From: Trichomonas vaginalis G3
Taxonomy: Eukaryota; Parabasalia; Trichomonadida; Trichomonadidae
Length of the DNA: 64,000 nucleotides
NCBI RefSeq assembly: GCF_026262505.1
Contig: NC_067208.1
Span: 5,341,962 to 5,405,961, forward strand
Direction: 5' to 3'
The notes below the pieces were generated by a model. It was given only the letters and a program-made list of their open reading frames with translations, searched no databases and was not told where the DNA came from. Both the position numbers and the translations under genes were made by a program. Of the stretch, positions 1 to 64,000 are shown piece by piece (position 1 is the first letter of the stretch; each line of letters opens with the position of its first letter).

Positions 1-1
1 A

Positions 2-100
2 CAAACTCCTGTTCAAAAGTCAACTCCTAAACCGACTCCAACATTTAAACCAGAACCTACTCCTCAAATAAATCGTAAAACTCCTGCGTTTCCTTACTGA
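2..100 (+). CDS. C-terminal end of a proline/threonine-rich protein (5' partial)
   Basis: The frame is open from the window edge and ends at TGA 98-100. The visible 32 residues are rich in Pro, Thr and Lys (TPKPTPTFKPEPTP-like). This low-complexity tail resembles the charged, proline-rich tail of the protein at 34599-35183 in copy 1, but no domain is visible and no function can be given. Confidence 0.4.
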   Translation, partial: QTPVQKSTPKPTPTFKPEPTPQINRKTPAFPY

Positions 101-147
101 AAAATAACGTTATTTTTATTTAATATTAAAATTTTTATTTGATTGAA

Positions 148-354
148 ATGACAAATAAAGTCACTGAAGCAATGAAACAAAAGTTTTTGGTAGAATACAT
201 TAAATCAGGAACTATTCCAGAAGGTTTTTACATTCATACTATGAAGGATGGTAGAGTTCAGTTTAGAAAGATAAAGCAACCATTAGATAAAGAAGGAATT
301 TTGAGAAAGATTAAACTTCATGAGGACAACATTGCTGAACTTAGAAGAAGTTAG
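148..354 (+). CDS. Small Maverick-type protein, unknown function
   Basis: This is a 68-residue protein starting at ATG 148. It has a basic middle and a helical C-terminus (KIKLHEDNIAEL). The stretch around SGTIPEGFYIHTMKDGRVQF echoes the SGNTNSNYKVTFHRNGTASI region of the larger protein at 34599-35183. It may therefore be a short relative of that family. No catalytic motif is visible. Confidence 0.45.
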   Translation: MTNKVTEAMKQKFLVEYIKSGTIPEGFYIHTMKDGRVQFRKIKQPLDKEGILRKIKLHEDNIAELRRS

Positions 355-543
355 AAGAGTTGGAAAAGGAAGAGAGTTATAAAGCAATGAATTCAACAGG
401 GTGAAAAACCGGGTGAAAAAAGAGGTGAGATCTCACCACTTCACCTAAATTTATTTTTGTGCTATGTTTTCATACGTGTGAGGTGGTGATATCATTAATT
501 TTTAAGTTTATTTTTTATTTTATTTTATATTTTATTTATATAA

Positions 544-864
544 ATGACGAAAACTATTGAGATAACAAACTACAACGGTCATGAGTTCAAGAATTTGTTC
601 TTCGTTCCTCGTGAAAATACATTCTATCAGATACGAGGGAGAAAGGGTAAAGTTAGTTTGAGCGTTTATGACTACAAGCATAATGGAAAGTTTATACAAG
701 CATATGATACAAACGGTAAGCGTGTTTCATTAGCTTTGTCAAAACTTACAGGTATAAACTATGACAGTGATTTTGACCTATATGAAGAAGAAAGTGAGTC
801 AGAAGATTATGAGCTGTTATATGAAGCACAGCAATGGGAGGAGTTGCAATACTTTTGTAAGTGA
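544..864 (+). CDS. Protein related to the C-terminal part of the Maverick HNH protein
   Basis: This is a 106-residue protein with ATG at 544 and an AT-rich leader. The segment FYQIRGRKGKV...FIQAYDTNGKRVSLALSKL parallels FYLYTGVNYRKLQV...YVNARDTDGKNVHILLNKF near the C-terminus of the HNH protein at 33965-34549. The HNH motif itself is absent, so this is a stand-alone version of the C-terminal domain. The C-terminus is very acidic (EEESESEDYE). It may bind DNA, but this is inference. Confidence 0.5.
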   Translation: MTKTIEITNYNGHEFKNLFFVPRENTFYQIRGRKGKVSLSVYDYKHNGKFIQAYDTNGKRVSLALSKLTGINYDSDFDLYEEESESEDYELLYEAQQWEELQYFCK

Positions 865-1289
865 GAACGTTTATTTTTTTACATTAGTGAGGTGAAGTGG
901 TTGGCGGCTTGTAAATATTTAAGGTTAAGTTAGTGTTGTCGTTTGTGTTGTAAAGTATACGTTAACGGTTTCGTAAAGTGTCAAATTCACATATCATGGG
1001 TAAGGAGGCGCGCAGTGCCTCCGTACACTTGATAGGTGTATTAATTGCCATATAATTCGTTCGGAACAGTTTATTGGAATAATATTCAAAATACATGTTT
1101 TATTCAAAATCTCACTCACTTTTCAACACATCTCTGTGAAGCAGGATTTATTACTAAATGTAAAGGACCTGAGAAATCTGCTTCCAATGCGATTCATCAA
1201 TTATCATTTTCCATGACGAGTGCTTAATTTTTCCAAGAATTTATTTATCATTTTTTATTAAAAAATAAAAATAATAAAAAAAACATTTA

Positions 1290-2240
1290 TTTAAAAGAAG
1301 ATTAATGATATCTTCGTTCTTTGTCTGGAGTGCGACGTCTTTAGCTGTGTGTCCTTCGCTGTCAACAACACTCAAATCGAGATCTTCACGAGAAAGGAGA
1401 ACTTTGACAACTTCGATTTTTTCGTTTTCAATAGCGTTGAAAATAGAGTTCGCTTCATCAAGTTCTGACGGTTGACATCGACATTTTCGTGTTGAAGCAA
1501 CTCTTCGACGAAACTAGTTGAGCGCATTTAGCGGCAACATGGAGAGGTGTCCACTGATTGAGTCGACGCAGTTCAAGTCAACGTCATCTCGATCGGCGAA
1601 AAGACGGATTAAGTCTGAGAAATCATTAGATGCAGCGATGTGAAGAGGTGTGAAACTAGAATCATCAGGAAGTTGTGGATTGACATCTTTGTCGTTCAGA
1701 AGACACTCAACGCACTGTTTGTGGTGGAGAAGAACTGCGTAATGGAAGAGCACTGCGATTCTTCTTGTCGACGATGTTCTTCTCGATGCCTGGAAAACTC
1801 AAGAGAAGTTCTAAAGCTTCGAAATGTCCGTCACGAAGCTGCCCGGATCAATGCTGTACTGATGAGTTGTTAGTGGCATTGACATCAATGATGGATCAGA
1901 AAGAAGAAAGTCGCAGAACACGTGTGTGACCATTAATTGCTCTCAAACATAACACTTTAATTGTCAACATCTTCTTACAATTAAAGAATTCTGTAAACAA
2001 ATTCAATTTATTTGATTTATCAGATACTAATGTTTAAAAAAGCATATTGTTTTGATCAATTTCATCTAATTCAATATTGCATTCTATTACTGCTACTAAA
2101 CAATTCATTGTTTCGGCATATTCCATACAATTCGTATTTGTCAAAAAATTAAACATCAGATCCCAAATAGGATATAAATGATTTTTGTAGATACTAATTC
2201 TCGAAATTAATGTAGAGATGTTGGATATAAGACTAGTCAT
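1290..2240 (-). pseudogene. Broken ankyrin-repeat protein gene
   Basis: Reading leftwards from ATG 2240, a 68-residue helical N-terminal stretch is followed by ankyrin-type repeats. The clearest are at 1753-1514 (TPLHIAASNDFSDLIRLF) and near 1440-1300 (EVVKVLLSREDLDLSVVD then SEGHTAKDVALQTKNEDI). Several frameshifts and stops interrupt the gene, for example near 2033, 1850 and 1460, so no full-length product is possible. Ankyrin proteins are a very large, fast-changing family in Trichomonas. The ankyrin part is well supported. Linking the 2034-2240 stretch to the same gene is inference from position and strand. Confidence 0.7.
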
Positions 2241-3940
2241 ATATTAAGGGTGCACACGAGAGGATCATGTAAACTTCAGAATTTAGAACCTTATTTTTAG
2301 GCATTATCTTGGCTACCTATTTAGGCTCGAAAAGCAAAAAAATATCAAAAAATACAACTTGACTCCATTATGACCCTTTCATGGAGGTAGTTTTTATCCG
2401 CTAGTATTTTCCCTTTGAATCTCTTTACAATTCGAAATCAAATTCAAAACTCAGTAGAAGAAAGGAAGAATCGACTTACTACGGTTGTAATACGAATAAA
2501 TACATATATTTAATTATTTTTATTTACATAATAATTGTTTGAAGCCCATATTCCAACAAATTTTTAAATAAAAACATTAAAATGTTGAAAATGTTCATAT
2601 ATTTTAATAGGGTTTTGGCACTTTATTGAGGAATTACTACATACATAGTCGAACTGAACTTGATATTTTGAAATTTAAATTATTTATCAAAATTAAAATT
2701 TAACTTGAAATTTATAATTATTTAGTCATATTTTGCATAATTCTAAGTAGATTTTGTAAAAAATCAAGAAAGAAAAATTTTAACGTGCCTTATTTTTTCT
2801 TTTTTATAATAATACATATTATTATATAATTAACATATTCATAATGTTTCACCCTTTCAAAAATATAATCCTCCTCCTCTCAAATAAACGTACATACGGG
2901 TGGCCTCTTTTTTCAAAAAATTAAAATTTGAAATTTTGGGCTCAAATATTAGAGATTTTTTCAACTTTCAACGATATATGTTGTCTATATCAGACCTCCT
3001 TTCTTTTTGATACTTAACATTAGGGTTGTACAAACTGGCACGCCTGCTGGCACACCTTTTCTGGCCAGCTGGCACGATTTTTTAAAAAAACACATTAAAA
3101 AAGTCACTTTTTGCCCCATCTAATGAGATTTTTTTTACAATTTTTTTCCCCTTATTTTTCAATTTAGATATGATTTTAAGCTCTCCAAATTGAAGTTTAC
3201 CTGATGTTTCTTAGTTTTTATGATAATAAAATGTTGCAAAGTTGAGTTTGGATTCAATAAATTTAAGAAAATTTTATTTTACAATGAAATTATAAGAAAG
3301 GATGTTTTTATTAGTGATGCGAAAAATTCCCAAACATATGGGGTTTCTCATAGCCCGTCCCCTATCGTTTCCCCAATTCAATTTTTTTTTGGAATTTTAT
3401 TTTTTTTCCCGCCCATTTGAATTAAAAATGGGCGATTTTCGTTAATGTGATTGAAATATCATAAAATTAATACGTATTTTAGCTAATAATTCTATTTTTA
3501 TACAATATTCTCTCATTAAATCAACATTTTTTTCTAATTTTAATTTTTAATTTTTAATTTCTTCATAATTTTAGCGATTTATGCTCATTATTAGCAAATA
3601 AATAATATATATAATATACTTATTTCATTTTATTCAGATAGGTCTTTGGGATTGGGATACCTTGTCCAAATTCAGAGGAAGTTTGAGAGGTTGGGATGGG
3701 GTAGCCCATATTCAATTATCCCAAGTGTACTCCACGAATTTAAAATTATATTATATTATTGATGACATATCTAAATTTATAGATAAAAATTTCAATGCGT
3801 ACACAATTTTTTTTGAGAAAATTCTTTTTTTTTACTTATTTTCATTCATAAAAGCTCACGTGAACTTAATTAACAACTGAGACATTTCCTATGAAATCAT
3901 TTAATGCCGTCAAAATAGACATGTCTAAGCTGTTTTGAGT

Positions 3941-3987
3941 GACTTTCGCTCGATGTCTGATGCAATATCAGACATCGAGCGAAAGTC
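3941..3987. repeat. Perfect 21-bp inverted repeat (hairpin)
   Basis: Arms 3941-3961 and 3967-3987 are exact reverse complements, separated by 5 nt. The arm contains GACTTTCGCTCGATG. Degenerate copies of the arm (TCGAGCGAAA or its complement) recur near 4087, 4170 and 4197. Confidence 0.9.
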
Positions 3988-4023
3988 TCTAATATTGGCA
4001 ACACATCCATACGATCAATACTA

Positions 4024-4220
4024 TAGCTACGAATTACAAGCCTGTTTGGGCAATTTTTGGCCGAGTTCTGATTTTTCATTAGATCTCGAGCGAAATTCTC
4101 TCAAATTGGCTGCCAGTTCATAAGAGTGAAACTCTAGCTACGAATTAGAAGCTTGCTTGAGAGACTCTCGCTCGCGTTGGGATCTGCATCAGAACTCGAA
4201 CGAAAGCCTCTCAAAGTGGT
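4024..4220. repeat. Degenerate ~112-bp tandem repeat
   Basis: AGCTACGAATTACAAG at 4024 recurs as AGCTACGAATTAGAAG about 112 bp later. Each copy is followed by a CTCGAGCGAAA-type motif and a CTCTCAAA(T/G)TGG tail. The repeat forms part of the hairpin-rich interior of the TTAA-flanked element. Confidence 0.6.
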
Positions 4221-4224
4221 AAGA

Positions 4225-4418
4225 CCTGCTCATTGTTGAGCAGGAGCTGCGTAATGTGTTCGAGTAGAGTGAGGCTCTTCTAAGATCTTCCTTGTGATTG
4301 GAAGAAATTAGAAGAGTCTCACTCTACTATTTTGTAATTGTATGCCCTGGCCTTTGAGTGACCAGGGCTGCGTAATGAATTCGAGTAGGATTGTACAATA
4401 GCTCGGCAAACGCCGAGC
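4225..4418. repeat. Cluster of four further hairpins
   Basis: Stems are at 4225-4232/4237-4244 (8 bp), 4264-4291/4300-4327 (28 nt, 25 paired), 4344-4350/4362-4368 (7 bp) and 4401-4407/4412-4418 (GCTCGGC/GCCGAGC). The short direct repeat GCTGCGTAATG lies after the first and third stems. The last stem and the sequence after it recur at 47752-47788. Confidence 0.8.
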
Positions 4419-4850
4419 AAATTGATATAAACGTACATCCCACAAAAAATGGATTGTCAAAATTTATCCCAAATTTTACAAAACCGCAGCGGTTATGACA
4501 TCCCAGGGCTAAAAAAATTCGGAAACTCGCATCTCTAATGTTGTCTATATCAGACCTCCTTTCTTTTTGATACTTAACATTGTTCCTAAATCTTAGCCGT
4601 TAAGGCTGTTCTGAAAATATTTTTTTCGAAAAAAGTCGAAAAAATTCTTAAAATTCAAAAATCCCTTAATTCCTGAGGATTTTGGAAAACAGTTTTTACA
4701 TGAACATGTGTATATTATATGAAGTATATTGATAAGGTAAAAATCAAATTTTATTGCATATTCATCGAGAAAATAAACTAACGAATCCCTCAAAATTGAG
4801 AGGGTAATCCTCCTCCTCTCAAATAAACGTACATACGGGGGCACCCTTAA

Positions 4851-5222
4851 TTAATCTTCACATCAAAAAAACGATTATGTTTTTTTCTTTTTCACTTTTC
4901 ATATCCCCAAGAAAAGATAAATCAACCAAATAATCAATTCTTATTATCAAACCATTGACATTTAAAATAAGTGTTTCATATGATCAAATATTGAGAAAAA
5001 TCACAAATATTTATATCCACAAAAAATATTTATTTATATACATATGGACGACGAGGCACAAATAATTTTTGAATTTTGAATTTTTTTCATCATTTGTTGT
5101 TTTCATTTTTTTGATTTTGAAATTTTTTTGGAATTTTTGATGATTTATGTGAATGATATAATGATTGTAATAGACTCAAGGATCGTATTTCCATCAAAAT
5201 ATTTCACTTCTTTATAAGTTTA
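4851..5222. other. AT-rich intergenic DNA upstream of the DHHC gene
   Basis: Apart from the initiator at 5223, I see only AT-rich sequence with homopolymer runs and no coding potential. Confidence 0.6.
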
Positions 5223-5227
5223 TCATT
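5223..5227 (+). promoter_or_regulatory. Initiator element (TCATT) of the DHHC gene
   Basis: TCATT matches the trichomonad initiator TCAYW. The presumed +1 A (5225) is 11 nt upstream of ATG 5236, the usual short-leader spacing in this lineage. Confidence 0.65.
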
Positions 5228-5235
5228 TCAAGTTG

Positions 5236-5955
5236 ATGAGGTTAGCACCATTCCGTCTTATTTTGCTTCCTCAACGAATAATGCTATTCCTCGTATATGC
5301 TGGAATGAACTATTACGTATATCATTACTTTATTAGTCCTTCCAGCTATATCTTCAAAGAATTAAGTTTAATAACTGCAATAATTTGGTCTATAATTTCA
5401 TTTATGTTTTTATGGAGTTATATAATTGTTTGTTGGATAGATGCTGGATCAACTATTTCCCTAATTAAAAATATTAAACCACACGAAAAAGAAAAATACG
5501 AATTCCTCACAAGTGAAAAGTTAAACAAATGCGAGAAATGCAATTTACCAAAGACAGAAAGAACTCATCACTGTTCCAAATGTAATTTATGCTACTACAA
5601 ATTTGATCACCACTGCCTCATTATTGGAAATTGCATTGGTTTTCATAATTCTCAAGCATTTGTTATTTTCTTAGTATACGGTACATTATCTTGGCTCTTC
5701 GCCGGAATCATTACATTTTTCTCCAAGAGCTACTACAATGGATTCAACTCAACAGATTCGTTTGTCATTACATTAGGTTTTGCTTGCTTATTTATTTGCA
5801 ATTTTATTTTCGCAAAATTATCTTACGAAGATTATACACAGAATAGAACAGCATACGACCGTGTTACACATCGCAAATATTCAGTAAAAAGACTGAAATT
5901 AAAATACCCTTTCCCAATATACAAAATACTTCCAGATTTAGATGAAAGAATATAA
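5236..5955 (+). CDS. DHHC-type protein S-acyltransferase (palmitoyltransferase)
   Basis: This is a 239-residue polytopic membrane enzyme of the zDHHC family, which transfers palmitate from CoA to cysteines of target proteins on Golgi, ER or plasma membranes. Hydrophobic segments lie near residues 13-33, 44-66, 141-162 and 173-195. The cysteine-rich domain between helices 2 and 3 (about 99-140) carries the Zn-binding Cys/His pattern and the catalytic DHHC at 124-127. The usual TTxE motif after the last helix is only loosely present (YTQNRTAYD). ATG 5236 is chosen because the initiator is 11 nt upstream. The stop lies in TATAAAA, giving the TAAA polyadenylation context. Confidence 0.92.
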   Translation: MRLAPFRLILLPQRIMLFLVYAGMNYYVYHYFISPSSYIFKELSLITAIIWSIISFMFLWSYIIVCWIDAGSTISLIKNIKPHEKEKYEFLTSEKLNKCEKCNLPKTERTHHCSKCNLCYYKFDHHCLIIGNCIGFHNSQAFVIFLVYGTLSWLFAGIITFFSKSYYNGFNSTDSFVITLGFACLFICNFIFAKLSYEDYTQNRTAYDRVTHRKYSVKRLKLKYPFPIYKILPDLDERI

Positions 5956-6290
5956 AAATACATCGACAACTTTTACTGTATGCCAAGTTAATTACGGATT
6001 TTAAATGTAATAGAATTGGCATTTTTATTTAACGAATGTTATCATACTAATATATGATAATAACAATACTATTTTATCTGATGGAAATATATTTTCATTA
6101 GAACTAATACAAATTTACATTTGCAAAATTTCGTATTGAATAAGTAGAAACATCGAACCAGATGCTATTGTTGAGTCGTCTATTATGTATCAAAATATTT
6201 TGTTATAATACTTTAACTTCATAAAGCTAACTTATAAAAAAAAATTTGCATTTAAAAGTCTTGATCTTAAACAAATGCACAAATAAGAAA
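5956..6290. other. Convergent intergenic region, no gene seen
   Basis: This is AT-rich spacer between the 3' ends of the DHHC and Mob1 genes. No repeat or ORF of note was found. Confidence 0.6.
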
Positions 6291-6944
6291 TTATAATTGT
6301 TGTATGATAGATTCAAGAGGAGCAAGTTGCTCTTGTGGAATTAATTCAAACTCCTGAGCGAAGAAAATAAAGTATCTAAATGAGCGATTGACTTGCTCTT
6401 GAATTTGGCATTTTTGTATATCGTCAAGATGATGATGGTATAAGTGCGCGTAAATTCTGAATAATCTCCTGAATACTTTTGAGACTATTTCAATGAAATT
6501 CTTAGGGAAAGGAACATCTGTGTCCGGAGGGAATATACTTTCGTTCTCAATAATCTCCTCCGTTTCTTCCATTACGCGGCATATATATTCTCTTGCGCAA
6601 AGAGTGATTGGTTTATCCTTTGTATTAATTTTCTGATATAAATATTTAAATCCAGGACCTGCGCTCATTTCTGGGCAAGTTTCTTCCTTACAAAAATCAA
6701 GAAGTGGGTTGAGTATGAAAGAGAGTTGATTATAAAAATCAACAGTAGATACTGCAATCCATTCATTCTTGTTTTCACCAGGAGGAAGCTTAACTCCCTT
6801 TCTAAGATCAGACATCATTGTTTGCTGCCATAAAATCTGAAGTTTTGGATTTCTATATTGCTTCTCCACACCCTTTACAGGCTTAAATGTGCCTACGTCG
6901 CGCTTACTGTCGTTAGAAATTTAAACATACAACCAAGAAAACAT
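6291..6944 (-). CDS. Mob1/phocein family kinase activator, with a 24-nt intron
   Basis: This encodes a Mob1-type adaptor, which binds and activates NDR/LATS kinases in mitotic-exit and Hippo-like signalling. Exon 1 is 6944-6931 (14 nt) and exon 2 is 6906-6291. Removing 6930-6907 gives a 209-residue protein beginning MFSWF and running into TFKPVKGVEK, the hallmark Mob1 N-terminus. The Zn-binding set is visible: Cys in EETCPEM and His in YAHLYHHHLDDI. Without splicing, the ATG frame stops after seven codons, while the downstream frame lacks an ATG. It lies tail-to-tail with the DHHC gene. Confidence 0.9.
6907..6930 (-). other. 24-nt spliceosomal-type intron in the Mob1 gene
   Basis: On the minus strand the intron starts GTATGT and ends TCTAACGACAG, matching the 5' splice site and the fused branch-point/3' splice site of trichomonad introns. 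It is one of the very short intron class. Splicing restores the Mob1 frame exactly. Confidence 0.85.
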
Positions 6945-7312
6945 TTTATATTTTGGATGTAAAAAACCGAAATTCATTTCACTTATAAAATTTATTTTTC
7001 GAAAATATAAACTCAATCATATGTACTATTTCTTTGATTTTATATCAATTTTTTTATTCGTTGCATCGAATTCAATGGAGAACGGAAAGAATACGAAATA
7101 ATACTATTCAAAAGTGCATTTCCTCTTAGAAAATTTCGAAATAACTTTTTATTTAGTTTTTTCAGAAGGAATCTGACGTAAAAATTGCTTTTTGAATCCC
7201 TGTGTCAGAGGGATTAGATTACAAAGCTCATATTGAATAGGAAAACATATAGATATTTTGTATTAAATTAAAAAAATTGATTCGCAAAAAATTATTCTTT
7301 TAAACATTGTAA
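6945..7312. other. Intergenic region between Mob1 and the kinase gene
   Basis: This AT-rich spacer holds the Mob1 upstream region and the kinase 3' flank. No clear initiator was found close to the Mob1 start. Confidence 0.5.
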
Positions 7313-8311
7313 TTATAATACACTATCACCAAGTGTGGGTGCTGATTTCTTATTTTCCATATGCTTTTGGTGCATTTCGTTAATCCATTTCTTCAGATCT
7401 GCATCATAAGCTGGAGATGAGAATTTCTGAATCCAAGGATCATTAACAAGTTCATTAACATCAGAGCGTTGCTCAGGGTTAGGATAAAGGCATTTCATAA
7501 GAAATGCTTTGAAGTCAGGGGCGTAAGGATCAGGTAATTCAATTCTAACTTCTTTATCGACAAAATCTAATATGTCCCAGTATGTGACTTGAGCTGGATC
7601 CTTTGGAAGTGGGAAATGACCGAGTGCCATTTGGTAAATAATGATTCCAAGGCTCCAAACATCACTCTTAAACTGGTATTCCTTTCCTTTGATTCTTTCT
7701 GGGGCCATATATGAGATTGTGCCGACATAAGAACATGCCTGCTCGGATGAAGCAGTAAGTTGACGAGCTAAGCCAAAATCAGCAATCAAAACTTGTCCTT
7801 CAAGGGAAAGAAGAATGTTTGATGGCTTTAAATCGCGATGAATGTATGCATTCTTTCGTAAATAATGCAATCCTTGGACTGCTAAGTAAGAAATGCGGCC
7901 AAGTTGCGCTTCTGGTGGTATTGGCATGATTTTCAATGCTTCTGCTAATGTAAGACCATTAATATAGGGCATGATAATATGAATTGCTCCTGATTGGTAA
8001 AAAACATTGTACAAACGGAGAACATTAGGATGCCTTAATGTATTCATGCAATCAATTTCGTTTACTATAACTTTTAATTGTTCTTGAGTTTCGGCGTATT
8101 TTATCTTTTTAAGGGCATAAATTTCACCTGTATCGTTCATTTTGACCCTGTACACTGTGGAAAAGGCACCTTTTCCAACAAAATCTAAAAATGTAAGATC
8201 TTTAAGCGTAATATTGCTTGATAAGTTTTTAGGAATAGTGATAGGTTGCTCTAACTTCGGAATATTAAGCAAAAGTTCTTTCTTTCCCTTACGGCTACGA
8301 ATGCTTGTCAT
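7313..8311 (-). CDS. STE7/MEK-like serine/threonine protein kinase
   Basis: This is a 332-residue protein made almost entirely of a kinase domain (about residues 39-296). Visible motifs are the glycine loop GKGAFSTVY (46-54), catalytic Lys in ALKK (68), HRDLKPSN (158-165), DFG (178-180) and APE (203-205). The activation segment SSEQACSYVGT and the VGTISYMAPER signature resemble MAP-kinase kinases. MAP2K identity is therefore likely but not proven by motifs alone. The short basic N-terminus (RSRKGKKELLL) could be a docking site. ATG 8311 is the first Met. All catalytic residues are intact. Confidence 0.88.
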   Translation of the reverse strand: MTSIRSRKGKKELLLNIPKLEQPITIPKNLSSNITLKDLTFLDFVGKGAFSTVYRVKMNDTGEIYALKKIKYAETQEQLKVIVNEIDCMNTLRHPNVLRLYNVFYQSGAIHIIMPYINGLTLAEALKIMPIPPEAQLGRISYLAVQGLHYLRKNAYIHRDLKPSNILLSLEGQVLIADFGLARQLTASSEQACSYVGTISYMAPERIKGKEYQFKSDVWSLGIIIYQMALGHFPLPKDPAQVTYWDILDFVDKEVRIELPDPYAPDFKAFLMKCLYPNPEQRSDVNELVNDPWIQKFSSPAYDADLKKWINEMHQKHMENKKSAPTLGDSVL

Positions 8312-8689
8312 CGAAAGAAAATTTGATTACAAAAAGTGCGATTTTTAATTGAAAAATTCCAAATGGCTAAAAGCTCAACGAAAAGAAAAGTCTCTGGGAG
8401 TTATAAGTCTTTTCTAAAGCTTGAAAAAACAAAAATCATTTTGACTCGATGGAGTTTAAAGTTGATAAGTCCGCAGTATGAGAAAATCCATATTCATAGC
8501 CATAAATGCCATATCCATCAACATTGTTCAGCAGAACCCTTATCTTATCTTTATTTTGTGATCATACAAAATTCTCCGAGCACATAGCTCCACCATTCCT
8601 TCTGAAATTAAATACTAATGATTAAGCTCTTGGAGATACTTTGAATCAAATATGATGAATAAAGAATTCATTAAATTCAAGCCCATACA
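8312..8689. other. Divergent intergenic region
   Basis: This is spacer between the kinase start (leftward) and the leucine-rich-repeat gene (rightward). A short open frame at 8363-8587 starting MAKSSTKRK has no recognisable feature and is probably fortuitous. Confidence 0.4.
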
Positions 8690-10948
8690 TTGTATTCTTG
8701 CTTATCACCAGTATCTTTAAACATTTCTTATTTCCATTTTCTTTTGTTCTTCTCACAATATCTTCCTAACTCTAATAACGTTCATTTTCACATAAAGCGC
8801 TTTCTTTCTGACTCTAAAAGGAGGACTCTCGATAGCAAAATACAGCGTATCGTAGTCTCTCGCAAAGGGTCTCGTCCTCATACCGCTTCATGCACTTTAC
8901 CTCCTGTTAGACTTTCACCAAATTCACCAATTTCTCGCTCATTACAATTTTATGGATTTTCTGAACAGACAGTTCGTAATTTATACAGAATCAAATGTGA
9001 AGAACTTGAAATCCAACAATTAGATGCTGCCGAAGATAGATTTGTTGATCAATTTTACTCAAATGTTAAAAACAAAACATTAAACTTTTCAAAATTCGGC
9101 TTTACTTCGACATGCATGGAATTATTTTCGAAAGTACTTTTAAATACTCCTTATTTAATTCTCGATTTATCTCTAAATTTACTTCAAGAAGCTGGCGCAA
9201 TTTCAATAGCCAAATATCTTGAAGCAGATCCTAACTTAATATCACTAGATTTGAGGTCTGCAGGCATCAATATCGTAGGCACAAAAGTAATTTTTACTGC
9301 TTTACAAAATAACAATCATTTATGCATAATTAATCTAAGCGCAATCGATGGAACAAATAGAAATAGACTTGATACAGACGGATCTCGTGGTTTAGCAAGA
9401 TGTTTGTATAATAACAAGATTCTTACAGAAATTAACGTATCATTGTGCAGTGTTACAACAGAAGGCGCTCACATGATTGGAGTAAGTCTTACTAATAACG
9501 ACAGCTTAACTTACTTAAATTTAGCTTCTAATGACCTTGGAGCAAAAGGAATAGAAGCAATGCTGAAAGAAGGAAGCTTCGGATCTCTCGAAACAATTAT
9601 ACTATCAAAGAATCTTATTAATTGCTCAATTTCGAAATTATTATGCAATAGAATTTTATCTGCACCTAAATTACGTCATATTGACTTATCTGATAACCAG
9701 TTAAATGAAAAATTCTTAACTCGTTTGGAATCAATTATGAATCAAGGCTGCAAACTTGAATCCATAAATTTAGCTCGAAATAACATCGGCCACGAATCAT
9801 TATATGCTCTTGAGATGCTTATTCGTTCATTGACATGTCTAAAGAAACTGATTTTATCAGGAAATCCATTGAAAGATGAAGGAATTGCACAAATTAAAGA
9901 TTATCTGATCAAAAACAAATCCCTTGTCCAAATTGACTTCTCTAATTGTGGCCTTAGAGATGCAGGAGCCAAAACTATTGCAGAGATTATCATTGGAAAC
10001 AAAACTCTTGAAATCATAAATATTTCATCAAACGTTATCGGAAACGAAGGTGGAATATCAATTGCCAAGTCTCTACTTGCAAATACTACCATCTCTGAGA
10101 TATATATCAGAGATAATGAATTAAAAGATGATGCAGCTTATGAATTTGTAAATTCTATAAGCCACAGTATGAATATCGTCACCATTGACTTAGCTTATAA
10201 TGATTTCTCCTACACTGCACTTGATTCTTGGAACAAATGCTTGAATCAGCACAAAATTGACATTGAAAACAGAGTTCCTGAGCTTGCAAAAGGTAAAATA
10301 GGAGAACTAAAGCAAGAAGAACAACATTTATCGGATCTTCACTCAAATATCGACATGGAAGAGAAAAATCTGAATAATATTAAAGTTCAATTAGAAAATA
10401 TGAAGGTTTTGTACAAAGAAACAGAAGAAAAGTACACAGAAGAGATAGCAAAGCAAACCCAGCTGCTCCATGAGAAGACACAAATTTTAGAAGATTTAAG
10501 AAACAAATCAGCTACAAGATCAAATGATTTTGTCTCTCTTAAGATCAAATATGAAAAGGAAGAACAAGAACTCCACAGGAATCTTTCAAAAGAAATAACC
10601 CAAGCAAATCAAGCTGTTGAAAGACAAAATTCAACAGAACTCAAGTATGACAAAACAAGAAACGAAGCATTTGGTAAGCTTTCAGATGCAAGATTGAAAC
10701 TAAGTGTTGCTAAGGATCAGTTAAAGCAACTTATTCAAGAAGCGCATATTCTTCAAGACAAACTAGAGAAAGAACAAGAAGATGCCGAAGATGCAGAAGC
10801 TCAAGAAACACAGAAGGTTGTTGCTAAGATAACAGCTGATCAAGAGGAGCATCCTTTGAATTCAATTTTGAAATCAATGGAAGAGCAAAGATTGTCGAGA
10901 AGATCTAAAAAGAAACTAAAGAAAGCAAAGTCAAAGAAATTCCAATAA
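8690..10948 (+). CDS. Leucine-rich-repeat (RNI-like) protein with C-terminal coiled coil; 5' end uncertain
   Basis: The open frame starts after a stop at 8672 and ends at TAA 10948 (TAAA context). Residues about 130-540 are ribonuclease-inhibitor-type leucine-rich repeats (LISLDLRSAGINIVGTK, LTYLNLASNDLGAKGI and similar). Residues about 550-740 are a long charged coiled coil, and the tail is strongly basic. This suits a scaffold or cytoskeleton-associated protein. There is no in-frame ATG before 9116 (residue 143, inside the repeat domain). The true start is therefore unclear: an unrecognised upstream exon, a lost start, or a sequence error. Confidence 0.8.
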   Translation: MYSCLSPVSLNISYFHFLLFFSQYLPNSNNVHFHIKRFLSDSKRRTLDSKIQRIVVSRKGSRPHTASCTLPPVRLSPNSPISRSLQFYGFSEQTVRNLYRIKCEELEIQQLDAAEDRFVDQFYSNVKNKTLNFSKFGFTSTCMELFSKVLLNTPYLILDLSLNLLQEAGAISIAKYLEADPNLISLDLRSAGINIVGTKVIFTALQNNNHLCIINLSAIDGTNRNRLDTDGSRGLARCLYNNKILTEINVSLCSVTTEGAHMIGVSLTNNDSLTYLNLASNDLGAKGIEAMLKEGSFGSLETIILSKNLINCSISKLLCNRILSAPKLRHIDLSDNQLNEKFLTRLESIMNQGCKLESINLARNNIGHESLYALEMLIRSLTCLKKLILSGNPLKDEGIAQIKDYLIKNKSLVQIDFSNCGLRDAGAKTIAEIIIGNKTLEIINISSNVIGNEGGISIAKSLLANTTISEIYIRDNELKDDAAYEFVNSISHSMNIVTIDLAYNDFSYTALDSWNKCLNQHKIDIENRVPELAKGKIGELKQEEQHLSDLHSNIDMEEKNLNNIKVQLENMKVLYKETEEKYTEEIAKQTQLLHEKTQILEDLRNKSATRSNDFVSLKIKYEKEEQELHRNLSKEITQANQAVERQNSTELKYDKTRNEAFGKLSDARLKLSVAKDQLKQLIQEAHILQDKLEKEQEDAEDAEAQETQKVVAKITADQEEHPLNSILKSMEEQRLSRRSKKKLKKAKSKKFQ

Positions 10949-11792
10949 ATTATTTGTTTGTTTAGTATTTGATTTTTTTTTTGAACTCAATTGTCTGAGA
11001 CCAACCTGTAAAAAATTATTTACTCTTGATTAAACATAACACATATCATATTTTGCACAAAAGTTGTTATTTTTTGATTCAAAACATTTCGGATCCATCA
11101 ACGATAAATGGCTCCTGATCAAAGTAAGATAAACTTTAGGTCTATATCCATCAGTAGATTAGATCTTTCGGGGAAATGGAATTCAATGTTCTGGCCTATC
11201 GATTGTTTTCTCTATATTCTTATAACTCTCTCAAAATTGAGAGGACTTCCAAACAACTATACGGGCCTAAGCTTGTAATTAAAGGATATGAATAATTCTG
11301 ATTTTTCGATTTAGTATGATTGAATTACATAAAAATTTTGAGAATAGTTATGGCTTTTGCTTTTAAATTTTATTTTGATCATATTTGCGCATGACATTAT
11401 GTGCATCATATTGAACATGACAATATAGTTTTGACCAATTTGGCAAGCTCAGAAAAATTCTGAAGGGAGTAAAATCCCCGTGATTTCTCCAATACAAAAT
11501 ATAATTATTTAAGTTATTAAATATCCATCAAATAGTAGCGCTCAATAACTCATTACGAAGCTTCTAAAAACATTAACGATTCTCAAACAATGGAATTCAA
11601 TGATTCTTTGGATGTGACCATAGCGCTCTCAATTAATTTGAATAAATTTATGGATTTTAAAAACATATCTTAAAATTTAATTTTAAAACCATTCTCAATA
11701 TTTTTTGGAAAAATTTTGATGACATTGAAAAATTCTGAGAGATCTATTTTGTGACAATTACCCATGAAAAATTGAGAATAGATCACAATCAA
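10949..11792. other. Intergenic region upstream of the FNT transporter
   Basis: This is AT-rich DNA with no supported gene. It holds a short palindrome CTCTCAAAATTGAGAG at 11228-11243, a motif similar to CCCTCAAAATTGAGAGGG near the right end of the TTAA-flanked element (about 4790). That suggests a small repeat relic. Confidence 0.5.
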
Positions 11793-11797
11793 TCATT
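11793..11797 (+). promoter_or_regulatory. Initiator element (TCATT) of the FNT gene
   Basis: TCATT matches the trichomonad initiator. The presumed +1 A at 11795 is 10 nt before ATG 11805. Confidence 0.65.
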
Positions 11798-11804
11798 TTT
11801 CTCA

Positions 11805-12671
11805 ATGGGAGATCTCATTCCATACTCCGAGATATGCGAAAAGCTTACAAACGCTGGTGTTGTTCGCTGCAATGAACCAACATACAACTACATTGTTCGT
11901 TCATTCCTCTCTGGTGTCTTCATTTCATTCTCATTCCTCTTCGGTGTTGTTGCTACAATCGAATCAGGACAAACAATCATGTTTGCCCTTTGCTTCGCCA
12001 TTGGTCTCGATTACATTCTTTTCTTAAACTGCTACCTTTTCACAGGAGATCTTGTTCCAGTAGTTCTTTGTGCATTAAACCGCCGTGCTCCAGATAAAAA
12101 GCTCATTTATGCTCTTGCAATGACCTACATTTTCAACGCTCTTGGCTGCGTTTTTGGTGCTTTCTTCACCGGCTGGGCTACAGGACTTTCTAGCAATCCA
12201 TACGATAACTGGGTTGGCCAAAAAGTTGCTGCTTACTGCTACAAGAAGACTCATATGAATTATGGAAACATGTTTGCAAAGGCTATGATTTGCAACGCCC
12301 TTGTTTCTATTGCTACATTCATGGCTAACATGACAACATCATATTGCGGAAAAGTTTTAGCTGTTTTCCTTGCAATCGGTAACTTCTCAATACTCGGCCT
12401 TGAACACTGCATGGCTAACTGGTTCTGCCTCTCTAATGGTCTTATGCAGAAGGATGGCATCAAGAATATGACTTGGAAAGCTACAATTCTTAACTTACTC
12501 ATCGTTTCAATCGGAAGTGCTGTCGGATCATGCGTTTTCGTCTCTCTTCCAGCATTCTTGCAGCAATACTCTGACAGACAAAAGGCCCTCGATAATGCTT
12601 CATCTGCTGATATGAATGATTCAGATCAGAAATCCGATGAAGAAATCAAGGATGATGCAGTTAAGGTTTAA
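11805..12671 (+). CDS. Formate/nitrite transporter (FNT) family channel
   Basis: This is a 288-residue polytopic membrane protein. Hydrophobic segments lie near residues 32-55, 65-85, 108-132, 160-180, 190-212 and 228-255, matching the six-helix FNT fold that forms pentameric channels for small monocarboxylates. Family features include the FNALGCVFGAFF helix and the LGLEHCMANWF segment containing the conserved pore His. The C-terminus is cytoplasmic-type, Ser/Asp/Lys-rich. ATG 11805 is preferred over earlier non-ATG frames because the initiator is 10 nt upstream. Export of formate, lactate or a similar acid fits the metabolism but is inference. Confidence 0.88.
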   Translation: MGDLIPYSEICEKLTNAGVVRCNEPTYNYIVRSFLSGVFISFSFLFGVVATIESGQTIMFALCFAIGLDYILFLNCYLFTGDLVPVVLCALNRRAPDKKLIYALAMTYIFNALGCVFGAFFTGWATGLSSNPYDNWVGQKVAAYCYKKTHMNYGNMFAKAMICNALVSIATFMANMTTSYCGKVLAVFLAIGNFSILGLEHCMANWFCLSNGLMQKDGIKNMTWKATILNLLIVSIGSAVGSCVFVSLPAFLQQYSDRQKALDNASSADMNDSDQKSDEEIKDDAVKV

Positions 12672-12770
12672 ACCTTGACACAAACAAGTTATGTAGAGAA
12701 TAAAATATATTATTATTGCGTAAATTATCGAAAATGTAAACATATCGCCAAATGCGATATAAATACATTT
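12664..12770. terminator. FNT 3' end: palindromic stop context and a hairpin
   Basis: The stop codon sits in the palindrome AAGGTTTAAACCTT (12664-12677), which contains the TAAA polyadenylation context. Downstream, arms 12742-12748 and 12754-12760 form a 7-bp stem (ATATCGC/GCGATAT). A role in 3'-end formation is inference. Confidence 0.35.
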
Positions 12771-13025
12771 ATGTTTATCATAATAATGTATGATTCATAT
12801 GTATGCTACATAGGATTTTCATTGGACGTGAAAAGTAAACTTATCTGCTCTTTTATCGTATTTCGGATAAAATTTTGAAATGTTCGGATAATTTTGATTA
12901 ATTCGTCAAAAATTTTCTATTCATATCTTGATCATTTATGAAATGAATTTTTTCAACTCTTTGGCTTGGCAAAAAATGTCAAATTAGAAGATTTTCCCTT
13001 ATAAATCAAGTGATTTTTACATTCT
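12771..13025. other. Intergenic DNA, nothing seen
   Basis: This is AT-rich spacer before the surface-protein gene and contains no supported gene. Confidence 0.5.
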
Positions 13026-13030
13026 TCATT
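13026..13030 (+). promoter_or_regulatory. Initiator element (TCATT) of the surface-protein gene
   Basis: TCATT has its +1 A at 13028, 18 nt before ATG 13046. Confidence 0.5.
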
Positions 13031-13045
13031 CTCTCCAACATATAC

Positions 13046-14233
13046 ATGCTCATATCCTTTTATCAGCAAGACAAAAACTCACAACCATATTCCAAATTGA
13101 TCAAATTTCAATTCAATAATATAAAAGATCAGATTAAGAAGGAAATCAAAGGGAAAATACATTACGAAAATGCTGCGTCAGCTTTTATTGTTCACATATT
13201 ACCGAATTTTAAAGTTTTATTTCAACAAAATTATCCAGATGACATTTGGAATCAATATTACAGCAATAATAATGTGTATAAGCCTATCACTGAAAATACA
13301 AGCATTATTAATGAATATGGAAATTACTTTCTCCATGATGTCTTACTATCGTATTTCAAAACAAGAATAATTGATCTCCGTGATAATCAAAAGGCTCTAA
13401 TATACAAAACAATATTCGATTCAAATTCGAATAAAGCTTCTGTTGAATTAACTGGTAATCTAATTAATAAAATAGGCGGAAATTTGATTCAAGTTAAGGT
13501 ATCTTCATACAATACAGCGATAAGTGGTGATACATTTACCGCAATACATTCAAATGTAGTTACAAGTAGCAATGACTTATCACCAAGTTACATTATTGAG
13601 TCAACTTTCACAAATTCAGTTGCATGTGGAACCACCATTAGAAGTCAATACGGAAAAATTATATTCAATAACATAAATGTTTCAAATATTGTTTCATCTC
13701 AAAGATATTCTGGCTACTCTGTTTTTTCAAAAATACAAGCAAATATTTCATTTTCTACATTCTCCAATATAACATCAAAATACAGATTATTTGCTCATGA
13801 AGATTTTATGGGAATGATTCATCAACTCAATATTATAAATAATAATTGCAAAATAAATGTTTATTATATTAATCCAATCTTTTTACTAAATGATATATGC
13901 AGCATCAGTGTGAGAGATTGCGTTATCACTTATAATTCAGCTGAATATCTATCATATGCGTATAGTTCTTCAGTAATTTATTTTATACACTGCTGGATTT
14001 CTTCAACAAATTCATTCACTCAAACATATTATGGATCATATTCTATATCTGACTCAATCAGCTATTTGTCATTAAACTTGCCTAATGTAAAAATTATACA
14101 ATCAGAAGACTTTAATAAGAAATATGTATACATCCATTCACTACAAGTTGAAAATAGTCCGCTGATAAAAAGTATTGACACAGAATTAAATATAACAGTA
14201 CATTTCGATCTTGGCTTAGTTATTAAAAATATA
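13046..14233 (+). pseudogene. 5' part of a beta-helix-like surface protein, split by mariner
   Basis: This part starts at ATG 13046 with a hydrophobic N-terminal stretch and runs to the mariner insertion. It aligns by eye with residues 1-370 of the paralogue at 43036-44730: shared features include IDDIWNSFYCNNEEYIPIT versus PDDIWNQYYSNNNVYKPIT, and RIIDL..DQK.LIYKTIF. The middle shows short repeated strands (SIRDC.I.., I.NINVSN) suggestive of a right-handed beta-helix, as in the large Trichomonas Pmp/adhesin-like surface families. Function is unknown, with surface exposure likely. The insertion cuts the gene before its C-terminal Ig-like part. Confidence 0.75.
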
Positions 14234-15534
14234 GGGTGTCCAAAGGTGCGTTTAGCACAGCGCTCTATATGAGACTATTAAAGGAGATATATGCTGATTA
14301 TAAATATATAATAAAAAATATGAATATATGTATATGATGAGTATGTTGTATTTTGGCGCCATGCCGGGATATAAAATGAATTTTGAGACAAGAGGCGGTT
14401 TCGCGGGAAATTTTGGCGGGATTTTTTTCATTTTTTTAATGAATCATAAAGAAAACATCCTCGCTCTTGCAAAAAAATGCAAAGACTGTAAAAAAATCTA
14501 CGAGACATTGGTAAAAATGCTTCGGTATGGATGCTCCTAGCTATTCCACTGTAACGTATCATGTTAGGATGTATCACTTCATGAACAAAAAGGCGCCCAT
14601 CATAAAAATTGACAAAAAATCGCCGGATCAAAGAAAAATCAAAGCAATTCTTCAAGCGCTAGATGAAGACCCAAGAGCATCACTCAGAAGGATAGAGGAG
14701 ATGACAAAGATACCACGTACAACAGTCAGTTATTATCTGCACAATTATTTGAACTACAAACTAGCGTATACACGTTGGGTTCCGCACAACCTTAATTCAG
14801 TTCAAAAAAAATCTAGAGTCCAATCTTCGAAAGAGCTCCTCTCTATATTGGGTGCGTATCAATCCAAGAAGTTTCGCTTTTTAGTAACAGGGGACGAGTC
14901 TTGGTTTCAATATGCAACAGAAGCCAAAATCATGTGGATCCCGAAGGATGAAAATCCGCAAACATTCCCGAAGAAAAAAATTGACACACCAATGATGATG
15001 TTGTCGGTTTTTTGGGGCGTGAATGGCATCATCGCAATTGATATTCTTCAAAAACCTAATACGATGAATGCTCAGTATCTAATTGACAATGTTCTTACTC
15101 AAATTATCAATTCTGATGAGTTTGAGAAATCCAAACAACAAAAACAAAAGTTTGCAATTCATTTTGATAATTCAAGAGTTCACAAAAGTCATAAGGTAAT
15201 GAATTACTTGGTGGAAAACAATGTCAAAGTTGTTCCAAACCCAATTTATTCACCTGATATTGCACCCTCTGACTTTTATTTATTCGGCACGCTAAAAAAG
15301 AGAGCTGAAGGACGCGAATTCGCGAGTCCAGATGATCTTGAAAATTTTGTAAGAGAGCAATTTGAGCAATTTTCTCATGATGATTTAAAGCGTGTCTTTC
15401 AAGCCTGGATCGATCGCTGCGAACGCGTGATTGAATCCAATGGTGATTATATTTAAATAAACTTTATATATATGTAACTTGTTTATTTCTATTCGCAGTA
15501 TTCAGGTTTGTGCTAAACACACCTTTGGACACCC
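14234..15534 (+). mobile_element. Mariner element, Tvmar1-like, 1301 bp
   Basis: The termini are inverted: left GGGTGTCCAAAGGTGCG, right end the complement with one difference in that stretch, continuing for about 28 nt. TA duplications flank the element at 14232-14233 and 15535-15536. The size and the DD34D transposase match the Tvmar1 family of Trichomonas vaginalis. It sits inside the surface-protein gene. Confidence 0.93.
14439..15456 (+). pseudogene. Mariner transposase with one frameshift
   Basis: The N-terminal DNA-binding part starts at ATG 14439 (MNHKENILALAKKCKDC). It runs out of frame near 14520-14540, where the main frame opens at 14527. The catalytic domain carries Asp in TGDESW, Asp in IHFDNSR and a third Asp in APSDFYLF, with 34 residues between the last two (DD34D, mariner type). 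The total span is one base longer than a multiple of three, so a single inserted base probably disabled the gene. The stop is in TAAA context. Confidence 0.85.
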
Positions 15535-15536
15535 TA

Positions 15537-16068
15537 TACAACTATTAAATATTGGTTTGATGATAATTCGACAAAATTTATAATGGATAATGTATCATTT
15601 CAACAGAATAATGGAATTCACCAATCAATGATTAATATCCCAGACTGGCTTACAACAGAAACTCATAAGATAAGTATGAAAATCATTTCCAATGATGAAA
15701 TAGAATCAAATATAATTAATTCCACTATATCAATTTCAGGTATGTTCTATAATTCACAAAATGTTGCATTTATGGGAAATATATCTTTGAAACAGAATGT
15801 GAATGCAAAAAGATTCAATGCTTCATTTAGAAATTTTGCTGATTCATCAAAATCGATATTACTTAATGATAGAATCAATGGATATCAATATTTTGATGTT
15901 ATTCTCCAATTTCCATCTAATTTGGAATATGGAATTCATATCATTGATATTCTTGCTGTAAACGAAAATGATAGAGTTATTGGAAAAAAATCTATCGAAT
16001 TCAATTACATCAAACAAACAAAATACAGTCATTGTATGAACATTCAAAGCCATATTAGAAAACGATAA
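15537..16068 (+). pseudogene. 3' part of the split surface-protein gene
   Basis: Beyond the mariner the frame resumes as TIKYWFDDNST and IPDWLTTETHKISMKII. This is an Ig-like ectodomain motif found in large Trichomonas surface proteins. It ends with a basic IQSHIRKR tail, while the paralogue at 43036 ends FRKRR. Removing the mariner and one TA leaves a single-base frame offset, so the gene also carries a small indel. Confidence 0.7.
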
Positions 16069-16139
16069 ATAAAAACTATATATCATTGTTATAAACATGC
16101 TTTTTTTTAATATTAAAATGTAAATAAAAAAGATTCGGG

Positions 16140-16755
16140 ACAGTGACCTTGCAGTATTGGTTTGATGACAATATAGATAATCCAATAAATATTACTCTTG
16201 ACTTATATTTATTATTGGTTCGATGATGATTTTTCAAATGCAAGAATATCTAAATTTAAATTTGACCGTGAAATAGGATCAATTCTTTCTTGGAATAAAA
16301 TCCCAGACTGGCTTACTACAGGAACACATATTTTAAGCGTGAAAATTATTTCTGAAGATGGAACAGCATCAAATATTCTCAATGCAACTTTCACTTATAT
16401 ATGTCCAGCTATTATATCAATTTCAGATATGTTGTATAACTCACAAAAAGTTGTATTAATTGGAAATATATCTTTGAAAGGGAATCCGAATGCAAAAAGA
16501 GTAAATGCTTCATTTAGAGACTTTACGGATTCTTCAAAATCGATATTACTAAATGATGGAATAGACAAATATCAATATTTTGATATAGTTCTTCAATTTC
16601 CATCTAATTTGAATTATGGAATTCACATCATTGATATTATTGTCATCAATGAAAATGATATAGCTATTGGAAAAAAATCATTCGAATTCAATTACATCAA
16701 ACAACCAAAAGGCAGCTATTGTATGAATATCCAAAGCTATATTAGAAGAAGATAG
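16140..16755 (+). pseudogene. Second copy of the surface-protein 3' cassette
   Basis: The open part, 16198-16755, repeats the preceding cassette: YYWFDDDF, IPDWLTTGTHILSVKI, NSQKVVLIGNISLKGNPNAK and a terminal IQSYIRRR. It has no 5' portion or plausible start, so it is a tandemly duplicated gene end. A second YWFDD-like stretch near 16157 suggests an internal duplication. Confidence 0.65.
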
Positions 16756-16794
16756 ATAAAAACATAAACTATTAAATGTTAAAATACATATTAC

Positions 16795-17224
16795 TCAGAA
16801 TCTTGTCTATAGGAAAGCATAGTTTAAGGGTACAAATTATATCAGAAATGGTATTCAATCAAGAATTTTAAATTCCAATTTCAATTACAAAATTCATGTA
16901 GTCATTTCAATTTTTGATTCATACTACATTTCCAAAAGCATTACTTTAGTTGGAATAGTTTCATTGAATGGGAATGTTAATGCAAACCGAATTGTAGCTT
17001 CATTTCTTGGAAAAGAATATACACCGAAATCAATATTGGTCAACAATTTTGATGTCGTTCTTCAATTCCCATCTAATAATAAGAATGGGAAAATTGACAT
17101 TGAAATTTTGACTGTCAATGATAATGATAGATTTATTGGAACAAAATTAATCGAATTCAATTATATAAAACATCCAAATGACAGCTCTTGTTGCAATTTG
17201 ATATATTTAATTAGAAGAAGATAA
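16795..17224 (+). pseudogene. Third copy of the surface-protein 3' cassette
   Basis: The clean frame 16964-17224 encodes NGNVNANRIVASFLGKE and VVLQFPSNNKNGKIDIE and ends LIYLIRRR, parallel to the two upstream cassettes. The stretch 16795-16960 reads as the same domain with a frameshift. ATAAATCGGG follows near 17274, as it does after the paralogue near 44836. Confidence 0.6.
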
Positions 17225-17422
17225 ATCTAAAATATATTTTTTTTGTTATAAAACTGTTTTATATTATAATAATAAATCGGGTTACTCTATTTTAATATCT
17301 ATAATAAAACAACTCTGTTATGAAGTTTAACGATCATTCAACATTGAAGTTATTTACCAAAAAGAATATTCTTCAGATTGTATAGCAGCAATTTAAAATA
17401 ATATGTTTTTGCAAGTATTGTG

Positions 17423-17488
17423 AAAAAAAAAAAAAAAAAGGCATTGGGGCTTCCAGGCACTTCGTGCCCTCTAGCCCCGAAGATGTTT
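17423..17488 (+). repeat. Left terminal inverted repeat of Maverick copy 1
   Basis: A 17-nt A run is followed by 49 nt identical to the reverse complement of 40628-40676. The core can fold into a double stem: GGGGCT...AGCCCC enclosing GGCAC-TTC-GTGCC. Confidence 0.92.
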
Positions 17489-17519
17489 AGTATAAAACCG
17501 CTTTTTAACTTCACTTAAA

Positions 17520-20500
17520 ATGCCACGTAAGCTACGTAAGAATATACGTAAGAGGAAGAGAGCATTGAAACATCCAATAGTAAGACTGACACCACAACAA
17601 CAGTTGCAACAACAAATGCTGAATGACCCCACTATGTTGCAACAAATGTCAAGCAATCCTATGCTTTTAAACCGAGTTACTGGTGCACAGAGTGGAGGTT
17701 TAAGAGCGGCACTTTTAGCGAAAATGGCAGGCTATGGTGGAGCTGCAGACGGAACAGCCTATAACCCTCAAAGTCAAATGAATTTGAGTTCACTCAAAAA
17801 TCAAATAACAGATGTCAAAAAGTCAAACATAGACATACAGAAGCAAATAAGTGAAAACGAAAAGAAACTAGAATATGACAGACACACAAAGAAACTCAAT
17901 GAGTTAAACGTAGAGAAAAAGAAGAAAGAAGAACAACTGAAAGAACTAAGTACAGAGGAATATGCGAAAAAAGTGTCAGAAAAAGCAGCAGAAGTAGCAA
18001 AAATGGAACAAGATGTTATAAATTTGAAAAACCATACTACTCAATATAAAATACTGAAAGATGAAGAGATAAAACAAAAAGCCCTGAAGACATATATGGA
18101 TAGCGATGAGTATAAAAAAGAAGTTGAAGCAAATGTAAAGGCAGAAAAACTTTTACAGTTGCAAAACCAAACCGTACAGTATGAAAACTTAGCACAAGAA
18201 AGTAAAAATAACGACGCGGCTATGCAAAAGGCAATGAAAAGCGCAGAATATATAAAAGCTAACAATGACTGGTTAGATGCCCAAGCCAACGCTAAAGCAG
18301 CCCAACTCATAGGGTCAATAAGGACAAAAATACAAGCGGATGAAGATAGTTCAAATGAAGCTTTAACAAATGCTGACTTTAAGAACGCTTTCGAAGCTCT
18401 TCATAGTAAGGTGAAACAAGTGAACGACTTCTCATCTGGAAAGAAACTGAAGTCTGAAGGTTTCGACAAAGAGTTAAAAGAAGTAGCACAAAATATGACG
18501 AAAATAACAGATGCAGCAACGAGACAGGCAGTTCAAAGTGCCTATGACGCCGTTAGAGCAACTGTTGTGAAAAGTCAAGAAAAAGAGTTACAACAGACCA
18601 AAACAGACCTAGTAAATGCTTTCTTAAGAACGAAAAGTCAGGTAGGACATTACGCTGCAGATGGAACATATGTGCCAGCTGGTGGAACTTATATACCACC
18701 AAACCCTCCAAGAGAAGCACCTGCACCAGGACTACCTAGAACATTTACATCGTCACATGGACACAGACACAGGCATGCACCAAAACCAACACAACAACCA
18801 ACACAACAACCAACACAACAACCAACACAACAACCAACAGTTCAAAACCCTGCACAGCAACCAACAGTTCAAAACCCTGCACAGCAACAACCACAAACAG
18901 AGCAAGGACATAAAAGAAGTAGAGAACAAGGAAACCAAGAATTCTTAAAAATGCTTAAAGAAGAGTGTGGTTTCCCAGATACTGTTGACTTTAGTGACAG
19001 ATATAAAGAAGCTATTAGAAAGTTCAAGGATGGAAATACTGACCCGAACCTATTTAGCTTTATGGCTCAGCACCAAAACGGATATAATCTCAAACCTGGA
19101 AAATACAAGCTCGCTAAGGGATATGATTTAATAGCATATCATCCAAATGACATGGATGAATTTACTCCGAGATATTTGATGTCAGAGCTAAATGACAATT
19201 CAACTTTCGTCATGAAACGCGTAAAAAATAGAGACGGAACGAAAGAACAAAAGCTTATGAATGCGGATGACGTAGATAGGGAAATTGTTGAAAACGGTCT
19301 CGGAATATATGAAATGCCAGCAGATGAGGTACAAGAAACTCCACAGGAAGAAGTTCAGATACAACCAGACATGGAAGAAATAGTTCAGCAACAACAGCTA
19401 GAAGAGCCTGAAGGAAACGAACAAGTCCTTCCTTTGGAAACTAACTTCACAGAACTAGATGAAGATTTGGAACAGCCGAAAAATCTTGACCCTCAACAAG
19501 AGTATGCGGAGAATATGGAATATTTCCAAGAGTCTAAAAAAAATTCGGCTGACATAGTAGAAGAATATCGAAAAATGTTCGCCGACATACAAAAGACTCC
19601 AACACCAGATGAAAATATTCAGCATAGAATGGAAGAACTGAAAGAAAATGTACGCAAATACAACAACCCTTTTTACTTACGAGCATTTAACGTTCAATCT
19701 TCGGATGAACTCGGTGAAAATAAAAGGTTAAATTTCAAGAAAACATATAGAAATGAAACATTGTTTAAAGTTCATTCAGAACCTAACCAAGATGGAAACA
19801 AACCTACTTTTGTTTCTGCAGACGATGGAACTACAATGAGATGGGGTCATAAAGCTAATCCGGATAGGTGGTTCATAAACTTACAACCACAATTCCAAGA
19901 AGTTGTAGACGCAATGGAATTGAATGGTGAACGAGATATAGCTGGTATTTTAAGCGCGGCTTTAATGCCATTGAAAGATATGAAACATGCAGATATTTTG
20001 GACCAGTATGAAATGAACATGGCTGATGGAAATATAACACCTGACGTTCTAGAACATTTATCTCAAAGAACTACACAGAACCATAGAGATGGTATATTTG
20101 GTGAAGAGTTTAGAAAGAAAGTTAGGGAGGGAGAAGGAAGAGAACCTATTGTACATGACCTTGCAAACGAAAGTTTACAAAATGTCATAAAAACTTACTT
20201 TGCAGACAATGAACCGAGAAGGGATGAATATTTAAGAAAACTCAAATGGACAGTACCAAATGAAATGTTAGTATTGAAAAACATGTTCCTTGACAAAATA
20301 AAACCAACTACAGAAATAAACGACGCAAGACTGAAAGATTGGGTAAAAGCTTTCCCATTCACAAAAGATATAGTTGGTAACATGGAAAGAAAACCAGAAT
20401 GGCTACAAAAACATATATTTGGAAACGAGCATATTCCATATGGACAGGCACTGTTTGAAGAGCTTGAACCGGAAACTCAGGACAGAGTCATGCAAACAAT

Positions 20501-20819
20501 ACGCGAAGACTCAAATACAGACTATGACAAACTCTTTCTAGGATATAGGTTACCTGAGATGGGCGACCAGAGCCAAAAGGCAAAAAGGGCATGGAAAATT
20601 TGCAACATACTAGATGAACATGAGGCAAAGATGCAACAACTTGAAGCAGAGGGCAAGTTACCAAAGCGACACCAAAGAAGAAGAGTAGAACAAAGTGAAA
20701 GTAGTGAAGAAGTAACTTCATCTAGTGAAAGTAGTGGCAATGAAGGAAAAAGAAGAGTTAAAAACTCAGTCAGGAAGAAAGTAAAGCTTGGTCGGAGTGG
20801 GTTCTATTATGACATATAA
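17520..20819 (+). CDS. Large coiled-coil Maverick protein, probable virion component
   Basis: This is a 1099-residue protein starting 32 nt after the terminal repeat. The N-terminus is highly basic (MPRKLRKNIRKRKRALK), like a nucleic-acid-binding or core-protein tail. Residues about 85-300 are predicted coiled coil (Lys/Glu/Gln-rich). Residues about 400-460 are a Pro/Gln/Thr linker with a 12-bp DNA repeat encoding PTQQ. The C-terminal half is acidic-to-mixed globular, and the end (SESSEEVTSSSESSG then KKVKLGR) is again low complexity and basic. I recognise no enzyme motif. Position before the major capsid gene suggests a structural role. Copy 2 carries a broken version at 51429-54639. Confidence 0.75.
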   Translation: MPRKLRKNIRKRKRALKHPIVRLTPQQQLQQQMLNDPTMLQQMSSNPMLLNRVTGAQSGGLRAALLAKMAGYGGAADGTAYNPQSQMNLSSLKNQITDVKKSNIDIQKQISENEKKLEYDRHTKKLNELNVEKKKKEEQLKELSTEEYAKKVSEKAAEVAKMEQDVINLKNHTTQYKILKDEEIKQKALKTYMDSDEYKKEVEANVKAEKLLQLQNQTVQYENLAQESKNNDAAMQKAMKSAEYIKANNDWLDAQANAKAAQLIGSIRTKIQADEDSSNEALTNADFKNAFEALHSKVKQVNDFSSGKKLKSEGFDKELKEVAQNMTKITDAATRQAVQSAYDAVRATVVKSQEKELQQTKTDLVNAFLRTKSQVGHYAADGTYVPAGGTYIPPNPPREAPAPGLPRTFTSSHGHRHRHAPKPTQQPTQQPTQQPTQQPTVQNPAQQPTVQNPAQQQPQTEQGHKRSREQGNQEFLKMLKEECGFPDTVDFSDRYKEAIRKFKDGNTDPNLFSFMAQHQNGYNLKPGKYKLAKGYDLIAYHPNDMDEFTPRYLMSELNDNSTFVMKRVKNRDGTKEQKLMNADDVDREIVENGLGIYEMPADEVQETPQEEVQIQPDMEEIVQQQQLEEPEGNEQVLPLETNFTELDEDLEQPKNLDPQQEYAENMEYFQESKKNSADIVEEYRKMFADIQKTPTPDENIQHRMEELKENVRKYNNPFYLRAFNVQSSDELGENKRLNFKKTYRNETLFKVHSEPNQDGNKPTFVSADDGTTMRWGHKANPDRWFINLQPQFQEVVDAMELNGERDIAGILSAALMPLKDMKHADILDQYEMNMADGNITPDVLEHLSQRTTQNHRDGIFGEEFRKKVREGEGREPIVHDLANESLQNVIKTYFADNEPRRDEYLRKLKWTVPNEMLVLKNMFLDKIKPTTEINDARLKDWVKAFPFTKDIVGNMERKPEWLQKHIFGNEHIPYGQALFEELEPETQDRVMQTIREDSNTDYDKLFLGYRLPEMGDQSQKAKRAWKICNILDEHEAKMQQLEAEGKLPKRHQRRRVEQSESSEEVTSSSESSGNEGKRRVKNSVRKKVKLGRSGFYYDI
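18781..18900 (+). repeat. Coding minisatellite (PTQQ-type repeats)
   Basis: A 12-bp unit (CAACCAACACAA) is repeated about four times, followed by two 27-bp units containing CCAACAGTTCAAAACCC. The corresponding stretch in copy 2 (52690-52800) has a different arrangement, so the linker is hypervariable. Confidence 0.8.
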
Positions 20820-20851
20820 ATCCAACTATTCTATATTTTTACCCATATGAA

Positions 20852-22456
20852 ATGTACGCCGCTCAGAATATAACGCCAACAGTTTTGGATGCCATGAATG
20901 GAAATGTTTCCGAATGGTATAACGAATGCGACAATGCCATTAGAAGGTCAGAAATAGTTCCTGGAACTTACGAATATACAACTGCTGTTTCTTATGGAAA
21001 CGTAGGTGAGTTTGGAGAAGGTTCTTCAACAACAGTAGATATTGCTTGCGACAGGTTTCATATAATTTCTATTGACAACTCTTTCTTATACGTGGAACAA
21101 GACATTGAAATAAAACCTTCTGCCAAGTTGTCTGACAAGAAAGGTTGCAATGGAATTTTCTATGTCGGATACCAATATGCTCCAGAAGTTTTCATGGGAT
21201 ATAAGATATATTCTAACTCTGACTTAGTTCAAACAGTAACATGGGCAAACTATGAATGGTTCGCTTTGAGAAACTCAGTACAACCACAAGCTAGAGAACA
21301 AACAGACCAGTATGCAACTATTGAGAAAATAAGAAGACTTGACCCTAACGTTCCAGGAGTTTATGTTGACCTTTCTGGACAAACTGCAGCAGCAGTAACC
21401 AAAGTAAAATTGAAACTTAGAGTTCCTTTGTCATCTTTCCTCATCTTCAGGTTTTTAAGATACTTGCCAAACTGGGCAGGAAAAATTTCTATCGAACTTA
21501 CTCCAAGCAAAAATAACTTAGTCATTGCACCAACACAAGACCCATTCACTCTTACTGTAGCTGGAACTGGTGGAGCCAAGTTCTGTGACTTTTGCAAAGA
21601 CAAAGTCGACTTAGACTTTGGTTTCTCAAACCTCAACACTGAAGTAAACTACTACTTCAATGCTGCTGGAACTGCTTGGGACCCAGTTAAGTTCACATGC
21701 GAAAAGTTTGAATGCAAGAGAATAGAAAGCAGACTTGCAGTCTATATGTTGGACCCAGATATTTCAAATGCTTTAGCTGCCAAATATATTGCAGTTCCAC
21801 TTATGTTCCCTATACACCAAATATCTGTCAAAGACTTTGCAGGTGAAGTTGGAAACCAAAGTGCTGACCCAGGTGCAAGAACAGATATTGCTTTAACAAC
21901 TGCAATGAAACATGCAGATACTATGTTTGTACTGTTCAGACGAACTATAAATGACTATTCTTGTTTCTACAACCCTGGTATTAAATATCATATAAACATA
22001 GATGGCAAATACTATCCAAGAGAAGAATATTCTACAGTTGAGGATATGAGGTCATACAACTTGACATTAGATGCTATGAACTTTAACAACAACTTCACAA
22101 CAACCATTAACCCTGAAATGCAAAGTTCTATTATGCCATATGTGAAAGTATGGACTCATACAGGAGCTCAAAACACTCAATATACAAATGGAGACCGTTC
22201 AAACTTTTGGCTTGGCATTCCATTTGCTGACTCAGAAGACTTTATGGGTGGTATTTCAACTGTTGGTACAGTTCAAATACAATATACTGGTGACAGAGAT
22301 GGTCCAAATGAATTGAAAGCAAAGAAGTTTACAAAACCAATAGCACTTTTCACGGAAGATGCTCTTTTGAAGATTCGTTCGATGAAACCTGCTGGGGCTC
22401 CTCAGATTGGTATAACGACAGCTTCCATCGAGCAGATTTTGGCAGCAGGTCAGTAA
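20852..22456 (+). CDS. Probable major capsid protein (double jelly-roll type)
   Basis: This is a 534-residue protein with ATG at 20852, 32 nt after the upstream gene. It is rich in beta-strand patterns and aromatic residues, with no enzyme motif (YVEQDIEIKPSAKLSDKK, FYVGYQYAPEVFMGYKIYS). The length, the position beside a penton-like gene and packaging ATPase, and strong conservation in copy 2 fit the major capsid protein of Polintons. That fold assignment is inference from family context and needs a structure prediction. It is the best-conserved gene between the two copies. Its 3' end overlaps the leftward gene 22350-22769 by 107 nt. Confidence 0.72.
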   Translation: MYAAQNITPTVLDAMNGNVSEWYNECDNAIRRSEIVPGTYEYTTAVSYGNVGEFGEGSSTTVDIACDRFHIISIDNSFLYVEQDIEIKPSAKLSDKKGCNGIFYVGYQYAPEVFMGYKIYSNSDLVQTVTWANYEWFALRNSVQPQAREQTDQYATIEKIRRLDPNVPGVYVDLSGQTAAAVTKVKLKLRVPLSSFLIFRFLRYLPNWAGKISIELTPSKNNLVIAPTQDPFTLTVAGTGGAKFCDFCKDKVDLDFGFSNLNTEVNYYFNAAGTAWDPVKFTCEKFECKRIESRLAVYMLDPDISNALAAKYIAVPLMFPIHQISVKDFAGEVGNQSADPGARTDIALTTAMKHADTMFVLFRRTINDYSCFYNPGIKYHINIDGKYYPREEYSTVEDMRSYNLTLDAMNFNNNFTTTINPEMQSSIMPYVKVWTHTGAQNTQYTNGDRSNFWLGIPFADSEDFMGGISTVGTVQIQYTGDRDGPNELKAKKFTKPIALFTEDALLKIRSMKPAGAPQIGITTASIEQILAAGQ

Positions 22457-22769
22457 GTTGTTCTTGAACTGACTTCTCTCCGTCAAATATTGACAGTACG
22501 CCAGTTTTGACATAGTATTGTATTATAAACTTACCTTTAGAAATATCGGTCAGTTTTGTTGTTATATTTTTGTCTGCTTCAAGAACTTTCACCATCTCGG
22601 TTATACCAACTTTCTTTGCTTTATGAAAATATTTTGGTTCAGCAAAGACTGCTATTCTATAACATTTTCCATTGTTTGTGTAAAGAACTATTCTATCAAT
22701 GAACTTGTATTGTTTGTGTGTGTAAACTTTGTTTTGCTTCAATTCGAAGAGATACTCAAATACGTCCAT
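22350..22769 (-). CDS. Small Maverick protein, unknown, antisense to the capsid gene end
   Basis: This is a 139-residue protein starting at ATG 22769 (MDVFEYLFELKQNK). The first 95 residues are conserved in copy 2 (56583-56302). The last ~35 codons lie antisense to the capsid gene's terminal codons. It is basic and Lys-rich with no recognised domain, and it is divergent from the rightward gene at 22788, sharing an 18-nt start region. Confidence 0.6.
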   Translation of the reverse strand: MDVFEYLFELKQNKVYTHKQYKFIDRIVLYTNNGKCYRIAVFAEPKYFHKAKKVGITEMVKVLEADKNITTKLTDISKGKFIIQYYVKTGVLSIFDGEKSVQEQLTDLLPKSARWKLSLYQSEEPQQVSSNESSKEHLP

Positions 22770-22787
22770 CTTTTTATTCTAAGTAAA

Positions 22788-23333
22788 ATGTCATTTCCGA
22801 AAAATAGAAGCGTAAGTGTTTCAAAAGGTTTAATGGCGGTGGCAGACGTAAAGTTAAATTCACCAACTCAAACAAACAGTCAAAGTGTTGTTGTCAATGT
22901 CAAAGACAGAGATGTTGAAGTGGGGAAACCATACGAAGACGAAGATGGTATAACAATAGTTCCTGTAAAAGAACCAACATATCCTGAAGTTAGCAGAGAC
23001 TTAAGTTCTGTTGCAGATATTCGAAATGACTACCAACAACTTAAAGACAAACTTAAAACTCAGGAGAAGATTTGTCAGGCTTTGGGTATAATGTTAAACT
23101 TGGTCGAACACAACCCTGTAAAAGTGAACTCATATGTCATCGCACCTCATGAAATTTTGAAAGAACTATTGAAACTTTTGACAGAGGCAGACGATATAAA
23201 CATCAAAGAAATAGAACCTGACATTGCTTGCTGTGGTGTTTCATATAATGTCATTGACAAGATATACGTTATGAAAGGAGGTGAAACGTTGAACTTAAAA
23301 TATAGTTTCCCAGACGTCATAAAAAATATTTGA
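22788..23333 (+). CDS. Maverick protein, unknown function (181 aa)
   Basis: The start ATG 22788 follows TCTAAGTAAA, a leader also seen before the next gene (GCTAAGTAAAA). The protein begins MSFPKNRSVSVSKGL and contains a predicted helical middle (SVADIRNDYQQLKDKLKT). It ends with a mixed alpha/beta part containing a CC pair. It is well conserved in copy 2 (56602-57138). It lies between major and minor capsid genes, so a virion or assembly role is plausible, but no motif supports it. Confidence 0.7.
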   Translation: MSFPKNRSVSVSKGLMAVADVKLNSPTQTNSQSVVVNVKDRDVEVGKPYEDEDGITIVPVKEPTYPEVSRDLSSVADIRNDYQQLKDKLKTQEKICQALGIMLNLVEHNPVKVNSYVIAPHEILKELLKLLTEADDINIKEIEPDIACCGVSYNVIDKIYVMKGGETLNLKYSFPDVIKNI

Positions 23334-23373
23334 CGACCACAACATTTCATTAAAATTTACTTGCTAAGTAAAA

Positions 23374-24184
23374 ATGGCAGAAGACATAGTGGTTTATACT
23401 ATTACAACTAAAAACCCTGAGTCATATAATTCTATAACAACAAACTTACAAAGTCCTCAAGGACGATATTGTAAACTGACCTTAAACACGATGAACGACT
23501 AAAGCCTGTTTTGCTCTTTTGACACCAGAAGACTTTGTTGTTGTGAATGGTAAAAAATACTCCTTTGAAGATACTTACTCAGATATACCACCAACAGGTT
23601 TTGTTGACTTATTTAATACTTTAAGGACGGATGTAACATGTGCTGCAACTAGAGCAGGTTTCATTATGTTTGGATGTCCGACTGAGTTTAGTATAAACGA
23701 TATGAGCTATAATACAAAACTTATTTCTGGTTTTTACTACCAACAGTTTCCTATAACAGGAAAAGGTGTCATACAAGGTTTGTCTGTTCCATTGACTTTA
23801 AGTACACCTATTTTATATATTGTTTCAAACTTAGGTTCAAAGTGCTATTCGAATGTCGACAGAAACTACTATGACCAAAAGATACTCATGCGTATAAACA
23901 ACACTTTCTCTGCTGGTTTGCCTATTGTTCATTCGAATGCAGAGTTTTCAGCTTTAGTGAACTCAAACACTTTAGCAAACATAAACTTAACCTTAGTTGA
24001 CGCAAACTTTGTTCCTGTAAAACTTTTATGTCCTATGTATTTGTCAATGACGGCAGAAAGTTTCGAATTGGAAGATGCAACTGGTGAAAGTATTGTACTA
24101 CAAGAACAACTTCAACAACAAATAGCTCAAGAACAACAAATGCAACAAATGGAACAAATGCAACAACAAATAGCTCAAGAATAA
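23374..24184 (+). pseudogene. Probable penton-like minor capsid protein, frameshifted
   Basis: ATG 23374 opens MAEDIVVYTITTKNPESYNS, but the frame hits a stop near 23500. An inserted A is present relative to copy 2 (ATGAACGAC versus ATGACGAC). The remainder reads on from 23519 for 221 residues in another frame. The protein is beta-rich and of the right size and place, next to the major capsid gene, for the single-jelly-roll penton of Polintons. It ends in a Gln-rich tail (QQQIAQEQQMQQM). The fold is inferred. Copy 2 lacks this frameshift but has others, so a sequencing error cannot be excluded. Confidence 0.6.
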
Positions 24185-24216
24185 AAAAAATATTTTTTTT
24201 ATTTTTATATAAAAAA

Positions 24217-25452
24217 ATGTACAGAATAGACGTTTCAGATTTTTATGACTTCCAAGCGTTCAGAAATATGTGTCCATTTCGAGACTATAACAAAGCAGTC
24301 GAGAATTTGAAACGTTTAGTCATTTATGTCGACTCTGCCCCAGAATGTTATGTCATGAAAGAATGGGATGTAGTCTTTAACAAACCTAAAGCGACAATAG
24401 TTTCAGAACAAGAATGTAAACAGAAACTTAAGAAAATAATAGTTGTACAAGTTGGCATGAAGATGTTAGATGCTTGGGATATCTTATTGTCAAAGTTAGA
24501 AGATTTTTCAGTTCGTGGTATAAAGTTCTATACACCATCTCCAAACTTCTATTCTATCTTCACTGGATATAAATACGAACAAGTAGAATGGAAAGAAAAT
24601 GTTATAGAAGCTTGGTTAGACCATGTCAAAGAAATTATATGCAATGGAAACGAAAGAGTCTATGAGTATATCTTATGTTGGTTTGCAAACATCTTACAAC
24701 ATCCAAGTGCTAAAAATGAAACTGCTCTCATCATAATTGGAAAACAAGGAACAGGTAAGAACACTTTCTTTACAGATATCTTATGCAAACTGTTAGAGGG
24801 CTATTCGAACCCGAATATGACAAACTTAGAAAACATCTGCGGTAAATTTAACTCTTCAATAGAGAATATGAAACTTATAGTATGTAACGAACTTCAAAGT
24901 ATAGATACAACAAAGGTTTTAAACTCAGATGCTTTGAAGAGTCTTATAACAGACAAAGTTGGAGTTGTTGAAAGAAAATATAAAGACCAAAGAGTTTGTG
25001 AAAATGTTGCAAACTTCGTCATGGTTTCAAACAACGCCGTTCCGATGAAGTTAGAAAGTTCTGACAGAAGATATGTAGTTGTCAGAACGTCAGAAGCTCA
25101 TATGCAAGATACAGAATATTTTGACGACTTAGCAGAAACTTTGACATCTGACTTTTACAACCACTTGTTCTCATATTTCATGACATTAGATATTTCAAAG
25201 TTCAATCCAAGACAAATTCCACATACCGAAGAGAGACAAACATTGTTAGAAGCAAACAAGAGTGTATATGAACTGTTCATAGATGAAACTGACTTTGAGT
25301 GTTTAGATGAAAGGTCATTGTACGATTCGTATAAACAGTATTGCCAAGAGTATGGTTATATGACAGCGTCTAAACGAACATTCTTGGCAAATGTCAAAAG
25401 TCTTTTAGATGTTCAGAATGGTGTATATACAAAGAAAAATTTTTCTGAGTAA
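24217..25452 (+). CDS. SF3-type helicase (DUF5906/D5-like)
   Basis: This is a 411-residue protein. Motifs visible are Walker A GKQGTGKN (175-182), a Walker B-like segment KLIVCNE (219-225), and motif C ending VSNN about 45 residues later. The spacing and the linking segment (ALKSLITDKVGVVERK) match viral SF3 helicases of the DUF5906 group, which unwind DNA at replication forks of small DNA viruses and plasmids. The N-terminal ~130 residues lack primase motifs. With pPolB it would give the element its own replication machinery. Copy 2 has a broken version (58254-59473). Confidence 0.85.
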   Translation: MYRIDVSDFYDFQAFRNMCPFRDYNKAVENLKRLVIYVDSAPECYVMKEWDVVFNKPKATIVSEQECKQKLKKIIVVQVGMKMLDAWDILLSKLEDFSVRGIKFYTPSPNFYSIFTGYKYEQVEWKENVIEAWLDHVKEIICNGNERVYEYILCWFANILQHPSAKNETALIIIGKQGTGKNTFFTDILCKLLEGYSNPNMTNLENICGKFNSSIENMKLIVCNELQSIDTTKVLNSDALKSLITDKVGVVERKYKDQRVCENVANFVMVSNNAVPMKLESSDRRYVVVRTSEAHMQDTEYFDDLAETLTSDFYNHLFSYFMTLDISKFNPRQIPHTEERQTLLEANKSVYELFIDETDFECLDERSLYDSYKQYCQEYGYMTASKRTFLANVKSLLDVQNGVYTKKNFSE

Positions 25453-25489
25453 ATTTTAAAAAAAATATTTTTTTTATCCGATAGAAAAG

Positions 25490-25909
25490 ATGACGAAATT
25501 CATCTCAGTAAACAAGTATATGTCAGGACTTAAAGAAGAACTAGACCCATTCACATATTTGAATGTTTACTTCTACCATTTTGAAAAGTCTACATTTGAC
25601 AAAGTTTGGAACATCGAACCAGTTAAGTTTGCTATTGTGACTAAAAATGGTGCGAAATTTGAAGACTTAGACATAGAAGGTTTGTTAACAGTCAAAGAAA
25701 GTTTTGACAGAAGGTTTTCAAACCTTAAAGAAGGCAAAGCATACAAACTTGTTATACCTTATGAACCAAAGAAAGCAGACGACTATGAATATTATGAGTC
25801 TAAGATAGTTGAAGTTCAAGGTAAATTGGGTAAAAAGATTTTAGAGTCTAAGCCAGTGTTTGCTCCTAAAGAGGAAGAGAACATTGACATTGACCCAGAA
25901 ATGTTCTAA
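25490..25909 (+). CDS. Maverick protein, unknown function (139 aa)
   Basis: ATG 25490 follows an A/T-rich leader. The protein is rich in beta strands and Lys/Glu, has an acidic C-terminus (EEENIDIDPEMF) and shows no recognisable motif. It lies immediately downstream of the helicase in the same direction, so an accessory replication role such as ssDNA binding is conceivable but unsupported. Copy 2 has a decayed copy (59516-59948). Confidence 0.65.
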   Translation: MTKFISVNKYMSGLKEELDPFTYLNVYFYHFEKSTFDKVWNIEPVKFAIVTKNGAKFEDLDIEGLLTVKESFDRRFSNLKEGKAYKLVIPYEPKKADDYEYYESKIVEVQGKLGKKILESKPVFAPKEEENIDIDPEMF

Positions 25910-25925
25910 AAATAAAATTTTATTT

Positions 25926-26372
25926 TTACATGTCAAATTTCTTTTTCTCTGGCTCTGGTTCTTTCTTCTCTTCTTCTACTTTCTTTTCTTTCTTTTCTCT
26001 CTTCTTCTTCTCTGGTGGAGTTATGTCAAACTTCTCAGAACCATATTTTTGTAAAAGTGCTTTGTCATTTAATAGCTCTTCTATTCTGTTTTCTATTTCA
26101 TTTTCAAGAACAGCGCATGTGTCTTCTTTGCATTCTAAGAAGTTTTGTTGGACTTCATCTCTCCAAGAGGCGTCATCTCTGTCAACAAGTCTGTCATTGA
26201 CAAATTTTAAGACTTCTCTGCTTAAGGTTTTATGGTTCTTGTCATATTCCCAGAAACAGAACTTTAGAACAAATTCACCTTTCTTGTTTACACTATGTAA
26301 GATTTTATGGTCGACAGATGTTTTGCTGTCGAAAAGCTTGTCTCGAATATAGATAGCGAAATCGCTAGACAT
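25926..26372 (-). CDS. Maverick protein with a Lys/Glu-rich tail, unknown function
   Basis: This is a 148-residue protein starting at ATG 26372. The first ~115 residues look globular and helical (MSSDFAIYIRDKLFD). The last ~35 are an extended Lys/Glu/Pro tail. It lies tail-to-tail with the preceding gene, 17 nt apart, and divergent from the ATPase. A decayed copy is present at 59964-60404. Confidence 0.65.
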   Translation of the reverse strand: MSSDFAIYIRDKLFDSKTSVDHKILHSVNKKGEFVLKFCFWEYDKNHKTLSREVLKFVNDRLVDRDDASWRDEVQQNFLECKEDTCAVLENEIENRIEELLNDKALLQKYGSEKFDITPPEKKKREKKEKKVEEEKKEPEPEKKKFDM

Positions 26373-26407
26373 TTCCTAAAGATAAAATTTTTAATTTTTC
26401 TAAAAAT

Positions 26408-27283
26408 ATGTTAGAAAAAAAGTTTGCTGACATTGACAAGAAATTTGAGAATGTTTTAAATAAGAACAAGAGGAAGTTGGAAAATGCTCAGATAAAACCC
26501 ATACATGACAAGTTCTTATTTGCTCAGAATGGTATAACAGGTCTAATCGCACCACCTGGGTCGGGTAAGACTTTCACTTATCTTAAAATGGCTGCACAAC
26601 AACAAGAACTAGATGAGAAGAACCCATTCTATGAGTTAGTAGTCATTTGTAGTACTTCGGGTCAATTTGACCAAACCGTCAATTCGTTCAAAGATATTAT
26701 AAAGAAGTCTAAGTTAGTATGTATAAAAGACTCTGAGTTGTTAGATTGGATAAAGAAGTACCAAAGAAGAGTTTTGAAGTACAATGCTATAAATGAGTAT
26801 GTCAATTCTAAGTTTAAAGACCCAAATGAGGAAATGCAGAGAATATTAGAGAAGAAACACTTCAGAAACAAACAGAAAGAGATTGAGTACCTTTCGAAGA
26901 AATTGCAATCTTACGATTGGAAGACTTACCCTCATAGATGTCTTCTTATCTTAGATGACTTTGCTTCTCATCCTTTGTTAAAGAACAGAGAACAAGACAT
27001 GTGTCGAATTCTTAAGAAGCTCAGACACTTTAACATCTCTGTTGTCATTTGTGTACAGACAGCCAAGAGTTTAAGTAAGGATGTAAAGAGAATACTTACT
27101 GATATCATACTTTTCCCCGGATTGTCCGAAGACGATTTCATGGAACTTATGAAAGAGTCCATGGCAGGTAAGTTTGACAGACATGAACTATGGGAGAAGT
27201 ACAAAGTCATACAAGACCCTCATACTTCTTTCAGAATTCATATCTACGCAAACAAAGTTCAAATTGTAAAAAGTCAAGCGTAA
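26408..27283 (+). CDS. A32-like genome-packaging ATPase (FtsK/HerA superfamily)
   Basis: This is a 291-residue protein. Walker A is PPGSGKT (about 49-55). Walker B is LLILDD (about residue 180), followed by a strand ending in a polar residue (VVICVQTAK), the usual arrangement in poxvirus A32-like and Polinton ATPases. A coiled linker sits between the Walker motifs (MQRILEKKHFRNKQKEIEYL). Its role would be pumping element DNA into capsids. The stop is followed directly by the 22-bp repeat block. Copy 2 has a heavily decayed version (60437-61322). Confidence 0.88.
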   Translation: MLEKKFADIDKKFENVLNKNKRKLENAQIKPIHDKFLFAQNGITGLIAPPGSGKTFTYLKMAAQQQELDEKNPFYELVVICSTSGQFDQTVNSFKDIIKKSKLVCIKDSELLDWIKKYQRRVLKYNAINEYVNSKFKDPNEEMQRILEKKHFRNKQKEIEYLSKKLQSYDWKTYPHRCLLILDDFASHPLLKNREQDMCRILKKLRHFNISVVICVQTAKSLSKDVKRILTDIILFPGLSEDDFMELMKESMAGKFDRHELWEKYKVIQDPHTSFRIHIYANKVQIVKSQA

Positions 27284-27382
27284 AAAATGTAAGTGTTTGG
27301 TCTTAGTCTGTTGTGGTTCTGGGGCTGTCGGTTCTTCTGGCTTTGGAATGGACTCGGTTGGTGGTACGTCGGACATTCGTTT
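27284..27382 (-). pseudogene. Truncated start of a proline-rich Maverick gene
   Basis: Reading leftwards from ATG near 27382, about 30 codons (MSDVPPTESIPKPEEPTAPE) match the start of the longer, broken Pro-rich gene in copy 2 (63205-63790). In copy 1 the frame runs into the end of the ATPase gene, so most of the gene has been deleted. Confidence 0.5.
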
Positions 27383-27384
27383 GT

Positions 27385-27850
27385 GTCCTGTCGGATGGAA
27401 GGACTTTTCCTGTCGGAAGGAAGGACTTTTCCTGTCGGAAAGAAAAACTTTTCCTGTCGGAAAGAAAAACTTTTCCTGTCGGAAAGAAAAACTTTTCCTG
27501 TCGGAAAGAAAAATTTTTCCTGTCGGAAAGAAAAATTTTTCCTGAAGGTCGGCCAAAAAGTTCTCAATTTTCGAAAATTTGAATGGTTTACGGACGGACA
27601 ACTGGAAAAATTTTTCCTGTTGGAAGGAAAATTTTTTCCTGTCGGAAGGAAAATTTTTTCCTGTTGGAAGGAAAATTTTTTCCTGTTGGAAGGAAGAGTT
27701 CTTCCTGTTGGAAGGAAAATTTTTTCCTGTTGGAAGGAAGAGTTCTTCCTGTTGGAAGGAAGAGTTCTTCCTGTCGGAAGGAAGGACTCGGAATGCCAGA
27801 AGGAAGGACTCGGAATGCCAGAAGGAAGGACTCGGAATGCCAGAAGGATT
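27385..27850. repeat. 22-bp tandem repeat array, open in all frames
   Basis: About 16 units of the type TTTTCCTGTCGGAAAGAAAA, plus three related units with GAATGCCAGAAGGAAGGACT, are in tandem. A non-repeat interruption lies at 27545-27605. Each unit contains the small inverted repeat TTCC-TGTC-GGAA. Since 22 is not a multiple of 3 and the unit lacks stops, long ORFs appear in several frames on both strands. I regard these as artefacts of the repeat. A related array begins near 63780 in copy 2. Confidence 0.9.
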
Positions 27851-27922
27851 TGACAAGACAATTTACCTTATAGAGCTACCTGAGCCATCTTTGGTGTCAA
27901 GCTTGAAAAATATATGGTTCAT

Positions 27923-28702
27923 TTACTCTTCCTCTTTGAAGTTGTCAAAATACTCTGTTATTTTTTCTTTCAGTAGCGGTAAATCTTCTTTGAATGTAAG
28001 TATTGTACAACCTTTCATATCATAGTGTGTTTGAGGTAACGTATCTTGAACTATCTGTTTAACATCTTCATTCGGTGTCATTGAAATCGGTAAGTTTTCG
28101 CGATAGAACCAATTTCTGTCAGATTTGTAAATCTTAGCAAGGTCGTAAAAGCTTTTGTTGTTTCTTCTGACTAAATGCAACATAACCATATCTCTGTCTT
28201 CTTCATTTTCCATCTCTTCAGTGTAAATCATATACTTATAGTTCTTTTCCTTACCTTTTGGTACCGAACGTGGTATTCTTTTCTGTATGTTTTTGTCTTC
28301 TTTCATCATATCTTCTCTCTGCTTTGTACAAAGTTCGTCAAGTAGCATAAGTATGTAGATTGCATAACGAGGTGAAGCCCACATTGCTATTGAACTAGCT
28401 AGGAACTTATGAACATATATACCTTTTAGATGCGATGGTAAGTTTTGTCTGTCTTGGTACATCTTTTTAAGTTCTACATGTTCAAACTCACTGAGGAGTT
28501 CATGAGTGCTATTTAATTCAAACCAGTCTTGTGGTTTCTTGGTATCTGGAGCAAAACATGCTGTCAAAATACTTTGCATTTGGTACATGTCATCTTTGAC
28601 CGAACGAATGAGACGTAACTGTTTGTTAAACTGTATGTACTCATATTCTTCATTTATGGCTTCATGAACGATAGCAGTTGTTGTGTTCTCTGTTGTTGTC
28701 AT
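27923..28702 (-). CDS. KilA-N domain protein
   Basis: This is a 259-residue protein starting at ATG 28702. The central segment (LKGIYVHKFLASSIAMWASP then RYAIYI) carries the KilA-N signature G-x-YVH...LA..IA.W.SP.FA. The domain is found in phage, NCLDV and some transposon proteins and binds DNA. A basic linker (IPRSVPKGKEKNYKY) and a second helical domain follow. A regulatory DNA-binding role is likely, but the target is unknown. A broken copy is at 61345-62246. Confidence 0.8.
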   Translation of the reverse strand: MTTTENTTTAIVHEAINEEYEYIQFNKQLRLIRSVKDDMYQMQSILTACFAPDTKKPQDWFELNSTHELLSEFEHVELKKMYQDRQNLPSHLKGIYVHKFLASSIAMWASPRYAIYILMLLDELCTKQREDMMKEDKNIQKRIPRSVPKGKEKNYKYMIYTEEMENEEDRDMVMLHLVRRNNKSFYDLAKIYKSDRNWFYRENLPISMTPNEDVKQIVQDTLPQTHYDMKGCTILTFKEDLPLLKEKITEYFDNFKEEE

Positions 28703-28763
28703 ATCTGTCTTTACATACAAAATAAAAAAAATATTTTATAAAAACTAACGCTATTTTTTTATC

Positions 28764-29345
28764 TTGTATAAAAGATATGATTTCAGGGATTTTTTACGAA
28801 GTGTCAAAGTTCTCTTCGTCAAAAAAATACAGTTATATCATGAAATTTGGTCATTTTTTCACGATTTCAGGGATTTTTTTTACGAAGTGTCAAAGTTCTC
28901 TTCGTCAAAAAAATACAGTTATATCATGAAATTTGGTCATTTTTTTCAGCAAAAATATATTTTAGGTGTCACCAGGTCCCTCGGTCCCTCGGTCCCTCGG
29001 TCAACTAACATCTTTTTGAAAATGGTGACAACATGACATTTTGACAACAACACAGGAAATAAACTTCTTCGTATATGTTTTGTCATGAAATTTGGTCATT
29101 TTACTCAGCAAAAATATATTTTATGTTAGCATGTTAGATCTAACACGTTTTCTAACCTCTTTTCTCACCTCTTGAATTTTGTATAAAAGATATGATTTCA
29201 GGGATTTTTTTTACGAAGTGTCAAAGTTCTCTTCGTCAAAAATAACAGTTATATAATGAAATTTGGTCATTTTACTCAGCAAAAATATATTTTATGTTAG
29301 CATGTTAGATCTAACACGTTTTCTAACCTCTTTTCTAACATAACT
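28764..29345. repeat. Intergenic direct repeats and GTTAGATCTAAC palindromes
   Basis: An ~84-bp unit beginning GATTTCAGGGATTTTTT occurs at 28779, 28863 and 29194. The 8-bp unit GGTCCCTC repeats near 28973-29000. The stretch ATATATTTTATGTTAGC...CTTTTCT, with palindrome GTTAGATCTAAC, occurs at 29113-29165 and 29285-29337. No gene is supported here. Confidence 0.85.
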
Positions 29346-29347
29346 AT

Positions 29348-30262
29348 TTACAAGCGTTTTACATGGTATATGTTGCGATGGTTCATGACTTTAAACAGTT
29401 TTGTAGCTTCTATTTCTTCACGAAGGATATCAAAAGTTTTAACAATGCCGAATGTTTCTTTATATTTCTTCTTGACATCAGATAGAAGGAAATCGTCAGC
29501 TGTTGGATAGTTTTTGTTCAGAAATGTCAACATGTCCATTTTATCTTCTGCTGGTTTCTCTGCTTCTTTCTTTAAATCTGCATAGTCGTTTCTCATACGT
29601 TCTATCTCTTTGACGGAGTAGTTATATTTCCTCATTGCTGCTTTACATTTTGAACATTGTGGGTTCATTTTAGCATTGTACATTGAAATAAAACCAGCTA
29701 GAACAACTAAGGCGTCAATGGTTTTCTTTAACTCAAAAGTTGCTGGTTTTATCTGTTCGTTCCATACTTTACCTCTTTTATCTTTATCTCTTATCTGCCA
29801 TACACATTTTGCAACTAACGAAACAAAGTTGTCGTAGGTCTTAAATTCTTCAGATTTGTATATGTCAGAGATGTTCTTATATAACATATCGCAATCTTTG
29901 TCCATGACTTTGTGGTTGCAATGAAATCCAAGAAACTCATAGTTTACCTTACGTATGAACTTCTTGGTTTCTACTGAGTCAGTTGCTTTGACTTCTATTT
30001 CATCGAATTCTGGAATAGTGAGCTTTTGTTGTTGTATTTCAGGAAGTTTAGGTAGATGGTCAATAATATCCTGCATTTCATAAAGATATTCTTCATTTGT
30101 TTCATCTTTCGCAGTGCAGTCTAAATCTCCTTGGAGAAGTTCCTGCTTTATCTTCTGGATTTCTGTTTCGAAAGTATATGAAGAAGGAATGAAGCTTTTC
30201 ATCTCTACTAACATTGAAGTTGGGTTCATGACTAACGAGTTTGGTGCTGTTGTTGCTAACAT
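29348..30262 (-). CDS. Maverick protein, unknown (304 aa)
   Basis: ATG 30262. The protein is largely helical. A CSKC pair near residue 200 sits in a stretch rich in Lys and Met (MNPQCSKCKAAMRKY) and could bind metal only with partners that I cannot identify. The C-terminal 60 residues (MLTFLNKNYPTADDFLLSDV onward) look like a winged-helix-type domain. DNA binding is a guess. The gene is enclosed by inverted repeats on both sides. Confidence 0.6.
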   Translation of the reverse strand: MLATTAPNSLVMNPTSMLVEMKSFIPSSYTFETEIQKIKQELLQGDLDCTAKDETNEEYLYEMQDIIDHLPKLPEIQQQKLTIPEFDEIEVKATDSVETKKFIRKVNYEFLGFHCNHKVMDKDCDMLYKNISDIYKSEEFKTYDNFVSLVAKCVWQIRDKDKRGKVWNEQIKPATFELKKTIDALVVLAGFISMYNAKMNPQCSKCKAAMRKYNYSVKEIERMRNDYADLKKEAEKPAEDKMDMLTFLNKNYPTADDFLLSDVKKKYKETFGIVKTFDILREEIEATKLFKVMNHRNIYHVKRL

Positions 30263-30288
30263 GTTCTTACAATAAAAATAAAAAATAT

Positions 30289-30846
30289 TTTTTTAAAAAA
30301 ACTAACTTTATTTTTTATGTTTTTTATGAAAGTGTCAAAACTCATGAATTTCGAGAGTTTTCTACGATGTTAGAAAAGTGGTTAGATCTAACATGCTAAC
30401 ATAAAATATATATTTGTGCTATGTTTTCTACGATGTTAGAAAAGAGGTGAGAAAACAGGTGAGATCTAACATGCTAACATAAAATATATTTTTTTCATGA
30501 GTTTTGTGTGTTTTCTACGATGTTAGAAAAGAGGTTAGAAAACGTGTTAGATCTAACATGCTAACATAAAATATATTTTTATTGAATTCAGCAACAAAAT
30601 TCAAGAGTTTTGTGTGTTTTCTACGATGAAGAAGTTTCGACAAAACATATACGATGAAATTCATGACAAAACATTTACGATGAAATTCATGACAAAACAT
30701 ATACGATGAAATCTATCTCCTGTGTTGTTGTCTAAATGTCATGTTGTCACACTTTTTCAGAGAAGTTAAAATGACCGAGGGACCCTCATGAAAATTCAAG
30801 AGGGTGAGAAAAGAGGTGAGAAAACAGGTGAGATCTAAAATATATT
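30289..30846. repeat. Intergenic repeats, inverted relative to 29113-29337
   Basis: Three copies of a unit containing (A)GATCTAACATGCTAACATAAAATATAT-type sequence occur near 30380-30410, 30460-30490 and 30545-30575. They are reverse complements of the units at 29113 and 29285. A 26-bp tandem unit (GACAAAACATATACGATGAA) repeats three times at about 30638-30712. No gene is supported here. Confidence 0.85.
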
Positions 30847-30848
30847 TT

Positions 30849-31709
30849 TCAATACTTTTTCAGCACTTTTCCGTAGTTGTATATGAAAGACAATTCGAGA
30901 TAAAAGTCATAGTACAAAGGTATAATATGCTGCACACCGTTTGTTGTGAACCAGACTTGAAAGTCAGAGAAACTGTTACTAGGTGGTTCGTAGAATTTAG
31001 AAGCAAAGTCATAAAAGTCCTTACCGATACACAGAAAACTGTTGTTGCTTGAACTGAAACTTGCATGACACATGACATTTTGAGGGTCAAACACGTTTTT
31101 ATAAACTGTCAAATCTGCTGGTGGGAGTATAAATTTAAAAGGACCGTCAGGTGGTAATGGTTCGTTCTGGTTTAGTAACCGAAGAAATTGCGCCCAAGAA
31201 CGTTTGTCCACCCCCCAATATAAAAACTCTGTATCTCTTGGAGGGTTAATTTCAATCTTTTGAAATGAAACGGTGGAGTTCATCTTGTCGTATTCTAGTT
31301 TTAGATAGTATGTTCCATTTAGTAAAGAGTCGTATTTTTCTTGAAATTCCCAGTAGTATTGGTTTATTTGAGTTTGAAAGTCATTTAGAGTTTTTTCAAG
31401 ACTTTCGTCTGAACGAATTGTAAAGATTTTCATTTCGTCAAATTTTTCTATTAGACCATCAGAACCTTTATACTGACCGTGAAAATATACTGCGAACATA
31501 AACGCGTTAGTTCTATTTGAAAACAAAACTCTTCTAAATCCTATTGCCTTTGCATCTGAAGGACTTTGAAGCCAGCGAATTGGATAGTCAAATCTATATG
31601 TGCGGGATGAAATTTCTTCATCTGATATAGTCCTGCCAGCGTTTGTAAAGATATAGTCTAACGGTTTTGTATCTGCTACTTTTGTTCTTTGTTTTTCAAC
31701 CTGAAGCAT
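30849..31709 (-). CDS. Maverick protein, family shared with 38144-38992
   Basis: This is a 286-residue protein starting at ATG 31709. It is paralogous to 38144-38992: both have TKPLD..FTN.G near residue 15, YRFDYP.RWL..PS..KA.GFRR near 45-65, and a C-terminal SDFQVWFTT.G...IIPLY then .FYLELSFIYNY. The protein is aromatic-rich and probably beta-rich. No catalytic motif is seen. Two divergent copies in one element suggest a structural or host-contact protein, but this is inference. Confidence 0.75.
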   Translation of the reverse strand: MLQVEKQRTKVADTKPLDYIFTNAGRTISDEEISSRTYRFDYPIRWLQSPSDAKAIGFRRVLFSNRTNAFMFAVYFHGQYKGSDGLIEKFDEMKIFTIRSDESLEKTLNDFQTQINQYYWEFQEKYDSLLNGTYYLKLEYDKMNSTVSFQKIEINPPRDTEFLYWGVDKRSWAQFLRLLNQNEPLPPDGPFKFILPPADLTVYKNVFDPQNVMCHASFSSSNNSFLCIGKDFYDFASKFYEPPSNSFSDFQVWFTTNGVQHIIPLYYDFYLELSFIYNYGKVLKKY

Positions 31710-31782
31710 TTTATATATGTAAAAATATACTGTTTTAAAAACGTTTTAAAATGGTATGCAATGTTTTACTTCATGCAATGTT

Positions 31783-33936
31783 TTATTTCATGCAATGTTT
31801 TATTTCTGTGCCGTCTTCAAGTATGGCCCAGTACTTGCGCTTGGATATTACATGAACTTCGGAAAATACCTTATCTAGCTTAAAACAGCCCATCTTCTCA
31901 CCGACTAAACCCATTTCAATGAGTTTGTTGTATCCTTCTTCGTTCGTCATGAGTGCATCGATGTTCTCGTAGTATACCTTCACTTTGGATTTAACCTCTG
32001 AGAAGAATTTGTTGTAGTTGTCGAGGACTGCCTTTGCGAACTGAGGATAAGACCAATGTTCGACAATAGGTTTTACTGTGGTTACTAAGCCACCTTGACC
32101 TTCGGTGAACTCGTACTTCAAAACAAAAGGGGAGAACCTTTCAACAAAGTTGTCGACCTTCTCATAGTGTTTACTCTTCATCTTTTGAGGTTTCTTAATG
32201 GAATACCCCCATGTCGAATTCATAAGCAATTTGATTGTCATTGCAAGTTTGGGGTTTGAAGCTTTCCTAATATCATAGAGTTGTTGTATGACTTTTCCAA
32301 CTGTATAGTTCCTTCCCGGGAACTTACCATCTTCGTTTGGAATTCCAGTTGGAATATATTGGACGAACCTCATGTACGCAGCGTTAAGGTCGACATAGTA
32401 TATCTTTTCATATGAGTCGAACTTGTCGCAACCAATGGGTCCGGTTCGTGGAAATTCAAGTGAGTCTCTTATCTTTTGAGAAACCTCGCCTGTTATCTCA
32501 TAAACATCGTCAAAGCAACCTGTTTCATATAAAATTTTCTGAGCTAACTCAGATGCTCTCCAATACAATTTGACGTCGATTGGATGTCTCAATGGGAGTT
32601 TGTTTATAGCATCTTGAAGTTCTTGCAACCTCATTGGAAGTTCTTCTGGTTCAGGTTGGTATCCGAACAATCCAACTCCTTTTGGAGCTGTGTACTTCTT
32701 TTGTGCTATAACCTTGTCCGGAACAACTTTTGGTCTTACCAACAATGAAAAGTTTGTTTCGTCTTTTGGTACAAAAGTTTCTGTCAGCTTGTCATCTGGA
32801 ATTGGTTCCAACAAACCTTTCTCGAAAAGAATGTTAACAGCTCTGACAATGTTGCATTTGCCTTTTCCGAACAATGGGTTTGTAAGACTTTCGTTCAACA
32901 TGAAGTGGTTGTGGACAAGTACAATCTTCAACCATGGCAATTTGAAGTCAACAACATAGTCATCATGTGAAGAACCTTTCTCAGTCGGAATGTTGACTCG
33001 GATATTCACATTTGCCAACGGTGCAATTTTTGTCAATTGACCTCTAAGAATGTATCTTGTCTTCACACATGACTCAAGATACTTCATCTTCTCATCTGTA
33101 ACAAGACCAGAGTTCCTGAGACATGTAAGAATACAAGGTTCATTGACAATTTTTTCAATTGAATTGTAAATTCCATACCTTGTTAAGTCAATGTCAGACT
33201 TGTTTATGAACGGGAAATACCCAGCATGTTGTCTGACTGCTTGAGGGTTGGGTTGGTACCATTCAAACTTCACGCTTGCAATTCCTTCAATCGCATTTAA
33301 GATGTCTGAGTCGGAGTCAAACATTTGTTCTCTCTTTGTAGTCTTGAAAGCGTCAAGAAGCTGTGCGGCTGTTGCGACATTGCCATACGCATAGTATATA
33401 TGACCATCTAAATCTGTTACGGTTAGTCTGAGATTGTGTCCTTTCTTATTTCCGTCTTGTATGGCAGCAAGTACACCCATGAAGCCTTCTTTGTTCTTTC
33501 CTTCTTCAAAATTTACTGTAAAGGTTCGACCAGAAGTAATTTTACTTCTAACTTCACGATACTTCTCATATGCATATCTTGTTCTTTCCATGGGAGCATG
33601 TGCGTCTTCACCTTTTCCTTTTTTCCTTCTCAAAGGATGCAATTGTTCGTCATGTTTCCAGTAGAACCTGGCAAAGCCGTCGTGTCCTTCAACTTGAGGC
33701 TCATTAACATCGAAAGGCGTGTTCATAAGACGTTCTTCTTCTAACCTCTCAAGTCTGTTTGGATAATTTGTGCGTGCTGTTTCCAAGTCCATTTCATAGG
33801 TCAGACCAGCCAGTTTGTCATAGACTTTTATGGGTCTTCCCTTCCTATATTTAAAATTCTTCGAAACTCTCCAACCATATCTTTCTAACTCTGCTTTTAT
33901 TCTAGCAGACCTTCTGTCCATTCTATACGGGGGCAT
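31783..33936 (-). CDS. Protein-primed family B DNA polymerase
   Basis: This is a 717-residue protein starting at ATG 33936. Polymerase motifs are A, YVDLNAAYMRF (about 515); B, KLLMNSTWGYS (about 573); and C, YYENIDALMT (about 660), where the first acidic residue of the usual DTD is Asn. The N-terminal half (basic RMDRRSARIKAELERYGWR, then FEWYQP..., LVHNHFML) is typical of Maverick pPolB, but I cannot identify the 3'-5' exonuclease motifs. The short C-terminus ends among three CATGCAATGTTTTA repeats (31757-31805), so slight truncation is possible. The enzyme would copy the element from its termini using a protein primer. Confidence 0.85.
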   Translation of the reverse strand: MPPYRMDRRSARIKAELERYGWRVSKNFKYRKGRPIKVYDKLAGLTYEMDLETARTNYPNRLERLEEERLMNTPFDVNEPQVEGHDGFARFYWKHDEQLHPLRRKKGKGEDAHAPMERTRYAYEKYREVRSKITSGRTFTVNFEEGKNKEGFMGVLAAIQDGNKKGHNLRLTVTDLDGHIYYAYGNVATAAQLLDAFKTTKREQMFDSDSDILNAIEGIASVKFEWYQPNPQAVRQHAGYFPFINKSDIDLTRYGIYNSIEKIVNEPCILTCLRNSGLVTDEKMKYLESCVKTRYILRGQLTKIAPLANVNIRVNIPTEKGSSHDDYVVDFKLPWLKIVLVHNHFMLNESLTNPLFGKGKCNIVRAVNILFEKGLLEPIPDDKLTETFVPKDETNFSLLVRPKVVPDKVIAQKKYTAPKGVGLFGYQPEPEELPMRLQELQDAINKLPLRHPIDVKLYWRASELAQKILYETGCFDDVYEITGEVSQKIRDSLEFPRTGPIGCDKFDSYEKIYYVDLNAAYMRFVQYIPTGIPNEDGKFPGRNYTVGKVIQQLYDIRKASNPKLAMTIKLLMNSTWGYSIKKPQKMKSKHYEKVDNFVERFSPFVLKYEFTEGQGGLVTTVKPIVEHWSYPQFAKAVLDNYNKFFSEVKSKVKVYYENIDALMTNEEGYNKLIEMGLVGEKMGCFKLDKVFSEVHVISKRKYWAILEDGTEIKHCMK

Positions 33937-33964
33937 TTTTATAAAAATAAAAAAATATACTGTT

Positions 33965-34549
33965 TTAAAATGGTATGCCATATAGCTTCTTGAATTTGTT
34001 AAGAAGTATATGAACGTTTTTTCCATCTGTATCTCTAGCGTTTACATAAGCATAACCTGCCTTAGTAAAACATACTTGTAATTTTCTATAGTTTACACCG
34101 GTATAAAGGTAGAAAGAGTCTTGTTCTTCGCTATAGTAGTAAAACTCAAGCGTATGCTTACCATAGTCTGTAATTTCAATTGCTTCATCTTCTAGTTCGT
34201 CGACAAATTCGAATACAATATCTCGAAATTTGCCTCTGTTCTTACTGTTTTCAGAACAAGTAACCCAACGTAAGTTTTCAAGTCTATTGTCGTTTCTTAT
34301 ACGGTTTATATGGTCTACAAGAGGTAGATTGTTAGGGTTCGGTATAAAATGAGTTGCAATGACAATATGTTTAAAATAGTGTTTTCCACTCATATTTATC
34401 ATAGCATATCCGTCATTTCGCTCCCATTCGCTTAAAACTCTTTTTGTCTTTTTGTTTCTGACTTCAAATGACTCACAACAGTGAATTTCATATTTCTCAT
34501 CTAACAAACAAGTTTCCCAACGGTCTTCTTCAACAAACTCAGCGTACAT
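33965..34549 (-). CDS. HNH homing-type endonuclease with NUMOD4-like N-terminus
   Basis: This is a 194-residue protein. An N-terminal NUMOD4-like segment (YEIHCCESFEVRNKKTKRVL then DGYAMINM) precedes an HNH motif: VDHINRIRNDNRLENLRW (about residues 77-94), then CSENSKN. These families are site-specific DNases of phage introns and NCLDV. The last ~75 residues form an extra domain that also occurs alone at 544-864. It lies upstream of the polymerase in the same direction, 29 nt apart. A role in element mobility or DNA processing is inference. Confidence 0.85.
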   Translation of the reverse strand: MYAEFVEEDRWETCLLDEKYEIHCCESFEVRNKKTKRVLSEWERNDGYAMINMSGKHYFKHIVIATHFIPNPNNLPLVDHINRIRNDNRLENLRWVTCSENSKNRGKFRDIVFEFVDELEDEAIEITDYGKHTLEFYYYSEEQDSFYLYTGVNYRKLQVCFTKAGYAYVNARDTDGKNVHILLNKFKKLYGIPF

Positions 34550-34598
34550 TTCAAATAAAATAAAAAAATGTTTTTTTGAAAAATATACTGTTTTTTCT

Positions 34599-35183
34599 TT
34601 ACTTTACGTAACCACCTGCTGCCAAAAGTCTTTGACGCCAACCCATACCAGCTAATGAAGGTTGGCTTGGTTTAGTCTCCAAACTAAACTTTGGTTTTGT
34701 TTTTTCTTCAGTTTTTGGCTTCCCTTCTTCTATCTGTTTTTCGTCACTTTTCGGTTCATCTGACCTTACCTCACTTGCAGGTATGGTTGTGTCGTTAACA
34801 TCTTCATAAATGTCATATGCCATCTGTTTTTGTTTTCCTTTCAACTTTTTGTGTTTGTTGTAAAGTTTAGAATATTTCGACTCTAAGTCAATGAGATGTT
34901 CTATAATGAACTGTTGGTCAGTGAAGTAAACTTTTCCATCTGTTGTCTCGAAAGCTCCTTCAGACTTCAATATTTTATTTGTGAGAGTCTGTTTCTTTTT
35001 TGAGATACTAGCCGTTCCATTTCTATGAAAAGTGACTTTGTAGTTAGAGTTTGTATTTCCAGACCTCACACTTTCTATTATTGAATTTTTCTCTTCATCT
35101 GTAAGTTCTTTGACAGGTTTTGACAATGGTTCTGAACTTTTTGTTTGTGGTGTCAAATCTACCGTTTCAACTTCTTCGGTCAT
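34599..35183 (-). CDS. Maverick charged protein, unknown (194 aa)
   Basis: ATG 35183 follows TTTTTACTGAGATGAA, a leader shared with the next small gene. Residues about 25-65 form a compact strand-rich part (SGNTNSNYKVTFHRNGTASI), then a coiled segment (LIDLESKYSKLYNKHKKLKG), then a Pro/Lys/Glu tail ending GMGWRQRLLAAGGYVK. A relative of the first part is at 148-354. Function is unknown. Confidence 0.65.
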   Translation of the reverse strand: MTEEVETVDLTPQTKSSEPLSKPVKELTDEEKNSIIESVRSGNTNSNYKVTFHRNGTASISKKKQTLTNKILKSEGAFETTDGKVYFTDQQFIIEHLIDLESKYSKLYNKHKKLKGKQKQMAYDIYEDVNDTTIPASEVRSDEPKSDEKQIEEGKPKTEEKTKPKFSLETKPSQPSLAGMGWRQRLLAAGGYVK

Positions 35184-35202
35184 TTCATCTCAGTAAAAAA
35201 TT

Positions 35203-35355
35203 TTAGTTTGGTTTGTTTTCAACTGGTTGTTTAGGTTTTTTAAGTCGGTCTAAAACTTCCTGAGGTATAGGAAGAACTTTACAAACACGTGGTGTAACTG
35301 CTGGAAGCCGACAAATCCATCTTGAGCCCATTTGTCTCAATGCTGTATTGTTCAT
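35203..35355 (-). CDS. Small Maverick protein (50 aa)
   Basis: ATG 35355, stop 35203. The peptide starts MNNTALRQMGSRWICRLPAV and ends in a Lys/Pro-rich stretch. The start is supported by the leader TTTTTACTGAGATGAA, identical to that before ATG 35183. It sits between same-strand genes with short gaps (19 nt each side). Function is unknown; the basic composition would fit a small core or virion peptide. Confidence 0.6.
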   Translation of the reverse strand: MNNTALRQMGSRWICRLPAVTPRVCKVLPIPQEVLDRLKKPKQPVENKPN

Positions 35356-35374
35356 TTCATCTCAGTAAAAAAAT

Positions 35375-35776
35375 TTACATTCCCCACGTTTGAGGCGGTT
35401 GCGGTTGGTTGTTGTTTACCCACTGTTGTGCATGGTTATATCCTCTGTTAAAGAATCTTTCACCTTGGTCCATGTAGTGCCCTGCTTGGTTATAGTAGTC
35501 ATTTGCTTTGTTATAGTAGTTTCCTGCTTGTCTTCCTACATTGTCCATCCATCCTTGAACTTTTCCTCTTGTTTCAGGATTTGGAATAAGATTTGCTGCA
35601 TCTCGTGCTACATCCCAACCTTTCTGTACAGTTTGTATAATAGGTTGTGCTTTCTCTTTCAGTATACCTAATGTACTCAAAATCTTCCTTCCAATTCCAA
35701 ATGCACCTCTGGCTAGTGTTCCCACTGCGGGTAAAAATCTAGATGCGACTCCTGCTAATGCGCCAAATAAACCCAT
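35375..35776 (-). CDS. Amphipathic minor virion-type protein (pVI-like?)
   Basis: This is a 133-residue protein. The N-terminus MGLFGALAGVASRFLPAVG is glycine-rich, hydrophobic and amphipathic, with a Gly-2 that could be myristoylated. A middle helix and a Tyr/Asn/Gln-rich tail (YYNKANDYYNQAGHYMDQ) follow. The layout recalls membrane-active minor capsid proteins of adenovirus/Polinton relatives. This is an analogy by composition, not by demonstrable sequence similarity. A second such protein is at 38995-39237. Confidence 0.6.
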   Translation of the reverse strand: MGLFGALAGVASRFLPAVGTLARGAFGIGRKILSTLGILKEKAQPIIQTVQKGWDVARDAANLIPNPETRGKVQGWMDNVGRQAGNYYNKANDYYNQAGHYMDQGERFFNRGYNHAQQWVNNNQPQPPQTWGM

Positions 35777-35792
35777 TTCTTATGGGTTAAAA

Positions 35793-36753
35793 ATGACGAA
35801 TTCAAACAAGGACCCGTATGTTTCTAAAGCAACAAAAGAAAGCACTCATGGTAAAAATCTTTAGTTCAACACCAAATGCTTGGTTTATGGATATCTTGGA
35901 AAACATTCCGAGGTATAGAGAAGATGGACCACCATACTGGCTAATATTTGTCGGTCAAAACACAAGATACTGTGAAGCCATACCATTATGGTCCAAAAAT
36001 ATTTTAGATGTGAAAACTGCTTTGACAATATTTGTTGACAAATACCATCCAACAAAACTGACATCTGACTGTGAAAGTTCTTTCAAATCAGACGATATTA
36101 AAAACTATCTGCGTTCAAAAAATGTAAACCAATATTTCATTGTCGACCAAAACCATTCTGCTCTTGGTGTCATTGACAGTTGTATAAAAATCTTAAGAGA
36201 CTTAAACCAACCACAAGGTGGTGAAGCAAATGAAATGTCATATGACGACAAATATAGACACTTCTCCATGGCAAAGATGAGACAAGTTTTAAATATTTAC
36301 AATAGCCGTAAACAAAAAGGTTTGGGAAACCACTCCCCCGAAGAAATGAAAAACAACCCTGACTTAGAGAAAGACTATATATTTAATAGTTTAGTCAAAA
36401 GAGACAAACAAGAAAGAATGCCAGGCTTCAAACTTAAGAAAGGTGACAAAGTAAAAATAGAAATACCTAAACGCGACCCATATGAAAATACTATTGACTA
36501 TGACAACAATGGGAACTCGACAGGTACTCACATTCGTGTTCGTAAAAATAGAAGAAAGTATACAAGAGAATATTATGAAGTTTTAGGCAAACATGGCAAA
36601 ATGTACAGACTGCAAGCAGAAGATAAAACTACTATTGTCAGACCTCGTTTCAAACTTGTCAAAGTTCAAGGTGGTATACTTTCAAAGACAGTTCCTAACA
36701 AATATAAGACAACTCCTGACGAATATGCTAAAGAAGTTGAAAATGACGACTAA
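35793..36753 (+). CDS. Retroviral-type (rve) Maverick integrase, 5' end frameshifted
   Basis: The clean frame starts at ATG 35818 and gives 311 residues. The alternative ATG 35793 opens MTNSNKDPYVSKATKES and probably was the original start, but it stops near 35865 unless a one-base indel is assumed. Catalytic Asp residues are D25 (WFMDIL) and D84 (TSDCESS), and the third position, 35 residues on, is Asp (GVID, 120) rather than the usual Glu. A basic C-terminal SH3/chromo-like part follows (RKYTREYYEVLGKHGKMYRL). It would insert element DNA with a 5-6 bp duplication. The stop overlaps the end of the convergent tail-fibre gene. Confidence 0.85.
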
Positions 36754-38125
36754 GCATTTCTATACCATGCGTAAACTGTCATGTAAGGTGGCATGTAGTC
36801 TTTACTTTGTCCCGTTGTTTGCGTATACCCTGAAACGCGATGTGTATGGTTTCCTTCTCCCTGTGTGCTACCCAGAAACAATTTATAGCAAACTGAACGT
36901 CGTCTTTAACATCATATCCTTTACCTTTTTTCATTGCTGACCAATCCCAAAATCTATGCTTATGCCAACCTGCTTCAGATGTAGTTAAATCTATGTAGTG
37001 ACTGTGTGCAGGTAAGTTTTCACCTGAAATCGTTTTACTTCCACCTGTTTCCTTTGAAGAGTTTGCACAAACAAAAACCTGTCGACTATTTGAGTCCAAG
37101 TTCCAAAACCAAGTACTACTTCTGGTCTGGTAGAGTTCATTGACGTGTAAATAGAACCTATAGGATATAGTGTTTGAAGTATTTCTGTCTTTAACGTTTG
37201 AAGCTCTGTTTTGTCAGCTTTTTTATCATATAAATCTTGAGCAGTGAATTTAACTTTTTTTCATCCTCCATGACATAGACATTTCTACATTTAATGTCTT
37301 TATCCGATGTTAAACCTTCTGGAAAGTTAGGAGGTTTAAAATATAATCCACCCCCACCAGTTTTTTTCAATCGTTCCTAAAATACTTTCTATACCAACAG
37401 TTGAGAAGAAGTTATGTGTATGTCCAACGTCACTTTTACTGTTTAAGGTTTCTTGTAAGTTTGTAATATTTGCAATGGTATGTGTATGGTTCTTGTCAGC
37501 TTTGCCATCTAACTTTTCTTGTAAGTTTGTAATATTTGCAATGGTATGTGTATGGTTCTTATCCGCTTTAAGGTCTAAACATCCTGAAACCCACCCTGTA
37601 TTGGCTTTACCTTCTAAAATCTTCGATGTCCGTTCATGGTACCATTCAACCCTTTTATAATTTCATTGTCTTTTTCATCCACATATTCCTTATCTGCCTT
37701 CTTCACTAACCCACTAGCCAGATATGCTAAGCTAACTCATCGTCAACATACTCTTTGTCAGCTTTCTTTTCAACATCCTCTTTTGTTGCATATGTTGCAT
37801 CTGCTCTGTCATGTTCTTCTTGAACTTTTTCAATGACATACTCTTTGTCAGCTTTGTTGTCAATATCTGCTTTCAAAAGAAGTTCTTTTATAGGCTTCTC
37901 GTTTAAAGTTCCTTTTGTTGGATTTACACAGACAGTATGGTTCTTACTGTCTTGAAACAGAAACTCATCTGTCATTGGGTTTATCGTCAGTTTTAAGTTT
38001 CCTTCTTTCAATGACTCAGATATCTTAGAATAGTTTGAAAAGTTTGTTGTGTTCTTATTTAGAGCTTGCAAAATGAGTTGTCGGTTGTGTTGTATTTCTC
38101 TCATAGACGCTGTTTCTTTCGACAT
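36750..38125 (-). pseudogene. Tail-fibre-like protein with phage collar domain, frameshifted
   Basis: ATG 38125 opens 132 residues with Lys-Ala-Asp-Lys-Glu-Tyr-Val repeats. The middle (37700-37380) has repeats of a KNHTHTIANITNLQ type read in shifted frames. The C-terminal part reads MNSTRPEVVLGFGTWTQIVD near 37140-37085, GGSKTISGENLPAHSHYIDL near 37045, and finally NMPPYMTVYAW-like sequence ending at TAG 36750. This is the classic phage tail-collar ending: F.GTW.Q, GG...L..LP.HSH, PPY..VYAW.R. At least three frameshifts break the gene. Such domains trimerise at the tips of fibres that bind cell surfaces. Confidence 0.75.
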
Positions 38126-38143
38126 TTTTATTCTAGATAAAAT

Positions 38144-38992
38144 ATGCTTTCAATAGAAAAAGAAAATTCAAGAGTTGCTACAACTAAACCATTAGATGAA
38201 CTTTTTACTAATGTCGGTCAAAAGTTTGAGACAGAGACCGTAAAGCATGAAGGCTATCGTTTTGACTACCCATTGAGATGGCTAAGAGACCCATCCGTCA
38301 CAAAAGCTGTTGGCTTTCGTAGAATGAAGTTCATTTCAGAAGCCATACATGGTTTCCCATTTACGGTCGCTTTTGAAGTTCGATACTATAACAAAGAAAA
38401 ACATACGTATGAGAAATTTGAACAGGGAAAACTTTTACAAGTGAATTTGCTTGTAAACTTAGAAACAACTCTTCAAGCTTTTCAAGAAAAAATAAACGAT
38501 ATCTATCTCGAATATGCAAAACAGTACAACATTGACGAAGGAGAGTACCATCTCGATATTATATATGACAGGAAAAATGCAACTGTTAAAATCAATAGAA
38601 TAGAAGACCTTGGAGAAGACGTTTATATTTCTACAAAATATAACAACTTGGCATGGTATAGATTTTTGAGGATGTTAAATCAGCCTGCAGCATATCCAGT
38701 ACACCCGAACTTTTATGAAGTCGAAAACCCTAATGGAACATATGAAAATGTTTTCGACTCAGATGCTATTATAGTTCATGCTTCATTTTCTGGTGCACAA
38801 AACTCTTTTTTATGCTTGGCAAATGACTTTTACGAAAAACCTACAAAGCTATATGAACCACCAAGTGGAAGTATTTCAGACTTTCAAGTATGGTTTACTA
38901 CAGATGGAAGAAAGAGAATAATTCCATTATACCACGCGTTTTACTTAGAACTTAGTTTCATATACAACTACTATCGAACGGTAAAAATATAA
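38144..38992 (+). CDS. Maverick protein, paralogue of 30849-31709
   Basis: This is a 282-residue protein starting at ATG 38144, divergent from the tail-fibre gene, with 18 nt between the two starts. It shares the N-terminal TKPLDELFTNVG block, YRFDYPLRWL..PS and the C-terminal SDFQVWFTTDGRKRIIPLY with the 286-residue protein. It has no enzyme motif. The placement next to the fibre gene makes a virion-surface role plausible, but that remains inference. Confidence 0.75.
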   Translation: MLSIEKENSRVATTKPLDELFTNVGQKFETETVKHEGYRFDYPLRWLRDPSVTKAVGFRRMKFISEAIHGFPFTVAFEVRYYNKEKHTYEKFEQGKLLQVNLLVNLETTLQAFQEKINDIYLEYAKQYNIDEGEYHLDIIYDRKNATVKINRIEDLGEDVYISTKYNNLAWYRFLRMLNQPAAYPVHPNFYEVENPNGTYENVFDSDAIIVHASFSGAQNSFLCLANDFYEKPTKLYEPPSGSISDFQVWFTTDGRKRIIPLYHAFYLELSFIYNYYRTVKI

Positions 38993-38994
38993 TT

Positions 38995-39237
38995 TTAATA
39001 CGGTTGAGGTGTTGGATTTGGTTGCCAACTAGACTGTGGTGCAGGTTCAGGCTGTTGTATAACAGGAGCTTGTTCTTCTGGTTCAGGGTCTTTAGGTATA
39101 ATACCAACGAACTGACCTACTCTTTTACCAATATTTTTGACTCCGTTCCAAATTCCTCTTCCGACAGATTTTATTCCATTCCATATACCTCTTCCAACAT
39201 TTCGAAAGAAGTTTCCTATTCTTCCAAAGAAACCCAT
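38995..39237 (-). CDS. Second amphipathic, glycine-rich small protein
   Basis: This is an 80-residue protein. It begins MGFFGRIGNFFRNVGRGIW and carries an internal near-repeat (GRGIWNGIKSV, GRGIWNGVKNI). The result is a cationic amphipathic helix of about 40 residues followed by a Pro/Gln-rich tail. Gly-2 is present as in 35375-35776. This is a candidate membrane-active virion peptide, by composition only. Confidence 0.65.
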   Translation of the reverse strand: MGFFGRIGNFFRNVGRGIWNGIKSVGRGIWNGVKNIGKRVGQFVGIIPKDPEPEEQAPVIQQPEPAPQSSWQPNPTPQPY

Positions 39238-39255
39238 TTTACTATATGTAAAAAT

Positions 39256-39618
39256 CTAATGTCCACCTAGTCTCTTACGTTTCCTGTTGAGTTCCATAGC
39301 ATTTTTTAACTGGAGCTCATACATTCTATTTCTCCTCTGGTAGAAAACATACTCTGGGTCAACTCCTGTGTTCGCGTCATCTGCATAGAGTTGTTTATAT
39401 CCCACTTCAGGGTTTGTATAAAACTCTTTCCATCTCATATTTGCATACCATGGTGGCAAACCTAACGCAGCGTCATTTGACATGGCAGTTTGCATTTGTA
39501 CATCTGTTGGCACTTGACCATAGTTTGCCATTGCAGTTTGTATTCTAACTTCATTTGGAATATTCTCTGGGTTTGGTTGTCCAGGTTGCTGTGCATTCGC
39601 TAAGTTCTGTGCGTCCAT
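39256..39618 (-). CDS. Maverick protein, unknown (120 aa)
   Basis: ATG 39618. The N-terminus is Gln/Asn/Pro-rich. The stretch IQTAMANYGQVPTDVQMQTA contains a repeated QTAM..(Y/D) unit. A Trp/Tyr-rich middle (PPWYANMRWKEFYTNPE) and a basic C-terminus (LNRKRKRLGGH) follow. No domain is recognised. It lies in a run of small same-strand genes with short gaps. Confidence 0.65.
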   Translation of the reverse strand: MDAQNLANAQQPGQPNPENIPNEVRIQTAMANYGQVPTDVQMQTAMSNDAALGLPPWYANMRWKEFYTNPEVGYKQLYADDANTGVDPEYVFYQRRNRMYELQLKNAMELNRKRKRLGGH

Positions 39619-39642
39619 TTTAATATTAGATAAAAATATCTC

Positions 39643-39774
39643 TTACGAGTACATATGCTGAACATTTGCTGGTATTGGTTCATCTTCATATTCTCTATAT
39701 CTTTCTGCCACGTCAAATAAGTAAATGACACAATGGAAAAAACCTAAAACAAGTAGTCCTATTTCAAACCACAT
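39643..39774 (-). CDS. Small single-pass membrane protein (43 aa)
   Basis: ATG 39774, stop 39643. The peptide begins MWFEIGLLVLGFFHCVIYLF, a single hydrophobic segment, and ends with an acidic tail. Its start overlaps the likely end of the methylase gene (39759). Compact gene packing and a clean frame support it, but the function is unknown. Confidence 0.55.
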   Translation of the reverse strand: MWFEIGLLVLGFFHCVIYLFDVAERYREYEDEPIPANVQHMYS

Positions 39775-40576
39775 TTACTTACCAATAAAATTTCTTTGTT
39801 ATGACACTTTCTCCGGTTTATAGGACCTCTCTCATATTCTATCTTATCGTATCTAAACTCATAGTCATGTATGTCCTCTAACCATCTCATGACACTTTCC
39901 AAACCACTTTATCGGATGTAAAGTAAAAGCATGGATGGTTATGTAAAACGTCTAAAGTTTCTAAAGAGTCTCTCAAAGTCCAGTCTACTTGGTATTGAAA
40001 ATCCCATGTGTTATAGAACGGCGGGTCTACTATAAAGAAAACATTTTCCTTGTTTTTATATTTTTCATACAACTCTGTCCAACGACATCTCACAAACTCT
40101 ATACCCTCAGTATATTTTTCTATGTTCTCTTTGAAAACCTTTGTATAGTTAAGATATAAAACGTTTGACATAAGTGTTTCAATGTCATGAACTCTTATAG
40201 AACCACTATACAATAGTCCTAGAAGATATACTATCCCAGTCAATATACTCTGCTTTTTTCAAAACCTCTCTGACATATTTTTCTTATCTAATGGTATACG
40301 TTCCATCTTACCTATAGGTATCTTTTCTTTCAACTCACTCAATATTTTGTTTGTGTCTGGTATATGTTTGAGACGGTTCATATAGTTGTCGAAGTCATTG
40401 CATATAATCTTTGAGTCAGGAAATACAGTATGGCACAAATGAGATATATAGAAACTTCCACCGAACAAATCTACAAATGTTAGACCATTCGGTAGTTTCT
40501 TAAGTTCTCTCAATAGAATATCTTTACATCTACTCTTATTTCCAAAGAAGGGTAACGGTGGTTTTGTAAAATTCAT
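39759..40576 (-). pseudogene. Dam-type (D12 class) adenine-N6 DNA methyltransferase, frameshifted
   Basis: ATG 40576. The SAM-binding part PFFGNKSR and FVDLFGGSF are followed by the catalytic DPPF motif (VFFIVDPPFYNTW). The C-terminal block (DYEFRYDKIEYER then NRRKCHNKEILL) is typical of Dam-like enzymes. The full span gives the usual ~270 residues, but the frame shifts near 40255 and again near 39890. Targets would be GATC-like adenines; specificity cannot be read from sequence. It may mark or protect element DNA (inference). Confidence 0.82.
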
Positions 40577-40627
40577 TTTATATACAATAAAAATGTTTTT
40601 TCCCTGAAAAGTGACAGAAAAGTGACA

Positions 40628-40698
40628 AAACATCTTCGGGGCTAGAGGGCACGAAGTGCCTGGAAGCCCCAATGCCTTTTTTTTTTTTTTTTTTTTTT
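40628..40698 (-). repeat. Right terminal inverted repeat of Maverick copy 1
   Basis: 49 nt identical in reverse complement to 17440-17488 are followed by a T run (40677-40700), the counterpart of the left A run. Confidence 0.92.
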
Positions 40699-40703
40699 TT
40701 GTG

Positions 40704-43035
40704 GGTGCAAATTTCCAAATTTCATATACTAATTTTTTCTAATAATTCAAAATTCGACCAAAACATTAAGTTTTCTTATCGTAAAAATTGTGTATTCCAA
40801 AAACTTTTTGCATTTTTGCATTAATTATGCCATTTAGACAAAAATAATAATTTCAAATGCCAAATTTTTCTCGAAATTTGCAAATGTTTTTGAATTCTTA
40901 ATCTATTTCTAACAGAATATGATAATAGTAATCTTCGAGATCTCCAACTATTTCTCCATGGCTATCCGAATCTGTAGGTAAACTATGGAACAGTGAATCT
41001 TATTGTATAAACTCTAAAAGTTCAATTTCCGGTCGAAAAAAACTTGAAAACAATTTGTATTCGACGAGTTAAAGAGCTCTGTTTATTCTAAATTTTCCAA
41101 AAAAAATTAGATTTCGTTTTTTCGCTTCAAAAAATGTTGTTTTAAGTTTTAAAATTTGTAATTCAATTTTTTTGGAAAGATTTACGATTTTTTTAATACT
41201 GCGAATGAGTTTTATTTACATACTCTATTGATAAATCATATTTTTGTCGAGATATAACTTTTTTTTAAAAAAATTATATGCAAGAGTGTTATAGAATTCT
41301 AGAAGGTATAGTGCATAATTTGAAGTATACTATCAAATAAAGAAATTTTACAGTTTTTTAGTTTTATTTAGATGTACGTTATTTTAGATGGCTTCGTCGA
41401 AAACAAAGCATGTCTGTTAAGTTTATTCTTAACATGGTAAATAAAATGGCAACGAAGCCCAGTGTACTGCGTCTTATGCCGTAGTTTTTGTTATCTTCAT
41501 ACTCAAATACAACAAATACAAATAGATTTATTACGAAAAAACGTATAAAACAAATGATATATTTATTTCTAGACAAGTTGACGAACATGTAGCGCAACTG
41601 TATCGCTTCAGAGAACAGTTCTTCCAACACCTACTCATTCAGTGAAAGATTTAAGAAGAACTCTTACTCGACCTTAACTACCTACGCTTTGCTTGAACAA
41701 TTCCCAACGAGGTTACTATAAGGTTGCAAGTCTTGTCAAAATGTAGTATGCAATACGTTGGGGAAAAATAGATATATACGAACAAACTACTACAGTCTAG
41801 CAACTAGTCTTTAAGTGTAATGTATTTTTGCTACAAAGAGCTCATAACGAAGTCAAATTTTGCAATTTGATGTCAAAACTAGCTAGTTGTTGAATCAAAT
41901 AGCGTTGTGACTTTGTATACATCACGATCTTGTGGTATCAGAGCTGTACTGCTGCATACTAATTCAACTAAACATGAGCAAGATTGGGATTTCTATTCTC
42001 TGGGGTGCGAGGCTCGTCCAAAGTTCAAGCAGCTACAGTGTTTTGGATCACCTAAAGAACTTTGGGAATTCAGTTATTACGTAAATTTCTCAAGATGAAC
42101 TTGAGAGCAGCGCAGTTATAACGAAAGTCTCTGATGAAAGGCAATGATTTCTTTCATGAATGATCTAACGTTAGCTTGAAATCAGGAAAAGAGACTATTG
42201 ATGACTTACTTTCCATCGATGGTGCACAACAGCAGGGAGGGGATTGGTGGGTTTGGGGAAATTCGCTGAGGCACTAGTGTCCGGATTGTTCGTCAAATAG
42301 GTTTCCTTTCCTATAAAGAAATGACACTTTTTGGCGGCTTATTGACTCAGAAAAATTTGAGAGTTAACGAATAATTTTGGCGCCAAAAATAATTTCTCTT
42401 AATTTATTAAATTTAATATACGCACATCCATAAGTTATGCTATTTTTTCTATTTATTTTGTTCTAAAATTCTAAATATTTTTTTTTCATAACATAAAATA
42501 TGATGTCTAGTCTCATTTACATAACAACATGCCTTAGAATAGGTTTTTTATTCTTTTTGTCACTTTAAATTAAGAATAAAAAGATAATTTAAATTGAATA
42601 TTTGCGATTATTCTCACTAATGCTGCTTCCTCTTTTATTAGGTAGACAACAAAAAGTTAGCCTTGGACTCCCATATCAGATTTTTGATTGGTTGCGTATA
42701 TAATGAGCTGGGATTGATAGACGAAAACCCAGTGAGAAAATTTTTGACGCCGTAAACTATTCAATTCAAAACGATGAACAATATCACATTTATGTTAAAA
42801 TTTTTAATACATGGGTTAAAAAAGAAATTCGATCAGGCATGGTTTGACAAAACTTCCAAAAATTTGAATTCATTTTGCGGCTATACTTTTTTCCCTAACT
42901 TAAATAGACATATGTGACTCATATTTTATTCTTGTATTCGAAAAAAATTACCTTATTACTAAGAATTTTCATTTTTTAAAGTTTTTTCTTCCCCTACTTC
43001 TGGCATTGGAATTACTTAATATTTACTATTTAACA
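40704..43035. other. Non-coding stretch between Maverick 1 and the surface-protein gene
   Basis: This is AT-rich DNA with no convincing gene. 41350-41640 (minus) and 41930-42250 (plus) may be relics of Ty1/copia-like retroelements; see findings. The rest shows only homopolymers and unrelated short ORFs. Confidence 0.5.
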
Positions 43036-44730
43036 ATGGCACTAGGATCATTGAATTTTATTAATACCATACTTCAACATGCTAATGCGATTCAATTTTT
43101 TCTAATCCAGAGTGTATTTAAACAAGCCATGCATGAAAATTACAATCAAATTAATTTTAACTCCATATGTTACTATTTTAACGGTAATCCAATGAAATTC
43201 AGCGATATTGATGATATTTGGAATTCATTTTACTGCAATAATGAAGAATATATACCAATTACACAGAGTAAAATCATTAATAATCAAAACAAAAATTGTT
43301 TTATCCATGATCTACTTTTTTCAAATTTCAATCAACGAATTATTGATTTACAAGGAGACCAAAAGGTTCTTATTTATAAAACAATCTTCTTTGCAAATAC
43401 TAATAATCAAAATAGTGATTCTCATGGTCGTCTGATTTCCAAATTAGATGGATCATTGGTTCAATATCAAGTTCATTCCCTAGATACTACTATTAACTTG
43501 GATGAATATTCAGCTGTGCATTCAAATTCTGAGCTTTCCGATTCTTCCTTAAATTATGTGAAAGATTCAACTTTCACTGGATCAAAAGGAAATGGACCGT
43601 CGATACGCTGTAAGAAAGGTCATATTATTATCAAAAATATTAATATATCAAACACTCAATCGGATTATCACTATTCTGGGTATGTTACTTCTTCATATGT
43701 AAATAATAATTCTTTTACTTATTCAATCATTTCCAATATTACATCTGGTGATGGTCCACTTAGACATAGTAATTTTGATGGAAACCTTGACCACCTTATT
43801 ATCAATGGAGTTGTAGCAAACGAATCCGGTACGTCTTATTGCATTATTTCTGCTTATATTTATTCAAGTATTACTATCAGAGATTGCATTTTTAGCAATA
43901 GCGATGCGTATAGAATTTTTGAAACAGATGATAGCTCCTCATTAACAATTTCGGATTGTTATATCAATAACAATAAGGTCCATGAAGTTGAATCAGGAAC
44001 AATTAATCTAGAAACCACAAATTTCTTAGAACTAAATACTTCTGAGATAGGACCAGAGATAAAAGCTTATCAATTAACCAAATTTGCTGTCTTGAAATTC
44101 ATCAGTATCACAAATACATTATTGAAAGGCATTGATGAAAATGCTTCTGCGATAATAACAATTGAAAGCAACATTTCTTTTCCAATTGCTATTATAATAT
44201 ATATTGATGATGAGATAATTCAAGTTGAATTAATCCCACTCCAATATGGTATAAATTTATATAACATCAACATTACAATCCCAAGTCGACTTGATATAGG
44301 AACTCATAATTTGACAGCAAAAATCCAAGGATATAATGAAAATGAATCAAGATCAGTTGCTTATGGGTTTAAATTAATCGATCCAGTTGAAATATCAATT
44401 ATTTATTCTAAATATAATAAAAGAAGAATAACCATATTCGGAGCAATTGATGTGAAAGAGAATGATCTCGTAAAAGAACTTGAAGTAGCATTAGATAATT
44501 CTACTAATTTTATCAGGGTAGACGAATTCACAATTGGCAAGAACAATGAACAACTATTTAATTTTAATTTTGAGTTTCCATCTGATTTCACAAAGGGAAA
44601 TCACTGTATTCAAATGAATGCAGTTAATAATTCTCGAATAATTGGAACTATAAAATATGATTTCATTTTTGACCCAGATAGATTATCAACTAATCGGCCT
44701 GTAATTCCAAAATTTAGAAAGAGGCGATGA
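43036..44730 (+). CDS. Beta-helix-like surface protein, intact paralogue of 13046-16068
   Basis: This is a 564-residue protein starting at ATG 43036. A hydrophobic N-terminal stretch (SLNFINTILQHANAIQFFLI) may act as a signal sequence or anchor. Residues about 60-370 carry strand-turn repeats (SSITIRDCIFSNSDAYRIF, SSLTISDCYINNNKV) suggesting a parallel beta-helix. Residues about 380-550 hold two Ig-like segments (SRLDIGTHNLTAKIQGYNE, SDFTKGNHCIQMNAVNNS). The end is basic (KFRKRR). No C-terminal transmembrane helix is seen. It is probably a member of the expanded Trichomonas surface-protein families; the function is unknown. Confidence 0.7.
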   Translation: MALGSLNFINTILQHANAIQFFLIQSVFKQAMHENYNQINFNSICYYFNGNPMKFSDIDDIWNSFYCNNEEYIPITQSKIINNQNKNCFIHDLLFSNFNQRIIDLQGDQKVLIYKTIFFANTNNQNSDSHGRLISKLDGSLVQYQVHSLDTTINLDEYSAVHSNSELSDSSLNYVKDSTFTGSKGNGPSIRCKKGHIIIKNINISNTQSDYHYSGYVTSSYVNNNSFTYSIISNITSGDGPLRHSNFDGNLDHLIINGVVANESGTSYCIISAYIYSSITIRDCIFSNSDAYRIFETDDSSSLTISDCYINNNKVHEVESGTINLETTNFLELNTSEIGPEIKAYQLTKFAVLKFISITNTLLKGIDENASAIITIESNISFPIAIIIYIDDEIIQVELIPLQYGINLYNINITIPSRLDIGTHNLTAKIQGYNENESRSVAYGFKLIDPVEISIIYSKYNKRRITIFGAIDVKENDLVKELEVALDNSTNFIRVDEFTIGKNNEQLFNFNFEFPSDFTKGNHCIQMNAVNNSRIIGTIKYDFIFDPDRLSTNRPVIPKFRKRR

Positions 44731-45495
44731 AGAGTTATCTATACTTTTATATGATTTTTTTTGATATCATTTCATACTGATATAAATATCTATTAAACTA
44801 TCCATATAAATTAAATACATTAAATGTTATACTCAAATAAATCGGGAACATGTTGTAATGTTTATTTGAAAGATGATAATTCTGCTTTGCTCCATGTCCA
44901 ACTCCCTTCTATCAAGGTTTTTCAAAACAAAAGTTTCTAGAAAAAATTCGGATTTTGTTTGGAAAGAATGATATTCATGAATTATGAATTATTGTTGTTT
45001 TCGATATGGCATATCAGTGATTGAATAATAAATACAGAACGAATATGATCTGATTTAGATTCTTCTTCATATAACTCTCTAGATTTACAGAAATTGAACT
45101 TATTCTAAAGAGTATTTTACTGAATTTTTTTAACATTAATATTGTCTGATAATACGATATGTGTTTAAAAAGCTTTTTAGCTTCTTAGAATTGGCGTTAA
45201 ATTATGCAATATACTGCTAAACATAACTAATTTGCATTTGAAATTCTTTTTGATGTTCTTTATCAGATTTTTTTCTTTATTTACCGTATGATCTGCTTGA
45301 AGTTTATAATAATGCATTGATATGAGTCTTTTTTTAATATGAAATTAAACAGTTATCCACCGAAATTAATGTAAATCATTGAATTTAAAACGATGAAAAA
45401 TATTATTCAAATTATTAAAATGTATATCCAAATAATCCAATTTGTATTAAATGTTTTGACAATTTTCAGAAAAATTGAATAAGCTATTACGATTA
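44731..45495. other. 3' flank and intergenic DNA
   Basis: ATAAATCGGG occurs about 105 nt after the stop, as it does after the 16795-17224 cassette (near 17274). Otherwise this is AT-rich spacer. Confidence 0.5.
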
Positions 45496-46273
45496 GAGGT
45501 AGGGCAACGATAGGTCAAAAAGGCTTCTCTGATAGATTTCCTTGCCTTTTGGATATGCTATAATATATAGCCTAGCATGATAGGATATGATGTCAAAAGT
45601 TAGAACATAACTTAGGATCTTGAGAAAAATGAAAAACAAAAATTACATAAAAAAAGAAAAATTTTATCTAATTTGTTTTTTGGACTGAATAAGTAATTTT
45701 ATTGAATTTCAATACGACACATAGATTTTATTATTAGTATTAAATATAATGGTTTACTATTAACAAGGAACCTAAACTAATGAAAATTTGATTTCAAATA
45801 TTGTATATGATTATCATAGATTACCAAAATATATTGCTATTTATGAGGATATAATATTGATTATTAGTAAATCGTATAAATTTAATAAATATGCCATGAA
45901 TATTGAATGAATTTCTTGATTCATAGGGGTAAAACGCGCTTTTATATGATTTAGACAGAGAATTTATGAGATGTAAATAACACAATAAAGGTTTATATTG
46001 AATATTTTCTAAAAATAAATCGAAATTATAAAAAACAATACATTTATTCATTGAAACTGTTGCATGCTAAGATCAGTCATAATGTAAACCTCTCAATTTT
46101 ATTGTCGTGGGAAGTATCTCAATTCCTTCAAAAAAATTGAAAAACTATTTAATTTTAAAAATATAATACTTTTAATTAGTTAATTAATTGGAGATATTTA
46201 AAAAAATCACTTTTGATAATACTTTTGAGAACTTTAATTCAAAAAATATATTCAAAAATATCCAGGATATCAA

Positions 46274-46586
46274 GAGGGAATTGTTCCTTATGAGGTATAT
46301 AGTTATGATGTATACCTCATAAGGAACAATTCCCTCCTTAAAACGAGAAAACTTGTTCGAAATTGTTTATCATTTCGAACAAGTTTTCTCGTTTTTAATA
46401 AGAAACTAAAGGCTATGAGGCATTGATTATATATTAGTGCCTCACAGCCTTTAGTTTCTAATAGATAGCTGGGAAACTTTCTCCAAATGATAAGTTATTC
46501 AGAGAAAGTTTCCCAGCTATCAAGAGGGAATTGTTCCTTATGAGGTATATAGTTATGATGTATACCTCATAAGGAACAATTTCCTC
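46274..46586. repeat. Array of five long hairpins
   Basis: Stems are: 46274-46299/46311-46336 (26 bp, perfect), 46340-46363/46372-46395 (24 bp, perfect), 46401-46422/46438-46459 (22 nt, one mismatch), 46465-46483/46502-46520 (19 bp) and 46524-46549/46561-46586 (second copy of the first, one mismatch). Loops are 8-18 nt. Units follow each other with almost no spacer. The first and fifth are exactly 250 bp apart and share flanking sequence. Confidence 0.95.
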
Positions 46587-47267
46587 CTTAAAATCGTAGA
46601 CATTTTTATACTTATTAATCAACCATTCAAAATCATATTCCTCTGAAAAGTAATTTTATTAAAAATTTAGAATTTTAATAAATATAGAGTTTGAATTTCA
46701 TACAATACCTATATATTTTCAATAATGGAATTTGAAAACCATTCTCAAAAGTTCTCAGAAAACCTTTTTTTCATTAATTTTAAGAAATCTGAGTATTAAA
46801 TTAAGTGATAAATTCGTTTGACACTACTTTAATTTTTAAATTCAAAAAATTATATGTGCTTCTTAAAATGACTCAAAAAATTTTATTATAAAATAATATA
46901 TAATATTAAAAATCCCACAACATTTTTTACTTTACATAATCGTACTTCCTCGATGATTAATTTCCACTCAATTTCTATCGTTGACCGAACTTAGCATGCA
47001 ACAAAACTACTTGGACAAATATGAAACAAGCATTCAGGCAATACTTTTGAGACTTCAACGCATCTGATAATTTTTATATAACTTCACCTCCTATGCTTAG
47101 AGTGGAGGTATTGAGATCGTATAAGTATAGATGAGCTCACATTCAGATATGATGTGTGAACTTCTGTTTTCACTGCAATTTTGAATCAGAATAAACTCAA
47201 AACAAGAATAAAATGATATACTCACTCTCTAAATGTGTTCGAGATTTAAAGTTGTATGAATAAAACG

Positions 47268-47788
47268 ATTCATCTTTCGAAGCCTCCCATTTAATGAGAG
47301 ACTTCGAAAGATGAATGTATTCATGTAGATGAAATACTATATATGACCATGTGTGATACTAAAGATATCAAAATGTTCATTTTTAAGTGCAATAGAAGGG
47401 TTATCTCTCGTAAAATCTCAATTTAAGGAAGATTTAGAAAGAACTCCTTTCCTGAGTAGATAGTGTGTGGTTTCTGTCTTTTGGTTGATCAGGAACTATG
47501 AAATTAAGTCGGACAGAAAGAAGTTCTTTTCAAAACAGACTCCAAATGAGTTGTTCGAAAAGAACTTCCTTCTGTATATGGATAATTGTAGTTACCGCAC
47601 TGAAGTATGTGATTGTGATGATGGAGTTCTCGATAAATCTAAAATCGGATTAAGATTAATTGAAAACTCAAGTAATTCTTTGAAATCTTGTGTTGTCTGG
47701 CACTATAATAACCAAAGAATGAGAATATTATGTTGAATGATGAGTACGTGTGCTCGGCATTCGCCGAGCGAATTGAGTTTAACGTACT
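47268..47788. repeat. Three further hairpins
   Basis: Stems are at 47268-47282/47302-47316 (15 bp, ATTCATCTTTCGAAG), 47514-47531/47557-47574 (18 nt, 17 paired) and 47752-47758/47763-47769 (GCTCGGC/GCCGAGC), the last enclosed by AGTACGT/ACGTACT at 47743-47749 and 47782-47788. Confidence 0.85.
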
Positions 47789-49901
47789 ATGAAAAGTGAC
47801 AATTTGGGCTTTTTTTCCTAGGGTTATGATCTCTTCCTTTCTGCTCAATACGACAGAAATGAAAGAATGAATTTGTACTCCCTAATTGATTACTACAATC
47901 TGTATCTATCTTTAACATAGAATTAGCTGCATTGTGATTTATACTCCAGAATTATTCAATTTAAGATCAACCTCGTAAATTTTAATCATATTGCACCAAT
48001 ACTCCTACGTTGAGATAAGAACATGATTATACATACCAAAGCCCCATATTAAAAATCAAAATTTAGCACCTCCATTATGCAACCACATTATTCGTCGCAA
48101 ATAAGTATATTTACGCATATTATGATGCATATTCACACAACTCGTATACATGAAAAGTTATTAAAATCAGACAAAATTATTGCAATAAGGAAAAAAAAAC
48201 AACTTTATTATATATGTTAGTAATGAATTACAAATATTTCTACAAAGAATGCTCAATACTTCATATAATCTTCGAATATTTCTTATTACAAGTTAATACA
48301 TTTTGACTCGAACATGATAAACAAAAGCCGACACGCTGATTACTACATTTATGAAAATATAGTACGTTTCCATTCATCTGTTTACTTGTTTTTGTTGGAA
48401 TAAAATCATTTTTTTTTTCTTTTATGAAATAAGAATTTTGCTGCGAAAACAATATCTCTAACAATAATTAATACATTACGTCAACTCTGGAATGAGTATT
48501 TATCAAATATGATATCAAAATCAAAAATTAGTTGTTTTTTATGAGTAAAAACGATGTAAATTGATTATTTGACTAATTATCAAATACTTTGATTTTCCAA
48601 ATTTTTTTCGAAATTGATTTTTTCATGTGAAAATTCAATTGTTTAATTTCATTTTTGAAATTTTGAATTTTTTTTGGAATTTTGAGTTGATCAATTCAGC
48701 AGAATTGATAATGCTATTGCTTTAGGGCATACCACAAGGTGATGAATAAAAGGTGAACATTAACAAATTATTTTAAATCACAAATATCATCCTCATCAAC
48801 TTTAATTCTAAAAAGAACTGTACTGAATTATGAAAATGCATGATTTACATTATTAAAATCTTTGAATGAAAATAGTACAAGATAAGTTTTTATTCATTTT
48901 TAATTAGATTTAAACGAAAAACTACTCCATATTAAAATTTAAGTCGAGAAATCGTATTTTGTTCTTATTTGTTAGCATTTTGTAGACATTCTAATCTTGA
49001 ATTAATTTGTTACATGATATTATTAACAAATTTAACTGAAAAAATATGTTAATATGGAATAAACCATGATTATATAAGCTATCAATGCTATATATACATA
49101 TGTAAAAGATTCATATTAACTCAATTAACAAAAATGATAGATTTTCATAAAGGTTCAATCTAGGTTCGTCCGAAAATTTTGATTTTTATATAGAAGACAT
49201 AGTTTCATATACATAATTAAATTTTCAAACAAATTTGATCATACCATTTATTAAGCAGGATAGTATATTAATTACTATCAGTATAAAAATATAAAAATGA
49301 TATATTTAATTATTGCATAATTTAGTCAAAGAGTTATAAGCCTCAAGTGATCGTTATCACCTTCAATGCACGTATACTTTATTGATTCATAGATATTTAA
49401 TCTATGTTTGACATGTTGTTGTCGTCATTCGTTTTGTTCCCATTCTTCCTAAGTTAGAATTAGAGAATACACCATCCACATCATCTAATTTGGTCCTCAG
49501 CGATAGATTGGTTCATTTTGGAGGAGTCCCATCAGACAGTTTTCGAGCACCAAATATCAAATTTTAATGTATACAAATCTTTAGTGATTTATCTCTTTTA
49601 TGATGAGTAAAAGGTTTCTGCTCATCAACATTTGATTTCCGACATATATGATTTCTAATTGCAATTATTTACTTTCTTTTTATAATCTAACTCTGTGACT
49701 CATACCATAAATTAATTATTGGAAAGTGTCAATATGTTTGGCACAACGCATGGCGGAAGATACCAAACCATGCAGGGAATATGATACGTTTAAAATCTCC
49801 GAACTTTTTTTCCAAAAATTTTCTATCGTTGCCCTACCTCTTTACGATTTTTTTGCTCCATTTTTGCAATATATTGATCAAAAGACAATTAACGTAAAAC
49901 A

Positions 49902-49902
<1 letters not shown>

Positions 49903-49935
<33 letters not shown>

Positions 49936-49982
49936 TAGTGGGGCTTCCAGGCACTTCGTGCCCTCTAGCCCCGAAGATGTTT
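49903..49982 (+). repeat. Left terminal inverted repeat of Maverick copy 2
   Basis: An A31 run (49903-49933) is followed by a sequence matching the copy-1 terminus apart from its first few bases (GGTAGTGGGG versus GGCATTGGGG). The same double stem is present. Confidence 0.92.
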
Positions 49983-50013
49983 AGTATAAATGAAGTTTTT
50001 ATTCGGAAAATTG

Positions 50014-50958
50014 TTAGTCTTCTGGTGTGAATTCGGAGGACTCTTCTTCTTCCTCCTCCTCTTCTTCCTCTTCTTCGTCATCGTCGGCGTAGTGGAAGAG
50101 GACGTAGTTCATCCAAATTCTGTATGGACGTCCTGATTTGGATTTAAATGAGATGGACATATTTTGTGTGAGTGTTATTTCAGTTTCGATAAAGAGTTGG
50201 TGTGCTGGTTTGAATATATGTTCGACGTAGGAGAATTTGTGCAACTCATCTTCTCCCAATTCTGTATTGATACAGACTTCGATGAAGTCACCACTGAGAA
50301 TGTCTTCACCTGTGGGCATATCCACAACAATTAAATGAACGACACAATAGTTGTGAAATTCATTAGTAGGAAATACTGTTGCAGGCGTATTATATGAGGG
50401 GAAAAATGTTTTTTCTTCCCCAAATTCATCTGCTACTTCATCTTCATCGTATCCGTTGTTAAAAGCTTTAAATTCATGTACAATTTGAGCAAATTGTTGA
50501 CGGAGATTTGGTGGCATACGTAAGCAAGCTTGTAACAATGTCCTACCTTCCAGACACTCAGCAAATATGGGAAGGTAGGAACATATAATGTCCGTCAATT
50601 GGTCCTGGTTGGGGACCAATTGACAGAGTTTTGTGTATGCCGTTATTGTTTCTTTAACGGTATTTGTGTAGATACGGTTATATGGAGTATTTCCCTGGTT
50701 GTGAAGGGAAAAATACTCATCCGATTGTAATTTCAATCTTGACCTCAACTCTTTGTTCGGTATTCTTTGGTCTATTCTTAGAGCTGTATTTGTTCGTGCG
50801 GGCTGTGGTTTTAAAACATTCGAGTCAAGTTTTAATTGGGAGTCTTTTGAGTTCTCCTGAGCTTGGTTCTGTATTAAAGACTGAATAGCAGTGTCAGCTT
50901 CTTGTTTTTCGAGATAGTATTCTATTGAATTGGGCTTCACTGTTCGAGACGCGTACAT
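50014..50958 (-). CDS. Maverick protein, unknown (314 aa), present only in copy 2
   Basis: ATG 50958. The N-terminal part is helical and polar (QEADTAIQSLIQNQ). The middle has a helical stretch (LTDIICSYLPIFAECLEGRT). The C-terminal part is beta-rich (HNYCVVHLIVVDMPTGEDIL, FIETEITLTQNMSISFKSKS) and ends in a run of about 15 acidic residues. It could be a virion or chromatin-interacting protein, but no family is recognised. The frame is intact, unlike most copy-2 genes. Copy 1 lacks this gene because the segment between the terminus and its first gene is missing. Confidence 0.72.
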   Translation of the reverse strand: MYASRTVKPNSIEYYLEKQEADTAIQSLIQNQAQENSKDSQLKLDSNVLKPQPARTNTALRIDQRIPNKELRSRLKLQSDEYFSLHNQGNTPYNRIYTNTVKETITAYTKLCQLVPNQDQLTDIICSYLPIFAECLEGRTLLQACLRMPPNLRQQFAQIVHEFKAFNNGYDEDEVADEFGEEKTFFPSYNTPATVFPTNEFHNYCVVHLIVVDMPTGEDILSGDFIEVCINTELGEDELHKFSYVEHIFKPAHQLFIETEITLTQNMSISFKSKSGRPYRIWMNYVLFHYADDDEEEEEEEEEEEESSEFTPED

Positions 50959-51428
50959 TATGAAAAATAAACTGTTTTTTTCGGACCACTCATAGAAAAG
51001 TTTGAAATAAACGGTTTTTGTCAACGGTAACCCCCTCTATTTTTTTATTTTATTTAATAGTTACCGTTGGCAAACCGTTCCATCTCAAATATTGAATGAA
51101 CTATAAACGTTTTTTGTTTTCTATATATACTTTTTTGTCCAACGGTAAAACTTTTTACACAACGGTTTTTGAGAGTCGTCGCTGTTGACTTTTTTGTAGA
51201 ACACTCAAAATAGTATAACTTTGTCCGGACAAGTAAGGGTCTATCGTCGCTACAGGAAAAGTTACAGGCGTTCCAAGGAAGTACTTTGAGAAGCCTTTTC
51301 TCCATTATAGAATGAGATAGGACGGTTATTTTACAAAACTGACAACACTTTGACCGAGTAGTTTTTTGTGCTGAACAAATAGTGTCATATAAACATCTGT
51401 CAAAAACCGTTTTTTAACTTCACTTAAA
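50959..51428. promoter_or_regulatory. Divergent promoter region with AACGG/CCGTT cluster
   Basis: Seven or so AACGG or CCGTT motifs lie between the leftward gene at 50958 and the rightward gene at 51429. They resemble Myb-type binding cores. A short leftward open frame at 51054-51305 has no recognisable features and I do not call it a gene. Confidence 0.3.
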
Positions 51429-54400
51429 ATGCCACGTAAGCTACGTAAGAATATACGTAAGAGGAAGAGAGCATTGAAACATCCAATAGTAAAACTGACA
51501 CCACAACAACAGTTGCAACAACAAATTATGAATGACCCCACTATGTTGCAACAAATGTCAAGCAACCCTATGCTTTTAAACCGAGTTATAGGTGCACAGA
51601 GTGGAGGTTTAAGAGCGGCACTTTTAGCGAAAATGGCAGGCTATGGTGGAGCTGCAGACGGAACAGCTTATAACCCTCAAAGTCAAATGAATTTGAGTTC
51701 ACTCAAAAATCAAATAACAGATGTCAAAAAGTCAAACATAGACATACAGAAACAAATAAGTGAAAACGAAAAGAAACTAGAATATGACAGACACACAAAG
51801 AAACTCAATGAGTTAAACGTAGAGAAAAAGAAGAAAGAAGAACAACTGAAAGAACTAAGTACAGAGGAATATGCGAAAAAAGTGTCAGAAAAAGCAGCAG
51901 AAGTAGCAAAAATGGAACAAGATGTTATAAATTTGAAAAACCATACTACTCAATATAAAGTACTGAAAGATGAAGAAATAAAACAAAAAGCCCTGAAGAC
52001 ATATATGGATAGCGATGAGTATAAAAAAGAAGTTGAAGCAAATGTAAAGGCAGAAAAACTTTTACAGTTGCAAAACCAAACCGTACAGTATGAAAACTTA
52101 GCACAAGAAAGTAAAAATAACGACGCAGCCATGCAAAAGGCAATGAAAAGCGCAGAATATATAAAAGCTAATAATGACTGGTTAGATGCCCAAGCCAACG
52201 CTAAAGCAGCCCAACTTATAGGGTCAATAAGGACAAAAATACAAGCGGATGAAGACAGTTCAAATGAAGCTTTAAAATGCTGACTTTAAGAACGCCTTCG
52301 AAGCTCTTCATAGTAAGGTGAAACTAGTGAACGACTTCTCATCTGGAAAGAAACTGAAGTCTGAAGGTTTCGACAAAGAGTTAAGAGAAGTAGCACAAAA
52401 TATGACGAAAATAACAGATGCAGCAACGAGACAGGCAGTTCAAAGTGCCTATGACGCCGTTAGAGCAACTGTTGTGGAAAGTCAAGAAAAAGAGTTACAA
52501 CAGACCAAAACAGACCTAGTAAATGCTTTCTTAAGAACGAAAAGTCAGGTAGGACATTATGCTGCAGATGGAACATATGTGCCAGCTGGTGGAACTTATA
52601 TACCACCAAACCCTCCAAGAGAAGCACCTGCACCAGGACTACCTAAAACATTTACATCGTCACATGGACACAGACACAGGCATGCACCACAACCAACAAC
52701 AAAACAACACTGCACACAACCAACAGTTCAAAATCCAGCACCAACAACCAACAGTTCAAAACACTGCACCACAACCAACAGTTCAAAACACTGCACACAA
52801 CAACCACAAACAGAGCAAGGACATAAAAGAAGTAGAGAACAAGGAAACCAAGAATTCTTAAAAATGCTTAAGGAAATTATGGTTACCCAGATACTCTTGA
52901 CTTTAGTGACAGATATAAAGAAGCTATTAGAAAGTTCAAGGAAGGAAATACTGACCCGAACCTATTTAGCTTTATGGTTCAGCACCAAATGGGATATAAT
53001 TTCAAACCTGGAAAATACAAGCTCGCTAAGGGATATGATTTAATAGCATATCATCCAAATGACATGGATGAATTTACTCCGAGATATTTGGTGTCAGAGT
53101 AAATGATAATTCAACTATCTTCATGAAACGCGTAAAAAATAGAGACGGAACGAAAGAAGAAAGGTTATGAATGCGGATGGCTTAATAGGGAACTTGTTAA
53201 AAACGGTCTCGGAATATATGAAATGCCAGCAGATGAGGTACAAGAAACTCCACAGGAAGAAGTTCAGATACAACCAGACATGGAAGAAATAGTTCAGCAA
53301 CAACAGCTAGAAGAGCCTGAAGGAAACGAACAAGTCCTCCTTTGGAAACTAACTTCACAGAACTAGATGAAGATTTGGAACAGCCGAAAAATCTTGACCC
53401 TCAACAAGTGTATGCGGAGAATATGGAATCTTTCCAAGAGTCTAAGAAAAATTCGGCTGACATAGTAGAAGAATATCGAAAAATGTTCGCCGACATACAA
53501 AAGACTCCAACATCAGATGAAAATATTCCAGCATAGAATGGAAGTACTGAAAGATAATGTACACAAATACAACAATCCTTTTTACTTACGAGCATATAAC
53601 GTTCAATCTTTGGATGAACTCGGTGAAAATAAAAGGTTAAATTTCAACAAAACATATAGAAATGAAACATTGTTTAAAGTTCATTCAGAACCTAGCCAAT
53701 ATGGAAACAAACCTACTTTTGTTTCTGCAGACGATGGAACTACAATGAGATGGGGTCATAAAGCTAATCCGGATAGGTGGTTCATAAACTTACAACCACA
53801 ATTCCAAGAAGTTGTAGACGCAATGGAAGTGAATGGTGAACCAGATGTAGCTGGTATTTTCAGCGCGGCTTTAATGCCATTGAAAGATATGAAAGATGCA
53901 GATATTTTGGACCAGTATGAAATGAACATGGCTGATGGAAATATAACACCTGACGTTCTAGAACATTTATCTCAAAAGAACTACACAGAACCATAGAGAT
54001 GGTATATTTGGTGAAGAGTTTAGAAAGAAAAAGTTAGGAGAGAGAAGGAAGAGAACCTATTTGTACATGACCTTGCAAACGAAAGTTACAAAATGTCATA
54101 AACTTAACTTTGCAGACAATGAAGAGAAGGGATGAATATTTAAGAAAACTCAAATGGACAGTACCAAATGAAATGTTAGTATTGAAAAACATGTTCCTTG
54201 ACAAAATAAAACCAACTACAGAAATAAACGACGCAAGACTGAAAGATTGGGTAAAAGCTTTCCCATTCACAAAAGATATGTTGGTAACATGGAAAGAAAA
54301 CCAGAATGGCTACAAAAACATATATTTGGAAACGAGCTTATTCCATATGGACAGCACTGTTTGAAGAGCTTGAACCGGAAACTCAGGAAAGAGTCATGCA

Positions 54401-54639
54401 AACAATACGCGAAGACTCAAATACAAACTATGACAAATCTTTCTAGGATATAGGTTACCTGAGATGGGCGACCAGAGCCCAAAGGCAAAAAGGACATGGG
54501 AAATTTTACAACATACTAGGATGAACATAGGCAAAGATGCAACAACTTGAAGCAGAGGGCAAGTTACCAAAAGCGACACCAAAGAAGAAGAGAGAACAAA
54601 GTAAAGCTTGGTCCGAGTGGGTTCTATTATGATATATAA
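51429..54639 (+). pseudogene. Broken copy of the large coiled-coil protein
   Basis: This is colinear with 17520-20819. The first 284 codons are nearly identical, then a 2-base loss near 52276 (GCTTTAAAATGC versus GCTTTAACAAATGC) ends the frame. Further frameshifts fall near 52870, 53100, 53170, 53340, 53530, 53980, 54110, 54280 and 54440. The Ser-rich stretch before the C-terminus is deleted. The final KLG.SGFYYDI is retained. Confidence 0.85.
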
Positions 54640-54671
54640 ATCCAACTATTCTATATTTTTACCCATATGAA

Positions 54672-56275
54672 ATGTACGCCGCTCAGAATATAACGCCAAC
54701 AGTTTTGGATGCCATGAACGGAAATGTTTCCGAATGGTATAACGAATGCGACAATGCCATTAGAAGGTCAGAAATAGTTCCTGGAACTTACGAATATACA
54801 ACTGCTGTTTCTTATGGAAACGTAGGTGAGTTTGGAGAAGGTTCTTCAACAACAGTAGATATTGCTTGCGACAGGTTTCATATTATTTCTATTGACAACT
54901 CATTCTTATACGTGGAACAAGACATTGAAATAAAACCTTCTGCCAAGTTGTCTGACAAGAAAGGTTGCAATGGAATTTTCTATGTCGGATACCAATATGC
55001 TCCAGAAGTTTTCATGGGATATAAGATATATTCTAACTCTGACTTAGTTCAAACAGTAACATGGGCAAACTATGAATGGTTCGCTTTGAGAAACTCAGTA
55101 CAACCACAAGCTAGAGAACAAACAGACCAGTATGCAAATATTGAGAAAATAAGAAGACTTGACCCTAACGTTCCAGGAGTTTATGTTAACCTTTCTGGTT
55201 CAGATGGAACTGCTGCCACTAAAGTAAAACTGAAACTTAGAGTTCCTTTGTCATCTTTCCTCATCTTCAGGTTTTTAAGATACTTGCCAAACTGGGCAGG
55301 AAAAATTTCTATTGAACTTACTCCAAGCAAAAATAACTTAGTCATTGCACCAACACAAGACCCATTCAGCATTACTGTAGCTGGAACTGGTGGAGCCAAG
55401 TTCTGTGACTTTTGCAAAGACAAAGTTGACTTAGACTTTGGTTTCTCAAACTTCAACAATGAAGTAAACTATTATTTCAATGCTGCTGGAACTGCTTGGG
55501 ACCCAGTTAAGTTCACATGCGAAAAATTTGAATGCAAGAGAATAGAAAGCAGACTTGCAGTCTATATGTTGGACCCAGATATTTCAAATGCTTTAGCTGC
55601 CAAATATATTGCAGTTCCACTTATGTTCCCTATACACCAAATATCTGTCAAAGACTTTGCAGGTGAAGTTGGAAACCAAAGTGCTGACCCAGGTGCAAGA
55701 ACAGATATTGCTTTAACAACTGCAATGAAACATGCAGATACTATGTTTGTACTGTTCAGACGAACTATAAATGACTATTCTTGTTTCTACAACCCCGGTA
55801 TTAAATATCATATAAACATAGATGGCAAATATTATCCAAGAGAAGAATATTCTACAGTTGAGGATATGAGGTCATACAACTTGACATTAGATGCTATGAA
55901 CTTTAACAACAACTTCACAACAACCATTAACCCTGAAATGCAAAGTTCTATTATGCCATATGTGAAAGTATGGACTCATACAGGAGGTCAAAAAACTCAA
56001 TATACAAATGGAGACCGTTCAAACTTTTGGCTTGGCATTCCATTTGCTGACTCAGAAGACTTTATGGGTGGTATTTCAACTGTTGGTACTGTCAAATACA
56101 ATATACTGGTGACAGAGACGGTCCAGATGAACTGAGAGCAAAGAAGTTTACAAAACCAATAGCACTTTTCACGGAAGATGCTCTTTTGAAGATTCGTTCG
56201 ATGAAACCTGCTGGGGCTCCTCAGATTGGCATAACGACAGCTTCCATCGAGCAGATTTTGGCAGCAGGTCAGTAA
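54672..56275 (+). pseudogene. Probable major capsid gene, one late frameshift
   Basis: This is almost identical to 20852-22456 for 470 codons. A deleted base near 56088 (ACTGTCAAATAC versus ACAGTTCAAATAC) truncates the product at 487 residues, losing about 50 conserved C-terminal residues that continue in another frame to TAA 56275. The only clear difference in the body is a short loop (near residues 177-182, SGSDGTAATK versus SGQTAAAVTK). Confidence 0.8.
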
Positions 56276-56301
56276 GTTGTTCTTGAACTGACTTCTCTCC
56301 G

Positions 56302-56583
56302 TCAAATATTGACAACGCCAGTTTTGACATAATATTGAATAAACTTACCTTTAGAAATATCTGTAAGTTTTGTTGTTATATTTTTGTCTGCTTCAAGAAC
56401 TTTCACCATTTCAGTTATACCAACTTTCTTTGCTTTATGAAAATATTTTGGTTCAGCAAAGATTGCTATTCTATAACATTTACCATTGTTTGTATAAAGA
56501 ACTATTCTGTCAATGTATTTGTATTGTTTGTGTGTGTAAACTTTGTTCTGCTTCAATTCGAAGAGATACTCGAATACGTCCAT
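56302..56583 (-). CDS. Shortened copy of the 22350-22769 protein
   Basis: ATG 56583. The first ~85 residues match the copy-1 protein, with KFIDR changed to KYIDR. A small deletion then ends the frame at residue 93. The antisense overlap with the capsid gene is therefore lost, which suggests the overlapping tail is dispensable or recently gained. Confidence 0.6.
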   Translation of the reverse strand: MDVFEYLFELKQNKVYTHKQYKYIDRIVLYTNNGKCYRIAIFAEPKYFHKAKKVGITEMVKVLEADKNITTKLTDISKGKFIQYYVKTGVVNI

Positions 56584-56601
56584 CTTTTTATTCTAAGTAA
56601 A

Positions 56602-57138
56602 ATGTCATTTCCGAAAAATAGAAGCGTAAGTGTTTCAAAAGGTTTAATGGCGGTGGCAGATGTGAAGTTAAATTCACCAACTCAAACAAACAGTCAAAGT
56701 GTTGTTGTCAATGTCAAAGACAGAGATGTTGAAGTGGGGAAACCATACGAAGACGAAGATGGTATAACAATTGTTCCTGTAAAAGAACAACCAACATATC
56801 CTGAAGTTAGCAGAGACTTAAGTTCTGTTGCAGATATTCGAAACGACTACCAACAACTGAAAGACAAACTTCAAACTCAGGAGAAGATTTGTCAAGCTTT
56901 AAGTATAATGTTAAACTTGGTCGAACACAACCCTGTAAAAGTGAACTCATATGTCATTGCACCTCATGAAGTTTTGAAAGAACTATTGAAACTTTTGACA
57001 GAGGCAGACGATATAAACATCAAAGAAATAGAACCCGACATTAGTTGCTGTGGTGTTTCATATAATGTCATTGACAAGATATACGTTATGAAAGGAGGTG
57101 AAACGTTGAACTTAAAGTATAGTTTCCCAGACGTATAA
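56602..57138 (+). CDS. Copy of the 22788-23333 protein (178 aa)
   Basis: ATG 56602 follows TTCTAAGTAAA as in copy 1. The protein is intact except for the last residues, which a base deletion near 57135 replaces with an immediate stop. Differences are few and conservative (KEQPTYPE versus KEPTYPE). Confidence 0.75.
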   Translation: MSFPKNRSVSVSKGLMAVADVKLNSPTQTNSQSVVVNVKDRDVEVGKPYEDEDGITIVPVKEQPTYPEVSRDLSSVADIRNDYQQLKDKLQTQEKICQALSIMLNLVEHNPVKVNSYVIAPHEVLKELLKLLTEADDINIKEIEPDISCCGVSYNVIDKIYVMKGGETLNLKYSFPDV

Positions 57139-57188
57139 AAATATTTGACGACCACAACATTTCATTAAAATTTATTTGCTAAGTAAAA

Positions 57189-57419
57189 ATGTCAAAACTT
57201 CTTGAAAGATGTTTGAAGAAAAATAATATAGACTTTATTTCATGTAAAGGACTTTACACACTTTTGAACGATATGAAAGACCCTGTTTTGTTTGTTCGTG
57301 TAGACAAAGGAAAGTTCTATGTCTTTACAAAATATTTGAACTTCTTAGACAGAGAACTTCAAGAAACGCCATGTGAAAGTTTAGATGAAGTTCTTCTCCA
57401 CTTTCAGAAAAACTTTTAA
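57189..57419 (+). CDS. Small Maverick protein (76 aa), absent from copy 1
   Basis: ATG 57189 follows GCTAAGTAAAA, the leader that in copy 1 directly precedes the penton-like gene. The peptide is alpha/beta and begins MSKLLERCLKKNNIDFISCK. The clean frame in an otherwise decayed neighbourhood supports a real gene. Function is unknown. Confidence 0.6.
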   Translation: MSKLLERCLKKNNIDFISCKGLYTLLNDMKDPVLFVRVDKGKFYVFTKYLNFLDRELQETPCESLDEVLLHFQKNF

Positions 57420-57429
57420 ATATATATAA

Positions 57430-58225
57430 ATGGCAGAAGAATAATGGTTTATACTATTACGACTAAAAACCCTGAGTCATATAATTCTATAACAACAAAC
57501 TTACAAAGTCCTCAAGGACGATATTGTAAACTAACCTTAAACACAATGACGACTAAAGCCTGTTTTGCTCTTTTGACACCAGAAGACTTTATTGTTGTGA
57601 ATGGTAAAAAATACTCCTTTGAAGATACTTACTCAGATATACCACCAACAGGTTTTGTTGACTTATTTAATACTTTAAGACGGGTGTAACATGTGCTGCA
57701 ACTAGAGCAGGTTTCATTATGTTTGGATGTCCGACTGAGTTTACTATAAACGATATGAGCTATAATACAAAACTTATTTCTGGTTTTTACTACCAACAGT
57801 TTCCTATAACAGGAAAAGGTGTCATACAAGGAATGTCTATTCCATTGACATTAAGCACACCAATCTTATATATTGTTTCAAACTTAGGTTCAAAGTGTTA
57901 TTCGAATGTCGACAGAAACTATTATGACCAAAAGATACTTATGCGTATAAACAATACTTTCTCTGCTGGTTTGCCTATTGTTCATTCGAATGCAGAATTT
58001 TCAACCTTAGTGAACTCAAACACTTTGGCAAGTATAACGTTGACATTAGTTGACGCAAACTTTGTTCCTGTAAAACTTTTATGTCCTATGTATTTGTCAA
58101 TGACGGCAGAAAGTTTCGAATTGGAAGATGCAACTGGTGAAAGTATTGTATTACAAGAACAACTTCAACAACAAATAGCTCAAGAACAACAAATGCAACA
58201 AATGCAACAACAAAGTCAAGAATAA
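57430..58225 (+). pseudogene. Penton-like minor capsid gene, two frameshifts
   Basis: This corresponds to 23374-24184. A deletion just after the ATG (GAAGAATAATGG versus GAAGACATAGTGG) and another near 57681 (AAGACGGGTG versus AAGGACGGATG) break it. The region that is frameshifted in copy 1 is in frame here. Confidence 0.75.
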
Positions 58226-58253
58226 AAAAAATATTTTTTTATTTTTTATAAAA

Positions 58254-59473
58254 ATGTACAGAATAGATGTTTCAGATTTTTATGACTTCCAAGCATTCAG
58301 AAATATGTGTCCATTTCGAGACTATAACAAAGCAGTCGAGAATTTGAAACGTTTAGTCATTTATGTCGACTCTGCCCCAGAATGTTATGTTATGAAAGAA
58401 TGGGATGTGTCTTTAACAAACCAAGAGCAACAATAGTTCAGAACAAGAATGTAGACAGAAACTTAAGAAAATAAAAGTTGTACAAGTTGCATGAAGATGT
58501 TAGATGCTTGGGATATCTTATTGTCAAAGTTAGAAGATTTTTCAGTTCGGTATAAAGTTCTATACACCTTCTCCAAACTTCTATTCTATCTTCACTGGAT
58601 ATAAATACGAACAAGTAGAATGGAAAGAAAATATTATAGAAGCTTGGTTAGACCATGTCAAAGAAATTATATGCAATGGAAACGAAAGAGTTTATGAGTA
58701 TATCTTATGTTGGTTTGCAAACATCTTACAACATCCAAGTGCTAAAAATGAAACTGCTCTCATTATAATTGGAAAACAAGGAACTGGTAAGAACACATTC
58801 TTTACAGATATTTTGTGCAAACTGTTAGAAGGTTATTCGAACCCGAATATGACAAACTTAGAAAACATCTGGCAAGTTTAACTCCTCAATAGAGAATATG
58901 AAACTTATAGTTTGCAATGAACTTCAAAGTATAGATACAACAAAAGTTTTGAACTCAGATGCTTTGAAGAGTCTTATAACAGACAAAGTTGGAGTTGTTG
59001 AAAGAAAGTATAAAGACCAAAGAGTTTGTGAAAATGTTGCAAACTTCATTATGGTTTCAAACAATACTGTTCCGATGAAGTTAGAAAGTTCTGACAGAAG
59101 ATATGTAGTTGTCAGAACGTCAGATTCTCATATGCAAGATACAGAATATTTTGACGACTTAGCAGAAACTTTGACATCTGACTTTTACAACCACTTGTTC
59201 TCATATTTTATGACATTAGATATTTCAAAGTTCAATCCAAGACAAATTCCACATACCGAAGAGAGACAAACATTGTTAGAAGCAAACAAGAGTGTATATG
59301 AACTGTTCATAGATGAAACTGACTTTGAGTGTTTAGATGAAAGGTCATTGTACGATTCGTATAAACAATATTGTCAAGAATATGGTTATATGGCAGCTTC
59401 TAAACGAACATTCTTGGCAAATGTCAAAAGTCTTTTAGATGTTCAGAATGGTGTATATACAAAATTTTTCTGA
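58254..59473 (+). pseudogene. Broken SF3 helicase gene
   Basis: This corresponds to 24217-25452. Frameshifts lie near 58410, 58490, 58550 and 58875. Walker A (GKQGTGKN) survives in one frame and motif C in the 58898-59473 frame. The C-terminal end differs by a small deletion (TKFF versus TKKNFSE). Confidence 0.8.
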
Positions 59474-59515
59474 AGTAAATTTAAAAAAAATCTTTTTTTT
59501 TATCCGATAGAAAAG

Positions 59516-59948
59516 ATGGCAAAATTCAATCTCAGTAAATAAGTACAATGAACAGAAGTCAAAGATAATTAGCTCCCATTGCGATATTTGAATGTTACTT
59601 CTAACAATTTTGAAGTCTACATTGACAAACATTTGGAACATTGCAACCAGTTAATGTTTTGCTGTTGTTAGAAAAAGGGTGCAACTTTTGAAGATTAATA
59701 CATTGACGGTAATGTTGACAGTCAAAAGAAATTTTGACAGAAAGTTCTCAAAACTCGAAGAAGGTAAATGCATACAAATTGGTATAACCTTATGAACCCA
59801 AAGCAATCAGCAACGACTATGATATTATGAGTCCTAACAAGATAGTTGACAGTTCAAGTAAATTGTCGGTAAAAAGATTTTAGAGTCTAAGCCAAGTGTT
59901 TGCCCCTAAGAGGAAAAGAGAATTGACATTGACCCAGAAATGTTCTAA
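59516..59948 (+). pseudogene. Decayed copy of the 25490-25909 gene
   Basis: The start and end contexts match copy 1 (ATCCGATAGAAAAGATG; GACCCAGAAATGTTCTAA), but the frame is broken by many single-base indels. Confidence 0.7.
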
Positions 59949-59963
59949 AAATAAAATTTTATT

Positions 59964-60404
59964 TTACATGCAAATTTCTTTTTCTAACTGAACTGGTTCA
60001 GTTCTTTCTTCTCTTTCTACCTTTTTTCCTCTTCTTTTTCTTTCTTCTACTTCTTCTCTGGTGGAGTTATGTCTAAATTTCTCCGAACCATATTCTTAAA
60101 AGTTCTTTGTCCTTTAATAGCTCATCTATCTTTTTCTATTCATCTTCAAAAGGATGTCTTTTTGCATTCTAAGAACTTTTGGTTTCGGACTTCAATTTCC
60201 AATCGCGTCACTCTGTCAACAATCTGTCATTGGGAACAAATTTTAAGACTGCTCTTTGTAATGTTTTAGGTTCTTCATATTCCCAGAAACAGAACTTAGA
60301 ACAATATCACCGCTTCTTGTTTTACAGCTTTAAGATTTTATGTCGAATGATGTATTGCTGGTCAAAAAGCTTGTCTCATATAGATAGCGAAATTCCGCTA
60401 ACAT
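59964..60404 (-). pseudogene. Decayed copy of the 25926-26372 gene
   Basis: This is recognisable by the Lys/Glu-rich tail and the positions of start and stop. It has many indels. Confidence 0.65.
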
Positions 60405-60436
60405 TTCAAAAGATAAAATTTTTAATTTTTTAAAAT

Positions 60437-61322
60437 ATGTAGAAAAAAGTTTGCTGACCATTGACAAAAATTTGAGAATTTTTGGAAAAGAAGCAAATGG
60501 AATTAAAGAAAATGCTCAGAATAAAACACCTATACATGACAAGTTCTTATTTGCTCGAGAATGGTATATAAGGCACGTGGCAGCAAGCACCACCTGGTCG
60601 GGTAAGACTTTCACTTAATCTTTAAATGGCTGACACAACCAAGAACTAATAGAAGACCCATTCTATGAGTTAGTTTATTTGTATACTTCTGGTCAATTTG
60701 GACCAACCTTTCAATATCGTTCCAAATATTATAAAGAAGTCTAGTTAGATGGTATAAAAGACTCTGAGTTGGTTAGATGGATAAAAGAAGTACCAAAGAG
60801 AGTTTTTGAAGTATAATGCTATAAAATGATATATAAATTTCTAAGTTCAAAGACCCAATGAGGAAATGCAGAGAATATCTAGAGAAGAAACACTTCAGAA
60901 AACCAAACAGAAAGAGATAGAATACATTTCGGAAAAATTGCAATCTTACGATTGGAAGATTACCCCTCATAGATGTCTTCTTTATCTTAGATGACTTTTG
61001 CTTCTCATCCTTTTGTTAAAGAACAGAGAACAAGACATGTGTCGAATTCTTAAAGAAGCTCAGACACTTTAACATCTCAGTCTGTCATTTGTGTACGAGA
61101 CAGCAAATGAGTTCTAAGTAAGGATGTTAAAAGAATACTTAACTGACATTATACTTTTCCCCGGATTGTCGAAGACGATTTCATGGGAACTAATGAAAGG
61201 TCCATGGCAGGTAGTTTGGACAGACATGAATATGGGAGAAGTATAAAGTCATACAAGAACCTCATACTTCTTTCAGAATCATATCTAACGCAAACAAAGT
61301 TCAATTGTAAAAAGTCAAGCTT
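60437..61322 (+). pseudogene. Decayed packaging ATPase gene
   Basis: This is colinear with 26408-27283. Walker A-coding DNA (CCACCTGGTCGGGTAAGAC) and the Walker B region near 60985 are visible, but indels occur every 20-40 nt. The 22-bp repeat block that follows this gene in copy 1 is absent: the ATPase end joins directly to the KilA-N gene end. Confidence 0.75.
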
Positions 61323-61344
61323 GAAAAATAAATGAGTTCATTTA

Positions 61345-62246
61345 CCTGCTTGTTTTGAAGTTGTCAAATCACTCTGTTATTTTTTCCTTTAACAATGGCA
61401 AATCCTTTTTGAATGTAAAGTATTGTACAACCTTCATATCATAGTGTGCTTTGAGTAAACGTATCTTTGAACTATTGTTTCACATCTTCATTTGGGGTCA
61501 TTGAAATGCGGTAAGTTTTCGCGATAGAACCAATTTCTGTCAGATTTGTAATCTTAGCAAGGTCGTAAAAGGCTTTGTTGTTTTCTTCTACTAAAATGCA
61601 AATAACATATTTTATCTCTTCATTTTCCATCTCTCAAGTATAGAAATTCCTATACTTATAGTTCTTTTCCTTTCCTTTTGGTACCGACGTGGTATTCTTT
61701 TCTGAATGGCTTTTGGTTTTTGCTTCAAGCTTGTTTTCCATCTCTTCACGTTCTTGTCTATGAATTTTCGTCAGAAAGTCCTGTAAATTATACGAAGCAT
61801 AACGAGGCGAAGCCCACATTGCAGACAGCATTTACAAGAAGTCTATGTACAATAATACTCCTCTCAACCGTTTGCCATTTTTCACGATTTTTCAATAGAG
61901 TTTTGGCGACCGAAAAAGTCGGTTCGCTGTTCTTACACGATTTTCATAGATTTTGGCGACTGTTCGGTTTTTTCCCTACTTCGAGCTTTTTGGCCGACTA
62001 CGGAGAAAAATCCGTAGTCGAATTGTTCAGCTTCATTTAATAGTTCATAGTGCTTTGGGTTCTAAACAGTCTGTGTTTCTTAGTTCTGGAGCAAAAACCA
62101 TGCTGTCAAAATACTTTGCATTTGTACATATTCGGGTCTTTGACCGACGAATGAGACGGAGTCTTTTGTTTAAACTGTAATGTACGTAATTCTTTCATTT
62201 ATAGCTTCATGAACGAGAGTTTGTTGTGTTCTCGTTTGTTGGACAT
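61345..62246 (-). pseudogene. Decayed KilA-N gene with a foreign middle segment
   Basis: Both ends match 27923-28702, including MWASPRYA near 61820. About 200 nt at 61835-62040 do not resemble copy 1 and contain a hairpin (GACTACGGA/TCCGTAGTC at about 61999-62019). Many indels are present. Confidence 0.65.
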
Positions 62247-62259
62247 ATCTGTCTTTACA

Positions 62260-62470
62260 TACAAAATACAAAAATAAATCAAAATAAAACTAATTTTATT
62301 TTTTCCTATCTTAAGGAAATTCATGAAAATTCATGAGGTGAGAAAAGAGGTGAAAATACAGGTGAGATCTCACCACTTCACTAATACATATTTTACTGAA
62401 TTCAGCAACAAAATTCAATTGTACCAAAAGTCAAAGCTTGAAAAATCTAATGTGTTTAGTCTTAGTAAGA
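62260..62470. repeat. Maverick intergenic repeat unit
   Basis: GGTGAGATCTCACCACTTCAC near 62361 repeats the palindromic unit seen near 424-448. The flank matches the intergenic repeats of copy 1 (TGAATTCAGCAACAAAATTCAA near 30584 and 62398). Confidence 0.7.
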
Positions 62471-62696
62471 TGGTAGCTCTTTAAAGCAAATACCATTGCT
62501 GAGTTTTAATGTAGCGTGAAGAGAAGTACATATGAATTCAATTACGGTTACAAATTTTGCAATGGACAACTAAGGCAACTATTTCTTGTCTTTTGCCTAG
62601 CCAAGGTAACTTCTTCTCTTCCAATGGTTCGGCAGAACTATGCTCAGCTCATGAGACATTGCAATAACGTTTTAAATAGAAAAGTGTCATTTTTTC

Positions 62697-63141
62697 ATGT
62701 CCGAAGACTCGAAGGTGCAACAAGTTCCAAACTACCGGACGAACTCAGAAGAGCGCTATGGCAAGTATCTTCTGACAACTTCTTTGAGTTCCTCCAGGTA
62801 CACTGGAAAATTGCTTGAAGAACTCCGCACAGAGAATTTGGAGAAATTGGCACTCCACTACTACCTTACCACAAAGGGTAAACAAGGTAAAATAAGACTA
62901 AAAACTTACACGTTTAAAAAGTACATTTTAATTTTGAGCTCCGAGTCACGAGAAAACTTGTCAGATGTTACAGACTTACTTCCCTGAGGAGAATGGAAGC
63001 GTTACACGATACATCAGGTTCAAAAACAACGAACCTTGGAAATTGCGTACAAAATTCGCAATTACAGTGACCAATGGGAAGAGAGAAAGGTTCCTACAAG
63101 AAGAAACCAGCTCTAAACAACTCAGAAAAAGAAAAGAATAA
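62697..63141 (+). pseudogene. Unknown Maverick gene with one frameshift
   Basis: ATG 62697 opens MSEDSKVQQVPNYRTNSEER and stays open for 96 codons. After a shift near 62960 it continues to TAA 63141, ending in a Lys/Arg-rich stretch. The product would be about 148 residues. There is no counterpart in copy 1 and no recognised domain. Confidence 0.5.
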
Positions 63142-63204
63142 AAGTTAACTCGTAATTGTTTATTTTTTTACCTTGTATGGGGCAAGCTCAAGAATGAAAG
63201 TCGA

Positions 63205-63790
63205 CTATCTCAGTCTCTTTGTCTTGTACCAGTTGGAAGGCTCTTGCGAGTAATCGTCTGTTTTGCGGTCCTCAGCTGGTGTCTGACCTTCGTAATTTGG
63301 CCATGTTTCTTGAGAGCTCCAACTGTAAATGATTGTAGGATGAAGAGTCTCTCAGAACTGCTTGAGGTAGTCTTTCACGGTCACGAACCGATATCTGTGG
63401 GTACGAGTCGAATCGGTTCGATTTGAGGGGAAGAGACTGGAAAGCCTGTCGTCTTCCATAGGGGCTGTGGGCATACTCTTTTGCGTAACGGTTTCAGACT
63501 TCTTCGCTCTTGGTCTCTCTTGGATTGAGATTGGAATTGTGTGGCGGGGGGGGGGGGCAGGGTTTTGGCATAAACATCCAGGGTTGGGGAGTACGGCATA
63601 GGCTGAGGGAGGGTAGTTCAGGCGAAGCCTTGTGGTGGGTAGTAACCTGAGGTGGAAATTGGTAGTAAATCGGAGGTACTTGCTGGGAACTGGAGGTGCA
63701 GGGGCTGGTGTTTAGCGTTCCTCTGGTTTGGGAATGGACTCGGTTGGTGGACGTCAGGACATTCGTTTGTGTCCTGTGGGATGGAAAAAC
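63205..63790 (-). pseudogene. Broken proline-rich Maverick gene
   Basis: Reading leftwards from near 63790, PPTESIPKPEE, PAPAPPVPS and LRLNYPPSAYAVLPNPG are seen in alternating frames. The last part (FVTVKDYLKQF, TWPNYEGQTPAEDRK) ends near 63205. Copy 1 keeps only the first ~30 codons (27382-27284). A G10-type homopolymer near 63546-63555 marks one break. Function is unknown. Confidence 0.5.
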
Positions 63791-64000
63791 TATTTTTTCT
63801 GTCGGAAGAAAAAACTTTTTCTGTCGGAGAAAAAATTTTTCTGTCGGAAGGGAAAAACTTTTTCTGAAAGTTGACCAAAAAGTTTCTCAATTTTCGAAAA
63901 TTCTGAATGGGTTTCAACGACGGACAACTGGAAGAGTTCTTCCTGTTCGTCGGGAAAATTTTTTTCCTTTGTCCGGAAATTTTTTTCCTTTGTACGGAAA
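63780..64000. repeat. 22-bp repeat array of copy 2 (degenerate, runs off the window)
   Basis: Units of the CTGTCGGAAG-AAAAA-CTTTTT type start near 63797 and are interrupted by a GTTGACCAAAAAGTTTCTC stretch, as in copy 1 at 27550. They lie upstream of the leftward Pro-rich gene in both copies. Confidence 0.8.

Follow-up and report, generated by a model that had tools for sequence, protein, structure and literature searches.

Why does a short stretch of the Trichomonas vaginalis G3 genome carry five near-perfect hairpins packed end to end, and what keeps their arms complementary? The hairpins occupy positions 46274-46586 of the window, by which we mean the entire 64,000-nucleotide stretch of contig NC_067208.1 that was analysed. 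An initial annotation made from the letters alone had read them as a candidate small-RNA precursor cluster, with the interior of a mobile element or extrusion-prone DNA as fallbacks. The hairpins themselves were confirmed by direct reading, by a hairpin scan against shuffled sequence and by DNA folding. H1 (46274-46336; stem 26/26 bp, loop 11 nt), H3 (46401-46459; 22/24 bp paired, loop 11 nt) and H5 (46524-46586; 25/26 bp, loop 11 nt) belong to one type, B, and alternate with H2 (46340-46395; stem 24/24 bp, loop 8 nt) and H4 (46464-46521; stem 20/20 bp, loop 18 nt), which belong to type A, each type having its own core. As had been noticed at the outset, two stems 250 bp apart are near-identical, H5 repeating H1. 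The remaining hairpins, first described as unrelated, fall into these two alternating types, and the array over its full length is 76-78% complementary to itself.

Nine hairpins in the window score 16 or more, five of them being H1-H5, and none reached this score in five dinucleotide shuffles. The DNA fold of the array has an energy of -119.9 kcal/mol, as compared with -24.8 ± 4.2 kcal/mol for 100 shuffles (z = -22), and together the scan and the folding energy rule out a chance origin. A search of the window against Rfam gave no family at the gathering threshold, and no known RNA family or tRNA was found in the window. Two further strong hairpins (scores 21 and 20) lie far from the array, at 3941-3987 and 4263-4328.

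Real as the hairpins are, the array does not stand alone. Comparison of genomic copies identifies the natural unit as a 946-bp DNA transposon at 46058-47003, a member of a class of about 948 bp, which holds the array in its interior. The element has TGT..ACA ends and 22-bp terminal inverted repeats (TIRs), the left at 46058-46079 on the forward strand (starting TGTTGCATGCTAAG) and the right at 46982-47003 on the reverse strand, which are 91% complementary to each other. A 4-bp target-site duplication (TSD), AAAC, flanks it at 46054-46057 and 47004-47007, and alignment of copies delimits a left subterminal region (46080-46273) and a right one (46587-46981). When the flanks are joined with a single AAAC, the reconstructed empty site is found uninterrupted and 100% identical at 40/40 places scored (169 candidates), which indicates that the window element jumped into another repeat. 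This host repeat, present in the window at 45960-46057 and 47004-47700 and 100% identical at 40 of the 40 places scored among 169 candidates, contains at one of its places (L097) a 329-aa frame that is open at its end. It also has two imperfect hairpins outside the transposon, at 47268-47316 and 47513-47575 (arms of 23 and 22 nt).

The terminal repeat, with up to two mismatches allowed, occurs at 325 places on the forward and 332 on the reverse strand of the T. vaginalis G3 genome, and at least 40 copies of a 337-bp segment spanning the array are 99-100% identical to it (40 scored of 440 candidates). Loci with both ends carry identical 4-bp flanks in 39 of 41 cases, the exceptions being L008 and L037, and the flank sequence differs between insertions; the 41 loci amount to 38 distinct insertions, L004 being the same as L023 and L043-L045 being one. 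Equal 4-bp flanks were also found at 23 of 24 and 17 of 18 loci in further samples that share five and six loci, respectively, with the set of 41. Among the first 100 terminal-repeat places listed, 43 pairs lie within 8 kb and 14 places are unpaired. By size, 25 pairs measure 930-965 bp, 6 measure 1880-2020 bp, 4 about 700 bp and 3 measure 258 bp (one insertion), with 5 of other lengths. The 699-bp class corresponds to the 948-bp class minus about 250 bp, and the 2.0-kb class has 15 or so hairpins between ends common to the 948-bp class; in the two 2.0-kb copies checked (L030 and L033), no ORF that starts with ATG reaches 60 aa.

Five fetched loci share the left 299-300 bp of the element at 98.7-99.7% identity and encode a 349-aa transposase, whole or in fragments. 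This protein scores above the Pfam cut-off for rva_4 and rve_3 and just below it for rve (32.5 against 32.6); its best NCBIfam model is transpos_IS481 (99 bits, E 3.3e-28, below the curated cut-off of 224), as compared with 56.6 bits for the IS3 model. With 116 of 1028 candidates scored, the transposase has many genome copies, several of which are free of stops, and its relatives are 62, about 48-49, 40 and 31% identical to it. For the IS481EU (Banshee) elements of parabasalids, the available passages of one study give TNT..AYA termini, TIRs mostly below 50 bp, TSDs of about 4, 15 or 25 bp and, in autonomous members, a transposase as the sole gene (PMC10045372). The family described here has an IS481-type DDE transposase, TGT..ACA termini, a 22-bp TIR and a 4-bp TSD. 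As it shares its termini with coding elements that carry an IS481-type transposase, we assign it to IS481EU (Banshee) and are confident that the window element is a non-autonomous member, presumably moved in trans by the transposase of those coding elements. The inverted repeats, target duplications, empty site, hundreds of copies and coding parent thus favour the mobile-element interior that had been only a fallback reading.

The composite at L061 and the right part of L089 contain only transposase plus array, and the L089 element, on C5, spans about 2467 bp by coordinates. At L061, two elements (C3:5619169 and 5623868) are joined head to head, the first of them without its right end; the fusion is possibly the product of transposition or recombination. 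Elsewhere in the window, 14527-15456 holds a mariner-type transposase ORF of 309 aa (Transposase_1, DDE_3).

In at least two related families, coding members have such an array downstream of their transposase. L089 has 11 hairpins alternating B-A-B-A on the 3' side of a transposase frame without stops; they begin about 80 nt past its stop and finish some 420 bp short of the right end. The detector overlooked one of these hairpins, which was identified by direct reading. The hairpin unit is about 62 bp and the four-hairpin repeat 250 bp, and repeat number shifts in 250-bp steps, both between the 699- and 948-bp classes and between L091 and L090. The genome search for other arrays that the initial annotation had called for found them in coding relatives, in the 2.0-kb class and in a second, nested repeat at L049 (3837-4793), 957 bp long with TIR-like ends TGTTATATACGAAAA and a 4-bp duplication. 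This repeat occurs at 99-100% identity at at least 40 places (40 scored of 733 candidates), with longer forms that have extra 250-bp steps; it has four hairpin sequences per 250 bp, other than those of the window array, and the longest frame observed in it is 106 aa from stop to stop. Hairpins of other sequence are also present at L003, beyond the transposase relative of 62% identity. No array was found within 1.5 kb downstream of the 31%-identity transposase (L093) or the 40%-identity transposase (L094) at the single locus fetched for each, the latter having one lone 19-bp hairpin. At G000:C1:19697027-19698293, downstream of a 53%-identical transposase, six H2 arms lie exactly 250 bp apart with no exact second arm alongside, a pattern that probably reflects an extended array of hybrid hairpins.

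The comparison of stems that had been proposed revealed strong covariation between hairpin units. The aligned units were picked by hand (8 type A of 38 distinct strings, 12 type B of 76) and, being related, are non-independent. The type A units align without internal gaps, with 98.4% of 190 cells paired, two-sided changes in 13 of 25 pairs and one-sided changes in none; in type B, 96.1% of 307 cells are paired and 22 of 28 pairs show two-sided changes. Because the hairpin detector demands pairing, the percentage of paired cells is partly built in, but the two-sided changes are not. For neither type did any of 500 shuffles match the covariation score, and shifting the partner by one column reduced pairing to 55% or less. 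Amid this variation, the type A core AAACTT and the loop-closing AAT/ATT do not vary among the left arms of aligned units, one unit having a C-G pair of the invariant run broken on the right side, while the type B core GAGG and its surroundings are nearly invariant. RNA structures usually evolve via G.U intermediates. Counted from the alignment tables, G.U pairs account for 0 of 187 paired cells in type A and 8 of 295 in type B, and their scarcity between units points to pairing at the level of DNA.

Within resident copies, however, pairing is not kept up, so that the early suggestion that such close pairing points to recent origin or selection is borne out by the covariation between units but not by the fate of individual copies. 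In the 948-bp sample (24 copies chosen by their ends together with the window copy, L073 being set aside), singletons occur in stems at 0.0031 per site per copy, in the two flanks at 0.0024 and 0.0038 and in loops at 0.0028. Sixteen of the 18 stem singletons break pairing, two produce a wobble and none is compensated; among the nine variants common to several of these copies, six are G.T-type wobbles, showing that wobble intermediates do occur, two are unpaired and one mends a mismatch. L073 itself has eight stem singletons, seven in H2 (five paired, two wobble) and one, paired, in H3. For 18 copies of the 2.0-kb class, singleton rates are 0.0024 in stems, 0.0013 in loops and 0.0020 elsewhere. 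Their 31 stem singletons comprise 21 unpaired, 4 wobble and 6 paired; all six paired ones lie in a single hairpin of L067, an A5 variant also present in L061 and L089, and with L067 apart 0 of 25 are compensated. With 0/18 and 0/25 stem singletons compensated, no correction is visible in resident copies: the stems of individual copies decay like flanks, and pairing is not maintained there.

What does occur is exchange of hairpins between families. At L090-L092, the transposases upstream of the arrays show only 48-49% identity to that of the parent. Identity to the window and L089 arrays is nevertheless 92-94% over 306-319 bp for the arrays of L090 and L092, whose order is inverted, and 92% over 179-189 bp for that of L091. 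H2 of L091 is identical to the window H2 over 56 bp and is oriented as in the window family, whereas its neighbours in L091 are not. Mosaic copies are found at L073, L081 and L067: H2 of L073 is that of the other family (53 of 54 bp match L092, read by eye), and H1 of L081 is a hybrid with half from each family. Exchange could proceed in either direction, each unit being an inverted repeat. Loop flips, a signature of template switching, are rare and consist mainly of the inversion between families and of L091 H2.

The array is thus shown to be a transposon interior. Taken as a whole, the account that we regard as probable is that its pairing is kept, at the DNA level, in source lineages, that hairpins are traded between families, and that the array may serve as a docking region. 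Of its parts, DNA-level maintenance through source lineages seems likely to us, and a docking or structural role for the hairpins is put forward as a tentative proposal, somewhat short of an even chance. The conserved quantity would be pairing at the level of DNA. Source elements may keep or renew perfect palindromes through replacement by other hairpins, template switching from one arm to the other, on hairpins that are extruded or single-stranded, may perfect them, and selection on propagating elements would add to their upkeep, with resident copies decaying freely afterwards. The likeliest use would be as a folded or palindromic protein-docking region for the transposase or a host factor, for which the cores AAACTT (type A) and GAGG (type B) are the proposed docking marks. 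The evidence favours extrusion-prone DNA, the second of the fallback readings, with extrusion itself being predicted only. A wider reading, which we consider doubtful as a whole, is that IS481EU transposons of trichomonads carry a satellite-like, exchangeable cassette of two alternating DNA hairpin types. Its complementarity, more than its sequence, would be inherited; it would lengthen and shorten in 250-bp units, move between transposon families in either orientation by virtue of each unit being its own inverted repeat, and have a real role, in docking of transposase or a host factor or in sensing strand state, in a eukaryotic DDE transposon.

The hairpins might instead be functionless by-products of mutation, perfected by template switching, then amplified by unequal exchange and spread within transposons. 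Arm homogenisation and loop inversion are template-switching products according to the available passages of PMC8604942, and the few G.U pairs, the length steps of 250 bp, the inverted arrays, the hybrid hairpins and the flank-like decay of resident stems are all consistent with such an origin. Speaking against it, resident copies show no correction (0/18 with L073 apart, 0/25 with L067 apart), and mutation alone would not be expected to yield regular spacing, A/B alternation and invariant cores, or a like design built from different sequences in a further repeat. We judge this explanation unlikely, though with an appreciable chance of being right.

A purely double-stranded role, in which the palindromes would be dimer sites of a transposase-binding or regulatory array that tunes transposition and needs no extrusion, would account for the invariant or nearly invariant cores within variable stems and for an array that lies 3' of the transposase gene and is retained in non-autonomous copies. 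There is precedent in piggyBat, where, in the available passages, a subterminal site restricts activity and the transposase binds palindromes (PMC11707139), and AAGTT, part of the type A core, can be made out by eye in both TIRs, a weak match. A dimer site would, however, fix its sequence and not complementarity alone, yet 13/25 and 22/28 pairs change two-sidedly, and the arrays lie mid-element, hundreds of bp from the ends. On balance such sites appear rather improbable as the explanation.

The leading suggestion of the initial annotation was that the array is transcribed and its hairpin RNAs diced into products that silence the element or genes. Stems of 20-26 bp do resemble shRNAs, wobbles are frequent among the shared variants of the 948-bp copies (6/9), and T. 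vaginalis encodes a Dicer ortholog, miRNAs having been reported earlier, as passages of PMC7845603 relate. The small RNAs of T. vaginalis described in those passages are, however, 34 nt long with a 5' U and go with PIWI-clade Argonautes (PMC7845603). G.U pairs are moreover rare between units, and pairing is not maintained in single copies. Exact matches to the H2 arm occur at 665 genome places (330 forward, 335 reverse), and of the first 100 listed, 88 belong to 44 hairpin pairs. Another 11 either neighbour related IS481-type transposases or fall in the fetched array copy L038, which leaves C1:18399226 as the one place outside all of these. The 100 places listed of the 665 thus reveal no separate targets for this arm, and complementarity of the arms to the transposase gene is confined to matches of 7-9 nt among those listed. 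The small-RNA reading, deprived of support by the reported 34-nt PIWI-type RNAs, the few G.U pairs, the lack of upkeep and the lack of separate H2 targets, strikes us as very unlikely.

We count as refuted a non-autonomous Maverick (Polinton) with Maverick-derived termini and a replaced interior. At L050 and L052, the element's left end is indeed followed by an integrase and genes of a Maverick. That Maverick, however, encodes a separate integrase of its own (Pfam) and a long polymerase-like frame (named by eye) further on and starts at different points in the two loci, which places it nested in the element. In addition, L061 reads TIR-transposase-array-TIR with no Maverick, and the TSD is 4 bp as against about 6 bp for Polinton in passages of PMC10045372. 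The hairpins that appear as spacers between Maverick genes in L052 are an effect of this nesting. In the window itself, two partial regions (17520-40633 and 51429-59473) have several very similar proteins in common; the first encodes a Pox_A32-like packaging ATPase and an rve integrase, and from these two proteins and general knowledge we take both regions to be Maverick/Polinton-like. Arrays of a 21-22-bp tandem repeat of the TCCTGTCGGAAGGAAAAATTTT type are present at 27386-27848, inside the first such region, and at 63794-64000.

To return to an interior whose pairing would be kept in source lineages, the families that exchange arrays have transposases diverged to about half identity, and a single genome offers the means to test whether perfect DNA hairpins are kept by selection for the fold or only by palindrome-perfecting copying errors. 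In T. vaginalis G3, hundreds of shRNA-like loci are transposon interiors and as such a trap for miRNA prediction.

Among known systems, the closest is IS481EU/Banshee itself, which in the available passages shares with the window element its host T. vaginalis, TGT..ACA ends, a TIR below 50 bp, a 4-bp TSD, an IS481-like DDE transposase, non-autonomous derivatives and hundreds of copies, one named family, IS481EU-7_TV, having 376 copies with both ends (PMC10045372). It differs in that the hairpin array goes unmentioned in these passages, the main text containing no occurrence of 'hairpin', 'palindrom' or 'stem' (PMC10045372). A literature search that covered mostly titles and abstract openings, outside subscription papers and Repbase entries, returned no recognised description of the array. 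The superfamily of the element is therefore already published, while a covarying hairpin interior shared across families is new as far as these literature passages and searches show.

REP/BIME sequences go with a tyrosine transposase and leave no TSD, and Fold-back elements have long TIRs built of tandem repeats. An integrase-core transposase and a 4-bp TSD rule out REP/BIME mobilised by a tyrosine transposase, and a 22-bp TIR with internal repeats rules out a Fold-back element. Bacterial REP/BIME nevertheless resemble the array, in the available passages, as regularly alternating arrays of palindromic units linked to a transposase (PMC2817692); BIMEs go with REP-associated tyrosine transposases, whereas the window element is a eukaryotic DDE element with TIRs and TSDs. 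Fold-back/Galileo of Drosophila also resemble the window element in being, as far as the passages seen describe them, non-autonomous elements with TIRs and abundant inverted and tandem repeats (PMC4168063), but the TIRs of the window element are just 22 bp and its hairpins many, short and internal. Palindromic sites within a cut-and-paste transposon are also a feature of piggyBac/piggyBat, where passages report them to be bound by the transposase (PMC11707139); those palindromes are few and short, whereas the arrays described here contain between 5 and about 16 hairpins, their stems covarying and their binding putative. Finally, inverted repeats perfected by template switching in yeast offer, through arm homogenisation and spacer inversion, an explanation of perfect arms in the available passages (PMC8604942), but they are single, short and within genes, whereas the window array is alternating and transposon-borne.
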